From the NCBI GenBank assembly GCA_963555705.1, contig OY743174.1:24927608-24991607 (forward strand): a stretch of 64,000 bases of DNA, written 5' to 3'. A program made the translations under genes and the position numbers. Origin of the DNA: Ligustrum vulgare. Taxonomy: Eukaryota > Streptophyta > Magnoliopsida > Lamiales > Oleaceae. Positions 1 to 64,000 of this stretch are shown here, in pieces. Numbering within the stretch: the stretch's first letter is position 1; the number at the start of each line of letters is the position of its first letter. The notes beneath the pieces are model-generated. The model saw only the letters and a list, made by a program, of their open reading frames with translations. It ran no database searches and was not told the DNA's origin.

Positions 1-1730
1 CTAAAGGGGGCTGCACTTAATTATCCCACATATGACAAGGAGTTGTACTCACTTGTGCGCGCTTTGGAGACATGGCAACATTACTTGTGGCCACGGGAGT
101 TCGTGATACACACTGATCATGAATCCTTGAAGCATTTGAGGGGTCAAGCTAAGTTGAGTAAGAGACATGCAAGGTGGGTAGATTTCATCGAAACATTTTC
201 CTAAGTCATCCGGTATAAACAAGGTAAGGAAAATGTGGTGGCAAATGCATTGTCTCGAAGGTATGTTCTTTTAAATTCTTTGAATGCTAAACTGCTTGGA
301 TTTGAATATATCAAGGACATGTAAGCTAATGATCTGGATTTTTCTAGTATTTATGATTCATGTGGTAAAGGGGCTGTGGATAGGTTCTTTAAACATGATG
401 ACTACTTATTTCGGGAAAATAAATTGTGTGTCCCTAGGTGTTCAATGAGAGAGTTACTTGTGAGAGAGGCCCATAGTGGAGGTTTAATGGGTCATTTTGG
501 GGTTAAAAAGACCATCGAAATCCTGAGTGAACATTTCTATTGGCCTAAGATGAAGATTGATGTAGTTCGGGTTTGTAATCGATGCATTACTTGCAAGAAG
601 GAAAAATCTAGGATTAAACCCCATGGATTATATATGCCTTTACCCGTCCCTAGTGAACCTTGGGTCGATATCTCTATGCATTTTGTTTTGGGATTACCTA
701 GGACTAAGAAGGGAAGAGATTCTATTTTTGTGGTAGTAGATCGCTTTAGTAAAATGACACATTTCATACCATGACACAAAACTGATGATGCTACCAACAT
801 AGCTGATATTTTCTTTAGGGAAGTCGTGTGCTTACATGAGGTTCCTAAAAGTATAGTCTCGGATAGGGATGTTAAATTCCTTAGTCATTTTTGGAGAGTC
901 TTGTGGAACAAACTGGGAACAAAACTACTTTTCTCTACAACTTGTCACCCACAGACCGATGGACAGACCGAGGTAGTAAATAGGACAATGATTCAATTGT
1001 TGCGCACCGTAATCAATAAAAATCTGAAAAATTGGGAAGAGTGTTTACCATTTATTGAATTTGCATATAATAGAGCTATACATTCTACTACTTCTTGTTC
1101 ACCATTTGAAATTATTTATGGTTTTAATCCGCTAACACCATTGGATTTAATTCATTTACCTGTGAATGAACCTAGTAGTTTGGATGGAAAGAAAAATGCT
1201 GAAATGGTTAAATCACTCCACGACAAGGTGAGGTTGGCGATTGAAAAGAAAAATGAACATTATGCATCACATGCTAACAAAGGAAGAAAAAGCGTCATAT
1301 TTGAACCCGGTGATTGGGTTTGGGTACACTTGAGGAAGGAGCGGTTTCCAGAACAACGCAAATCAAAGTTACAACCGCGAGGAGATGGTCCATTCCAAGG
1401 ATTGAAAGGATCAACAACAATGCCTATAAATTAGATCTTCCTGGTGAGTATAATGTTTCGACTTCGTTTAATGTTTTTGATCTATCTCCGTTTGATGTAG
1501 GTATAGATTCGAGGTCGAATCCTTTTGAAGAGGGAGGGGATGATGTGATCCAGACCACGAATACAAGCCCGCTCAAAGATCCGATGATGATCAAAGAAGG
1601 ACCGATGACTCAATTACAAACGAAAAGGGCCAACGAAAATGGACAAGCTAGTACAAGAAACAATGACCAAAACAATGTTCGTGTCATCAAAAGAAGCAAG
1701 TTTCATGTTGGGACCGAGCCAAAACGATGA
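1..1730 (+). pseudogene. Ty3/gypsy (chromovirus-like) pol, RNase H-integrase part, decayed
   Basis: The reading frame enters from the left edge inside RNase H ([10 protein letters not shown], near 115) and continues through integrase. The integrase shows the zinc-binding His/Cys cluster (GLMGHFG...CNRCITC, about 490-600), the catalytic core (WVDISMHFV near 660, IVSDRDVKF near 850, DGQTEVVNR near 960) and the C-terminal [13 protein letters not shown] block near 1310. Known role: cDNA synthesis and chromosomal integration of a retrotransposon. The copy is dead: in-frame stops lie at 202, 322 and 772, and the frame shifts near 1400, after which the usual family ending (NVFDLSPFDVG...PFEEGGDDVI) continues in another frame to about 1730. 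The protease and reverse transcriptase lie left of the window or are lost. The family is clear; the exact lineage is inferred. Confidence 0.93.
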
Positions 1731-1774
1731 GTGGATCAACCTCATTCAAGCAGTCGAAGGAAATTGTGAAATTT

Positions 1775-2060
1775 CAAGAATTACGGCCGTAACATATACT
1801 CCTCACGGCCGTAACGAGTCTACTATGGAAAAACAGAAATTTTGAAGAATTGATTTTACAGTCGTAACTCACATTGTCACGGCCGTAATGAAGCCTCGGG
1901 CTGAAAACAAGAATTTCAGAAATAGACTTACGGCCGTAATGAAGCCTCGGGCTGAAAACAAGAATTTCAGAAATAGACTTACGGCCGTAAAAATATGTCT
2001 CACGGTCATAATGGTTAAGCTGTAAGATATTTACGGCCGTAAATAAAGTAGTTACGGCTG
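1775..2060. repeat. Cluster of TTACGGCCGTAA palindromes
   Basis: Six copies with a perfect CGGCCG core and three degenerate ones lie in under 300 bases. Most are flanked as TTA-CGGCCG-TAA, a 12-bp palindrome. The same word recurs at 33785-33970. Confidence 0.85.
1879..1980. repeat. Perfect 51-bp tandem duplication
   Basis: Two adjacent identical 51-base units (1879-1929 and 1930-1980), each beginning ACGGCCGTAATGAAGCC. Two of the CGGCCG palindromes sit in the units. Confidence 0.95.
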
Positions 2061-2436
2061 TAATGGCTAAAACGCGTAAATATTAATTTTTTATTTCTTT
2101 CCTTATTTTTAGGTATTTGTTTCCTAGTATAATTAAAACTCTTTAATCAGGTTTTGACCCTATTTATAGGGATGTAATTTTCATTATTAAGCACACAACT
2201 TTGATATTATAATTGAGAGGCTATTTTGCTTTCACAATCTTATTCTTCATTGAATAAAATTCGAACTTGCGAGTTATTCTTGTTTGTTCAAATCTCGGTG
2301 AGAATAATTATTGCTTGTGATCAAGAGGTCAATATATCCCAGTGATTGTATTGGTTGCTTGGTTCAATTAATTTTAATTGGATCCATAAATCGTGGTTCT
2401 TTGGCGTTCTTGGGTCGATTTCAATATTTTGTGGGT

Positions 2437-4730
2437 TGCGTAGCTACAATTGCTACGTGGTTTGCATCACGCCTTCTTGATACAACTGCTTTAGCAACAC
2501 ATTGCGCGACACCCCTCTTTTCCTACCTTCCATCTCCAAATTTATTTCTTCCTCGATGTTTGTCATGCCATCGTCCTCTTCTTCATAATCTACCTCTTGA
2601 GACGTTTGGCCCTCTTCACATATCAACCCGCAGGCTGCTCCTTCATTTTCTCCACCTTCATCTCCTATATCCTCTTTGCTCCTAAACTCGTTGGCCAGTA
2701 TATAGTTATTGGCCATAACTGGAGGTAATGTCCCGAACTGAATGTTTGTGGCTCACTCTGGTTCCTCTTCGTCTCTTTCTTCTTTGCTGCGCTCAAACTT
2801 CGATTTCCCAGTGGGACTTCCAGACTCTTTCTTCACCGATCCCTCTGTGATGTTCCCTTTGTCACTATCAAATTCACTTTGGTCTGCTTCCCGAGTTAGC
2901 CTTGGCGCATCTAGGGGCAACATTCCCTGTTGTCGCCTCATCATTCTGTCGTAGTTCCTCTGAAAACACATTTGCTGTGTCCTTTTCATCTCATTGAAGG
3001 GCACGACTCGTCTCGTGTTGTACTGGAATGAATGCCAAACATTTGATTATCGTGGCTGCGGCCTAAATGTTTTCCTGTGATTTGTTGGTCATAGTTGCCT
3101 TTCTTGATACAGTTTTCCATGTGTATCCGGGTCTCGCCCCCTATTGGGCTGAAAACTTGGCACAACTCTGGGATGAGTGTGAAAACTTTGCATTGTTTCC
3201 TTCCACAGACTTACTCACTTCTTCCTTGCATCTATCACATAAGACACCCCTGTCTCCTTGGTATTCTTTTCCCTTGAGTCGTTTAAACACTTTGGGATGT
3301 TGTTGTTCATCTTCTACTCCATCATCAATCACCAGTTTGAACTTTGGAAATTTCTGGGAAAAATCAGTTGCCATCATGTTCACTCTAAGCGTTTGTGGGA
3401 AGGGGTTCTCGTCCACCTCCATCTTTTTCTTAGGCTCAAGCGTGATCCTCCCTGACTCGATGGCTTCCTGCAACACGTACCAGAAAACCAAACAATTGTT
3501 AGTCGTATGAGACCATGCATTATTCCATTTACAATATTTTTTTCCCTTAGTTTGTTCAGGGTTTGGCAACTTATACTTATCACTCAACTTGATTTGCTTA
3601 TCCTTATACAACTTATTGAATATAAGGTCCGCCTTACTAACGTCGAATGAAAATATCTTAGCCTTCTTATTTTCCTCTCCTAAAGGCTCGTCTTTTACTA
3701 TCGTGTCAGACTTTACTGCCAGAGGACAAGAATATGGGTCCCCTTTGACTAGCTCGGCCAAGCATACTTCGGCCTGGTCAACGTATCCGTCACCAATGGT
3801 GTGTATATCAAAGTTTGGGTCTCTGTAAAAGGTCCCTTTGCTAGAATTTTTCATTTGCTCTTCTTCTCTCAGCAGACGCTCATATCTTATTACATTAGTG
3901 CTCAATTGTAATAGGTCAGGGAACTTCATATCCTAGAATTTTTTCTTGAGGTCAAAATTCAGGCAACTATGAGCGATTCTAACGAATTCTTTTTCCGACA
4001 GGGGTACAAAGTATTTACTCCTGGCCACTCAGCGGACATTTTCCTTAGATTGGCCAAATCGGCCAAAGTCACCTCAGATTCCGTTTTATAGAACTGGGCG
4101 TGGAACAGTTGTTCTAATTGTTTCCACGTTTGCATAGAATTCGCTGGCAGGTTAATGAACTAAGAGAAAGCCATCCATGTCAAGGAATTTGGGAAAAGCC
4201 TCATCTTATGATAATCAGTCACCTCACCACACTGCAACGTGAATCACCCTATGTGTTCTGGCGTGGTGACCTCCCCCAAACCAGTGAATAAAGAGAATTC
4301 TGGCACCTTTAACCCCTAGGCCACGGATAGGCTTGATCCACCCAATCAGGGTATAGCTTAGTGTAAGTCGGCCTAACATAAGGACGCATCCCCACTGCCA
4401 TTTGATCTCGCACCATCTGAGCGACTTGATCCATTAACAAAACATTGGGATCATAAGGGAATCCTATAGGTTGGTTTCCCCTTGGTGGTGCTTGTGGCCT
4501 AAAGTTTGGCACAGGATTTGGTAAAGGAGTTGGAGCGTAATTACCATTGGTGAAGTTGTTGTTATTGTTCCCTCCATCGTTAAAATGTGGAACATTTTGT
4601 CCATTATTTTGGACACTATTCCGAGGTATTGGGTTACTCCCCAAGTTCAGAACTGGGTCACTCCCCAAATTCGAAGTGGGTTTCCCCCAAGTTTGGCATT
4701 GGATTACTCACCAAATTTGAAGTTGGGTTA
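2437..4730 (-). pseudogene. Tat/RIRE2-like Ty3/gypsy gag, C-terminal part
   Basis: Read on the minus strand, this is the gag and gag-pro linker of a Tat-clade Ty3/gypsy element. The segment 3929-3141 keeps the family block FDVSKADLIFNKLYKDKQIKL followed by a His/Cys-rich stretch (KKYCKWNNAWSHTTNNC), a known signature of this gag family. The stretch 4668-4309 is Pro/Asn-rich and comes before it. Downstream pieces (3004-2753, 2716-2453) are acidic linker. Stops and frame changes between 3930 and 4309 break the gag core. Gag forms the particle that packages the element RNA. The coding sequence is split from its N-terminal part (7153-7690) by the insertion 4731-7147, and the pol region is missing at the 2437 edge. 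Confidence 0.85.
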
Positions 4731-7147
4731 TGTAGCGTCCCGAGTTCTAATTACCCGGTTCACCACGTCATTGTCTGATCTAACTTTTAAAATAATATTT
4801 TAGCCGAAGAAATAATTGAAATTCATCTTTGGCAACATTAAATAAACTGTAATGGTCGATAAAATTGAAAACATTTATGAAACAATTCGAAATAATAATC
4901 GAGCCATTAATATTGTAAAGCAATTGACAATGTCATAATTTCTCAAATAACTGAAATTCTCAAAATTTTTCCATGGTTGGAAATACGGAAATCATTAAAG
5001 TAAGACTTTCAACCCTTTAACGACTATTGCCACAATCATCCATCACTTGCCACCCTCTCCGAAATCTGCAAATGTTGTTGAAAATAGACATGAGCATTTC
5101 ATAGAAATACTCGGTAGACTCATCGCCAATTAATTAATCTACAATATAATTGAACACATAAATGCAGGCTCTTTAAAAATCATAGGGTGTGAGTTGCTCT
5201 TCTTGTGCATTAAAGCACTTGGCTTCTTTTTGAAAATCATAGGCTCTTTAGAAATCATAGGGTGTGGGTTGCTCTACTCGTCTCGTGCACATAAGACACG
5301 TATGTTATGCATAACATCATCATTTACCTTGTAGCGGATTGGGCTCCCTCAAGGGACCTTTTCCCAATCTTGCCCGCATACTCATATCATACTCATATCA
5401 TCATTATTCTTGACGAGGGAATACAGGCTCGTTTTCATAAAAATGACTTTTCACAAGTCACATAACGTACACATTCACATGCAATCATAATTTAAATCAA
5501 TTAATAGGGGCGAGTCTACCTTAAACTTGACGAGTGCAAAGTTGAGCGGGAACGACTTCAATTCTTTAATTCTCCCTACGCTTCGTCTAGCCAATTAGAA
5601 AAAAAGTTAAATTAGTCCTTTGAAATTTATAGTTTAAAAATGATAATTTACAATTTGGGGATTGAAATTGATATTTTGAAAGTTGAGGGACTAAAACGAG
5701 TAATTTGAAAGTTGAGGGACTAAAATGAATACTTTGAAAGTTGAGGGACTGAAATGAATACTTTTCAAAAGTTGGGTCGGAGCTCAAAGCGAATATTAAA
5801 CTAGAAGGTATGAAATAGTTGATTTTAAAAATGGAGTGACTAATTAAATCCTTTAAAAACTTATGGACTGAAATTATAAGTTTTAAAGCTAAAAGTGCCG
5901 AATTAAATCAATTTTGGAACTTAGGGACTAAATTGCAATTTCCATAAAATCAAAAATTATTAAAAACAAAATTTCTCTCCCTCTCCATTCGCGTTCTTCA
6001 GAGACAGAGAGAGAGGCGGCGAGAGACGGAGGTGCGATGGGTCTCTGCCGGCGTTAAGCACCGGTGATATCACGGCGGTATCACCGCCGTCGAGTGGCGG
6101 TGACCAAGAGGAGAGGACTGAAACAAAAACAAGTTTTTGGGGCTGAAACCGAGGATAAACCGAGGCAAAACGAAGCTTAAATCGTTGTGTATTCCGGCGG
6201 TAAAACTGGCACCACTCCGGTCGAAGAAGCGGCGGTGGAAGGTGAGTAGCTTGGGTAAGTTATTTTTGGTTTTGGGTTTGATTTGGGGATGGTTTGGGAC
6301 TGGGCAGTAGAGGCGATGGGGTTGTGCGGTGGTGACGGTTTGGAGTTGAGTTGCTGTGAAGATGGGTTGAGAACTTGGTTGCTGGAAATGGGATTGCGAT
6401 GGAGTTGGGAGGAGGCTGCTAGTGGAGGTGAGTTGGAGGTGGCGGTGGTGCTCGTGGAAGTGGGTTGTGCAGTGGGTGCGAAAAATGGAGGTGGTGCTGC
6501 TGCTGCAGGGGGTGGTGGTTCTTGGTCTTGCTGGAGGTTGGCCGAGACTGCAATGGGGCTGAGTTGGTTGCAGTGGTTGGTCAGTGGCTGCGTTGGGGGC
6601 GGAGGTATACTGCAGTGGTGGGGGTAATGGTGATGGTGATGGTGAAGGAGAAGAAGGGCATTACCTTGCTGGAGTGGAGACTGAAATTGGAGCTGGAGCT
6701 TGAACATGGACGGTTTGGGGTGATGCTGAGATGGGTTTGGTGGATCATGGTTGTGGGGTGTGGTGATGTATAAAGAGGGGTTGGGAAATGTGAGAGTATG
6801 GTATGAGATTGATGTGATAGGTTGGAGTTGGTGTGAAATCTTGACAAGCGATGCACGTAGTTCGAGAAAAATGATACGCGTGAATTAACTGGGTCGGAAA
6901 AGATTCTGTTGAAATGAGCTGATGGAATTTAATATGATTTTGAAAATAATAATTTGAATAAATAATTAAAATAATAAAATTTTGGAAATTCGAAATTTAA
7001 TTTAAAATCGAACGAATCGATAATTCTCGATTTGGCTAGACGAACGCGTCGTGAAGTTAACTTAAAAATGAGCGAGATCCCAGCGACACGGTTTTTGGAA
7101 ATTTTAAAATAATTATTTAATCGCTTGGAAAGTTCTTGGTCGCTACA
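4731..7147. mobile_element. 2.4 kb solo-LTR-like insertion in gag, target duplication GGTTA
   Basis: The insert begins TGTAGCGTCC and ends GGTCGCTACA, so it has TG...CA ends and inverted tips. It is flanked on both sides by GGTTA (4726-4730 and 7148-7152), the 5-bp duplication expected of LTR integrases. It contains no gag or pol frame. Inside are repeats of the phrase GTTGAGGGACTAAAA (5640-5950), common in long plant gypsy LTRs, and a GC-rich segment (6000-6250). The reading frames at 6177-6856 are low-complexity Ser/Pro/His or Gly/Trp runs and are not called as genes. A solo LTR left by LTR-LTR recombination is the simplest reading; a large non-autonomous unit is the alternative. Confidence 0.8.
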
Positions 7148-7152
7148 GGTTA

Positions 7153-7690
7153 CCCCTCAAATTTGAAGTTGGGTTATCCCCCAAGTTTGGCACTGGATTA
7201 CTCCCCAAGTTGGAAGTTGGGTTACGGAGGTTTGGCACTGGATTCCCCCCCAAGTTTGAAGTGGACGGCCCAAAAGGCCATTCTATCCCCTGATTTGGAC
7301 TTGAGGTTGGAGAACTGTGTCCTACAATCGTCCTGGATTGAAAATGATGTCCTATATTTGGGAAGGTTGATTGAACAACTTGGCCTGTCAACTTATTCAT
7401 ATTATCATGCAACATTTTTAGTTGTTTGGCCATATTATCAAATTGTTCTTTCTCTCTTTGAATAAACTTTTCCATATTATGGACATATTACAGATTTACC
7501 TGTTCAACCACGTCTTGAGCGAGTTCACCGAACAGCACGCGCATGGTTCGAGGATTCAAATCCTTCATGGGTTCATAACGGCTATGACTCTCTCCCTCTG
7601 TTCCTGGAGGACTTTGTTCCTATTCATATCTTTCAATTATAGACGGGAGATGATGGCTTGCTGTTCCTTGTCGGAATTCTTGTGAGGCAT
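7153..7690 (-). pseudogene. Tat/RIRE2-like gag, N-terminal part
   Basis: The minus-strand ATG at 7690-7688 starts MPHKNSDKEQQAI, which closely resembles the gag start of the second Tat element at 33625 (MSHKNFDKEP), supporting this start. The frame stops after about 17 codons. It resumes in another frame at 7475 with a charged helical stretch (MEKFIQREKEQFDNMAKQL) and a degenerate Asn/Pro/Leu repeat (NPVPNLG, NPTSNLG) that carries on across the 4731-7147 insertion into 4668. The repeat is visible at DNA level as recurrent CCCCAAGTTTGG. Confidence 0.8.
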
Positions 7691-7726
7691 GATGGTTCAC
7701 TTCGTATCTTCAAAAACACACCAAAT

Positions 7727-7746
7727 TGTCCCACCGGGCGTACCAA
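7727..7746 (-). other. Primer binding site of the Tat-type element
   Basis: On the minus strand TGGTACGCCCGGTGGGAC follows the LTR end with a gap of two or three bases. TGG at the start matches a tRNA CCA tail. The second Tat element has the similar TGGCTCGCCCGATGGGAC at 33571. Confidence 0.75.
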
Positions 7747-7748
7747 AC

Positions 7749-8416
7749 TGTTTCGCGCGGAAGTCACCTCGCTAACAATTACCAAAGGGGGATCAGAAGA
7801 ATGTGTAAGGAACAAACCTCTCGAGACAAAGTCCCAACGAGGGGTGCTATATTTATGAAGATTATAGTGAAGACAAAACACCTTCAAGGGGCGCAAGCAC
7901 ACAAATTACACTAAGAGTTTGATGATAAAAGTAAAGATAAAGGAAATTACATATTCTCTTGTTGAGATTTGATTGATTGGTCCTTCTAAATGACTAAGTT
8001 TTTACAATATATACAAATGCACGAACTTCCTTCAACCGCTGCCAATATTTGAATCTTCGGTTTGCCGTCTTGATTTGTAACACTTGCATGGATTAATTTG
8101 CTTCCTCCACGTTGTATAACCATCACCCACGTCCTTGTAACATCTGCTTGCTACGTCGCTCTAAGTAACCTCCACAATTCGTCATTTCAACTGCCACCTT
8201 CATCAACAACTGGCTATGTGATCATAAGACAAGTATCAAAACTGCTTCTACTTGCTTAGTCGCCCGACTGCTTCATCGCTCGCCCTGTCGCCCAAATATC
8301 CTAGCTACCATACAATCGCCCAATCGTCCAATTTCTTACCTATAATGAGCCCTTAACGCTGTGCCTCTTTTATTTTGGGCCAATGTTTAGGCCTCTTGTA
8401 TTTTTGGGCGTCAACA
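7749..8416 (-). mobile_element. 5' LTR of the Tat-type element (668 bp)
   Basis: On the minus strand the LTR starts TGTTGACGCCC (8416) and ends GCGCGAAACA (7749), just before the primer site. The last 150 bases align by eye with the end of the LTR at 33567, including CACCCCTCGTTGGGACTTT and GTTCCTTACACAT. The 3' partner LTR is not in the window. Confidence 0.75.
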
Positions 8417-8803
8417 TGTGTTAACTAATAAAAATTATTAATTATACTACCTTAGTTATTTAAGTCTTTACTCAAGTGTTAATTTTCAGTGTGTTTGTGC
8501 GATTGTCACTTGTGAGCCCTATATTCACCTTGAGTAAATTGTGAATTGTGATTATTGGTGTATGCGTTGTGATTTGTAAATTGAGATTTATATAGTTTAT
8601 TGATATTAGTAATATTATTTAAATTAATTATTTAGTTAAATGATAATAAATCTTTGCGACTTTCGACGGTCAATGGTGGCTATAGCTGAACTATACTCCT
8701 AGATCCGACAGTGTTTGTGGGTAACCATTTACTTGTATAAGTGGAAGAGTCGAGTACATAGTTATCATATCCTATTAGGATAATGACCCGAATAAAGCAC
8801 TAA
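8417..8803. other. Intergenic, nothing recognised
   Basis: AT-rich sequence between the Tat LTR and the first MITE. I see no coding frame, repeat or motif in it. Confidence 0.5.
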
Positions 8804-9474
8804 GGTGGCGTTCTGTTTGTATTCAATTTTGTATTTTCATTTTCGAAAATGTTTTGTGTTTCCTGTTTTTATTTTTGTTTTCAAATTTGCTGAAAACGAG
8901 TTTGGTCTGTCATTTTTGAAAATTGTTTTTGAAAATGAAAAAGTTAGAAAACACGTTCTGTTTGAAATTTTGCAGAACACTACTTAAGCTATTTTCAATT
9001 AATTTTCTTGTAGAATACTATCACCAGAATCCATTTATTAAGACATTTTTTGAAATATAACAACAAGAATTTTCACTGAATTTTTTTTTTTTTTGTAATG
9101 TTGATATTGAATTCAATAAAAATTTATTTAAATTTAGTTCCAAATTAGAATAATTCTCCCTCTATATATATATATATATATTTAGGCTTAGTTCTAAGTT
9201 AGGATAATTCAAAAAAAAAAACTTTATATTAAATTTAGTTCCAAGTTAGGATAATTCTTTAAAAAAAAAAAAAAAATTCCAAAACGCGTTTTCTGCGTTT
9301 TGAACATTTTTTGTTGAAATATACACAAACGAGGTTTTGGACGTCTTGCATTTTGTGTACAAACTTTTTTTGGTTTTCCAAAATAGGTTTTCGAAAATGA
9401 TAAAGAGAACGCATTTTTAGTATTTTCGAAAATAAAAACAGAAAACGACCTCAAAACAGCAAAGAGAACAGACC
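8804..9474 (+). mobile_element. PIF/Harbinger-type MITE, family M1, copy 1 (671 bp)
   Basis: Starts GGTGGCGTTCTGTTTG and ends GCAAAGAGAACAGACC, imperfect inverted ends. TAA flanks it at 8801-8803 and 9475-9477. No coding capacity. Copies 2 and 3 share both ends and inner blocks such as TTTTCGAAAATG. Compared with them this copy lacks about 190 bases of the interior near 9020. Confidence 0.85.
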
Positions 9475-9477
9475 TAA

Positions 9478-9511
9478 GCTTCTGTTTGGTAAAAAAACTA
9501 TAAATAAAAAA
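9478..9511. repeat. Left part of an older MITE split by the CACTA element
   Basis: CTTCTGTTTGGTAAAAAAAC resembles the start of the unsplit relative at 17430 (CTCCGTTTGGTAAAAAAAAA). The matching right part is at 15006-15127. Confidence 0.5.
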
Positions 9512-10895
9512 TACTAGTACAAATTTGCCCAAAAAATAATATTATACGCGTCGCATACCGACACCTACAAAAGGATGGTGGCAATTTTGTAAATATGAGA
9601 TACAATATATGCGTCGATTGCTAACTTATAACCGATGCATATTGCAAAGGCGTCGGTTGTTGGAAGAATCGACACCTATACACGTTAAAAAGGTGTCGAT
9701 TGTTCTAACAACCGATGATCCTTACAAAATGCCTCGGTTGTTTAAACAACCAATGCGTATTCCTTAATTTGTACTACACGTGTAGGTTATTCTAAGAACT
9801 GACGCATATAGTTATGGGTTTTCTGCTAAAACCCAAACCTTATACTTTTTTCCTTTCTCTTCTCATCACACTCCGAACCCTTCTCTTCTCAGCTAACCTG
9901 CCGCCGCTCTCACGCCACCACCACCCCTCTCTCTTTCTCGCTCTCTCTCTACCAACCGCCACCGTCCAGCTCTCACACAACTCGCGGCGTGTGCCACTTC
10001 ACGCCACCCACCACCACCTCGCTCTCTCTCTCTCTCCCCCCTCCCTCCCTCTACTTGCCAGCTACCATCCCTCTACCACCACCCCCATTCTCTTTACATA
10101 GTCGTCGCTGCTACCAGAACCATGGTAATACTTCTCATTTCCATTCTCTTCAATTACTAGAGAGAGTGTGTGTGTGTATTAAATTTTACAATTTCAATTA
10201 GTTAATTGATTTTGTTAGTTTGTGATTCAATTTATGATTTTATATGCTATTTGGTTTAAATGAACTTTTTATTAGTTTAGTTTGAATGTTAATTTGAGAT
10301 TGTTGATTTTGTGTTAGTAGATGGATACATTGTCATTTTTTAATTATTAGAGTTTTATTGAAATTGTAGAATGTTAAGTTATGAAATCTTAGTTTGAATT
10401 TTGAAGTAATGAATAAGTGATGATTATGAGATATATATAGATAAGTGAATTCTTTGAGATGTTTTGCACATATTGAAGGTTTTGGTGAATTAATTTAGTT
10501 TGAATGTTATTTTTTATATTTTATATAAAGAGTAATTGATTATAGACTTTTGATGTTGAGGAGTTGAGAATTGATTTTGGATTAATTTGGAAGTAGTAGA
10601 TGATGTTGAAGTTTGACTAGAATTGTGTTTGACTTTTGGATATGTTGAGGTTGAATATTTTGGTTTTATTGTGGTATTTTGATTCCCCCTGCAAGTTGGT
10701 TAAGTCGAATTTATATGGGAGATTCTACCGAAATTTCTGTAGGATTTTATAAATAAAAAATGAAAATTATAATTTAAAATTCTTGTATATGATTTCAAAT
10801 TTTAATATATAATTGATTTAAAATTCTATAATGAAATTTTTTAACTCAAAATTAATATATTTTTTAATTATATCTTCAAATATAGGTTGTTAAAT

Positions 10896-11130
10896 ATGGA
10901 TCGGGGTTGGATGTATGGTAGATGTAATACGTATGAATATGTAAAAGGGGTTGAAGAGTTCATGAAATGTGCAGAGAAACACAAAATAAAGAAAGCCGAA
11001 ACAATGATTTTCTATCCTTATTGTGATTGTAAGAATTTGAGAAAGTTTCGTAATTTTGTATAAGTGAAGAGTCATTTTATTCATCATAGATTTAAGGAAT
11101 GTTATACACGATGGATATGACAAGGCGAGA
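10896..11130 (+). pseudogene. CACTA TNP2 transposase, N-terminal associated domain remnant
   Basis: Starting at the ATG at 10896 the frame reads MDRGWMYGR...EEFMKCAEKHK...MIFYPYCDCKNLRKF, the zinc-finger-like transposase-associated domain of plant TNP2 proteins, about 75 residues. Stops interrupt it near 11060 and 11120 (before VKSHF and after CYTRWI). A further piece at 11376-11450 (LKAKNRWSDKSFTALMEV) matches the next conserved block of the family. The DDE core that should follow is absent. In an intact element the protein binds the subterminal repeats and cuts the ends. Confidence 0.8.
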
Positions 11131-11457
11131 GTATGCTTCTTAGGATGAGAGCACTGGTGACAATGATGGCGATCGGTAGGAGAATAATTTGAGCAATATT
11201 GGTGAGAATGATGTGAAAAATGATGAGAATGATATGATGACGAAATGATGCGTGATATACAAGGGGATTTCATTGAAAACTCTCATATATTCGATAGCTA
11301 GTTCAATTATTCTGAAGATCCTTTGTTTTTTTATTGTAATAAATTCACAAAATTGTCTGCTGTGTCAAATTACATAACTTGAAAGCAAAGAATAGATGGA
11401 GTGATAAGAGTTTCACGGCATTAATGGAAGTAGATTCCTTGTCATCTCACCTAAGTC

Positions 11458-11700
11458 TTGTTGGTGAGAATAGTGGTAAGCAAGATGGTTTTTCAATCCG
11501 GACCCAAGACTATGGTGCATCATCAACCACTCCGGGCCGATCATGTTAAGGTGTCCATTGATGATGCTACACATGGTAGAGAAATGTTCCTTCTTCCAAT
11601 GTCATCTCAATACTACATCACAGTGGGGGAAGTTATTGGAAACTTCTTTCAATGCCCTAAAGAGTTAGTGGTTTTTTAAGAGATAATAATATTTAGTTAC
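11458..11700 (+). pseudogene. CACTA-associated ORF fragment
   Basis: The frame at 11458-11679 ends VGEVIGNFFQCPKELVVF, resembling the TVGEAxGxFVxWPKxLV block found after the transposase in many plant CACTA elements. The upstream part (VSIDDATHGREMFLLPMS) fits the same region. It is short and leads towards the protease-like segment beyond the solo LTR. I know no defined biochemical function for this block. Confidence 0.6.
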
Positions 11701-11853
11701 ATAAAAGTGTCTTTCAATATTAATTTATTTTAAATGTGTATTAGAAAAATGTATGATTGTAGGAAGAGGCACCAAAACAGGTAAAAAGAACTAATAAAGA
11801 AAAAAAGCCTCAGAGTTTCGAAATGTCATTTACCCGACGACGTGAGATTGTTG

Positions 11854-13357
11854 TGTTATCCCAAGATAAACTAACCAAGAGGGGGGGGGGGGTGAATTGG
11901 TTTATAATACTTTTTCGATAAATAATCTTAAACTTAAAAACCAATGAGTATAAGTATGAGCACTTAGTATTATAAGTAGCTAAACTATCAATGTAGTGTG
12001 CTATAAATGTATGAACTTAATTGATAAAGCAAGTATAGCACTTAGATATAGTGTTGCACAATGTAAATTGATAGAAAAGAGTAAGTGCAATGCAAGTAAG
12101 TAAGTAAGTAAAAGGGATAAGAGATTGCAAACGCGATTTAGGGAGGTTCATTCAACCAACGTGATCTACGTCCTCCGTTACCGAGCTCTCCGCCACGAGC
12201 AAGGCCAAATCCACTATATTGATAACTTACAACAAGGAGTATCGAATCCTTAGGTGACTTTACAACAAGGAGCACCTATCCTTTACAATCGAATTTTCAC
12301 AAGGATCTCGAAACCATAAACAAAGTACAAATGAGAATTTTTACAATCGAACCAACTCTCTTAATAAATGATATAATCAATACAAGTATTTTGAGAGTTT
12401 TAGGATAACACTTCAATAGATAGCAAATATTTAAAGCTCAAGTGTTTATGAAAACTTTGAAGAAGGATATGAGATAGTTTTTCTTGAATCAAAGTTTTTC
12501 AACCAATGATCTCTCTTTCCAAATAATACTTAGTTAAGTATGAAGAGAGATATACACTTCAATAAGTGTTTGGTGATATGAACTCAATCAATGATCAATA
12601 ATGAAGTAAGAGTATTGAGTTTTCTACAAGATGGAATTCTTGATAAAGATATGAAATAGTTTTGAACAATCAAGAGATTCCTTGCAATAAATGAAATAGA
12701 ATGTAAAACAAAGTAAGCTCAATGATTTTCTCAATAAATTTCTCTCTTAAATGCTCTCGTAAGTTGGTTAAATTGAATGTAAAAGAGAGAGCTATTTATA
12801 GAGCAAATTTTGCATATTCTGACTCTTGCGGTCGACCTATTCAGCCATGTGGTCGACCTCAATATAGCCGTTGCAAGAAAATAGCCGTTTGAGTTCAAAA
12901 ATATGCAGTGCGGTCGACCTGAAAAAATTTTCCGTCGACCTGAAAGGGTCATGCGGTCGACCTATAGAATTTGCGGTCGACCTGAAAAATCAGGATTTCA
13001 AGATTTTGATTTTTCAAGGTTTTCTGATCAAAGTTGATTTTGAAAATGATATTTTAATGGTTTAAAAAATGTTTCTTGAGTTTTATGAAATGCATTGCTA
13101 GCTATTGATGCATTAACCTTACATAACATTGAAAAGCAATTTGTAAGATCTCAATTCTTTGTAAACTCCATTCCTCGATCTTCATACTATCGCATCTTGT
13201 GTTTTTGATCTTTTATCTTCGAGAGATGATTTGTCCTTTGAATGCTTTGAAGATTACCATTACATGAAACACTTAAAACAAACTTGTTAATAACACAATA
13301 TAATCTTGTTTGTTATTTATCAAAACAATAAGGTTAAGAGTTAACCATAGGTCAACA
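11854..13357. mobile_element. Solo LTR (1504 bp) inside the CACTA element, target duplication TGTTG
   Basis: Begins TGTTATCCCAAG and ends ATAGGTCAACA. TGTTG flanks both sides (11849-11853 and 13358-13362). A poly-G run with GGGTGAATTGG follows the left end (11879-11900), a known feature of some plant LTRs. No gag or pol is present, so a solo LTR is the best reading. Removing it lets the CACTA frame continue from EMSFTRRREIV into DEMLQCLGDSC. Confidence 0.85.
12829..12985. repeat. Cluster of six GTCGACC words inside the solo LTR
   Basis: Six copies of GTCGACC, usually CGGTCGACCT, lie within 160 bases. The core GTCGAC is palindromic. Confidence 0.9.
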
Positions 13358-13362
13358 TGTTG

Positions 13363-13846
13363 ATGATGAAATGTTACAATGTCTGGGTGATAGTTGCAAA
13401 TTGTTACACATTCTTGTCATTCGATTACCTGCTGGTATTGACTTCTTTCATTTACCCATAGATGCCTCTATGTTTAATTATACGTACGACGATGATATTT
13501 ATGTTATTGTCGAAGACATCATTGATTTGCTTACGATGCAATGGTTGGATACATCTATCTTGCAATTATTTTCAGTGTAATACTGCTGAACACAAATTAT
13601 AACTTCAATTTAAATTTTTATTTTATTTCTATTTATTGGCTTAATTATTTTTTTGGTACCTCCTTGGGTTGTATCAGCAATACGGTATTTGATCGATTGG
13701 ATTCATGTCTTCGACACAGATTGCATAGGTTATGGTGAGAACCAATGTAGATAGTGTTATAAGTTACATGATTGAAACCATGAAGGCAATGCAAAACAAG
13801 AAATTCATTCTAGCACAGTATTTTCAGGAGTAAGACCATTGATACA

Positions 13847-13885
<39 letters not shown>

Positions 13886-14720
13886 ACATAATTTTAATCA
13901 TATGGTGTTTAAAGTTGTATTTACATGTTCATACGTAGGAATCACTGGATGCTGCTAGTGATTTCTTGTCAAACCAATACAGTGTACTTCTTGGATTCAG
14001 CTGCGACATTTAAGTATAACATAGATATCAAGTCGTTGTTGAATGTGTTAGTAATTATTTCATTGGTCATGCCTTTTTGTTTATAAATGCATGGTGGATA
14101 AGTTAGGATAATTTTCATGGAATAATTATGGAGAGTTGTGGTGAAATTGATGCATTTATGTTGTGATTGTTGAGAAGTTGTGATAGTTTTCAATAGCAAG
14201 GTCTCTATACATGTTGGATAAGTTCAATTTATAGAGGAGACTCTACCAAAATTTCTATAGAAAATTTGAGTTTTATTATTATTTTTTAACTTGTTCATAT
14301 AATTTATTGAAACTTTAGGACTTTGAAAACATATTGGGCATGTGGAGGTAAGAGGACGACATAAGGCAATATATCGTGGAAAAATGTAAAGGTATGAAAA
14401 CTCAAATTTAAAATTTATTACAAATTTTTGAATTATTTCCATATTCTATTTAGTTAGATTACAATACTTTTCAATGTGAAAATTGTAGTGTCCTCAACAG
14501 CTCGAAGGTTTTGAATGTAGTTATTACGTTATGAGAAACATGTATGAAATAGCCACAAAACATTTCCAACTCGCTTCTTTAGAAAATATATAAGTTATTG
14601 AAGAATGATAATTTTTAATTATGAATTTATATTTTATTAACAAATAACTAATAATTCATTTAATTGTTTGAAGGCATTTAAAGAATACAACTCAATGGAG
14701 GAAATTGTCGGAATTCAAAA
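13363..14720 (+). pseudogene. Ulp1-like (C48) cysteine protease remnant carried by CACTA
   Basis: Plant CACTA and MULE elements often carry a gene with an Ulp1/SENP-like SUMO-protease domain. Here an upstream block reads LTMQWLDTSILQLF (about 13524-13570). A second exon-like block at 13720-13830 ends FILAQYFQE. The catalytic His block NHWMLL...VYFLDSAA lies at 13940-14010 and the catalytic Cys block CPQQLEGFECSYYVMRNM at 14491-14545, with His, Asp and Cys all recognisable. The blocks are in different frames, separated by AT-rich intron-like DNA with a (CT)n run at 13850-13885. No continuous frame exists, so it is a decayed or multi-exon remnant. In active copies the domain would cut SUMO-like conjugates; its use to the transposon is not established. 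Confidence 0.75.
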
Positions 14721-14814
14721 TTATGAATATATATATATATATATTGATTGGATGGTGATAGATTTGGTGATGTGCATGTGGAGAATGTCCAGGTTACTGC
14801 AGACCACGTTCAAG

Positions 14815-14895
14815 TGACATGACTGCAGTGACCCGGGTCACTGCAGGCTACGTCTAGGCCACTGCAGGTCATGACTTGCAGTGGCCTAGATGTGG
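14815..14895. repeat. Two strong hairpins near the CACTA right end
   Basis: A 22-bp perfect palindrome with half-site TGCAGTGACCC occupies 14824-14845. Just after it CTAGGCCACTGCA pairs with TGCAGTGGCCTAG around a 10-base loop (about 14853-14890). Both share the word CAGTG. Confidence 0.85.
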
Positions 14896-15005
14896 CCTGC
14901 GGGAGAATTTGGTGCAATATATATATATATATATTGGGCGTTGGTTTACAACTGACGCGTAAATTTGTAACAAACGACACACGAATGAGTTAATCTGTAC
15001 TAGTA

Positions 15006-15127
15006 AGAATTGCTATTTTGAAGGTAAAATATTTTATTGTAAATTGATTAAAAATGTATGTGATTCAAAGATAATTTGAGAAACTTATTATTTATAAACT
15101 TATTTACAAACAAATTGCCAAATAGAG
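15006..15127. repeat. Right part of the MITE split by CACTA
   Basis: Contains GATTAAAAATGTATGTGATT and ends ATTTACAAACAAATTGCCAAATAGAGAC, resembling the right half of the relative at 17430-17600. Together with 9478-9511 it suggests CACTA inserted into this older repeat. Confidence 0.5.
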
Positions 15128-15186
15128 ACCAAGATTACTAGCTGAATCGATTACTTCAAATATTACTTTAAAAATCCAAATTATAA

Positions 15187-15439
15187 GGTCATGTTCTCTT
15201 TACTGTTTTGAGGTCGTTTTTTGTTTTTATTTTCGAAAATACTAAAACGCGTTCTCTTTACCATTTTCGAAAATGCATTTTGGAAAAAAAATAAATAAAT
15301 TTGTACACAAAATGCAAAACGTTCAAGACCTCGTTTTGTGCGTTTTGTGTGTATTTCAGCAAAAAATGTTCAAAACGCTGAAAACACGTTTTGGGATATT
15401 ATTTTTTTTTTTTAAGAATTATCCTAACTTGGAACTAAG

Positions 15440-15498
<59 letters not shown>

Positions 15499-16089
15499 GA
15501 ATTATCCTAACTTGGATATTAAGAATTATCCTAACTTGGAATTAAGTTTAAATAAAGATTTTTTTTTTTTTTTTAGAATTATCCTAACTTAGAACTAAGC
15601 TTAAATAAAGTTTTATTGAATTCAATATAAACATTACAAAAAAAAATTAAGTGAAAATTCGTGCTATATTTCAAAAAATACCTTGATAAATGTCCTATGG
15701 TGGTTTTGAAAGACCTTGCATTTTCTGGATTTTTTAATAGAACTAGAGCTTCATCAAATCTCGAACCTGATCAAGTTGTGTTAATATAGATTCTTAATGC
15801 TCACATTAGTGTATTGGATATAACCATGTTTTCAGTGTATTGTGAAAGGAAATTTAAGTTTGAATCAGTAGTATTTTGCAAGCAAATTAATTAAAAATAG
15901 TTTAAGTAGTATTTTGCAAAATTTCAAATAGAACGTGTTTTCCAGTTTTTCATTTTCAAAAACAGTTTTCAGAAATGATAAACCAAACGCGTTTTCAGCA
16001 AATTTGAAAATTAAAAAAAAAAAAAAATAGGAAATGCAAAACATTTTCGAAAATGAAAATACAAAATAAAATACAAACAGAACGCCACC
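15187..16089 (-). mobile_element. PIF/Harbinger-type MITE, family M1, copy 2 (903 bp)
   Basis: Inverted relative to copy 1: begins GGTCATGTTCTCTTTACTG and ends AAACAGAACGCCACC. TAA flanks it at 15184-15186 and 16090-16092. It keeps the interior block lost from copy 1 and is enlarged by a (TA)n run of roughly 28 repeats at 15441-15495 and by duplicated AATTATCCTAACTTGGA segments. Confidence 0.85.
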
Positions 16090-16092
16090 TAA

Positions 16093-16620
16093 GTTTTTAC
16101 TTTGAAAAATTAAAGGTTTTAAGATTATTGTCCCTAATGACTTTAATATATACAAATTATTAATATTGTAAAATTGTATGATTATATTTTTAGTTTTTAT
16201 TATTAGGGGTTTTCACTTGTTTGACAAAGTTTTTTTATAAAAGTTCTGTGAATTTTGATAAAAGTTGTTAAAATATTTGACAAAAAAATTGAAAAAATTC
16301 TTGACATTGATAAGCCTCCGTTAGGTATTTCTTTTTATTTAAACAAGAAGTGATGCTTTCAAGATAAAATGTGGTTAAAATGTAGTTTTGAGAAATGTGT
16401 AATTAAAAAGTATTTCTGAAAATGTGTTGTTTATAATTTTGTTTATAAACAATTTACCGACAAAGGCTAAAATACATAGTTAAGGGCTTGTTTGGCAGCT
16501 GCCATGCAGTTTATAAATGAAATCTTGTTATTTTCGAGGTAAAACATGTAGTTAGAAAAAGACTTTGAACAATTGTCAAATTCCGTTGCTTTAAATTGGT
16601 TTATAAATGATTTAAAGTAA
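16093..16620. other. Intergenic with decayed MITE fragments
   Basis: No gene seen. Words such as GGGCTTGTTTGGCAGC (16484) and TTTATAAATGA recur in the loose repeat family also visible at 17250-17600, 21150-21620 and 24460-24600. Confidence 0.45.
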
Positions 16621-17233
16621 GAGCATCTCCAACAGACTCTTTAAACTCAAAATTCTCTTTAATTTAAAGAGCAAGGTCTTAAAATAATACTCCAACAACC
16701 TCTTTAAATTAACTTTTAAATTTAGAGAGTGGGTTTGGCTCTTCAAATTTGGAGAGCCAAATTCACTCTTTATTATTAAATACATTGGAATATTTCACTT
16801 TTCAATACCCTCCCTCTTTCTTTATTAAATATCATGCACAATTATCAACCCCATTTTCAACTACCCTTGTATCCACCGTTCACGCTATATTCGTATGTGT
16901 GTATATTTGTTCTCTGAGTTTAAAGTTTTTCTTCAACATGAATTTTTTTTTTTTTTTTTTTGGAAACCAGCAACGCGAATTTTGTAATTGATAGGAATGA
17001 AAATCAGTACAATAGCTCAAATGAGAATACTTGACAGGGAAGAGATTTATTTAGAATTAGAAGAATAAGAAAATTTGAGGGAAAAAATTAATGCTCTTTG
17101 GAAAGAGAAAAATATAGAGGAAAAGATAAAGAGGCCGTTGGAGTAATTTTAAAAAATAGCTCTCTTAATTTATAGATTCTCTCTAAAGTGTAAAAAATGC
17201 TCTCTAAATATAAAGAATTTGCTGGAGATGCTC
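16621..17233. mobile_element. MITE, family M2, copy 1 (613 bp)
   Basis: Inverted ends GAGCATCTCCAACA and TGCTGGAGATGCTC, flanked by TAA (16618-16620, 17234-17236). This is the PIF/Harbinger duplication type. The inner sequence is rich in CTCTTTAA-like words; no coding frame. Confidence 0.8.
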
Positions 17234-17620
17234 TAAACATCGTAAATTGAAGTTTTCATCAATTAAATTTTTGATAAAAAATATTAGCAAAGTTTTATTA
17301 TAGCTCTGTTTAGCTGTCTTTTCAAAATTTATAAATGATTTTTTAATTATTTTTGAGGTGAAATGTATGATTAAAAAGTAATTTTAAAAAATATATGTTG
17401 TTAAAAAGTGATTTAAAAAATTGTATTATTTAGACTCCGTTTGGTAAAAAAAAATTGTTTATAAATAGAGAATATTATGTTTTTAAGTTAAAATATATGA
17501 TTGAAAAGTAATTTTGAAAAATATGTGTAATTGAAATATAACTAAAAAATGTATTGATAAATTTATTTATAAACAAATTACAAAATATATGCTTAATTAA
17601 TGGATAATAATTGCGATTCA
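17234..17620. repeat. Two decayed copies of a TTTATAAAT-type MITE
   Basis: Two similar blocks (17300-17430 and 17430-17600) share GTATGATTAAAAAGTAATTT. The second starts CTCCGTTTGGTAAAAA. No coding content. Confidence 0.45.
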
Positions 17621-17623
17621 CAG

Positions 17624-17687
17624 ATGGGTTACTGCTGCAGATCTAGAGGCTTCTGCACTTCGAGAAGGATTGGTCATTGGTCATTGA
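17624..17687 (+). other. Possible terminal exon fragment
   Basis: After an acceptor-like TTGCGATTCACAG the frame reads WVTAADLEASALREGLVIGH and stops at 17685-17687. The composition is protein-like and less AT-rich than its surroundings. I recognise no family, and no partner exon is visible, so it may be chance. Confidence 0.2.
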
Positions 17688-20499
17688 AAAGAAGTGGCGT
17701 TGAAAAATGATGTGTTTGTGTATGATGCTCTTCTACTCGTTGACAGCTTGTGATATTTTAAAATAGCGTTGTACCAAATGTAATCACCGTCTTTGGACTT
17801 TGATATCTTAGGGAAACATTTCGGCTTATGTCTAATTCTTGTTAATTTTTATCAAGATTTATTAAAAATTTAATATTTGATCATATATATTATTTAATTT
17901 TTATTAAAATTTACTAAAAATTTAATTTTTGAACATGAACTTTATGTAAAATTTCTTATATACAACTCCACAAAGAATACCCAAATCGAGAAGGAAAAAT
18001 CAGAGGTGAGAGCACAAAAAATGAAGAAAATATTACTTCAATTAATAAAAAATTCCAGAGAAATTAAATGATTTCTTTAATTAAATGTTTTCGTTGACTT
18101 GACTCGGGTTTTGGTACGTCTCTCGTCAATTTTTTTTATTTTTTTTTTAATTGTGTTATGGAGAGATTTTTTTTATAAATTAATTTTTGTCTAAGGCAAC
18201 GCTAACCAATGCTTTGAAGAATAGGAAACTTGACTTAAAGGTTAAATCTGCGGCTGGGGTGGTATTTGACCAGTGGAAAGGGGCAAAGATGGAGACTTTT
18301 GTGAGCTGTAATTAATTATTAATCACATTTAATTAAATCAATCATTTTTTTGAGCCACCAAAGGCATTTAATAAGCAATCCTTTTTTTTTTTTTTTGACT
18401 CTTGAAACCTCATAAGAAGATGCATGAATTTATTGAGAGTGATATTTTTGTCATTTATTATACATTATATTTTGTCTCACAATCCTTTTCATTGGAAACT
18501 AGCATTACAGATAAAGGTCGAGTGAAGTGTTCGAAGCAGTACTTAGATCAATTCTTATCCATTCCGAATTAATTTTATAGAAGATTTGTTGTTATATTTG
18601 CTTTAATTAAAAGAATAGGATAATTGTCTTTTCAATAAAATGTTATGGTGAAATCAAATTAAAAATTGACAAATATAAAGGCAAATTAAAGATTGTTCAA
18701 TGTGTAAAAATCAAGATAAGTGGGGAAGATGGCGCCACTATATTTGAAAAAGTCAACGCTTATCTGCAAAGTCTTTTGATCTTGTTGGGCTTAATTATGG
18801 GAAAGTTGAGGTCAGCTTTTCTTATAAGCAGCGGAAATTCATGTTCGCACATTATAGAATTCTGGCTCTACAAACACCAAGAAGAGATGGTTCTACTGGT
18901 TAGTCCATGTTTGTTGTAAATTAAATTAAAATAAAATTAAAAATTTCCAGTTAAAGTTCATCATTGATTTTAACCACATAAATTTCATGGAATCCAACTT
19001 TTTCATTCATGTATTTTGTTAACTTATAGTAGAATTAAAATCTACTCAACTCTTTTAATTTACACTAAACAAAGGCGATATCAATTGTGATGAATAGTGT
19101 TCGTGCTTCGTGTAATAACCAATTTCAAAGATATATATGATTATCCATACTACTACTTTTTAAAATGCTCTAAAAGGAGATATATTTTTGTACGACATCA
19201 ACCTTACAATTTTTGAAAATTCCTTATCACCCTTATTCATACAATTATTTTTTTTATATTTTACTTATCCATATCTACAATATCTATATTACTTCTAAAA
19301 GATCCTAGAAGGGAGAATAGTTTTGGACTAATTTTTCCTTACTAATTCTAAAAGGTCCTAAAAGGTAGAAATATTTTTATACTATTGTCCTTGCAAATTT
19401 TAAAATTCTTTATCACCCTTAGTCATACAATTATTTTAAATATTTTACTTATCGCATCTTCGAAAATCTCACAAGACAGGCCAAGACCATTAGAAGGTCA
19501 TCACATCAATGGTGTAGAGGTAGAGGTAGATACTTGGCAACATCTCACGCATTATCTCATCATCAACTAATAAAAATGTTTTCGAAACATCGCTTGAACA
19601 ATGGAGTTGCAACTTTAATAATATAACACGATTTCATCCAATTTAAATCAATCAACAATTCAAGAAAGTCATGCAGTCAACCATCCTATCATCCTCAACA
19701 CATCGCTCCCCACTTCGGCACATCCTACTCCCAACGATTGCCTAGTTTGGAAATGAAAGAATTTCGTATATTACTTTCTTAATTTGATTACAAGAATGCA
19801 ATTTATACAATAAAAGAGAATAATTTCTAACTAATCTTATCACCTATCTACCTATTGAGTGAAGGCACGATAGCACCTAAGGGACAACTTCCTTAAATCT
19901 AAGGGAGCTGGTACAATAGACGGAAAAACAGAAGAAACTAAAATGAGGGAGAAAATGCAATATACACATTTACAACTTTGTCAAGAGGCGTGTTTGTTAG
20001 TTTAAAATTAAAAAAATGTAATATAACCAAGTGAAACTTTTGAACATCTCCTTCCTGCTGCTTTGCTACGGGTCTGAATCGTCTGATGTATGTTCTGTAA
20101 GATTTTTAACATCCCTTACATCTCCTGGTTGCTTGAGAGTTTGAGAAGCTCCCAAGCATTAGGGTGGATGAGGAAGTTAAGAAATATGTGAGAAAGGTTG
20201 GGGACAGTGGTAGGTCTGAGGAAGAAATTTGATGCTGATATGATTGGATGATTGCTAGGCGGATAGAAAATCTCCTCAAATGTATTCCTCCTCTCCTTTG
20301 CACCTGAAAAATTGCAGGACTTTCCTCTCAATTTACTCCGCCATGATAATCAATTATAATGGAGAAGAATCGTAATAAATGTAAAATAATTGTAATTTTT
20401 AAGAATGCGTACCTCAAACTCTTAAAGTGTGAAGTATTTATCGAACCTGCTTCGTAACTGCTCGCTAATGAGAAATAAACGCCCATTATTATAGGGTAA
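17688..20499. other. Intergenic, one internal duplication
   Basis: No gene supported. A segment with ACCCTTATTCATACAATTAT (19140-19260) is repeated in diverged form at 19320-19450, so about 200 bases were duplicated. A moderately GC-richer patch at 18190-18320 and an ATG in AAGAAGAGATGGTTCTACTG followed by GTTAGT (18889-18906) look like possible gene or promoter debris, without a recognisable product. Minus-strand frames at 20106-20331 give no family. Confidence 0.45.
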
Positions 20500-20934
20500 G
20501 ACCATCTCCAATCAAGAACTCTAAAATGCAGTCGACTTTACACTAAAATACAGTTTCTCTTACTCTATCTTTATAACTCATCTCCAACCCAAAACTTTAA
20601 ATTTTACACCAAATAAACATTGTATAACTCATATCCAAACACAAAACTGCAAATTTCACACAAAATAAAAATAATAACAAACAAAAAAAAAAGTTTTAAC
20701 CAAACAAAATAATAACAAAAAAATGAGCAATGTACATGAATGAAAGAAACAAATTTGGTCTTGAAAAAAAAGGACAAAACTGGAATTAAAAAAAAGAACG
20801 GCATATGAACAGTGGGATGCCATATACCCTTTTCACAATCTGCAAAATGACGTTCCAATTGCAGTTCGATTGGAGCAAGAAATCAACTGCAAAATGGTGT
20901 GAAACTCCATTTTAGAGGTGCATTGGAGATGCCC
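20500..20934. mobile_element. MITE, family M2, copy 2 (435 bp)
   Basis: Ends GACCATCTCCAATC and CATTGGAGATGCCC, flanked by TAA on both sides (20497-20499, 20935-20937). The interior repeats AACTGCAAAAT and CAAACACAAAACTGC. No coding content. Confidence 0.75.
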
Positions 20935-20937
20935 TAA

Positions 20938-22459
20938 TAACCGCCCATTATAGAGTAGTGCTGACCATTATGGAGTAATAACCGCCCATAAATGATGGGA
21001 TTGCAACGTGGATCGGTTTCTCTTCTTGCCACGTGTTAATCGTTGATTAGGCGAGAAGATATCAAAATTGAACCAACGAAGGAGAATGTCATTTTATTAG
21101 AGTATAGATTAGATATTTAATGTGTAGAAAATATCGGTAATAACACTGTACAATTCATAAATTAGTTTATTTATTTTTTGGTGTAAAATGTATGATTGAA
21201 AAGTGAAGAAAGAAAATGTGTATAGTTAAAAAATAATTTGAAAAATTGTATTGTTTATAAATTGATTTATAAATCGTAATAATTGCGTTAAAGAATTGAG
21301 GTTGATAAAAATGTAAGTAGATTATAATTTTACCTTGACCACTAAAATTGGACAATTTCAAATGAGATTAACTCCCTAAACTACCATGAAGAGAGGTTGA
21401 AGCATCTCACGTCCTTGACAAACCTCACACAACTTAGAGCCTTCTGGTATAGATAGTTTTTTTATTTTTTTTGAGAATTTTGGGAAATTTCTGGTTTTTT
21501 AGAGAATGTGTGGTTGAAAATTTATTGAAAAATGTGAAAATAATGGGTCCCATTGAAATATGTGGTTGAAAATAAATTTGAAGAAAATGATGAAAAATGT
21601 TATAGAACCAAACAAGCACTTAAGGGAAAGGTATTTCATATGAATTCAGTAAGAGTCGTTTTAGGCTTCAACGGTTCAACCTAGTTTACACATATAGTGT
21701 ATGGTGATCAGGTGGAAATATCTTTGTTTCCTTGAATCAATGAAACCAGTCAAGTATTTTTCTGAAAAGCAGTATTATGGGCAAGAGAGTGGATAGATAT
21801 AATTTTATAATACTAACCCTTGATGTGGCCATTCACTACATTTATAGAGGTGAAGAACCATGGGCGATTCAGGGGACATCCTTTATTTTGATCGAGACAT
21901 TATCTCTCACATTTACCATGAGGATAATCAGGTGACTAAGTTACTAAAATTTGAGGGTTGAGCTCAGCTACGCTACTAGGAGTATGGATCGCATGATTTA
22001 TCTCGCCAGCTTAAAGCACTTGTGCAGATTGAAAAATATGAATTGCCCATCTTCAAAGGCATCTAGATTCTAGTGTAGTTCACATTTATTTATTTTTCTT
22101 TATATAGGGAATAGTACTCCCTCATTTACTGCTTTTAGTATCTTTACTTTTCATTTGTTTTACTATCATTTTTTTGAAGGTCGGGTTTATGTCTCCCTCA
22201 TTTCTTGTATTATTACTTTTTATGGTACATACAAGGTTGGAGAATCCTATCTCTTGTATAAAAACTCACCCAAGGATGTCTTTGCTAAATAATAATAATA
22301 ATAAAATAAAATAAAATAAAAAGCTAGTTTTATGTACAAATTTTCATGCATACTTTTTGGGAAGAAATAATTTTCGATTACGTGGGAATTTGTGCACGAG
22401 AAACCACTTATATTTGACTTTGTATAACAAAATAGCGCCATATTAATACTCGATTATAA
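20938..22459. other. Intergenic with MITE debris
   Basis: No gene supported. Loose MITE-like blocks at 21150-21300 and 21450-21620 (the latter ending ACCAAACAAGCACTTAAG). A frame at 21861-21960 reads MGDSGDILYFDRDII but matches nothing I know and is followed by stops. (AATA)n-like tract at 22288-22320, possibly a retroposon tail. Confidence 0.4.
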
Positions 22460-22890
22460 GAGCATCTTCAATGCTACACTTTTCACATTGAAAAATATTT
22501 ACCACATCATTAAAAAAAACCATTGTGCCAATAATTTTTTTTTTTTATTTTTTTTTTATTTCCAATGCTTTAAATTTTGGAATTCATAATGATGACATGG
22601 AAACAATAAATAGAGAAAATTTCAAGCTCATTTTCTACCACTTAAAATAGTGTTTAACATGATGATTAATTAAATAATTTTGGTTAAATGCTATTTTTTT
22701 TAGTTTATTTTATTTAAATAAAAGAAATACCACATGGACAACACTAGATTAGAAATAATGCATTGGGGATGACATTTGATATTCTTTTTCTTTTCATTAA
22801 ACATTCATCTTATGTAGAAAAAAATTTCATACATTAATTGTCATATGACAAAATTTATTATATGTGAAAAATTTACCATTGTAGATGCTC
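22460..22890. mobile_element. MITE, family M2, copy 3 (431 bp)
   Basis: Ends GAGCATCTTCAATG and CATTGTAGATGCTC, flanked by TAA (22457-22459, 22891-22893). Very AT-rich interior; no coding content. Confidence 0.75.
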
Positions 22891-22893
22891 TAA

Positions 22894-23573
22894 TCTACAT
22901 TGCACAAAGCCCCGAAATACGCATCTATGCTTATTTTCATCTATAATTAATGAATTTGATTTGATTTTAAAGATATATGATTTCCCGTACCCAAGAAAAT
23001 AATAATTGGTATTGCAAGTTCGAAAGTTAAATTACATAACATCAAATAAAATGAGCAAAAGTTTAAAATATAGTTTTTATTTAAAATTCAGCTAATATGT
23101 AAATTTTTTTATTTTTTTTTTTATTTTTGGTGATTCACGTGACAAATGAGATTAGAGGACTCCTTAATTTATTAGACCATGACGAGGAAAGACTTATTTA
23201 TAATTTTATAATTATAATAGACAATTAGATTCAATGTATGATGTGTTGGTTGCAGGGAGGATGCACTCAAAGTATTATATTAGTGAATTAAAAATTAAGG
23301 AATTAAACATTATTTATTAAGTGTGAGATGTCTCCATAATTCAATCTGAAGGTGCTCGTGGGTTGTAACCCTATGACTCCATATTCATACGTCACCAGAT
23401 AGGTGTAATGACATCCTCATATGAACTAATTCTATAATTTTTTTACAATTAAAAGATTATTCTACATTCAAAATGGATGGTTATATACTTATATAAAAGG
23501 CCAAAAGATGGAAAAAAAAAAAAAAAAAAAAGACTACACTAGACCACTAATTTTTCATATTAGCCTTCGTTTG
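22894..23573. other. Intergenic, nothing recognised
   Basis: AT-rich, with a poly-A run at 23512-23530. No gene, array or clear repeat boundary seen. Confidence 0.45.
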
Positions 23574-23581
23574 GCGGTTTG

Positions 23582-24453
23582 TAGGGGTGGACGTCGAGTG
23601 GTTCGGTTCGGGTATCTCAAGAACCGGAACAGAACCATACTTTTCGATTTTTATAAAATGATTATATCGCAAGAACCAAAACTAGAACCAAACCATTCGG
23701 TTTGGTTTGGTTTGGTTCGGTTTCAGTTTTATTTTGGTTCTACAATAATAATTATTTTTCGAGAGCCTTATCGAGAAGAATTAGGCCTCGGGAAGTTAGC
23801 CTATAACCTAAAATAAATTTCTACCGAATATATTAAGATCAAGAATTTCGAAAATCCTTTCACCCCAAAAAAAGTATAGAATTTTCCATGAAACGGAAGA
23901 TATTCATAAACAAAAATAAGAAATAAATGGCCTAGAAGATTTTTCGTGTATGGCAATATAGTAAACTTGTTGGATGAATCATAAGTTTTAAATGCGTTAT
24001 TATTAATTATTTTTTATTTGTATTTAAATATTTAATTAACTTCATCGTGGTCATTAACAACTTCGCTTATTAATAAGTTAGTCTCATTCGATTTTCATTT
24101 ACTAAGAATTTCAGTCAAAGTGTGTGAAGTTAAATGTTACAATGAGGTAGAGACGTAACAAACTCCATAAAAAGAAATTAATCATTTTCACTTTACCCAA
24201 AAAAAATTACAAATTCTTTTGATTTTTAGTTTTAAGACGACCAATTAAGACTTTTTTAAAAAAAAGGATCAAAGACCTATTCTAACTTCGATTTTTCGGT
24301 TCCAAAAGCGGAACCGAGAACCGAACCGAAACCAATCGGTTCTCGGTTCCAAAACCGATTTTCTATTTTAATTTTCTAAAACCATACGGTTCCGATTTTT
24401 TCAGTTCGATTCCGATTCGTTCATATCGGTTCCGATTTTTTTGTCGACCCCTA
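23582..24453. mobile_element. hAT-type non-autonomous element (872 bp)
   Basis: Begins TAGGGGTGGACGTCGAG and ends TTTGTCGACCCCTA. Flanked by GCGGTTTG (23574-23581) and ACGGTTTG (24454-24461), an 8-bp duplication with one mismatch, the hAT length. Both ends carry repeats of GGTTCGGTT/AACCGAACC (23605-23740 and 24295-24430). No transposase is encoded. It seems to sit in an older CGTTTGG-type MITE. Confidence 0.7.
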
Positions 24454-24625
24454 ACGGTTTGGTTTAAATCAAAGATTTAATTTACATAATTTTTTAAATC
24501 ACTTTTTAATTATACACATTTTCTCTCTCTAATTTTTAACCACATATTTTATCTACAAAGTTTAAATAAATAATCTCTCTCCAATTTAAATAAGCGCTGA
24601 ATACAACCCTTAACTACTTTGTCTC

Positions 24626-24833
24626 TGTTATAAATAATGTATATATGTGAATGACATTACCATTATATCCCTGTAAACTTTACAATATTACGATTGTGCC
24701 ATTGTCCACTCCTATAAATAGGAGCCTATACTTACCAATTTATTACACCAATTCTTGAAGAGAAATTCTCTCCTCTAAACTCTCTCCATTTCTCTCTCTA
24801 TGTTGTTCTTATGATTTCGATGATTTTATAACA
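24626..24833 (+). repeat. 5' LTR of the gene-carrying element
   Basis: 208 bases, TG...CA ends, identical by eye to the LTR at 30756-30963. CTCCTATAAATAGGAGCC (24709-24726) holds a TATA-box-like TATAAATA between inverted CTCCTA/TAGGAG arms, the likely core promoter. A CT-rich tract follows. Confidence 0.93.
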
Positions 24834-24852
24834 CGTTATCAGCACGAGTCTC
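24834..24852 (+). other. Candidate primer binding site
   Basis: CGTTATCAGCACGAGTCTC follows the 5' LTR directly. It does not begin with TGG as sites for an intact tRNA 3' end do, so the primer is uncertain and may be an internal tRNA segment. Confidence 0.4.
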
Positions 24853-24959
24853 TAACCAATTGAGTAATAACGGGAGTATGCTCTACAGTTGCATCTAAAT
24901 GATGAGCCTCTGTATCAGAAACCTGATTATTACTAACCAATGTTTCCTTTTCTCTCAAA

Positions 24960-25320
24960 CTGAAAAAGAATGATTCTGGCCGATCCAGATATCCGATCGA
25001 CGATCGGCCACCGCCATCAGAACGGGCTTGTCAAGGAGAAGACTCGCCTAAAATTTGGCGCAGAACCAACGGCTGAAACAAAAGATATCGACCGAAGAAG
25101 AAAATCTGAAAAACTGTGCAAAAACAGATATCTGACCGAAAATTGAAATGCTTATTCCGGACGATTCTGAACTCCGATCGACGATCGGCCAGCGGCATAT
25201 CAACGGGTTTTTCTAGGAGAAGACTCGACTGAAATTTGGCGCAAATCCAACGGTTAAAACGGAAGTTATTGTCCGGAGAAGAAGATGCTGGCGGACTGAA
25301 AAATGATGATTCCGGCCAAA
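24960..25320. repeat. Diverged tandem duplication of about 180 bases
   Basis: The blocks 24970-25110 and 25150-25290 share TCCGATCGACGATCGGCCA, GGAGAAGACTCG and AATTTGGCGCA. The palindrome CGATCGACGATCG occurs in each. No gene is assigned here. Confidence 0.8.
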
Positions 25321-25779
25321 CGGTTGATCTTTTGGAAAATCGGAGACCACCGGCATGTTCAGGACGCCGAGGCACATATTATGGTGATGGGTTAATTTTT
25401 CCGATCACCGGCGCGTGGCGGCCGGCGGCGGCCGGCGGCGGCGGCGCGTGGCGGATCCGGCGATGACGAAAGGCAGTTTGTCCGTTTTGATGAATTGGAT
25501 TTTTCTATGATCTTATTTTTCTGTTTTGTGCAGTTTTTAAAATATTCCGGCGGTCGAACATGGCGGTTTTCTTAAAAACTGTTTTTGGAGCAATCCTGAC
25601 GAGATTTTGAACTTCGGACCAAAAGTAAGTTTGTTCTAAATTAAATTTTAAACCTATTGACGGTTTCAATTTATTCATATGAGCAATATATTAAAATATG
25701 GACGATTTTGCCCTTAATAATACATACAAGTATAATAATCGTAAATTAACGATTAATATGTGATCAATTGAATTATATT

Positions 25780-25960
25780 ATGCTGCCACCTACATGGTTG
25801 GTTTTACCACCTACATGGTTGGCTTTACCCGGTTTAATTATTTCATTATGTCGATTCCGCCTATATGGCCGGTTTAATTGTTTCATCTCGTTGATACCGT
25901 CTATATGGCTGGTTTAATTATTTCATCACGTTGACACCGCCTATATGGTCGGTATATCAA
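25780..25960. repeat. Short tandem repeat with CCTAYATGG core
   Basis: About five degenerate units with the words CGCCTATATGGCCGGTTTAA and TTTCATCACGTTGA. Confidence 0.8.
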
Positions 25961-26105
25961 TTGAATACATATAAACACCTCAGTTGTTGGTTAATTCTAA
26001 CATATTAGAGGGTTGTTGTCAACATATATACTTGGTGGTATAACCCCAGTATCGTTATTGTTAATATATATATACAATATTATTGTTATTTGATACTTCA
26101 TTAAA

Positions 26106-26496
26106 TGATACCAGAAGTTATCAATACTAAAGTTAGAAAATATTTTATCAAATGATACCAGAAGTTATCATTACCAAAAGGTTGATAAATATTAATAAAA
26201 TGTTTTATCCAATGGTACCAGAAGTTACCAATATCTGAATTTGAATGGGTGGATGAAAATTATTCAACAAGAGAATGTTGATGTATGATAAGATAATATC
26301 ACATGATAGCACGGATATAGCTAATGTGAAAATAATCTCATCAGTATTATGAGATGAATGTTAGATGATAAGTGCCTGGAAAAGTTCTTGCACGAGCACT
26401 TATATATTCCAGAAGAAGTACATATTTACTCCAGAAGAAGTAAAAATTATCATCTAAACATACTGAAATGATATTATTATTGCTCCTGAAGAAGCA
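26106..26496 (+). repeat. Hairpin array, left block
   Basis: Short inverted repeats around a fixed centre. TGATAC-CAGAA-GTTATCA (26106), AATGATAC-CAGAA-GTTATCATT (26151) and TGGTAC-CAGAA-GTTACCA (26213) vary in the arms but keep the centre. TTTACT...AGTAAA (26425) and TGCT...AGCA (26481) surround CCAGAAGA and CCTGAAGA. The array resumes beyond the captured genes. Confidence 0.85.
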
Positions 26497-26554
26497 TAAA
26501 CGAGACATACATGCAAAATGCAAAAGGGGAAAACATTTATGATCCTCAAAATTA

Positions 26555-26765
26555 GAGATGTGTTTCGGGAGTAGCCGTATCCTACCACCTCTGACCTTTT
26601 GAGGAAATAAAGAAAAAAGTGTGTTTCAAGAGTAAGAAATACTCCATACTCTACCACTTTAAATCTTTGAGGTACACAAGATTAATACATTGATAAAATC
26701 CTAGAAATTTATGGTGTGTCTCAAGAGTGAGAATACTCCGTACTCTACCACCACCTATTCTAGAG
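26555..26765. repeat. Threefold degenerate repeat next to the LOG gene
   Basis: Three diverged copies of a unit beginning GTGTTTCGGGAGTAG / GTGTTTCAAGAGTAA / GTGTCTCAAGAGTGA and including CTCTACCAC, just beyond the stop codon of the LOG frame. Confidence 0.75.
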
Positions 26766-26766
26766 T

Positions 26767-27420
26767 TCACAAAGATAAATTTACATTAACCGGACTCCAT
26801 TTTCGCTTGATTCCCCTTCCTTGCGACCAATCTATCTTTACTCCTGCTGGATCTTGTATTGGAATATATGATTGCAACTTATCCAGCAGTTCCTCGATAG
26901 TAGGAGCAGAAATAAGGATTCTCCTAGAAAATGGAGATATGAATCCCTGTTCCACAGCATAATCAAGAAATGTTAGCAAACCATCAAAGAAATTGTTTAC
27001 ATTTAAAAGCCCTATAGGCTTAGTATGGAGATCTAGTTGAGCCCATGAAGTAATATTAAAGATTTCTTCTAAAGTACCAAAACCTCCAGGCAGGGCTATG
27101 AAGGCATCAGAACCATATAACATGCAAGTTATGCGTTCATGGATAGATAAGGTTTGTACTTCATGCCCTCGTGTTTTGCCTGCAATATCAGCTAAAGGAG
27201 TAGGTATAACACCTATCACTCTTGCTTTCTCTACTAGAGCGGATTGTGAAACACAACCCATCAATCCACTGCTACCTCCTCCATACACGAGAGTGATACC
27301 TTTCTCTCCCAATTTCTTTCCTAAATCCACGGCTGCTTCTAGATACCCAAAACCTTTTCCCACTTTTGATCCACAAAATACACAGATAGTTTTGATCTGT
27401 CGAAATTTTGGTCCTTCCAT
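26767..27420 (-). CDS. LOG-family cytokinin riboside 5'-monophosphate phosphoribohydrolase, intronless copy
   Basis: 217 residues, the usual length of plant LONELY GUY proteins. LOG enzymes release active cytokinin bases from their riboside monophosphates in one step, normally in the cytosol and nucleus. The Rossmann-like start TICVFCGS (residues 11-18), GGGSSGLMG (47-55), the conserved Arg in HERITCM (R96) and the family motif PGGFGTLEE (111-119, fitting PGGxGTxxE with E119) are all present, as is KPIGLLNV (134-141). The Lys that often follows the Arg (HxRK) is Ile here. There is no stop or frameshift. Plant LOG genes normally have several introns; this copy is one exon, pointing to a cDNA origin. 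It lies antisense inside the LTR element. The start at 27420 follows an upstream A-rich stretch and aligns with family starts. Promoter and expression are unknown. Confidence 0.9.
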   Translation of the reverse strand: MEGPKFRQIKTICVFCGSKVGKGFGYLEAAVDLGKKLGEKGITLVYGGGSSGLMGCVSQSALVEKARVIGVIPTPLADIAGKTRGHEVQTLSIHERITCMLYGSDAFIALPGGFGTLEEIFNITSWAQLDLHTKPIGLLNVNNFFDGLLTFLDYAVEQGFISPFSRRILISAPTIEELLDKLQSYIPIQDPAGVKIDWSQGRGIKRKWSPVNVNLSL

Positions 27421-27668
27421 TTTTGAAAGTAAAGAAGGAAAATGTTATTTTGGGATGCATGAACTATGAAAAATGTTTGGCTATTTAAAACCGAAAAACT
27501 TCACTATTTACTGGTCGTTTTTCGAAAAAGTGAAGATTTACTTTTGACAAAATCATCCTACTCACCTTTCGGCGATTTAATATTTTTAACCAGCCTTTAT
27601 CAAAACTCGTGAAAGGAAACAGAAAAAATATTTTATATGTGCATATATATCAAATGATTTACCTTGTA
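27421..27668 (-). other. Spacer between the two captured reading frames
   Basis: About 250 bases between the stop of the Cys4 frame and the LOG start. On the minus strand ATTAATACAAG-GTAAATC just after the first stop resembles a 5' splice site. No protein frame. Confidence 0.4.
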
Positions 27669-28241
27669 TTAATGCTGCATAGCCAAAGCATCATTGTTTA
27701 TAACAGCATGGCAAACAGGATCTTTTGCTATTATATTTTTGAGACTATATCTCTCTTTATCGCTGATGAATTTAGCCCATAAAGATAGTAGCTCACGCTG
27801 CACATATCCACTAGGGTGCGTCTCAAGAGTCAATCGGATATCATCCAATGACTCCTTACTCAGTCCACCCTTAATGAAGTCTATCTTATCATCTCGATTT
27901 ATGGATGAATATCCTATTGATTTACAACGGGTATCACATGTCCATCGAGCACATTTGTAGCAACTATTTAATCTTTTTGCTCTTCGCTTCTTTGCAAAAG
28001 TACTCTTACCTAAGCCAGGCTTGTGCTTAGAAAATGAATCTGGTAATTCACCAGCTAATCGAACTTTTGCTTCGATCAACCAGCGAACATCTTCTGGCAT
28101 GCCATGATCCATCAGCAACCTCAATCTTTCGAGCCTAATTCGATAAATTTTTCTCAAATCATTTACTGGAAGATTGGAATAATATTTGCGAATATTTGAA
28201 AGTATGATATCCATTTTTGATGGATCTAGCCTTCTTCCCAA
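27669..28241 (-). CDS. Unrecognised 190-aa Cys4 protein captured with LOG
   Basis: An uninterrupted 190-residue frame on the same strand as LOG and upstream of it in transcription order. Residues 20-60 are charged and helical (NDLRKIYRIRLERLRLLMD). A strongly basic stretch KKRRAKR (84-90) could be a nuclear signal. It is followed by C94-x2-C97-x4-C102-x3-C106 (CYKCARWTC), a likely zinc site, then RDDKIDFIKGGLSKESLDDIR. The balanced composition and lack of stops indicate a real protein kept under selection until recently. I do not recognise the family. The neighbouring intronless LOG suggests it too was copied from a host gene. It shares no motif with Gag, Pol or known transposases. Confidence 0.7.
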   Translation of the reverse strand: MGRRLDPSKMDIILSNIRKYYSNLPVNDLRKIYRIRLERLRLLMDHGMPEDVRWLIEAKVRLAGELPDSFSKHKPGLGKSTFAKKRRAKRLNSCYKCARWTCDTRCKSIGYSSINRDDKIDFIKGGLSKESLDDIRLTLETHPSGYVQRELLSLWAKFISDKERYSLKNIIAKDPVCHAVINNDALAMQH

Positions 28242-28510
28242 ATCATCTATTTAAATGCATTATTCAACGCGTAAAAGAGCGGCGGCTCCGCGTGTCAGTG
28301 ATATGGATTCCATCAAGAAATAATGGAATAAATTATTGAAAAGGTGAGATAATATGCCATTACCTTTTTCGATATAAGGGAAGATTTGGCGACAAGATTG
28401 AGATTATGAGATATTTCCTTGGATATTGTACCTGATTTTTCGGTATACTAAAAGTAATAAAGGTATACTGATTTGAACTATATAGAATACTGATGAAATA
28501 AATGTTGTAT
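28242..28510. other. Region upstream of the captured Cys4 frame
   Basis: Includes a GC-rich patch GAGCGGCGGCTCCGCGTG (28277-28294) with a small GAGC(C)GGC...CCGC inverted arrangement. It could be a 5' leader of the captured gene. No reading frame is assigned. Confidence 0.35.
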
Positions 28511-29281
28511 TGAACCAGAAGTTCATACATATGTACAAGTGAAATATCTTATTGAACCAGAAGTTCATACGTACAAGTGAAATATGTATATAGTATGAAC
28601 CAGAAGCTCATAAATGAAATATACATTGTATTGAACCAGAAGTTTAGCGATATTGTATTGAATCAAATATTCATACATAGAAATGAAATAAAACCGTATA
28701 GAACCAGAAGTTCTATAATAAACGGTTAGATTATCAAAAGTTCCAAATTATTTTCTATGAGAATAACTTATTCAGAAATTGTTTATCATACAACAATATT
28801 CTATGTCAAACAGGGAATAGCTCAAGAAGCTTTATTATTTGTAAAAGTGCGATATGCATACACTCCACCAAAGCGCACTGAGATATATGATTGAAATTAC
28901 ATCCCTAAAAGAATGACATGTGTTATGGCATTTTAGCCGATTGATAATATTTGAGAACATTATGGTGAAAACACGCCTGAAGCGTAATTATGCCTGAAGC
29001 ATAATGACTATCGATTCCAAAAATAAATATCTCTTGAATGATTGAAATGATTCCTTTGAGGCTAAATACTCAAAGTAAGTAAAAGGGACATAGTCAAATG
29101 ATGAGATATTCAGGTACCTGATGATAGAACATATAAAGAGATCTCTCCACGTTATATTGAGATGGAATCGATAAATAAGTCGACTGCATACCCTCTTATG
29201 AAATAAGATTGATGAAATCATAATTCTTTGGCCAAGTATGAAACCCTAATGTAGGGATTATTGTTCAAGGACCTGAAGTCC
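28511..29281 (+). repeat. Hairpin array, middle block
   Basis: TGAAC-CAGAA-GTTCA at 28511 and 28553, TATGAAC-CAGAA-GCTCATA at 28594, a decayed unit at 28632, TATAGAAC-CAGAA-GTTCTATA at 28697 (8-bp perfect arms), ACGC-CTGAA-GCGT at 28973, ATTATGC-CTGAA-GCATAAT at 28987 (7-bp perfect arms) and GGAC-CTGAA-GTCC at 29269. Confidence 0.88.
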
Positions 29282-29759
29282 AAATGCTTAAATGTGTAAA
29301 GCCAGTAATTATATGTACAAATGAAAAATATTTCACAGTCGTAAAAGACGACTAGTTGCGCGCGAAATTTTTCATAGAACTGGCATGACATATGGTGGAT
29401 AGACTATAGTCTAAATCACTAGCTTGAGCTCCTTGATATACCAATGAGTGAGATCAAAATGTATGATTCTCATCTCGGTACTTTGGGAGTATTCTTTGAT
29501 GTACCAGTTGATCGCGGTACGTTGGGATTTCAAGTAAAATGATTGTAGATTATATGTCGAAATTGATATCTATTTCAATGATTGATTATGCTCCTGCAAA
29601 ATTAGAAATTGCAGTTTATAAAGTACAAGAACATACATGTATAAATCATTGAAAGATTCAATATGCCCAGATTAGTATCACTATAGAATGATACAAATGA
29701 CTCCATGATATAATATGTTGAAAGTGAAATTGGAGTGTACTATTTATGACATCTGGGAA

Positions 29760-29960
29760 ATTGATTATTCACTAGAAGTGAATACGAAAATGAATATTCA
29801 CCAGAAGTGAATTTGAAATTGATTATTCACTAGAAGTGAATTTGAAAATGAATATTTAATTATTCACTAGAAGTGAAAGATGCAATCTATGAAAGTGAAT
29901 TATAGATTTGATTATTCACCAGAAGTGAATTCTAAATTTGATTATTCACCAGAAGTGAAA
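29760..29960 (+). repeat. Hairpin array, right block (six ATTCAC units)
   Basis: Six near-identical units ATTCAC-(C/T)AGAA-GTGAA(T/A) at 29767, 29796, 29825, 29862, 29914 and 29944, spaced by 29-52 bases. Confidence 0.92.
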
Positions 29961-30024
29961 AATACAATGAAAAGATTCGTGATTGCACCAATATACATGT
30001 AATATTCCATGAAAGGAATAAATA

Positions 30025-30735
30025 CGCGTTGCACTCTTTTTCCCTTAGCTGAGGTTTTGTCCCACAGGGTTTTCATAGCAAGTTTTTTAATGAGGCAACA
30101 GTTGAGGCGTATTGATGAAAATTAATGAGAATAATGCACTCTTTTTCCCTTCGCTGAGGTTTTGTCCCACAGGGTTTTCCTAGCAAGGTTTTTGAGGCAT
30201 CATCATAGCTATCAACAAGCTATAATTCAGCAACACATTATTATACTGGAATGATATCAACAAATGAAGAAAATCATACACATCTTATGAAGAATGTTAT
30301 GATATCGACTACACACAAGAAGATTTTCATATATATTCCAGAAGAAAGATGATATCATTATTCAAAAGGTTCATGAATACTTGATTGCACACTTCAGGGG
30401 GAGAATCATGCTGTCATGCTGTACTCTTTTTCCTTCGTCCAGGTTTTGTCCCACAGGGTTTTCCTGACAAGGTTTTAACGAGGCAGCGGCTGTACTCTTT
30501 TTCCTTCGTTCAGATTTTGTCCCATTGGGTTTTACTGACAAGGTTTTAACGAGGCAGCACTGAAGCACTGAAGAACTTCAAAGATTCAATACATGATTTG
30601 TTCTACTTGAACATTAAGACTCAACGATTGACGATGGCCAATATCAGGGGGAGCAACTGTACTCTTTTTCCTTCGCTCAAGTTTTATCCCATTGGGTTTT
30701 CTTAGCAAGGTTTTAACGAGGCAGACAGTTGCGTA
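30025..30735 (+). repeat. Five copies of a copia 3'-region phrase before the 3' LTR
   Basis: Units of 60-70 bases with CTCTTTTTCCTTCG, TTTTGTCCCACAGGGTTTTC and GCAAGGTTTTAACGAGGCA, starting near 30032, 30137, 30422, 30492 and 30660. Some plant Ty1/copia elements carry the same kind of block between pol and the 3' LTR. It supports a copia parent. Confidence 0.85.
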
Positions 30736-30744
30736 ATATGTCAT

Positions 30745-30755
30745 TCAAGGGGGAG
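30745..30755 (+). other. Polypurine tract
   Basis: CAAGGGGGAG lies directly against the 3' LTR, the usual primer for plus-strand synthesis. Confidence 0.75.
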
Positions 30756-30963
30756 TGTTATAAATAATGTATATATGTGAATGACATTACCATTATATCC
30801 CTGTAAACTTTACAATATTACGATTGTGCCATTGTCCACTCCTATAAATAGGAGCCTATACTTACCAATTTATTACACCAATTCTTGAAGAGAAATTCTC
30901 TCCTCTAAACTCTCTCCATTTCTCTCTCTATGTTGTTCTTATGATTTCGATGATTTTATAACA
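30756..30963 (+). repeat. 3' LTR of the gene-carrying element
   Basis: Identical by eye to the 5' LTR over all 208 bases. GTCTC follows at 30964-30968. Confidence 0.93.
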
Positions 30964-30968
30964 GTCTC

Positions 30969-31600
30969 TAAGACTTGTATTAATTAATTAATGGTGAAAT
31001 ATTGAGGTCGTACAATTCACGAGTTTCTCATGCATTATTTTTTCATTTCTCTATCCTTGAAAATGGTCATGATAACTCCCGCCTTTTGGTGTCCTTGATT
31101 AGTAATTCCACTTGCCATTTTTAATCCATTTTCTTTTATCACAGAGACTTCTTCCAATTGCTTAACAATTAATTTTTAAGATTCTCTCTCTGAATTCTTT
31201 GAATAGACCACCAATTTATTTGATTCTTGAATATTTGGCTATATTTTAGGTAAGGACTTCGACTTTGAGATTTATATTTATTTAATGGTTCTCGGACCGT
31301 ACCCTTATTTTCATTCTATTTAGAGCATATTTGAGATAATGTAAAAATATTTTATTTTATTTTATTTTATTTTTTTCATGGATTTGTGATTTAAAAATGT
31401 TTGAAAATTAAAAAATTGTGGGCTTGACTAAGAAGAATGGTTGAAATTGAGTTTTAAAAGTTGTGGTGAAATTTTTTACTTTGTCAAACAAGCTATCACT
31501 TCGAGAATTTTTGTTTCTTTTACGATGGACTCTATGAATTTGAAGTGCGAAAAGCCCATCATCCATTTTATAGTATAATTTTGGATTAATTGCGCACAGT
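30969..31600. other. Intergenic, nothing recognised
   Basis: AT-rich sequence with a (TTTTA)n tract near 31352-31372. No gene seen. Confidence 0.45.
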
Positions 31601-32160
31601 ACCGTTTTTATATCACTAAACTGAATTTTATGACTCAGAAGAAAATTTCTGAAAACTACAGTGATCATCTTCTTCCTTCTGACCTTCTCTCGCCACCCTC
31701 ACTGCTGGCCTCCTGCTGCTGCTGCTACCTCTACACCCGACCATCGATCATCGTTGCTGCGTGCTATATCACATCTCTACATTTCGCCTGATTGCCTACC
31801 ACCGCACAACCACCGAGCCACCACCGTTGCAGCACCGCGACGGTTGAGTGTGATGTTTTTTCTGTTGCATGGTTGTGTTAGTGTTCAGCTATGTGGGGTC
31901 CCCGATTGGAGCTATTGGCAGTGGTCGGTGGTGGTGCACAACGAGGCGTGCCGGTTGTGGTGATAAAGATGGAGTTGCAGACGGATTTGGCCTTTGATAG
32001 TAGTAAGTATAGGAACCAGCGGTTGGCGGTGGTCTGTCGGTGGTGGAATCTGGAACTGAAGTATGGTTGCGGCTGAAAGTAGGTGGTGGTTTGGAGGCGT
32101 TTGTGATTTTGCTGAGGATTGAGGTGGCACCGGCTGGGCACCTTCTTCTTCCTTTTACAA
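31600..32160. other. Low-complexity GGTGGT/CCACCA-rich segment
   Basis: Frames on both strands (31661-31963 plus, 31878-32141 minus) consist mainly of Pro, His, Thr or Trp/Gly/Val runs from CCACCACC and GGTGGTGG. A similar composition occurs at 53990-54700. This is repeat sequence, not a gene. Confidence 0.5.
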
Positions 32161-32230
32161 AGCTGTGATACTAAAAAAAAAAAAGTATTTGATTTTACGT
32201 TGGAGACAAAGTATCATAAAAATTTTTAAA

Positions 32231-32420
32231 GTATCAAACTGCAATACTAAAAAAAATCGAAAAGTATCACATTGTAATAGTGGGAAAAATTGAAAAGTGT
32301 CATAAGTATCACATTGTGATACTAAAAAAAATTGAAAAAGTATCATATTGTGATACTAAAAAAATTGAAAAGTATCATAATGTGATACCAACATAATTAT
32401 AAGTTTCATACTGTGATACT
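32231..32420. repeat. Minisatellite of palindromic GTATCA...TGATAC units
   Basis: Six units spaced about 33-42 bases, at 32231, 32264, 32306, 32340, 32372 and 32403. The best is GTATCACA-T-TGTGATAC (32306-32322), with perfect 8-bp arms. Spacers read TAAAAAAATTGAAAA. Confidence 0.88.
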
Positions 32421-32459
32421 AACATATTTGAAAAACATCAAAGTATTTTTCAGTTTTTA

Positions 32460-32990
32460 AGATTTTATTATAAGTAATTTTAAAGTTTTATAAAATGTAG
32501 GTAAATTTCAGTTTGATCCCTAAAAGTAAGGTATTTTTGTGAAGAGCCCCGCGTGCGATGTTCTTATCTTTGTATACATTAGCATGAATAATTTAATGTA
32601 AAATGCAAAGTTAAAGCAATAATCTCTTAGGAATTGAATACAAGCAGATGAAGGAAAACATCAATAAAACCATCAACTTTTTCAATTAATTCATTAACAG
32701 GTAATGCAACAACTGAATCTTCTTTGTTGTTTCGTAGTGAAGAAAATGTAGGACACACGTTGATACCCTATTTCCTTTGCTAAGACGAGCTCAAGTAACA
32801 AGAAATTATTGAAAGAACAACTTAAATTATGGGTACTCAGACAATAATTGAAATTATGGATACATATGGTGTACCCGAATTTTTTTTCGTACTCTGGTGC
32901 ATTTTTTTCTGTGAACAAAAGTGTTAACACACAAAATGAGGTACAACTAAATAGTCTAAAGAATAGGTCCATTTAAAAGGTTTAGGGAAT
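32460..32990. other. Intergenic, nothing recognised
   Basis: No gene. Includes GATCCCTAAAAGTAAGG near 32515 and AT-rich sequence. Confidence 0.4.
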
Positions 32991-32991
32991 A

Positions 32992-33567
32992 TGTCCAAAT
33001 GAACCCACGTGCAGGCCCAAAAGCATAGCAATGGAGCAATGAGACCAGCATTGCCCAAGTCTAGAAAAAGCTCGAAGTCTGGACAAACACGGTGATTCAT
33101 TATTATAAAATGACAGTTATTAAGCAGTTAATGGGAAACATTATCACATCCCCACGATCCACGAAATTCGGCTTAACATTTGGAGTAATGGCAGCGGTTA
33201 AACTCGAAGGTTTCTTGACAAACCATCCATTATGCAGAAAGTGGACAGTTACAGGGTGATAAAGCGGTTTGCTAGCGGTTTTGGAGGAGAAAAATTGTTC
33301 AAGGACTATAAAAGAGAAAATAGACAATGGAAGAAATGACCAATCAATCAACTCTCAAAAGAGAACTATATACTTTACTTTCATTTTAATTTTCTTGTCA
33401 ATTCTCAATTACTTTGTGTGCTTGCGTCCCTTGGAGGCGTTATCGCTTTCGTTGTAATCTTCATCAATAAACACCCCTCGTTGGGACTTTATCCCGAGAG
33501 GTGGTTGTTCCTTACACATCGTCTGAATTCTCCTTTCAATTGTTAGCGACCTCCTTTACGCGAAACA
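32992..33567 (+). mobile_element. 5' LTR of a second Tat-type Ty3/gypsy element
   Basis: The last 150 bases (CACCCCTCGTTGGGACTTTA, GTTCCTTACACATCGTC, GTTAGCGACC...GCGAAACA) align by eye with the LTR at 7749-8416 read on the other strand. The right end is set by the following primer site. The left end, near 32992, is uncertain. Confidence 0.65.
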
Positions 33568-33570
33568 ATT

Positions 33571-33588
33571 TGGCTCGCCCGATGGGAC
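33571..33588 (+). other. Primer binding site of the second Tat-type element
   Basis: TGGCTCGCCCGATGGGAC follows the LTR end after three bases and matches the site of the first Tat-type element in position and most bases. Confidence 0.75.
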
Positions 33589-33624
33589 AACTTTGGTGCT
33601 TTGAAGGTACAAAAGGTGAAGCAA

Positions 33625-33785
33625 TATGTCTCATAAGAACTTCGATAAGGAGCCAGTAAGCTATCATGATGAGAATCATGGTAGTCGTGATGAGAAATTT
33701 GAATATTCAAGCCAAATAGAAGTTCAAATCAAGAAACGGACCAAGAACTATGTTGAGACTCAAGAAATCGTGAAATGGTTGAAGG
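33625..33785 (+). pseudogene. Start of Tat-type gag, truncated
   Basis: ATG at 33625 opens MSHKNFDKEPVSYHDENHG and continues about 50 codons (VQIKKRTKNYVETQEIVKW) until the sequence changes into the TACGGCCGTAA-type repeat region near 33785. The start resembles gag of the first Tat-type element (MPHKNSDKEQ). The rest of the element is missing, so gag is cut off soon after its start. Confidence 0.7.
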
Positions 33786-34450
33786 TTAGTTACGACCGCA
33801 ACTAGCTCACTCATGGCCGTAAGTCCACTATCATCAATTTTCGCAGAACTAAGATTATGGCCGTAAGGGCCTCTATTTTCGCAGAACAAGATTACAGCCA
33901 TAAGGGCCTCTATCACGTCCGTAACTACAGCAAGCACTTTTGTTTCAGCGCGAACATCACGGCCGTAACTAAAGCAATATTTTCTTAATCAGTGTGACAC
34001 TTGCAGTCCTAAGTATCCTTTTCACAAGTGTAAGTGAGGTTCTGATTGTGCACCGTAAATGGGAATTAGGGTTTCCGCGATTTTATGTTATTTTTCCGTT
34101 TTTAATTAGTTTGTTAGGGTTTTGTGCCATTTCCGGCTAGACCTAGTTTTAAGTTGTTTTACTTATTTATATCTTATTTCTTGATTGTAATAGTTAGTTT
34201 TTGGATTAATAAAAATTCTATTGAGTATTTTCTCTCAAATATTGCTTTTGTTGAACATTCCCGAACTTATAAAAGATTATCAAGTCTTTGTCGAGTTCAC
34301 AAAACTCGAACTTATCAAAGGATCTGGAAAACCTTTAGGGCGTTCAACCCATGTGGGTTCTCTTCTCAGCATCGTAACGGGTTTAAGGTTTAATATACTT
34401 TAGGTTCTTGCGTCGTGAGGCTCAGGTCTCCATGTCACAGTCCGTCAACG
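33785..34450. mobile_element. Gypsy LTR-like segment with CGGCCGTAA words
   Basis: Opens with six perfect or degenerate CGGCCGTAA words (33785-33970), then AT-rich LTR-like sequence with GGATTAATAAAAATTCTATTG (34203) parallel to AATAAAATTCGAACTTG at 2254 of the first gypsy element. No reading frame is significant; those at 34124-34403 fall here by chance. Confidence 0.5.
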
Positions 34451-34454
34451 ACTT

Positions 34455-34565
34455 AAATTCGGAACTTTCTGACGTTCCTTCCGCGTTTACGTCGTGTTCC
34501 CCTCCCGGGATCACATCATCCCCCCTCTCTTGAAAAGAATTCGTCATCGAATCAAATTCTGGCCT
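34455..34565 (-). pseudogene. Gypsy pol C-terminal tail fragment
   Basis: On the minus strand GATTCGATGACGAATTCTTT followed by GGGGATGATGTGATC matches the end of the first gypsy pol (PFEEGGDDVI, 1505-1550) at both DNA and protein level. It directly follows protease sequence (34892-35404), so the reverse transcriptase, RNase H and integrase are deleted. Confidence 0.65.
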
Positions 34566-34891
34566 GGTTTTCAAACCCTTCCTGCTTTTGTAGGCTTGAT
34601 GATCATGCTTATGCCTCGTGCGATCCTTTAAACTTTTGGGTTACTCATTTATGCCAATGAATTTCTTCCCCGCCTTAAGATCATGGTTTGATTTAGGTAC
34701 CTGTAAAAAATATTTAATAGAACCGGGGAGGGGTTTGTTAGCTTGGCTAAATACAAGGGATGGTGCCTTGCAGCTCAACCGTTGTGCAAATAAGCTCATT
34801 TTATGGGTGGACCCTCTTTTCTTTTCCTTTCTACACTTAAGCTCACATTTTTCTGAGATCGTGGCCTCAACTCTCTTATTTTCATTTTTCT

Positions 34892-35404
34892 CTACCTCAC
34901 CTTTTTCTGAGGTCGTGGCCCCAACTCTCTTATTTTCCCCTCAAACTCGCCCTTCATCTTCAATTTATCATTTTGTATTTGGGTTGGGGACAGTGGCATT
35001 AGTGTGAACTTCTTTCCACCTTTCAAAAAAATGTACTGATTTTTAAATCTATCGTGTACTATCCTCCTATCATGTTGCCATGGTCTTCTCAACAAGATAT
35101 GCCCAACATGCATATGCACCACATTATAAAACACCTCATCAGTATACCCACTAATCGAAAAACTCACCAAAACCTGCTTATTCACCTTAATTTCACTCGA
35201 CTCAGTCAGCCATTGTAACTTACAAGGCCAAGGGTGTTTCATCAAATTCAAACCCAATTTTTCAACCAACATCATACATTTATGCAATTTGAACATAGGA
35301 ATGCTTGTATAATCCCTAAACTTAGATCTTAAGACATCTCGTCCCATATTTAGAACTAAACCACTCAAGAAGCATTTTGGGGGTGGAAAGGTTAGCATGC
35401 GCAT
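34892..35404 (-). pseudogene. Ty3/gypsy protease region
   Basis: The 170-residue minus frame contains KLQWLTESSEIKVNKQVLVS and HILLRRPWQHDRRIVHDRFKN, the hallmark of the aspartic protease domain of the chromovirus-like family whose integrase lies at the left edge of this window. The catalytic DSG region is not recognisable. The protease would process Gag-Pol. The fragment ends in charged sequence, after which pol is lost. Confidence 0.8.
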
Positions 35405-35439
35405 GTATTGATGGGTTAATGGTCTGTAGTTCTTGATTT

Positions 35440-36347
35440 TACACTTTTAGTTGAAACGGTTCGTCAATAGGCATAAACCAACACTAGCATAAAAACAGAA
35501 AAATGCTAAAAGTCTTATTCTACTCTTCGTAGCCTTTTTGACTTGAACAAGTAAGTTTGTAAGAGTGTTAAAATCTGGTACCCTAAATTCAACTGAGTTG
35601 GGAGTTATCAGCCCAAAACTCGTTACATGGGTTAATTAGAAAGCTTAATGGAGAGCGGACTTACACAAAAGACAATAAACATCTTTAACTTTTCTTTGTC
35701 GCCTTTGTAACTTGGATAATTAAGTTTGAGAGGTTCTTTGAACCTGGTGCCCTAAAGTCGTCTAGCTTGGGAGTCACCGACCCAAAACTCGCTAAAGGGA
35801 TCACATAGAAAATATATAAGAAATGTATTGTACAAAGATGATAAAAGACAGGAAAAATAAAACGAAAAAGTCTTCCATAAAAATGCATAGTATAAGCTTT
35901 GTTGACTGAAACTGTGAATACTAAGGGTGTAAAATTGGGGATTGCTTAACATTGATTTGTGATGCATGCTTGCTTGTAATTCTAACTATCTAGTGTGGAA
36001 TAATGCAATAAAAATGTTTAGAAACCACTATAGATAAAAATCAGGGATGTAAGAGAAAAGTAGTAAGTGTGATCATCAATTAGCGACAAAAGGAAAATCA
36101 TTAGATTTCATAGGTTGATCACATGAGATTTGAGCTTACTTCTGCATAATAAGCTACATAATGTTGATTATACTTTTGCATCAGTTTGAGTTTGAAAGTT
36201 TTGTGCTAAAGTATAATGTGATCTGGATTTTTGAGGCATATGGTAAACAAGTGGTCATGGCAAAAAATATTTGCTATTGTTATTTTTATTTGTTAGATTA
36301 GTTTTACTTTTTTATAGAATGAACAATAATTCTAGTTTGGGGGTATT
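35440..36347. other. Athila-like 3' region with an internal duplication
   Basis: A block with GGGAGTTATCAGCCCAAAACTCG (35525-35640) is repeated as GGGAGTCACCGACCCAAAACTCG (35690-35800), a phrase I associate with Athila-type gypsy elements. AGTTTGGGGGTA (36334-36345) is a polypurine tract just before an LTR start. No gene. Confidence 0.5.
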
Positions 36348-37740
36348 TGATAAGTATATTTTATACACTTTAATATATGTCCAAATTAAGATAATATGTT
36401 GTCGTTTTAGAATAAATTCTATTTACTTGTTTGTTATTTGTTTAAATTACACAAAATATCCCAAAATCAAGTGAGCGAAGGAATTGAAGCAAATAAAGGT
36501 CAAATGGATGATTATTGGACTTAAATTGTACACATTGGAGAGGTGCATGAAGACAATTGAGGACAAGATGAAGTTAAATGAGGAAATCAAGAAATTGTGG
36601 ACCAGATTGTCACAATTGGAAGTTGGAGGACTTGGAAGCAAATAAAGAACGAGGACCAACTTAAACAAGAATCAAAGATGAAATTGAACATTATTCGGTG
36701 AACCATGCGGTCACGACCTATATAGATGCACGGTCGCGTGAAGAAAGTGAAATTAACAGAGCCTAAAATCGACCAACTGCGTGGCTGCCAAACTTTACCC
36801 TGCACGGTCGCGCAGTTGTTCGACCCAGCAGCGAAGTCGGGCCTATGCACGGATTTTCTCCTTGTTTGCCTAGGTTTCTTCTACAACTACATATACAACC
36901 TTTCATCCACGAAAATAAGAGCTTTTGGAGACCTTTTCACAATCTCTCAAGTTCATAATTCATTGTTCTATCATTCAAATATTAGAGGTGAAAATCAAGA
37001 TAAAGGCGGGGGATTTGAAGATTATCAACGGGAGCGAAATACTTGGTGCAACATTTCCTTTCTCTTGTTAATTTGAAAAACTCTACATGAGTAGTTTAGA
37101 TTTTTACTGCATTTTTTATTTCTTTATTGATGAATGATTGGTTTCATAGTTAGGATATTCTATGTAGCTTAGTTTTACGCTTTTAATTCTATAATTCTAG
37201 TTTTCCGCTTTCGTTGCATGTGTTGATTTTATTTTGTATTTAATGCATGAATTAGTTCAGACTAATTCATTGATTTAATGAGTTGTTTTCATAATTCGAG
37301 AGGTAAGCTGACAACCTAAATACAGGGATAAAATTCGATAATTGAATAAAAGATGGAGATATATTTTTATTATTATTGCGATCGCTACTTGAATTCTTGT
37401 GTTCAATGCACCTGATTATTATGACTTGGTGTCTAGAAACACGGTTGACTAATTAGGCAGAGTTGATTTAAACTCGAGAGGAATTTCATATGCATAAGTA
37501 AATTCGATCGAGCTTATTAATAGGAATAAAATTAGATAAATGGAATTAAAAGTATTGGCTATGTGAAATCGGATGTCCCAACACTTACAAACATCGATTT
37601 ATAAATTTTGAATATGTAGTCTTTTCTTTTCTTCTCTTTTATTTAGTTTAATTTTCTATTTTAGTTTAGATAATTCATCACAACTCAACCATTCAAATAA
37701 TGCGAGAACTAATATAATTTTGATACTTAATTACAATATT
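36348..37740 (+). mobile_element. Athila-like LTR
   Basis: Begins TGATAAGTATATTTTATACA after a polypurine tract, the common Athila LTR opening. GGTCGCG words occur at 36708-36810 (CACGGTCGCGTG, CACGGTCGCGCAG), and a TATATACAACC stretch follows at 36890. The right end is not sharp. No Athila primer site is visible downstream, so this may be a 3' or solo LTR. Confidence 0.55.
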
Positions 37741-39960
37741 TGTAGGATGATAACTCAAACTCAAAAAGTCCACTTTACTTGAATGTGATATTGTACACTT
37801 GCGTGATTCTGCACATGAGCAATGAACAGTTATTATTGGTACTCTAATCGAATAGCAGTTTAGACTTATCTAATTTGTGAGTTTGTGACTACTTCCTTGG
37901 AAATCATGCTTTACATGAATGTCCTGTTGCACTTCAGGATGATTTGTGGAAGGTTGATTGCGTGGGAAATGTTTATCTAGTGTAGTTGCTAGAAATTCAG
38001 GTGAAAATATCATATAACTTAGAAAAATTTGTTGAATCAACTGAAGAAAAAGAAGAACGACCTGATAGAGTGGATCAACCAGAAGAAAATAGCTGCCATG
38101 AAAAGGTTATTGTTCCAATGCCAACAATTCAAATTTTGGACATCGAGCTCGAGGAAAATTCAATTAAAATTGATTTCATCACTAGCACTGAAGAGATGAT
38201 TAAAGTTAACATATTGAAGTTCGAATTGAGTGGAGGTCTCAAAATACATGACATGGCCATAGTGAAATTTTGGTACAAAAATGCAAATTGGAGCAAATTC
38301 AAGCGGCACAAACAAAGAGGGTCATAAAAATTTATTTAGAGTTCCTTGAAAAATCACGGTAAAAAGTCGGGCTTAAGACTATAAATGGAGTGCTTATTGG
38401 GAGGCAGCCCAATTTTTTGTTCCTTTTATTTATTATGCTTTATATTGCTTTAAAAGTAGCTATAGGATTTATTTGCATTTTTTTTTTTAGTCTTAGCATG
38501 GTTGAGTTATCACATTAGCAGGACATTCTTTGCACCACATTAATTGGTTGATAAGCGTATAGTCTTTTTTTATAGTTTGTGCATCATGAGCATCATCAAT
38601 ATCTAGCCTAAAAACATGAAATCATAGTTTGGCGCATATTGAACTTTCATAGAAATGATCATTCCATGGAAATTTTGATCCTCATTGCATGCTTGGTTTT
38701 TAAGTTTTGAATTATTAATACAAGTATGTCACGTTGGTATCGGACATGATGACATATTAGGTGGTTGAGTGCATGCATAATGAGGTATTTAGGGGTCAAA
38801 AACTGAGTTTGAAATTCAAACGTTAAAAAAAAAAATTAGGTTCTGGCCGGATCACCACACCATCTCAAACTAAGTGGCTGCGCGTGTGACATTTAAAAAG
38901 GAAGTTCGCCCAGAATTGAACTGCTCGGCCACAGGAGTCCTTTTGCACGGTCGCGTGGTTCTCTGGAGAGCAATTTCAGCAGATTTTTAACATGGAACAT
39001 GTATTTGTCAAAATTCATGGCATCAAACTCTTTTTCTCTCCCTAATTTCATCCTAACCCCTCATGACATCTAACTTTTATACTTTCACATCGAATTGAAC
39101 ATCAAAAGAAGTTTACACCACATCACAATCTCCCTAAAGGTATGATTATCTTCCCTACTTTGAAAAATTACAATTTTAAAGGGTTTTCTTGCTTTTATGG
39201 GAATTGCGATTTTATGGATGATTATATTGTGGACTAGGCTAGGTTTTGATGATAATTTGGATGTGTAAACTGGGTGAAATTTTTGGAATAACTTCTAGTT
39301 CTAAACTCTATGATTTCTCTTGGTTTTAACTAGTGCACACATTGTGTTTGTTAAAATGCCACAGTGAGGTCGCTGCACCAAAAACAGCTACAGGTCCCTA
39401 CTTTACCATCCCATTTCACGACCCTATTGAACTCCAAACGATCTGAACTTTTGACATGTTATTGAACTTATTATGTACTTTCATGTGTCTAAAGATGGCT
39501 CGGGAAAATTTCATTTTTTTTCATGGTAATGTCAGGGCCTGAATGTGGGTGGTCAAACATGTTTTAAAATTCAGATTTATGTAGTATTCCTAGTTTGGGG
39601 GTGAGGGAGTTGATCTATTTGAGTAAATTGAAGGTGCTTGTGCTTCTAATGTTGTTTATCTTTTATTTGCAAGGAAAACACCGCTTCAAACACCTCAACC
39701 CAAATTTGGAATAGCAAGAAAAGGGTCAAAACATCCAAATAACTTCATGCCTTTTCGTATTGAATCTTTACATCTGAAGTAAATCAGTTTGCAGATCAAC
39801 TTGAAAGTCAATGATCTGGTCCTGTTGAACTTTGATATCGTGAACATGGTTCAACAAATTTTCGAATGGACTAATGATAGTAGGTTGTACAAACATATGC
39901 AATAATCATAAGATGTCATGCAATATGAACACGAAATTCTTCATTCATGTCACCTAATGA
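37741..39960 (+). mobile_element. Athila-like internal and 3' fragment
   Basis: The frame 37986-38327 (113 aa, Glu-rich then basic) has no family I can name; it may be the end of an Athila frame. It is followed by GGAGTGCTTATTGGGAGGCAGCCCAATTTTT (38389-38419), a phrase typical of the region after the last Athila frame. CACGGTCGCGTGG recurs at 38936. A second tract TAGTTTGGGGGTGAGGGAG lies at 39593. I see no intact gene. Confidence 0.45.
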
Positions 39961-39984
39961 TCATACAAAAATACCATATACAAT

Positions 39985-41760
39985 TTACATACGTACATCG
40001 CTAATTTTTAGACTAGCACACTTTCTTTGGTTTGAAGGAGGAACAAAACATGCATTCGAAGTGTCAGGGGTGCTGTGGTCCTTAGCGGAGTGGATCAGAT
40101 CATTTATGAAATCTGTGCTAAATGATTTATTTTTCTCTGGAATAATTGCCTCCTGCAATCTAGCATAATAACTAGCCTTCTTCTCCTCGTCGCTAGGCTG
40201 TAAAAAACTACTTTGACCTAATGTAAACCCCAACAAGCATATGAATAACATCAATGGTAGTTAATATAAAATCGTATAGTAAAATACATGTTCATACATA
40301 TTATGCAAATAAATGAAGAGTTTATAAAATATGTTAATACCTGAGGATTTTCGAAAAGTACTTTATAAGTGATGTCCCTATTACAGGGTGTCGTCTGAAC
40401 TCCAATTGACCACATGGGGGAATGAATTGCCAACTCTTGCACAAACTTTCCCAGAAAGTATTGGGATGGACTCATAAATCCATACCTGAAATGCAAAAAG
40501 GAATTCGTGCAGCTTGTAAGTCATTGTGCCTCTCGTTTCACCAACGTTGGGATTGGACTTTGCAAGGGCAATTTTTAGGGAGAAGTATGTCATTTTAAAA
40601 ATCTCTTTCCTCCATGGAAAACTATTCAGCTGTGGAGAGTCAACGAGCCTCATTGTTTCATTAGATACTAACTTCGGCTGGGGAGGTGTGAATAGAAAAG
40701 AAGAAACCAGATATAGGATGCCCAACTTCACTACATCCTCGTCTGACGTGTTTTGAGGTGGTCTTAGGAACACACACTCCACATCTTTCCTAAATACGAT
40801 CTTCAAGTTGCTAAAGAATGTCTCTTTCAAATGGCATGCCCCAATTTTGAACTTGCTTGTTTTATCATCTCTGTCACATTTTAATCCACTAATAAGGTTG
40901 AATTCCTCAATAGAGAACTTAGTAACTTTCCCAGCAATGTTGAACCACATCTCCTCATGTGATGATTGTCTGGCTTCAAGCAAGAGCAGTTTATATATGA
41001 GCTGATTTTGCATACGAATTTCCCTCATCCCAAGGAAGTGACCAAAACATGTTTCCATAAATATCTGCTTCTGTTGTGCATTCATGTTGAGCTTGAGGAT
41101 TGTTATGACTACATATCTATAAAACACGTTTATACTGGTACCAAACCTGTTGCTGGGATATACATAGAACTCTCCTTCATGTTCAGTAAGACATTGAATA
41201 TGTCATACAGAATAAATGACATAGCAATCTGTTAGATTTCACCAATTACATTATGATTCTAGATAATTATAAAAAGGTCCTTCAAAAAAATAAATTCGTG
41301 TTGGATTTTCACTAGTACCAGTTTTTGTATTACATATTCTTTAGAACAAGAATCAAGTAAATTTTTGTTATTTTCATGTTGAGATAGATTAAAACATAAA
41401 AAATATTACATGCCATCACTTACCTTTGATTCATGACTCTCTACCAATTTTTTCTTCTTGGAACTGGGGTCAAGGAAAATCAACTCTATTTGTCTCTTAG
41501 AACTTTTGACCTCTGGAGTAGTCTTCTTCACGGAAAATTTGTTTTGTAGATTATGAGAAGAAGGAGAAGTAGGAGCAATAGCCATTCTATCTGAATTATT
41601 GCCTATGGCACGAGTGATTCGTCACGTAGGAGTCTGGAAATCTTCATTCTTAGGTTATATAACCTCTATTGATGGTGCTGCATAATTCGTTCGCTTCATT
41701 TTACCGGTGCCTGAGTTTGAAACTCGATTTGGTGTCTCCCTAGCAAATGGTCAAAAGTTC
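39985..41760 (-). pseudogene. DUF1985 (Ulp1-associated) gene, 5' exons
   Basis: Minus-strand exons. The first (about 41720-41435) opens MKRTNYAAPS, contains stops, includes RITRAIG and ends with a clear donor TCAAAG-GTAAGTG. The main exon (41127-40480) reads KQIFMETCFGHFL, LIYKLLLLEARQS, EEMWFNIAGKVTKFSIEEFNLISGLKC and FQVWIYESIPIL, the pattern of plant DUF1985. Next come YGFMSPSQYFL (about 40490-40345) and a 40254-39985 frame with SDEEKKASYYARLQEAI. DUF1985 usually precedes an Ulp1-like protease domain in genes spread by MULE or CACTA transposons. No protease domain follows here, so the gene is truncated. Its own function is unknown. Confidence 0.75.
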
Positions 41761-41921
41761 ATTTTTATCTTGAATCGCTTGTTCAACTATTTAGTAATTT
41801 GTTACTTTACAACAGATCACTTAAAATATGTATTTATAGTGAACCCCAAATATTGAATTTGTTCGGAGAAGATTTCAGTGATCTTGATGTATCCTATGCA
41901 CATGGGAATAGAAGATTTGCA

Positions 41922-42374
41922 TGTTAAAATTAATTTTGATATAGATGAATGTTCATCTAAAATCCACGAACATCATGCTGTAATTATCAAGATCGATACT
42001 GAAGCGGAAGCGTACCTGAATTCATTATTGCGTTTGATTGAACGGGGTTATGGACTTCCAACTGATTCGTGGTTTTCTCCTTTTGTTTCTTCTCTGTTGA
42101 CGGGGATGCAGAGAATTATGAAAAGCCACGCTCAATTGGGGACCATGACCTGTATAAATAGTTGTAGGGCAACTATCATGTTTCAATGTTATTAAATTGG
42201 CCCCTCATCAATTTAAAACATTGAATCCGTCTCTACACTTTAATCTCACGACACTTAATACCCATTAGTCCCGAATAATCTTTAGTGGATCACTTTATTG
42301 ACTAAATCCTTAAAATAGCACCACACATTTTATTTTATACATGTTTGGCCCCATATTATTGAATTTATCCAACA
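41922..42374 (-). repeat. 3' LTR of the copia element
   Basis: On the plus strand TGTTAAAATT...ATTTATCCAACA; 453 bases, identical by eye to the LTR at 48590. The reading frame inside it (105 aa in one copy, 97 in the other) is repeated only because the LTR is. Confidence 0.95.
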
Positions 42375-42390
42375 ATCTCCCACTGGGCCA
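42375..42390 (-). other. Polypurine tract of the copia element
   Basis: On the minus strand CCAGTGGGAGAT touches the start of the 3' LTR. Confidence 0.7.
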
Positions 42391-42788
42391 TACATGTATC
42401 CTTACAAATGTGTACAACCTTATGAGCTCAAAAATGTGCTATCATTATTAAGGGTATTTCCAAACAATCTCGTCCATCAATCATATCAATATAGGATCAA
42501 AGCGACTTTCGTTACATTAATCGTAACTAAATCCATCAATGGTCACATATACCAATACAACCAAATGACATAGATCAATCATGAGAGTGTAGTATGAAAA
42601 TTACATGTTATGTGATCCAAACATGCCTATTTTCAATTGGTCCGACTTTATTCCTTAGGTGAGATCAATACCAAACATAATGTAACAGAGTAGAATGAAC
42701 TGAATACTTTATTTCTGTACAGAAAATTATCCAAATACACAAATGTGTCCAAAACCAAAACATAAAGCAACCAAAATACAAACTCCCA

Positions 42789-45700
42789 CTAAATCATGAT
42801 ATCCTCAAGAAATATTACACCCATACGAGCAGTGTGCTCGTGAAAGACCTTGGGTGCTAATCCCTTAGTAAGCGGATCCGCAATCATGGAGTTTGTCCCA
42901 ATATGCTCTATGGAAATCTGTCTACTCTGTACCCTTTCCTTCACAACCAGGAACTTAATGTCAATGTGCTTTGACTTAGTTGAACTCCTGTTGTTATTGG
43001 AATATAGCACTGCAGAGTTATTGTCACAATATAACTTTAATGGTCTTTCAATTCCATTCCGAATGCGCAGCCCGGTGACAAAATTTCGCAGCCATATCCC
43101 ATGATTAGATGCCTCATAACAAGCTACAAATTCTGCTGCCATAGTGGAAGAAGCTACGAGTGTCTGCTTAGCACTCCTCCAAGAAATGGCTCCTCCAGCT
43201 AGCAGGTATATGTAGCCTGATGTGGATCTTCTACTATCTTGGCATCCCGCAAAATCAGAATCGGAGTATCCTACGATCTCTAACTTATCCGATCTGCTGT
43301 ATGTAAGCATGCAATCTCTTGTTCTCTTCAAGTACCTCATAACCCTCTTTGCTGCTTTCCAATGATCCATCCCAAGGTTACTTAAATATCTGCCTAGCAT
43401 TCCAACAATGAACGCTATGTCTGGACGTGTACAAACTTGAGCATACATCAGACTCCCAACAGCTGATGCATAGGGAATCTTTTGCATTTCCTTAACTTCA
43501 AGATTATTTTTCGGGCACTGATTGAGACTAAATTTGTCTCCCTTAGCAACAGGGGTGTCCCCTGGTTTACTATCCTGCATGCCAAACCTTACAAGTACTT
43601 TATCGATATAGCTCTTTTGTGATAATCCAAGAATACCCCGAGAGCGGTCCCGGTGTATCTGAATTCCTAATACGAAAGAGGCGTCCCCAAGATCTTTCAT
43701 CTCAAAATTCCTTGACAGAAAACTCTTGGTTTCGTGCAACATGCCTATATCATTAGTGGCAAGCAGTATGTCATCGACATACAAAACCAGGAAAATATGC
43801 TTACTCCCACTGAACTTGTGATACACACAATCATCAACAACATTTATCTCAAAACCAAACGAGATGATCACTTGATGAAATTTGTAGTACCACTGACGGG
43901 AAGCTTGCTTGAGTCCATAGATGGATTTCTTTAATTTGCAAACCATATTCTTCGAGTCTCCTGACACGAAGTTTTCTGGTTGCACCATATAAATCGTCTC
44001 ATCAATGTCTCCATTGAGAAACGCCGTCTTTACATCCATCTGATGTAACTCAAGGTCAAAATGTGCAACAAGTGCCATGACTGTCCTGAAAGAGTCTTTC
44101 GTTGAAACCGGAGAGAAAGTCTCTTTGAAGTCAATACCTTCCTTTTGTGTAAAGCCTTTAGCTACAAGACGAGCCTTATATCTTTCCACATTACCTTTCG
44201 AATCCCTTTTGGTTTTAAAAATCCATTTACAACCAATGGGTTTCGCACCTTCTGGTAATGGGACAAGATCCCAAACTTTATTGTCTTGCATAGACTTATA
44301 CTCCTCATTCATGGCATCAATCCACTTTTGAGAGTCAGAACCCTTCATGGCCTGATGAAAATTGATTGGATCATTTTCCATCATTCCATTATTTTCCTCA
44401 TGTTCTTGGAGAAATACTACATAGTCATCCGAAATAGCATTTTTCCTTTCTCGAGTGGATCGCCTTAATGGTATTGTTTGTTGAGGTTGTTGAGTTTGTA
44501 TTTCTGGATTTTGGATGGGAGTTTCTTCAACATTATCATGCTGAGTTTCCGGATGTACTTCTTGATCAATGACAGGTATAGAAACCTGCACATTGTCAAA
44601 AGTAACAGTAGGAATCGAAATCGATCCTTCCTCAGCTTCTTCCTCAAAGATAATGTCTCTAACCTTATTTCTCCCCCCAAACTCAACATCCTCAAAAAAA
44701 TGTTGCAGTTCCCGTTTCAAAAATTGACTTAAGTGTGGGATTGTAAAATTTGTAGCCCCTTGATCGCTCAGAATAACCAATAAAGTAGCTGCTAACTGTT
44801 TTGGAGTCCAATTTATCCTCATGCGGCCTATAAGGCCTTGCCTCAGCTGGACATCCCCAAATGTGGAAATGCTTTAGACTAGGCTTTCTGCCTGTCCAAA
44901 GCTCATAAGGTGTTTTAGCAGCAGCTTTAGTTGGTATTCTATTCAGAATATAAGCTGCAGTCTTTAATGCTTCTCCCCAGAGTGATTTTGGCAAAGTAGA
45001 ATGACTAATCATACTCCTTACCATATCCTTAAGAGTCCTGTTTCGTCTTTCAGCTACACCATTCATGCTAGGAGAACCTGGCATGGTGTACTGTGGGACG
45101 ATTCCACATTCCTCTAGGAATCTAGCAAATGGTCCTGGACGTTGTTCACCTGAACCGTCATATCTGCCGTAGTACTCACCACCACGATCAGATCTAACGC
45201 TTTTAATTTTCTTGTTGAGTTGATTCTCAACTTCAGCTTTGAAAGCTTTGAACATGTCCAGTGACTCAGACTTTTCATGAATAAGATATAGATGCCCATA
45301 ACGTGAGTAATCGTCTATGAATGATATAAAGTATTGTTGACCATTCCAGGAAGCCGTAGGGAATGGTCCACAAATATCCGTGTGTATCAATTCTAAGACG
45401 TCCGAAGTTCTATTAGCACCTAACCTTCTCGTTTTGGTCTGTTTTCCCTTGATACAATCAATACAAACATCAAAGTCCGTAAAGTCGAGGGAATCCAAAA
45501 TGCCATCTGACACAAGTCGTTCAACTCTAGTTTTTGAGATGTGACCTAAGCGCTTGTGCCATAGTTTTGCCGAATTTTCTTTATTTAATTTTCGCTTAGT
45601 ACCACGTGATTCCACATACAAGGTTTCATTATATGACGCAATAGTATCAAGCAAATATAGGTTATCGTACGAACATAATGAACCAGTACCAACAATATTT

Positions 45701-46806
45701 GAATTTAAAGAAAGACTAAACTGACAATTTCCAAAAGAACAATAATATCCTGATTTGTCCAATAAGGAAATAGAAACCAAATTCCGTCTAAATGACGGTA
45801 CAACAAAAGTGTCTTTCAAATCCAAATAAAAACCAGTTCCCAATAATAACCTAAAAGTTCCTATTGCTTCAACTTCCACCGATTTTCCATCGCCCACAAA
45901 GATGAATCTTTCAGCATCACTTGGCTTTCGGCAGAACAGGCAACCCTGCATAGAAACACTTATGTGAGTAGTAGCACCAGAATCTAACCACCAAGTGTTT
46001 CTAGGTACTGAAGCTAAATTAACCTCAGAACAGACCAAATTAAGAAATGTACCTTTCTTTGCACGCCAAGCGTTGTATTTGGTACAATCCTTCTTTAAAT
46101 GTCCAGGTTTCAGGCAAAAGAAACAACCCTCTTTTTCCTTATGTGGCTTCTTTTGATCTGGACCCTTAACAGCTTCATATTCTGTTTTTCTTTTCTTGCC
46201 CTTATCCTTAGAGGTACTTGCCAAGTTAGCAATTTCAGTTCTATCCTGCTTCAGCCTTTCTTCCTCTTGCACACAATATGAAATGAGCTCATTTAGAGTC
46301 CATTTCTCCCTTTGACAGTTGTAACTGACCTTAAACTGACTGAAATGTGCAGGAAGCGATATCAATACTAAATGCACGAGCAAGTCATCAGACAAGTCGA
46401 GCTTTAGTGCCTTAAGTTTTGAAGCAGTATGAGACATCTTCATGATGTACTCCCTTATGTTCCCCTTGCCTCTGTACTTCATTGAAATCAAGCTTTGCAG
46501 AAGCGTGCTTGTTTCAGCCTTATCGTTTTTAGCAAAACGCTTTTCAAGTTCGGCAAGGAATTGCTTGGCATTAGTTACCTCTTCAGATACTGCGCCCCTA
46601 AAGGCTTCCGGAATGCCGCGCTTAATGATCATTAGACTCATGCGATTTGAGCGTTCCCACTTCTCAAAGTTCCTCCTGTCATCAGGTGAACTTGCATCCG
46701 TAAGAGAAGCCGGTTGCTCAACCCTGAGAGCAAGGTCAAGATCCATGCAGCCGAGAACAATTAGTGCGTTCTCTTTCCAATCCTTGAAGTTTGACCCATC
46801 AAGCAT
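42789..46806 (-). CDS. Ty1/copia gag-pol polyprotein, one frameshift
   Basis: The first frame (46806-44692, 704 aa) runs Gag ([19 protein letters not shown] at the start), a CCHC knuckle (C228, C231, H236, C241), protease [10 protein letters not shown] (272-281) and integrase with the HHCC region ([10 protein letters not shown]...CIDCIKGK), [17 protein letters not shown] and the late Glu of [10 protein letters not shown]. The second frame (up to 42789) has reverse transcriptase ([28 protein letters not shown]) and RNase H ([23 protein letters not shown]). Protease-integrase-RT-RNase H order is diagnostic of Ty1/copia. A run of seven T on the coding strand (44694-44700) shifts the frame just after integrase; an insertion of one base is the likely cause, though a read error is possible. 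The gag frame stays open upstream of this ATG to an acceptor-like site near 46854, so the true start may be spliced. Confidence 0.95.
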
Positions 46807-48569
46807 GGGGATTGAGTTAAGATTTGCAGATATTGTGGTAGCAGATGAATTAACTGTATAGAGAAGAAGATGAAAATAGCTTACATTAGTACTTTATTAT
46901 GCAAATAATAATTTCAAATAATGGTAAGGCCCATCACAAGATACCTAGCACAACATCAATATTTAGTCTTTGGACAGAAATATTAACTTGTAAGTGGTAC
47001 CTCGATGTAGTAATCAAACACTGACAATAAGACATGTCAACCAATAAACCTTTCTTTGGACCGATTTATTGATCACACGTTAAACCAAATAATCGTCACG
47101 CGTTTATTACCACAGGTGCACGTGAAATTCCAGCCAAACATTGACCTTCCTTTGGGCCGATCAATATCCGCATGAATAACACACACACAAAACCTTCTAA
47201 TATTCTAAGTTAATTAATTTCCACAAGAGAGGTTGCTTTGGCAACATGTTGTTTCAATTAATTCACTTCGAAATATTATATTTCTCAAAAGAGTCCGTCA
47301 TACCAAAATTTGAACTTGAATTGAATGTTTTGCATATATTTAAGGCTTTAGGATTTGAATTATGAAATTCAATACTTTAGGATTAAGTAATCATTAAGTT
47401 GGATGGTTAAATTGCAATTTAATTAAACTTGATTGGCCAATTATGAAAAAATTTTAAACTTGAAGGACTAAATTGCAATTTTCCCAAACTTTAGCGGCCA
47501 ATTAATTAAAATTATAAACTTTAGGGACTGAATCGTTAAATTCAGTATTCTTAAAACCCAACTTAAATGATTTCTTAACTTTAGGGACTTAGTTTGTAAA
47601 TTCAGAAGTTTGGAGGGCTAACTTAAAAGTTTTATAAACTTAGGGTTTTATTAATTATAAAAAACAAACCAGGAGGACCTATTGTGCAATAACCTTAATT
47701 TCGTGAATTGCAGAAAAGTCCCTCAAGACTTCAAATTTACACATGAGGTCCCTGCCCAAAAAAAAAAAAAAATGAATTGCGCAGCTAGGGTTTTGAAACC
47801 CTAGCCGCCGCTCCATCATCCAAGAACGCGGCGCCATCGCTGGCGCCGCCCGTCACCTGCAGCGCCATCACCGGCGCTGCAGCCCAAAACCGCCGCGATA
47901 TCCGTCGCCCGCAGCGAGGCTGCACTCCACCGCGCGCAACCCCATCGCGCGCAACCAACGAAATCCGACGCCGCAACCCCATTCCGACCTCCATCCTCGT
48001 CAACATCTCAACCACAATTCAAATAATCAACACAAATCCATGCACAATAATGCAATTCGAATTATGCAGAACTGAATTCATTGATTTACAAAACCCCAAA
48101 TTCGAAAATAAAAAAAAACTGAATTCATTATACAAATCAGATTCAAAACCCAAATTGGAAATCAAGATTTTCGCATTTATGCCTACTGAGAGATAACGAC
48201 CGGCTGTATATGAATCCAAAATCATGTTCCAAGTTTTCGAATTTTTCTGTGTGTGTATTTTCGAAACAGAGGCTTAATTTGACTGAATGCATACACAACG
48301 AAAAAAAAAAACAATTCGAAAAACAGAGCCTTGGTTTCGCACGTTTACCAATCTCTCAATTCTGAATTCATGCCGTGCGTGTGTATATTTGTATGTATAA
48401 ATTTCAAAATCAGAGGCCAATTTCGCATGTATACTTATATCTCGATTTTGAAACCATGCTGAATTCATTAATTTTGAAATCTGAATCTGAATTTTGAAAT
48501 ATACAGAATACGGCCTGAATCAATTTTCACATACATTCGTACAAAAAATTAATCTGATAATTCAACACG
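46807..48569 (-). other. Long leader of the copia element
   Basis: 1.76 kb between primer site and gag. It includes (in plus sense) repeats of AAACTTTAGGGACT (47450-47600) and a GC-rich patch with GGCGCC sites (47800-47960). A minus frame of 76 codons at 48015-47785 could be an upstream frame but is Arg/Gly/Ala-rich and probably not a protein. TTCTTCTCTATACAG near 46868-46854 on the minus strand resembles a 3' splice site. Confidence 0.5.
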
Positions 48570-48587
48570 ATGTTGGCTCTGATACCA
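48570..48587 (-). other. Primer binding site of the copia element
   Basis: On the minus strand TGGTATCAGAGCCAACAT follows the 5' LTR after a short AAG spacer and matches the initiator tRNA-Met site common to copia elements. Confidence 0.9.
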
Positions 48588-48589
48588 CT

Positions 48590-49042
48590 TGTTAAAATTA
48601 ATTTTGATATAGATGAATGTTCATCTAAAATCCACGAACATCATGCTGTAATTATCAAGATCGATACTGAAGCGGAAGCGTACCTGAATTCATTATTGCG
48701 TTTGATTGAACGGGGTTATGGACTTCCAACTGATTCGTGGTTTTCTCCTTTTGTTTCTTCTCTGTTGACGGGGATGCAGAGAATTATGAAAAGCCACGCT
48801 CAATTGGGGACCATGACCTGTATAAATAGTTGTAGGGCAACTATCATGTTTCAATGTTATTAAATTGGCCCCTCATCAATTTAAAACATTGAATCCGTCT
48901 CTACACTTTAATCTCACGACACTTAATACCCATTAGTCCCGAATAATCTTTAGTGGATCACTTTATTGACTAAATCCTTAAAATAGCACCACACATTTTA
49001 TTTTATACATGTTTGGCCCCATATTATTGAATTTATCCAACA
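48590..49042 (-). repeat. 5' LTR of the copia element
   Basis: 453 bases, identical by eye to the LTR at 41922. TGTATAAATAGTTG (48819-48832, plus strand) is AT-rich but lies on the opposite strand to transcription. Confidence 0.95.
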
Positions 49043-49047
49043 TTGCA

Positions 49048-49735
49048 GGCTCTGAATAAAAAAATGTGTATTAGTGTGGATTGATATTTGATGACAAATG
49101 AAGATTGCTGTTGAAAACTTGAACTAATTCAAATATGGAATTCAAACTTACAGAATAATTGAGCTGATATTGTGAGATTAGCGCTTGACTTTGGGGAGGC
49201 TTGATTATGGGTTGTAATTCAGTAATTGACATTCCTTGGCTAAAATAGTTTGATGAGAGAAGTTGTTCTTAACAAATCAATTATACTACAAAATATCAGT
49301 AATTGTTGACTAAAAAATTGTTGGTGTGTAAAACAAGAATATAATATTCTAGATAGTTGTGGCGCCTAAATTCCTCAAATAAAATTGAATAAAGTGCCCA
49401 CTTAGGAGGCTGAATCAGTGGCTCACTGCCTTTTTCTTCTACCTATCCTTTTTTTTTTAAAATTGTTTTCTTATATACTAACCCATTCAAAAGTATTATT
49501 ATGCACCTTTTTAAATAAATTTCAATGCAATTATAACAATAATGTATTGTGATAATATTTCAACATAGTTTGAGATGCTATTATTGTTTCTCTATTAAAG
49601 ATTGTTATTTGTATTGGTATGTTTGTGTAATTTGAGTTTTTACTAATTGGCACATATTAAACATTTTTTTGTTTACCATATTAAGCATATATATTTTTTT
49701 TTCGTTTAACAAGTTTAACTAATGATTTTGAAAAA
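49048..49735. other. Intergenic, nothing recognised
   Basis: AT-rich sequence continuing the locus interrupted by the copia element. No gene seen. Confidence 0.45.
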
Positions 49736-50365
49736 ATAGGACAAGTTTAATTATTGAAATTAATTGAATTAGTTATGAATTATAATTGTAAGTTAATTGT
49801 ACGTTACAAGTCATTCAAAAATTCATTTTTCTTTTAAAATTAATTGAAGTAGTTAATTACAATTACAACATAATTACATTCTATAATGAATTACAGTTTG
49901 TAATTAATTACAATTGTAACTTAGTTTCAAATTTATAATAAATTACAAATGTAACTAATTAATTACTATTGTAACTTAATTGTTTATTACAAGTCTATCA
50001 AAATTTCATTTTTTTTTCTTTTAAATTGATTTAGTTAAAAATTGTAATGAATTATAGTTTATAATTAATTACAATTACAACTTTATTTCAATTTTGTAAT
50101 GAATTACAATTGTAACTAATGAATTCGATACTATTAGTGCAATTCTTAATTAATTACATTAGTGTAATTGGATTTCTCAGAACAACTTCTTCTTTCCCAC
50201 CTCGTCAGTCGACTCAGCCCCCATAGTCTCCTTTCCCTGTCTCCTTTCCCTCATCATAAAGAAACAATAGTATTAAAATAATTTTAAAATCAAGTTTTAT
50301 AATTAATTATAATTATAACTTTATTTTAATTTTCAGTTAATTACAATTGTTATTTTTTTAATTTC
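49736..50365. repeat. Array of TTACAATTGTAA-like palindromes
   Basis: Many degenerate copies of AATTACAATTGTAACT and AATTACAATTACAAC in both senses. The core TTACAATTGTAA is a 12-bp palindrome. A related array lies at 54705-55010. Confidence 0.75.
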
Positions 50366-51840
50366 AAATTATTTTGAACAAATAATTATATTTCCTGCCA
50401 ATCTATTTAATACTCTTTCTTCATTTCTAATATAAATCATATTTTAATACTTACATGCTTAATTTTTTTGTTGTACACATTATATCTTGAATAAAATATT
50501 TACTTATGTTTTTCAATGGAACAATTGAATATTTATTCTATAATGTCTTAAGAAAATATATTGACAAAATAAATCAAATTATTTAGATAATTTACATAAA
50601 TCTTGGTTAGCCATGATTTAGGGTTGTGAAATAGAATAAGGCTAATCATTACAAATCTTGGGCATCATGTTCTAGAAGCTGAAAATTTGTCTTAAAGCAA
50701 TGCTGGGGATAGAGTATTTATCCCAAGAATGTCATTGACTCCATCGAATGTGAGATTTCTTCTCAAGTTCTAGATAAGACAATTTTCATTGGTAGTATCA
50801 AATGCAATGATTATCAACAAAAGTCAAGCTCAGTCGCTATCTCGTGTAGACTCTTCCTGAAGAAGACAATGTTCAGTCATGAGTAGCTGAATGTAGCAGT
50901 TTCTAGAGTTACAAATCGTTTTGGTTTGAATATACTGATATGCGATAAAGACGAGAAGCCAATAAATGAAACGGAAAATGTTATGTATAAGGAAATTTTT
51001 CAGAATTTGTAATGTCATCGATATAAGAATGAGTTTTCTTTTTAAATTGATACATGCAACATTACTTATTCTTTCATTTTTTAAGTTGTTTCGATCTTCA
51101 TTTGTTTTAGTATAATTTATTTGAAAAGTAATATATCCGTGCAACTAGTTTTCAAAATAAATTCAATTAAGTTGTATTAATTTTTACAACTTAAGATTTC
51201 TTCAAATTATTAATCATTTTCACATTATTTTTATTTATTTACTGATTATGTTCATTTTCTATTTTTCATTATAAATTTAAATAATTACAATATGCAAAAA
51301 TTATATTAAAGATTTTAACAATTAATTCATATAATTTTTATTAAACAATTGATCGGTCAATAATTTTTATTAAAATAATAAAAAATAATGTAATAATATG
51401 AATAAAGAAATTGTCGATATGAAAAAAGAAGAATCACTCAATGTAATAATATTTATTAAATTAATGATTATTTTTTTAGAAAAACACTAGAAATTAATAA
51501 TCAGTGCTTAAAAAATCAAATTATACCAAAAGCGTCGATCTTAAGAAGAATATGTAAGTTGAGTTTTGCACATTTATTGTATGAGCCTAATTTTGTAGTT
51601 CAAAAGTTTTTTTTTAAAAAGAAAATCTTATTTATTGAACGTTAAATCCAGAAATTGAGTTGATATGGTCGCGGTACAATCTTTAAAACACTTAATTCGT
51701 GACCCGTTTCCCTTTAAAGATGATAAAACTATTCATCGGTTTACAATTTTATTAAAATATTAAAAAAATAATTATATGCCTTAAAAATGGTAAAATTTAT
51801 TTCTTAATTTTATTAACATATATAGACAAAAAGACTCACT
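50366..51840. other. AT-rich intergenic, nothing recognised
   Basis: Very AT-rich. The minus frame at 50830-51144 (104 aa) is Ile/Asn/Lys-rich with no family resemblance and is not called. Confidence 0.45.
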
Positions 51841-51844
51841 ATAT

Positions 51845-51912
51845 ACTCCCTCCGTCCCATAATGATAGGTTTATATATTATTTTTCTCCGTCCCGCAATG
51901 ATATGCCACTTA
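51845..51912. repeat. Fragment of a CTCCCTCCGTCCC-type MITE
   Basis: TACTCCCTCCGTCCCATAATG is the common end of plant Stowaway/Mariner-like MITEs. A partial second copy CTCCGTCCCGCAATG lies 40 bases on. The opposite end is not found. Confidence 0.55.
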
Positions 51913-53764
51913 CTATATTGATCACGTATTTAATTTTTTATTTCCTTATATATCCTTAATTAATGTATCTTCGTAGTTAATTTCAATGTCAATTTAATGG
52001 TATATAGTTCTATGTAGTTTGAAAGAATTAATGAGTTTTTGAAATTAACATAAAGGTATATTTGGAAAAGTATAGATAAATTTATTATTTCAACTATATT
52101 AACAACTATTTCTTAATCTGTGTGAAAATGGGAACATGCTTATCTAGAGTTTAGATGTTGATATGTAATAGTTAAAAACACAATTTATTCATGTTAAAAA
52201 TGATACCTTGAACCCATAACTTTCAGTACACAAAATAGTTTATAAAACATTATTGAACTACGTTACATAGTCGTTTGAAGATAGGATTTACAAGAAGGTA
52301 TCCAAAAACACCATTGTTTTCATTTACAACATTACTACTATTTGTACAATATTTTTACTATTCTCCCAGGAAGTCATCACAATATAAGCAGTCCGGAGTC
52401 ACAACGTCATGGAAATCAACATAGAAGTGAAACTCGACGAATCGCTATAATGCCGGATATTCAAGGTACATTTGACATACATGTAAAATCTCCCATCGAT
52501 CAACAAAACACTTTTCTGAGAGATCATTTCAAATTTTCATGCAGCATCTTTATATAATAATTTAATGAGCAATAGATACATATGTACGTTTCCTCAAAAA
52601 TAATGGTCGAGAACCTGGTTATAAATCTTCACTCCTACCCAAGTCCATAATATAGTCCACACGCAATATTGATACAATGATCATAATTCACATGACTTCA
52701 TCTTTTAACCCTAATTGAACAAATTAGGGTTATTAGCAAAATTTCGTTCTTTGTAGGCTTCAGAGTCTTGAGATTGCTCCTGACATACAAAACTAATATC
52801 CAGACAAAAGGAGGATATAGTTAGAATCTATTATCTCGATGATCTATTATCTCGATGCATAAAGCATTTTTTCATGATTCATAATCAATCGAGTGGTGTC
52901 ACATCGAAATCACATAAATAAGTTATTTCACATATAAGGAGTTTATCGATCACATATAGTATGTGGATAGAATACTATCAACCTGTAAAATCTAACGAGG
53001 ATAAAATATCCACCCAACAACAATTATCTCCAAGCATCGAAACAAAATATCCAGGTGTCGCATCTAACAATTTTCAAGAACTAATATTCGATTTCTCTTG
53101 ATTTCTTTTGCTAAATAGTTGTTTCCTTTGGCTCTAAACTTCATGGAAAACATTTTCTCAATTAAAGAGATTTTTTGAATAAAATCAACGAGAAAACGAC
53201 ATAATTTCTTTACCTAGGATTTCTTGAAGAAGAAGCTTCTTTCATATTCAATACCTTTTGTAGATGTTTTTATTTTGCTTATGAGTTTAAATTTCCTTCA
53301 AGGCTTCTACTTATAATGATATATATATATATATATATATTTATCACGGATTTGGATTCAAATAAATGAAATTGGAACACATAAGTTAGCTTAAGGTGGT
53401 ACTACCTTGGTGATTTAAGCCATTTTTCAAGCAAGAGGTGGCGTGTAGAAAGGGTGACTAACTTACGGTATAATGGTGATTAATGGAAGTTAAAGAATAA
53501 CATGGCAAACCGTTTTCCATGTCATGCTTTAATTTAGTTTTGGAAGGGCTTGTTTTAAGTTCAATTTCAAGATTTTAAAGGGATAATTAAGCCCACCCAT
53601 ATGTTTAGATTTAAAATCTTTACAATAAGATAATTTGATAGTATTTTACCAAATTAGTTATAATTTTGATCACACTTTCTCTCTTTGAAAACAATCTCTC
53701 TCTAGATACGTCCATTGTAAGTGATAGTAGTGACAGTGATCTTCAGTCTCCAATCGATTTAGAT
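51913..53764. other. Intergenic, nothing recognised
   Basis: No gene supported. (TA)n run at 53320-53341; short frames only. Confidence 0.45.
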
Positions 53765-53925
53765 TTAGATGCGGCCATGGCAAGCAGTACGATGAAAGTT
53801 GTAAGCTGTGTTCGGGGGGGGGAGTTATTGTCTATCGTCGGCCTCTATGGTAGAATCAGTCGGGGGGCCTGAGAGGCGGTGGTTTACCCTACGGCGGATG
53901 TCAGCGGTTCGAGTCCGCTATCAAG
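53765..53925 (+). other. Chloroplast DNA fragment in the nucleus (NUPT)
   Basis: GTCGGCCTCTATGGTAGAAT, CTGAGAGGCGGTGGTTTACC and CGGATGTCAGCGGTTCGAGT match, from memory, the chloroplast inverted-repeat region near rps12 and trnV-GAC. It is GC-rich against an AT-rich background. The T-arm-like GGTTCGAGTCCGC is present but no full cloverleaf, so it is not called as a tRNA. Confidence 0.7.
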
Positions 53926-54700
53926 GTTCAGTCTTCGGTTCATATTTCGTCGACCAATCCTTCCTAATTCACATCTCCCTCCCTCCCTCCCTCCGATGAA
54001 CAACCACCACCGTCTCCCATCATTCGTCACCACCGGTGACACCAATGCACATCATTTCTCTCTCCCCCATTCTTCGACAGTGCCTATGCCTTCGACATAT
54101 CTCATTACTACACGTTTAGCTATCTATTTGAATCCCTCGATTGTTTGTGTTGTATTTGTATTGTTGTATTGCAAAATGGTTGTGGTGGTGGTAGAGGTGC
54201 GGTGAGGTGGCAGTGGTGTTACTATGGTGGTTGTTGGTGGTGGTGGATCTGTGGCGGAAGTAGGGTGACGGTTCCGTGGCAAATCTTGGTGGTGGATGAT
54301 GGATCTATGTTGGGAGTGGGCGGTGGTTGATGGTTCTATGGAAACCGTAGTTGTGTTATAATGGTTATGGGTGGTGGTTTTGGTGCAGGTTTAGGGGCCG
54401 ATTTTGGTTCTTTCAATTGTGTTTTAGGTGTCGATACTGGTGCTTTTAGTGGTGGTTATGGTGGGCCGATTGTGCAGAGGTTTACGGAGGCGACGGTGGC
54501 GTTACCCATTAGCAACGATTTGTGTGGTAGTGGAGGAAATCGATTAGGTTGGGAAGGGGTGGGTTGATGGTGATGGTTTTTTGTAGTGATAATACCTGCA
54601 AGTCTAGCTGCAGTCCAACAACCATGGCCGTTGGTGGTGGTTGGTGGTTGGTGGTAATGGTTTTAGGTGGTAGTTGGTGGTGGTGATGGTTTTAGGTGGT
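53926..54700. other. CCACCA then GGTGGT low-complexity segment
   Basis: (CCCT)n at 53978-53997 is followed by CACCACC-rich and, from 54180, GGTGGT-rich sequence. Frames here are Gly/Val/Trp runs. Resembles 31640-32150. No gene called. Confidence 0.5.
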
Positions 54701-54704
54701 GGTG

Positions 54705-55010
54705 GTGATTAGTTACAATTTTAATTTTAATTACAATTGTAACTAATTAAAAATTGAAATAAAGTTACAATTGTAATTATTTACAAAATTTAAGTAAATT
54801 TAAAATTGCATTTTCGACGGTGGTCCGATGATGGCTGTTGTGGCGATGACTAATTACAAATTACAATAATGTAATTAATTACAAATTACACTAATATTTT
54901 ATTAATTCAAAAGTTACCATTGTAATTAATTACAAAATCAAAATAAAGTTACAATTGTATTACAAAACCTGATTCTGATTAAAAGAAAAACCTGATTTTG
55001 ATAATTATTT
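54705..55010. repeat. Second array of TTACAATTGTAA-like palindromes
   Basis: Repeats of AATTACAATTGTAACTAATT and AAAGTTACAATTGTAATT, matching the words at 49736-50365. Confidence 0.75.
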
Positions 55011-55414
55011 TGATACTTGTGTAATTAGTTAAAAATCACCTGATTACAAAAATTTTCAAACCTAAATGTTTATAATTATGAACATAATCCGATTTTAAAT
55101 GAAGTTCTTGATAACATTTCGAAGTACTCATTGCCTAGGCTTAAGCATTCACGAAGTATATCTATTAACCACCCAAGAATCTTGACGTTATAGAAATAAT
55201 ATAAATTTATTATTTAGAAAAAGGCATGTTAAACGTGTTTTTAGATATATACGCTTGAACACTTTTCTAGATAATCGCTAACTGTTTGACCTATTCAATT
55301 GGTCTTTGGAATAATTTTATAACTGATCTACGAGATAATGTAGATGGGTTTATAAATTTGACTAGCATGTGATCATCAGAGAATTTCTAAAAAATAGCAA
55401 TTATCAAAATCTTA

Positions 55415-56284
55415 GGTGGCGTTCTGTTTGTATTTTATTTTGTATTTTCATTTTCAAAAATGTTTTGTGTTTTGTGTTTTCATTTTTGTTTTCAAATTTG
55501 ATGAAAACGCGTTTGGTTTGTCATTTCTGAAAACTGTTTTTGAAAATGAAAAGCTGGAAAACACGTTCTGTTTGAAATTTTGCAAAACACTATTTAAACT
55601 ATTTTTAATTAATTTGCTTGCAGAATACTACTAACTCCAACTCAAATTTCCTTTCACAATACACTAAAAATATGGTTACATGCAACACACTAATGTGAGC
55701 ATTAAGAGTCTATATTAACACAGCTTGGTCAGGTTCGAGACTTGAGAAAGCTTTACTTCTATTAAAATCCAGAAAATGCAAGTTCTTTCAAAACCACCAG
55801 AGTCCATTTATCATTGCATTTTTTGAAATATAACAACAAGAATTCTCATTTAATTTTTTTTTGTAATGTTGATATTGAATTCAATAAAACTTTATTTAAA
55901 CTAAGTTCCAAGTTAGGATAATTCTCAAAAAAAAAAAAAAAATTCTTTATTTAGGTGTAGTTCCAAGCTAGGATAATTCTAAAAAAAATAATAAAAAAAT
56001 AAAAAAAATAAAAACTTTATATTAAGCTTTGTTCTAAGTTAAGATAATTCTATTAAAAAAAAAAAAAAAAAATTCCTAAAACGCGTTTTCCGCGTTTTGG
56101 ACATTTTTTTGTCGAAATACACACAAAACGCCCAAAACGATGTTTCGGGCGTTTTCCGTTTTGTGTACAATTTTTTTTTTTGTTTTCCAAAATACGTTTT
56201 CGAAAATGGTAAAGAGAACGCGTTTTTAACGTTTTCGAAAATAAAAATAGAAAACGACCTCAAAACAGCAAAGAGAACAGGGGC
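55415..56284 (+). mobile_element. PIF/Harbinger-type MITE, family M1, copy 3 (870 bp)
   Basis: Begins GGTGGCGTTCTGTTTG and ends AGAGAACAGGGGC, flanked by TTA on both sides (55412-55414, 56285-56287). It keeps the interior missing from copy 1, including CAAATTTCCTTTCACAATAC near 55645. Confidence 0.87.
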
Positions 56285-56287
56285 TTA

Positions 56288-57582
56288 GAAATATTAGTTT
56301 CAAATGAACTATTTTGACATGCCGTAACTTTTGTTACAGTTGGCCGTTTCATGCATCTTCAAGACCATTGGAAACTACACCCCAAGAGCTTCAAAATGGT
56401 ATCAAGACTTCACTATGAAAACCTTGTGTGGTGTCTCAAAAATTGCTCAAAAATGGCTGGGGAATAAGTTTTCTAGCTTTATTACAAATTAATAAATTGG
56501 ATCGTTGATTTGGGATGTGTCACGTCCAAGCCCTAGATCTATTTAGCTTATTTGAGTCAACAACTTAGGCATTCTTAATCCCCAACCCGAATCTCATGCA
56601 AAGGGACCTCATGCTTGGTAAAAGCATGAGGTTGCTAGGAATGGTTGTTAAGGATGAACTTCAAGCCACCAAGTGATAACCTTTACGCTTCAAATCCGTG
56701 AAATTAGCATTCTACAAATAGGTGAGGTTTAGTTGGTTGAAGTTGGGATTAAGAATAGCTTTGAACTTCCATAAATCTCTTCTTCTTCTTCTTTATTAAA
56801 AGAACAAGAAAGAAGGTCAAAAGTATATTATCCACAAGAAAATTTTCCGTATATTCTTACTTATGGTATTTAAATAGATTCCTACAAGGAGTTGGAAAAA
56901 TACTAAAATAGCCATTAAAAATCTGGATTTTCAGACATAAGTTCTTCAGTCGAATTCCCAATTGTCGACCCCTTGTTCCCAAGTGTTGACCCTAGCAGGT
57001 TTTAGAGAACAAAATTTTAATTTTCTATTTTATTTTAATTTTTTATTGCTTCAGGTTCTCTATAGGCCCTGTCCAAGTTTTGTGGGTAACATATATACAT
57101 TTTCTGTAATTCATTTATTCTTATTTGTTGATTTGTGTCTCGTACTAGCATATACATGAAGAAAAGGAAATTTCTTGCAAAATATATTGAGGTTTTGGTG
57201 TCTATCCCCTCGTGTCTTGTTGTTCCATCTCATGTCGTGTTATCCCATTGTTGGGAGCAAGCCCCACGACCCGGGGCGAGTGATAGAATGATATGATTGA
57301 TTTGTAGTATGATTGACTTCTAGAATTATAAAATCCTAGATTAGTCCTTTAGTATTTATGAGCATTGTAACTAGTTAATGGCCAATTATCTCAAGGGCAG
57401 TTTTGCCAATAGAGCTTCGCACACCCCGTCCCATAGCAAAAATGTTGACTCCTGTGTTCCATCAACCACATGTACTTTGAACCTGTATCTTAGTATGTCA
57501 TTGTTTGATCGTTGGTTACACGGTTGACAATAGTATCCTTTAGGAGAACCTTCAAGTTTTTTGCGACATCTCTTGCAGCTTA
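56288..57582. other. Intergenic, nothing firmly recognised
   Basis: LTR-like words occur (AATTGTCGACCCC and GTGTTGACCC at 56961-56990), but no ends or duplications can be paired. No gene. Confidence 0.4.
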
Positions 57583-57590
57583 TATATTAC

Positions 57591-58442
57591 TAGAGGTGTC
57601 AAGACGGACGGGCTGACCAGACCCGTGAAATCGGTCCGGATCGACCCAGGACCGCGGGTTGACCCGTTACTCGTGCAGACTGTTCACGGGTCAATAAGTT
57701 GTGAACTGCGGGTTTCGCGGGTCAAAACTTCACGGACCGCTTTTAACCTGTTGGCCCGTGAAAAAAATAAAAATAAAAAAAAATAAAAACAAAAAAACTG
57801 TTTTTATTAAATATAATAATATTGAAAATCTCTCTTCTTCTACAAACCCTAATACAACTTGTAAAGCAAAATCTTATTTTTTTCCCCTAATCGCTAAACA
57901 AAAAAGTTGTTTTTATTAAATATAATAATATTGAAAATATTTCTTCTTCTACAAACTCTAATACAACTTGTAAAACAAAATCTTATTTTTTTTCCCCTAA
58001 TAGCTAAGGAACGTAATGTTCTTTGATAATAGTAATTATAAATACATTTAACATTTAAATGTTATTTATTTATATTTTATTTAAATTTGCAAATTTAGAA
58101 GTAATTCATGTAACATAAAATATAAATTTAAATTCTATGTAAATATTTTATGGTATAAATATGAATTTATCATTTTAATCATTTTGCATTTAGAAATTTG
58201 ACAAAAACAATTGCTATAAATATGAAAAAATTTATGTTCTTGTTCATATGAGCCAAATCAGAATAAATTGCGACCCGCATGAGCTAGACCCCGATGGGCC
58301 AACGGCGCGGTTCTGGTTGTAGTTCGAAATTTGTGGACTGGCCCGGAAATCGCAGCGGGCGGATTTTTTTTCAAGCGGGACGTTACCAGGTTTTTATGTT
58401 GGCGGGCAGACCCGACCCGGACCACCAGAATTGACACCTCTA
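57591..58442. mobile_element. hAT-type non-autonomous element (852 bp)
   Basis: Inverted ends TAGAGGTGTCAA and TTGACACCTCTA. Flanks TATATTAC (57583-57590) and TATATGAC (58443-58450) form an 8-bp duplication with one mismatch. Both subterminal regions are rich in GACCCG/CGGGTC words. Inside, a block CTTCTTCTACAAACCCTAATACAACTTGTAA (57831-57862) recurs at 57943-57975. No transposase. Confidence 0.75.
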
Positions 58443-58559
58443 TATATGACCAGTCACCTTTCGAAATTAATGAAGAGATTCTAGCAACAACCAAGTAGAA
58501 GCCCTTTTGTATGATGAAATAATTTATTAGAAAATAATTTGGAGATAGACTAACATTCC

Positions 58560-59871
58560 ATAATGACCTATTGAACAACTTTTTTACTGTTCAATAGGTC
58601 TTCTAGTGTAATAACTTCGAAGGTACCACTTTTCAAGTCATCCCCAACAGTAAGAACGGACGAAGATGACAATTGAGCAATTGTTCCCAATGATGCAGTG
58701 TTGTCTAAACAAATCCTTTAACAAAAAATAAAATCGTTTATTAGCACACTTATACAATTAATAATTTGAATAAAAGTTTAGTGGAGTAACTTGTTTTTGT
58801 AATCTTGTATTTCTTGAATGTTGTGGTATGTGTTACAAAGTCCAATCTGTTCTTGATATCTCTTTGGCCTACATAGTTGAATTATCACAACTATTGCTTC
58901 ATTAGCCGAACTGTCCAAAAAGTTGTTGATTTCATCAGCATAGGCACCCCAAAGAGTCATAGTGATCTCGTTTTTTCTGCACATAACTCACAAAATTACA
59001 ACAATTAAATCAAGGAAGTGAATTAATTAATAATTTACAAATATGAAAACGTTAATACTCCAGGTCTTTTAAGACTATGTCCATGTGTTTCGATGTAAAT
59101 GAAGATGAATTCAACTTCTGGTATTGAACATCGTGCTTGGTTGTCACGTGACCAATAAAATATGTGGAGATTAAAATTGTTAGAGTGATTTTTTTTATTA
59201 GTAAAATAATGTAAAATTTTAATTAATCTGACCAAATAGGCCAACATTATCAAAGTTGACTATACTTTCGATTTCTGGAATACTTTTGAAAGTGTAAATG
59301 GACTTCAGAAACCTTATGTCATCGAAGCTACCACCTCTTTTATAGGCATAAAAAACACGAAACTTGTGACTTGGTGTACGATACCTGCCTAAATTGTTCC
59401 TCACACTGAAATTTGTTAAATAGTAAATCATGTGTTCATGTAGTTGCGAATCAAACTATGTTATGTACGAAGACATTACAATAGCTTGAGTTCTGTCACC
59501 CTATATATAAAAAAATTCACATCAGATAGAATTCTCGTTTTAGGGCTATAATAATACAATAAAAAAGTTAAGAAATGCATTACCTCATTATCCATAAATA
59601 AAAGTTCCAAGCTTCATGGAACTTTGTCATTGTTGCTGGTCGGGACGATATATTTTCTTGCAACTCTAACTTTCACGATTCAGTTCGTTTGTTTTTTGCT
59701 TAGGTGTTTAAACAAAGCAGCGTGCATTCTTAAAAACTGAAAAAGGGAAGATTTAACGCTGAAGATAAATTGTGAAATTGGATTTTTCGGATCTTTGGGG
59801 AGGACTAACGTGTATGGATTGGCAGGAATTTCTGATCTAGAAAACCTAGTTTTATAACAAACTAGTTCCAC
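58560..59871 (-). pseudogene. Replication protein A-like (DUF223/OB-fold) gene, decayed
   Basis: The minus strand carries exon-like blocks of a plant RPA70-like protein. After an acceptor TATATATAG near 59502, the frame reads GDRTQAIVMSS, a stop, then NFSVRNNLGRYRTPSHKFRVFY...VGLFGQI (to about 59224), the DUF223 OB-fold. Another exon after TTATGTGCAG (58980) reads EITMTLWGAYADEINNFLDSS and IVVIIQLCRPKRYQ, matching the xTLWGxxA OB-fold block. The last block (58690-58575) has SVLTVGDDLKSGTFEVITLEDLL. The piece 59871-59680 is upstream but not recognisable. RPA binds single-stranded DNA; RPA-like genes are also carried by plant Helitrons. The in-frame stop and a frame change between 59224 and 59035 suggest a pseudogene. 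Confidence 0.7.
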
Positions 59872-59966
59872 ACTCGTACGATGTACGGATATATTCTATT
59901 GATAAAAATATTCTTCTGAGACGGAACAATGTGAATTTTTTTATATAAAAATTAACAATAACGAGT

Positions 59967-60023
<57 letters not shown>

Positions 60024-60025
60024 TA

Positions 60026-60062
<37 letters not shown>
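59967..60062. repeat. (AAT)n followed by (ATT)n microsatellite
   Basis: About 18 AAT units, a short AATT join and about 12 ATT units, so the tract can fold back on itself. Confidence 0.92.
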
Positions 60063-60064
<2 letters not shown>

Positions 60065-61000
60065 TTTTTTGTTTGTTTGTTATCAAGAGTATTACAAATT
60101 TTGGAAAATCTCCTTGTGCATTTAAATTGATTTCATCAACACTGAGGAATTTGCAGTTGCATTTACATCCTTCAAGATGACAAGTTTTGTATTGAAACTG
60201 GTGGAGTAATAGAGGGTTTGATTGCAAATGTGGTTGGATTTTATGTGGTGGCTAAGGCGGTCTTGGTGGTGTAAAAGTTTGAGATGTATCCTTCCCCGAA
60301 CAAAACATGGTGTAAGAGCTTGAGATACGTCCTTCCCTATACCATCTCTTCCCAGATTAAGGTACTACTCCAAGGATAAGAACTACTGTAGAATAGAGAA
60401 TTTGTCATTTCCAAGGTTTTTAGTTGTAATCGGTTATAAACTTCCAAAAAATTTCATTGGCATTGTAGAGCATAGGTTAAGGAATTGGAAGAAGGAATTT
60501 GGAGGTCTAAGGTCCTAGTTTTCACTGAAGTGAGCTTGCAATAAATAAAAAAAAAAAATGCACAATAAAAGATATTTTTATTTAATTAAAAGGGGAAAGA
60601 TAAGTTCTAGATTGTTGACGCCTAATCCTAGCAGGAAAGAGACTTTTAGTTAAGAAAACACAACATCAACATTAAGGGCATGTCATGAGTCCTAGATCAA
60701 GAACATATTTTCTGAATAAATAATGCACTAGCTAGATAGGGGGAATTTTTATTCATTCACCTAGATATTTTGTGCCTGTGTGTTTGAGTTATGTGGAGAG
60801 ATCACAGGCCTCTAGAGTGTTTGGGATATTTGTATCTCTTTGTCTCTTGTTTGTAATTCAATTAACGGTGTAATCAGCAATTACAATACATTTTACATTT
60901 AAATAAATTCTATACATTTTTACAGTTAAATAATTTTTTTGTGTTTTTACATTTCTCATTCACAAACAATTACAATTCAATCTTCAATGTAAACCAATAG
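60063..61000. other. Intergenic, possible LTR debris
   Basis: TTGTTGACGCCTAATCC at 60615 resembles the start of the Tat-type LTR (TGTTGACGCCC), and GTTTGTAATTCAATTAACGG (60849) is LTR-like, but ends and duplications cannot be paired. No gene. Confidence 0.35.
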
Positions 61001-61029
61001 TATATTTAACTGAACATAAATGGCACATT

Positions 61030-61965
61030 TCTATTGCAATAACTCCATCGTCACGTACTCATTTGGGACCAGTGGTGCTGATTTTACTTTTGGCAGCGTC
61101 AATTGTCCAATTGCAAATATGCCACCTCCGTTGACACCATCCAAGCAATGTGAATTTTTTTTTTCACTTTCCCAGACAAAGCAAGCTGTAAAAGCACGAA
61201 TGTATTTGCTTGTTCGAAACCAAGAATACCGTCAACTGCTTCAGCTCAGAAGATGAACCTAACTCTCTCGATTGTTTAGAAGAGCACCTATCTTGGATTA
61301 AAAACATGTAAGCTACAGAAACAACATATACTCTTTTTGCACGTAACATATTTACAATATTTAAGTGCTAAACTTGCATTGATGGGCCATTTGTGATATG
61401 GATAGGTATAAAAATGTATAAAGTAGTCTCAAGTGGCAGAGTAATATTAGTGATAGACAAAAATAAAAGACTCCATCAGAAATGAGGACTCACCCAAATG
61501 CTATGGACCCATTCATGGATGATGTCTGAAGGTTTCCAGTCACTTCATAAAGTTTGATATTATCTCTAAAGAAATATTCCTCTGTTCTGCTCCCATCTCT
61601 ATATGTAATAGCACAATCACAAAGTGCTCCCATCTTGCAATCTGAATCTAGACTATTAAACATAGCGTAGAAAAAATCTTGATCGCAAGTAACTACTGCC
61701 TTTCCAGTTGAGGATGCTTTCAAGTCATACTGCTTGAAAGCTATCTATTCCACGAAAACAAAAATAATCCACTCCTTCCAGTTTCACTCAGATTATAATC
61801 CTTATGATAAAGAGGTGGCGTCAAAATAAGAAATAGAAGAACGGGACACTTGTCACAGCCAGCACAATTCACCCACAGAATGTCACTTCTTGTATCGACC
61901 TGGACATGATAGTCGTTGGAAGGAGTTCCGGTTGAAAGTTTAGTATAATAGAGCCTGCATCAATT
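61030..61965 (-). pseudogene. A1-family aspartic protease-like gene, decayed
   Basis: Minus-strand blocks match plant nepenthesin-type aspartic proteases. The first (about 61960-61845) reads LYYTKLSTGTPSNDYHVQVD then TRSDILWVNCAGCDKC; the catalytic DTG triad is DTR here. The second (61723-61490) reads ASSTGKAVVTCDQDF...YRDGSRTEEYFFRDNIKLYEVTGNLQ...SIAFG, the conserved segment after the first active site. A third (61340-61050) has SSSEL, then in another frame HCLDGVNGGGIFAIGQLTLP. The joins contain stops (near 61743) and frame changes, and the second active-site half is absent. Relatives are secreted or membrane-anchored endopeptidases. The loss of the DTG Gly and the breaks make this a non-functional fragment. 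Confidence 0.8.
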
Positions 61966-64000
61966 AATAATATAGCCAATTGAGACAATAAATGTATCAA
62001 AACCATATTTCTGGTCAATTATTTTTTAACTGTTAGAACTTAGAAGTATCAATGTTTTCAACTTCCAGTTATATCACATATAGTTTAATTTTGCAAAATA
62101 AGATACTTGTCTTTTAACATGGTCGATGCAAGTTAGATGAAAAATCCCTTTCAGAAAGGAAATAAAATTGGCGCAACTTCACATCATCTTTCCAACGAGC
62201 TATGCAACTGCTATACTAACTTAAAACCATTATTAATAGATTAAGAGACTCAACATAAATACCATTCGGATGGAAAGCAAATGAAAACAAATTCACGCAT
62301 AAAGTAACATCAGTGAATTTCAAAAACTTCTATAATTTGAGCAAATTACTAAGTATATTAGAGTATACAGTAAACTTGCATTAACTGTGAGCTTAGATTG
62401 TGGGACCGTGACAGCGTGAGAAAAATAAATCCAGTAAATTAGAGGTGTAGCTTGATCAAATTTTATCCTAGCAGAACGCACAAGAAATTATACTCCATAT
62501 TTTTAAAACAAAATTAGACACATACAATCACATAGAGCACAATTTCCTTTTACAATATACAGGAAAAATAAGAATAAAGACAACGCAACAAAAAAATTCT
62601 TCATCGATGCTAAAGCAAGATCAACACAGCAGAAATGAGCTAGATTTGAACAAATGTGTAAGGCTCCCCAATTAATTACAACATTAATCATAAAAATGCA
62701 GCTAATAAATCCTTCATTTGGAATTCAAATTCAAATTATTCAAACCAAATTTAAAAGACCTTTTTCACAAAATTCAAATCCAGTCAAACATAAAATCTAA
62801 TCCACGATAAATCCACACATAAAAACAAGTCAATACAAACCAAATGAAATAAGAGAACTATCACCATTCTTGTTCAAAGTCCTTTCTGAAAGAGAAGGGA
62901 CTGGGTGAGCTTTGAAATAAAGCTTCAAAAACTTAGATCCTCAAATACATTAATTGAATTTACTTCGAAAAATTAGAAGAATTAAACCATCCATCATACT
63001 ATTACTCTTCTTACTACACAATTATTAAACCAAAGGTTGAAAATGAAATAGAAAATCTAGATAGTTCTAAAAGATGGTCAAGAAAAATCAGAAATAATGA
63101 CAACAAAAAGGTCTATTTATACTCTAAGAGTCTAAGGAGCCATACTTGTGATTTTTGAGGCTTGAGACAAATAGTTTATTTTTGCAGACATGCGCCCTAG
63201 GCTTTACAGGGGTTCGGGGGCAGCGCCCCTAAAAAAAATTTACCGTGGGGAAAGATTGAAAATGATGATAAAAATTCATATTAACACAAGACAAATGTGC
63301 TACATAATATGCAAATTCACTATAAAATTATAAAAATAAAAATAAAAATAAAAAATTCAAAAATATTAACTAACATAAAACAATCAAACAAAATATGATA
63401 TTCCAAATAATCCATAATCTAAAAGCAGGTAACCCACTTTGCCCCCAAATAATCTTGAAATGTAAATGTTGACAAAAATATTAATTCAACAAATTCCAAA
63501 GCCAAAAGCATAATAAAAGGAAAATGATAATTCATAATAAACTACATTCTTACTTACAACATAATTCATTAATTTAATCATTGTTGAACCTTCCAAATCT
63601 TAACAGAAGTAAATAATTAAAAACCAAAAACTAATTAAAGGAAGTTCCAAAAATTATTAATCAATAATCATTATAATTATTTATTTGAAGCAAAATACGA
63701 ATTTTAAAGTTAAAGTGTGGATCAGTGGATGCTATATTGCTTTTGCTAAGTGTAGACGTCGGAATCGCGCACAGCAGGAGACACGGCTAGGGAAGTGTGA
63801 AGGAATTGAAAATAGATTTGGCAATTTGAATTTTTGATCGGATTCTTCAGTTTTTTTTTTTTTTTTTTTTTTGGGACAACAATTGGGCCATCTATCTGGC
63901 TAGGCTGCAAAGAAGAAACAAGAGGGGGGGGGGGGGGGGGAAGTTGGGTCCAAAAAAATTTTGGGCCCCTAAAATAAATCAGACCTGTGGGCCCTGAGTC
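61966..64000. other. Intergenic, nothing firmly recognised
   Basis: AT-rich. A minus frame at 62598-62503 begins MKNFFVALSLFLFFLYIV, like a signal peptide, but no mature protein follows. GGGGTTCGGGGGCAGCGCCCC (63209-63229) is a GC-rich repeat word with a GGGGC...GCCCC-type inverted arrangement. Poly-T at 63850-63872 and poly-G at 63924-63941 are mononucleotide runs. Confidence 0.4.

Follow-up and report, generated by a model that had tools for sequence, protein, structure and literature searches.

The window, that is, the whole stretch of 64,000 nucleotides of Ligustrum vulgare DNA that we analysed, holds an LTR retrotransposon with two genes on its antisense strand. One of them encodes a LOG-like protein; the other, which the initial annotation overlooked, lies beside it and encodes a nucleic-acid-binding protein (NABP) of viral type. 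The features are collected in Table 1.

Table 1. Features of the element and its two antisense genes (positions are those of the window)
Feature	Position	Strand	Remark
Target site duplication, left copy GTCTC	24621..24625	.	
Whole element, LTR to LTR	24626..30963		
5' LTR, 208 bp, TG...CA	24626..24833	+	identical to 3' LTR at 208/208
Primer binding site CGTTATCAGCACGAG	24834..24848	+	fits half tRNA-Ile(IAU), 13/14 bases
LOG-like gene, 217 aa	26767..27420	-	single uninterrupted frame
C-terminal tail KRKWSPVNVNLSL	26770..26808	-	degenerate VNLSL
Residue 122, Asn	27055..27057	-	prenyl-pocket Glu in canonical LOGs
PGGFGTLEE motif, residues 111-119	27064..27090	-	E119 = catalytic Glu equivalent
Residue 97, Ile	27130..27132	-	adenine/prenyl-pocket Lys in canonical LOGs
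R96	27133..27135	-	catalytic Arg equivalent
Spacer between NABP and LOG genes, 248 bp	27421..27668	-	
NABP gene, 181 aa	27669..28214	-	virus-type nucleic-acid-binding zinc-finger-like protein
Cys cluster C-x2-C-x4-C-x3-C, residues 85-97	27924..27962	-	
Five 70-nt repeat copies	30029..30725	+	upstream of polypurine tract; repeat family D1
Polypurine tract AAGGGGGAG	30747..30755	+	abuts 3' LTR
3' LTR	30756..30963	+	208/208 match to 5' LTR
Target site duplication, right copy GTCTC	30964..30968	.	

The anatomy is that of an LTR retrotransposon, with a TG...CA pair of LTRs, a target site duplication, a primer binding site and a polypurine tract. The initial annotation had described two LTRs that look identical, a GTCTC target duplication, a polypurine tract and the absence of Gag and Pol, and our results agree with it in all of this. 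One could suspect that the identity of the LTRs is the product of an assembly duplication; we reject this, because the target site duplication, primer site and polypurine tract are all in place. With regard to Gag and Pol, the copia polyprotein frames of the window itself were run against the element by tblastn and produced no match with an E value below 1.2. The LOG and NABP genes set aside, the element has 19 reading-frame pieces of at least 60 amino acids; 10 of these were scanned against Pfam, and none of the 10 had a match at E <= 0.1 or contained a recognisable further viral gene. As gag and pol were not found in the element within this scope, it does not qualify as autonomous. The conclusion that we are dealing with a young LTR retrotransposon carrying an intact intronless LOG gene, much as the initial annotation had it, is supported.

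Judged by its primer site, the element probably belongs to a Bianca-like lineage of Ty1/copia. The site agrees with the anticodon arm of tRNA-Ile at 13 of 14 bases, and the sole mismatch falls on base 34, which is edited to inosine; the window itself contains no tRNA genes. Priming by half of tRNA-Ile is the Bianca type of primer site, as given in an excerpt of PMC6317226, and the 5-bp target site duplication is a further likeness. The element differs from Bianca in that no polyprotein, reverse transcriptase or integrase was found in it, and the assignment is accordingly one by primer site, not by phylogeny.

The identity of the LOG-like frame is clear. It matches TIGR00730 (2.2e-47) and PF03641 (7.4e-34), its top match in PDB is AtLOG3 (1.6e-59), and its predicted structure is a confidently modelled LOG fold, which together with the PGGxGTxxE motif places it in the LOG (TIGR00730) fold family. 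From stop to stop it spans 225 codons, while the maximum in 200 mononucleotide shuffles of the element's internal region was 180. The claim that an uninterrupted 217-aa antisense frame encodes LOG thus stands. The further claim that it has all main LOG motifs is true of the catalytic residues and PGGxGTxxE, but not of the pocket Lys and Glu, which are Ile97 and Asn122 here.

Where this gene came from is a different matter. Host LOG genes have introns, and the initial annotation inferred that a host LOG had been captured as cDNA. Indeed, the single uninterrupted frame, the intact catalytic motif and the identical LTRs would all fit a host LOG mRNA recently transduced as cDNA, to be carried as passive or cytokinin-raising cargo. 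However, the tree puts this LOG in a clade (support 96) apart from that of the canonical LOGs sampled (support 95). Identity to AtLOG3 is 52% in the structural alignment, the pocket is altered, and the adjoining NABP gene has its own plant family. The element's protein therefore shares with the plant LONELY GUY cytokinin phosphoribohydrolases the fold, PGGxGTxxE and the catalytic Arg and Glu, and differs from them in clade, in residues 97 and 122, in its basic tail and in its uninterrupted frame. In view of the separate clade we reject recent capture of a canonical host LOG as cDNA, and we regard this reading as very improbable. A search of IMG/VR with the LOG alignment confirmed 23 of 42 candidate stretches, all of them distant (23-41% identity).

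The NABP gene points to another source. Its product matches Viral_NABP (PF05515, 3.4e-9) and Carla_C4 (PF01623, 2.4e-5), both of them Pfam families of plant-virus nucleic-acid-binding proteins, and the two matches exceed the curated gathering scores (37.4 bits against 23 and 24.7 against 20.9). Of the 23 members in the alignment of its family, Viral_NABP is matched by 22 and Carla_C4 by 21. Among flexiviruses, nucleic-acid-binding or cysteine-rich proteins (CRPs) occur in the carla-, tricho-, allexi- and mandariviruses; the element's protein has in common with them both Pfam domains and a cluster of Cys residues that follows a basic stretch, whereas it is encoded in plant nuclear DNA beside LOG. 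The structure model is poor (pLDDT 58), and because of this low confidence its fold search in BFVD is merely suggestive: the best match, an RNA silencing suppressor of Fig latent virus 1 (E 0.15), and the second, the 15-kDa protein of Cherry mottle leaf virus (E 0.27), are not significant. In IMG/VR, none of 65 candidate stretches found with the NABP alignment was confirmed. The best explanation of the sequence similarity, in our opinion, is descent of NABP from the nucleic-acid-binding/cysteine-rich protein of a plant flexivirus. Just past its stop codon stands AAG/GTAAAT, noticed by eye, a candidate splice donor.

The two genes appear to belong together. In this element, as in three gene models of Orobanche that combine PF01623, PF05515 and PF03641, NABP precedes LOG on the same strand. 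Four LOG/NABP pairs lie on matching contigs (matched by source and contig size, and with room for both ORFs); the control gave a mean of 0.33 and a maximum of 3, reached once in 120 offsets. For one of these four pairs (P0047/P0214) the LOG and NABP trees are incongruent, and for two others they give no resolution. Proteins named from Reevesia make up 36 of the 120 LOG matches listed and are spread over 15 chromosomes (by hand count), while none occurs among the 120 NABP matches listed of 355; hence, to go by these names, LOG may also travel without NABP.

Both protein families are under constraint. Invariant columns number 42 for NABP (36 without gapped columns), compared with a neutral mean of 12.2 and maximum of 18, and 45 for LOG (45 without gapped columns), compared with a mean of 6.3 and maximum of 12. 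The neutral simulation used a single simple substitution model without indels, and stops were barred in it, because proteins in databases are intact by selection and the bias has to be allowed for. Conservation of the antisense genes thus extends across species at the protein level, the LTR context being known for one copy. In both cases the gene seems to belong to a conserved family of plant genes, and not to have been copied freshly from the host. Given the many plant relatives, the Orobanche pairs, the separate LOG clade and this constraint, a recent cDNA capture is unlikely.

The same data bear on two other readings. Non-autonomous elements can carry passengers, and with Gag and Pol not found in the element and no evidence of expression, NABP and LOG might be a chimera of RNA-virus cDNA and LOG cDNA, joined long ago and of no benefit to the element. 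We find this improbable: both frames are intact in a young copy, the invariant columns of both genes are well above the neutral simulation, and the catalytic Arg and Glu are kept in 114 and 118 of 120 LOG relatives. It could also be argued that the host had domesticated a LOGL10-like and NABP-like pair which the element then captured as a unit, since the annotation of some relatives, among them LOGL10 of Populus and Diospyros, is that of an ordinary gene. However, the Reevesia matches form a repeat-like pattern, NABP clusters reach 566 member sequences (possibly including repeated samples), and the YgdH/LOG domain is reported to lie inside consensus sequences of Citrus and Populus LTR retrotransposons (Steinbauerova 2011, as cited in an excerpt of PMC9289625). 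We therefore consider prior domestication quite improbable.

As to what the LOG protein does, the pocket is informative. The Lys and Glu in question (CgLOG Lys100 and Glu125) are identical across AtLOG3, OsLOG, CpLOG and CgLOG, and each of them is present in all 120 canonical LOGs sampled, a narrow sample since these are the nearest matches to AtLOG3. They are absent from 114 and 115 of the 120 LOG relatives, whereas R96, E119 and the pocket Trp are kept in the element. Because these pocket residues are missing here and in so many relatives, cytokinin activation appears doubtful on sequence grounds, as does the earlier suggestion of an altered cytokinin level. Another reading would keep LOG as a cytokinin activator and make NABP a hyperplasia-inducing transcription factor, so that proliferation would bring the element into dividing cells or into cells destined for the germ line. 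The retained catalytic residues and Trp and the confidently modelled fold speak for it, and the CRP of chrysanthemum virus B does induce hyperplasia (PMC12172455, in excerpt). Against it stand the loss of a Lys and Glu otherwise identical in the four LOGs named and, according to an excerpt on CgLOG, the near-complete loss of activity in alanine mutants of its AMP-binding and catalytic residues, Lys100 being named among them. In our opinion this reading is rather unlikely.

The C-terminal tail also sets these proteins apart. LxLxL is found in 95 of 120 LOG relatives and in 0 of 120 canonical LOGs, and a basic cluster in 105 of 120 and 1 of 120, respectively. LxLxL resembles the EAR motif of repressor tails. 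The element's own tail, VNLSL, is degenerate and falls short of strict LxLxL.

The explanation that we favour, and think probable, is a recent non-autonomous LTR retrotransposon with an old antisense NABP-LOG cassette that favours its propagation. The element would be mobilised in trans by an autonomous relative. Of the two accessory genes held in antisense, the first would stem from the flexivirus protein and the second from a LOG phosphoribohydrolase with a rewired base/prenyl pocket and, in most sampled relatives, a basic tail with LxLxL. Both would be expressed from their own antisense promoter, by analogy with Grande. NABP may shield element RNA from host silencing, or act as a nuclear regulator, like its viral relatives: viral CRPs are described as silencing suppressors and one carlavirus CRP as a transcription factor (PMC12172455, in excerpt). 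The LOG protein would be a nuclear partner that hydrolyses or senses nucleotides, not an ordinary cytokinin activator, and the two would jointly promote propagation of the element.

Several observations run counter to this explanation, among them that the LTR context comes from this copy alone and that in Citrus the YgdH domain sits in Gypsy-type, not Copia-type, elements (PMC9289625, in excerpt). The Reevesia matches, the incongruent pair, the poor NABP model and the degenerate tail also count against it.

More tentatively, one may picture a module for manipulating the host that a lineage of plant LTR retrotransposons has put together from two foreign sources and that has spread with these elements across eudicots; in it, a viral silencing suppressor or nuclear regulator is combined with a host LOG turned nuclear hydrolase or sensor, whose EAR-like tail would recruit TOPLESS. 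We hold this to be less likely than not; as such a module is kept in antisense, it would be transcribed apart from the genomic RNA.

Antisense genes in plant LTR elements are known. The aORF-3R genes (Grande gene23, RIRE2, Retand TRP28) are likewise conserved accessory genes; nuclear localisation and an own promoter are reported for the Grande gene and DNA binding is predicted for TRP28 (PMC7264820, PMC11963269, both in excerpt). Unlike the present genes, they are situated downstream of pol and ahead of the 3' LTR, and a 2020 review describes antisense extra genes as without virus similarity or known function (PMC7264820); here there are two genes, one clearly similar to a virus family, in an element where gag-pol was not found. 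A 2025 paper on Retand suggests that the source may have been a virus not yet known (PMC11963269, in excerpt). The Citrus and Populus YgdH elements share with ours a LOG-type domain carried by LTR retrotransposons, but are consensus sequences based on the RT domain, Gypsy-type in Citrus and of unstated superfamily in Populus, and section 12 of PMC9289625 says nothing of NABP as a partner, of a changed pocket or of a tail. Among the open-access titles and beginnings of abstracts listed we found no report of a retrotransposon-borne LOG and NABP pair, which does not prove that there is none.

The cassette bears on the question of where the extra antisense genes of plant LTR elements come from and what they do. 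Since it combines a recognisable virus-type protein with a recognisable enzyme, both origin and function now become testable. If NABP suppresses silencing, the element would be a retrotransposon that uses a viral counter-defence against silencing by its host. In the LOG partner, mobile DNA would have taken up a hormone enzyme and modified it. It may also turn out that transposons carry some of the plant genes now annotated as LOG-like.

The element carries two genes in antisense and not one. Immediately upstream of the LOG frame, the minus strand holds a second gene overlooked by the initial annotation, whose product matches Viral_NABP at 37.4 bits (cut-off 23) and Carla_C4 at 24.7 bits (cut-off 20.9); translation from a TTG would give 190 amino acids, and the Met start adopted in the table is common to most relatives. 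The stop-to-stop frames of 225 and 193 codons are longer than the longest frame (180) in 200 shuffles of the internal region. After the NABP stop codon stands a splice-donor-like AAG/GTAAAT (27657-27665, minus strand), thus NABP and LOG might share a spliced antisense transcript.

Features of the element and of its surroundings in the window
Feature	Position	Strand	Remarks
5' LTR	24626-24833		208 bp, identical to 3' LTR
3' LTR	30756-30963		208 bp, identical to 5' LTR
LOG frame	26767-27420	minus	217 aa
NABP gene	27669-28214	minus	181 aa, intact
Short degenerate repeats	26090-26233 and 28493-29975		several families, in the element's non-coding interior
Copia element	42789-46806	minus	long gag/integrase and RT frames, overlapping each other; RVT_2 2.7e-75, Retrotran_gag_2 1.2e-18
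DUF1985 protein frame	40381-41127	minus	8.7e-24; presumably the mark of a plant DNA transposon
Gypsy-like frames	376-1730	plus	look by eye like the last part of a gypsy-type polyprotein; SH3_Tf2-1 match at 826-1434, 1.6e-7

The NABP search returned 355 proteins at E <= 0.1; among the 120 matches listed, all that name an organism are from plants (Orobanche, Populus, Xanthoceras, Rhamnella, Acer), and none names Reevesia. Since the family is known as viral, we infer that the gene passed from virus to plant and not in the reverse direction. An endogenous flexivirus replicase has been described in cucumber (Chiba 2011), in the available text of which the term 'nucleic acid-binding' does not occur. 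For LOG, 7301 proteins came up at E <= 0.001. The best of the 120 matches listed, on a contig of 998 bp, is 94% identical, and those after it are 50-65% identical, the named ones including Diospyros, Reevesia, Xanthoceras and Populus. Reevesia proteins make up 36 of these 120 and, by hand count, lie on 15 chromosomes, a repeat-like pattern.

The two genes also occur together elsewhere. Three Orobanche gene models among the listed relatives (P0143, P0145, P0158) join NABP to a later LOG part in the same order. When 67 LOG and 105 NABP entries from the two match lists were paired, seven pairs agreed in source and in size of contig (control mean 1.3, maximum 5), and four of these contigs can hold both ORFs (control mean 0.33, maximum 3; 120 offsets). 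For one pair (P0075/P0139) the LOG and NABP tree positions agree, each next to Populus, for another (P0047/P0214) they disagree, and for the other two the trees do not resolve the positions.

Both proteins appear constrained. Neutral coding evolution with stops barred was simulated on a 17-row NABP tree and a 20-row LOG tree, with the mean identity matched to that observed (60 runs each). Invariant columns number 42 for NABP (36 without gapped columns, gaps otherwise being counted as unchanged) and 45 for LOG with either count, against simulated means of 12.2 (maximum 18) and 6.3 (maximum 12), respectively.

The initial annotation proposed that the cDNA of a host LOG gene had been captured. 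In a 61-row tree (quick method), the 34 element-type rows, i.e. the window LOG and 33 of its 120 listed matches, labelled by similarity to it, with LTRs seen for the window copy alone, group together (support 96); the 25 canonical rows (AtLOG8 and 24 of 120 matches to AtLOG3), which span Arabidopsis to the gymnosperm Cryptomeria, make up a second clade (support 95), and two rows are bacterial. The cargo LOG was therefore not copied recently from the canonical LOGs of LOG1/LOG3 type that were sampled, and a recent capture is unlikely; other canonical subfamilies are thinly represented in the tree. Fast evolution within the element-type clade could exaggerate its depth.

The protein itself is altered in a particular way. 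Its AlphaFold model is confident (pLDDT 83), with AtLOG3 as best match. Mapping to CgLOG, as described in the available part of PMC4979012, places its catalytic Arg99 at R96 and its catalytic Glu122 at E119 of the window LOG; the listed element-type relatives keep this Arg in 114 of 120 cases and this Glu in 118 of 120. According to the same text, two further CgLOG residues, Lys100 at the adenine and prenyl site and Glu125 at the prenyl site, are identical in AtLOG3, OsLOG and CpLOG. The window LOG has Ile and Asn at the corresponding positions 97 and 122, where all 120 sampled canonical LOGs have Lys and Glu, as do the AtLOG8, 5zbj and 1t35 alignments. Only six of 120 listed element-type proteins keep the Lys and five the Glu; five of the six Lys-keepers (four named Xanthoceras, and P0047) have both. 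Because the keepers of both present in the tree, P0102 and P0047, branch at its base, the sequences suggest a stepwise loss. The tail differs too: LxLxL is found in the last 14 residues of 95/120 listed element-type relatives versus 0/120 canonical LOGs, and a basic cluster in the last 22 residues of 105/120 versus 1/120. LxLxL is the EAR repression motif, of which the window LOG tail, KRKWSPVNVNLSL, is a degenerate form.

As for the element, its coordinates in the initial annotation are correct: the LTR pair shows no difference over 208 bases, GTCTC stands on either side, and a polypurine tract precedes the 3' LTR. Like the initial annotation, the analysis found no relic of Gag or Pol, with 10 of 19 further reading-frame pieces searched against Pfam. 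CGTTATCAGCACGAG, which follows the 5' LTR, is complementary at 13 of 14 positions to what we take to be the anticodon arm of plant tRNA-Ile; only base 34 fails to match, and it is edited to inosine, which pairs with C. Of the lineages surveyed in PMC6317226, Bianca is the only one for which the accessible portion gives half tRNA-Ile primer sites. With an LTR rate of 1.3e-8 substitutions per site per year, taken from an extract of PMC3701649, the upper 95% bound on the insertion age is roughly 0.55 million years. GTCTCTAA occurs both at the primer-site end (24848-24855) and in the 3' target-site flank (30964-30971), possibly by chance. The interior repeats have cores ACCAGAAGT or CACTAGAAGTG/CACCAGAAGTG.

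LOG domains in LTR retrotransposons are not new as such. The part of PMC9289625 available reports the LOG domain YgdH in consensus sequences of LTR elements from two species of Citrus and, once a five-copy filter is dropped, from Populus trichocarpa, and cites Steinbauerova 2011 for it; domains passing that filter were all in Gypsy-type elements. The extra-ORF count of PMC6317226, as its accessible portion describes, had a minimum of 250 codons, hence genes of 217 and 181 codons would have been passed over. In the titles and abstract starts listed from the open-access literature we found no report of a retrotransposon-borne LOG/NABP pair. The Citrus elements are Gypsy-type, whereas the window element has a copia-type primer site; either the cassette switched superfamilies or LOG was acquired more than once.

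What the pair does can be approached by analogy. The Grande antisense ORF is driven by a promoter of its own, and its product is nuclear (available part of PMC7264820). The viral CRPs to which NABP is related suppress silencing, and the one from chrysanthemum virus B is a transcription factor that causes hyperplasia (both from an extract of PMC12172455). NABP may shield element RNA from silencing or act in the nucleus, and the altered LOG may act on nucleotides there. In our opinion, the simplest joint reading would be an RNA shield or nuclear factor travelling with a nuclear, nucleotide-acting protein.
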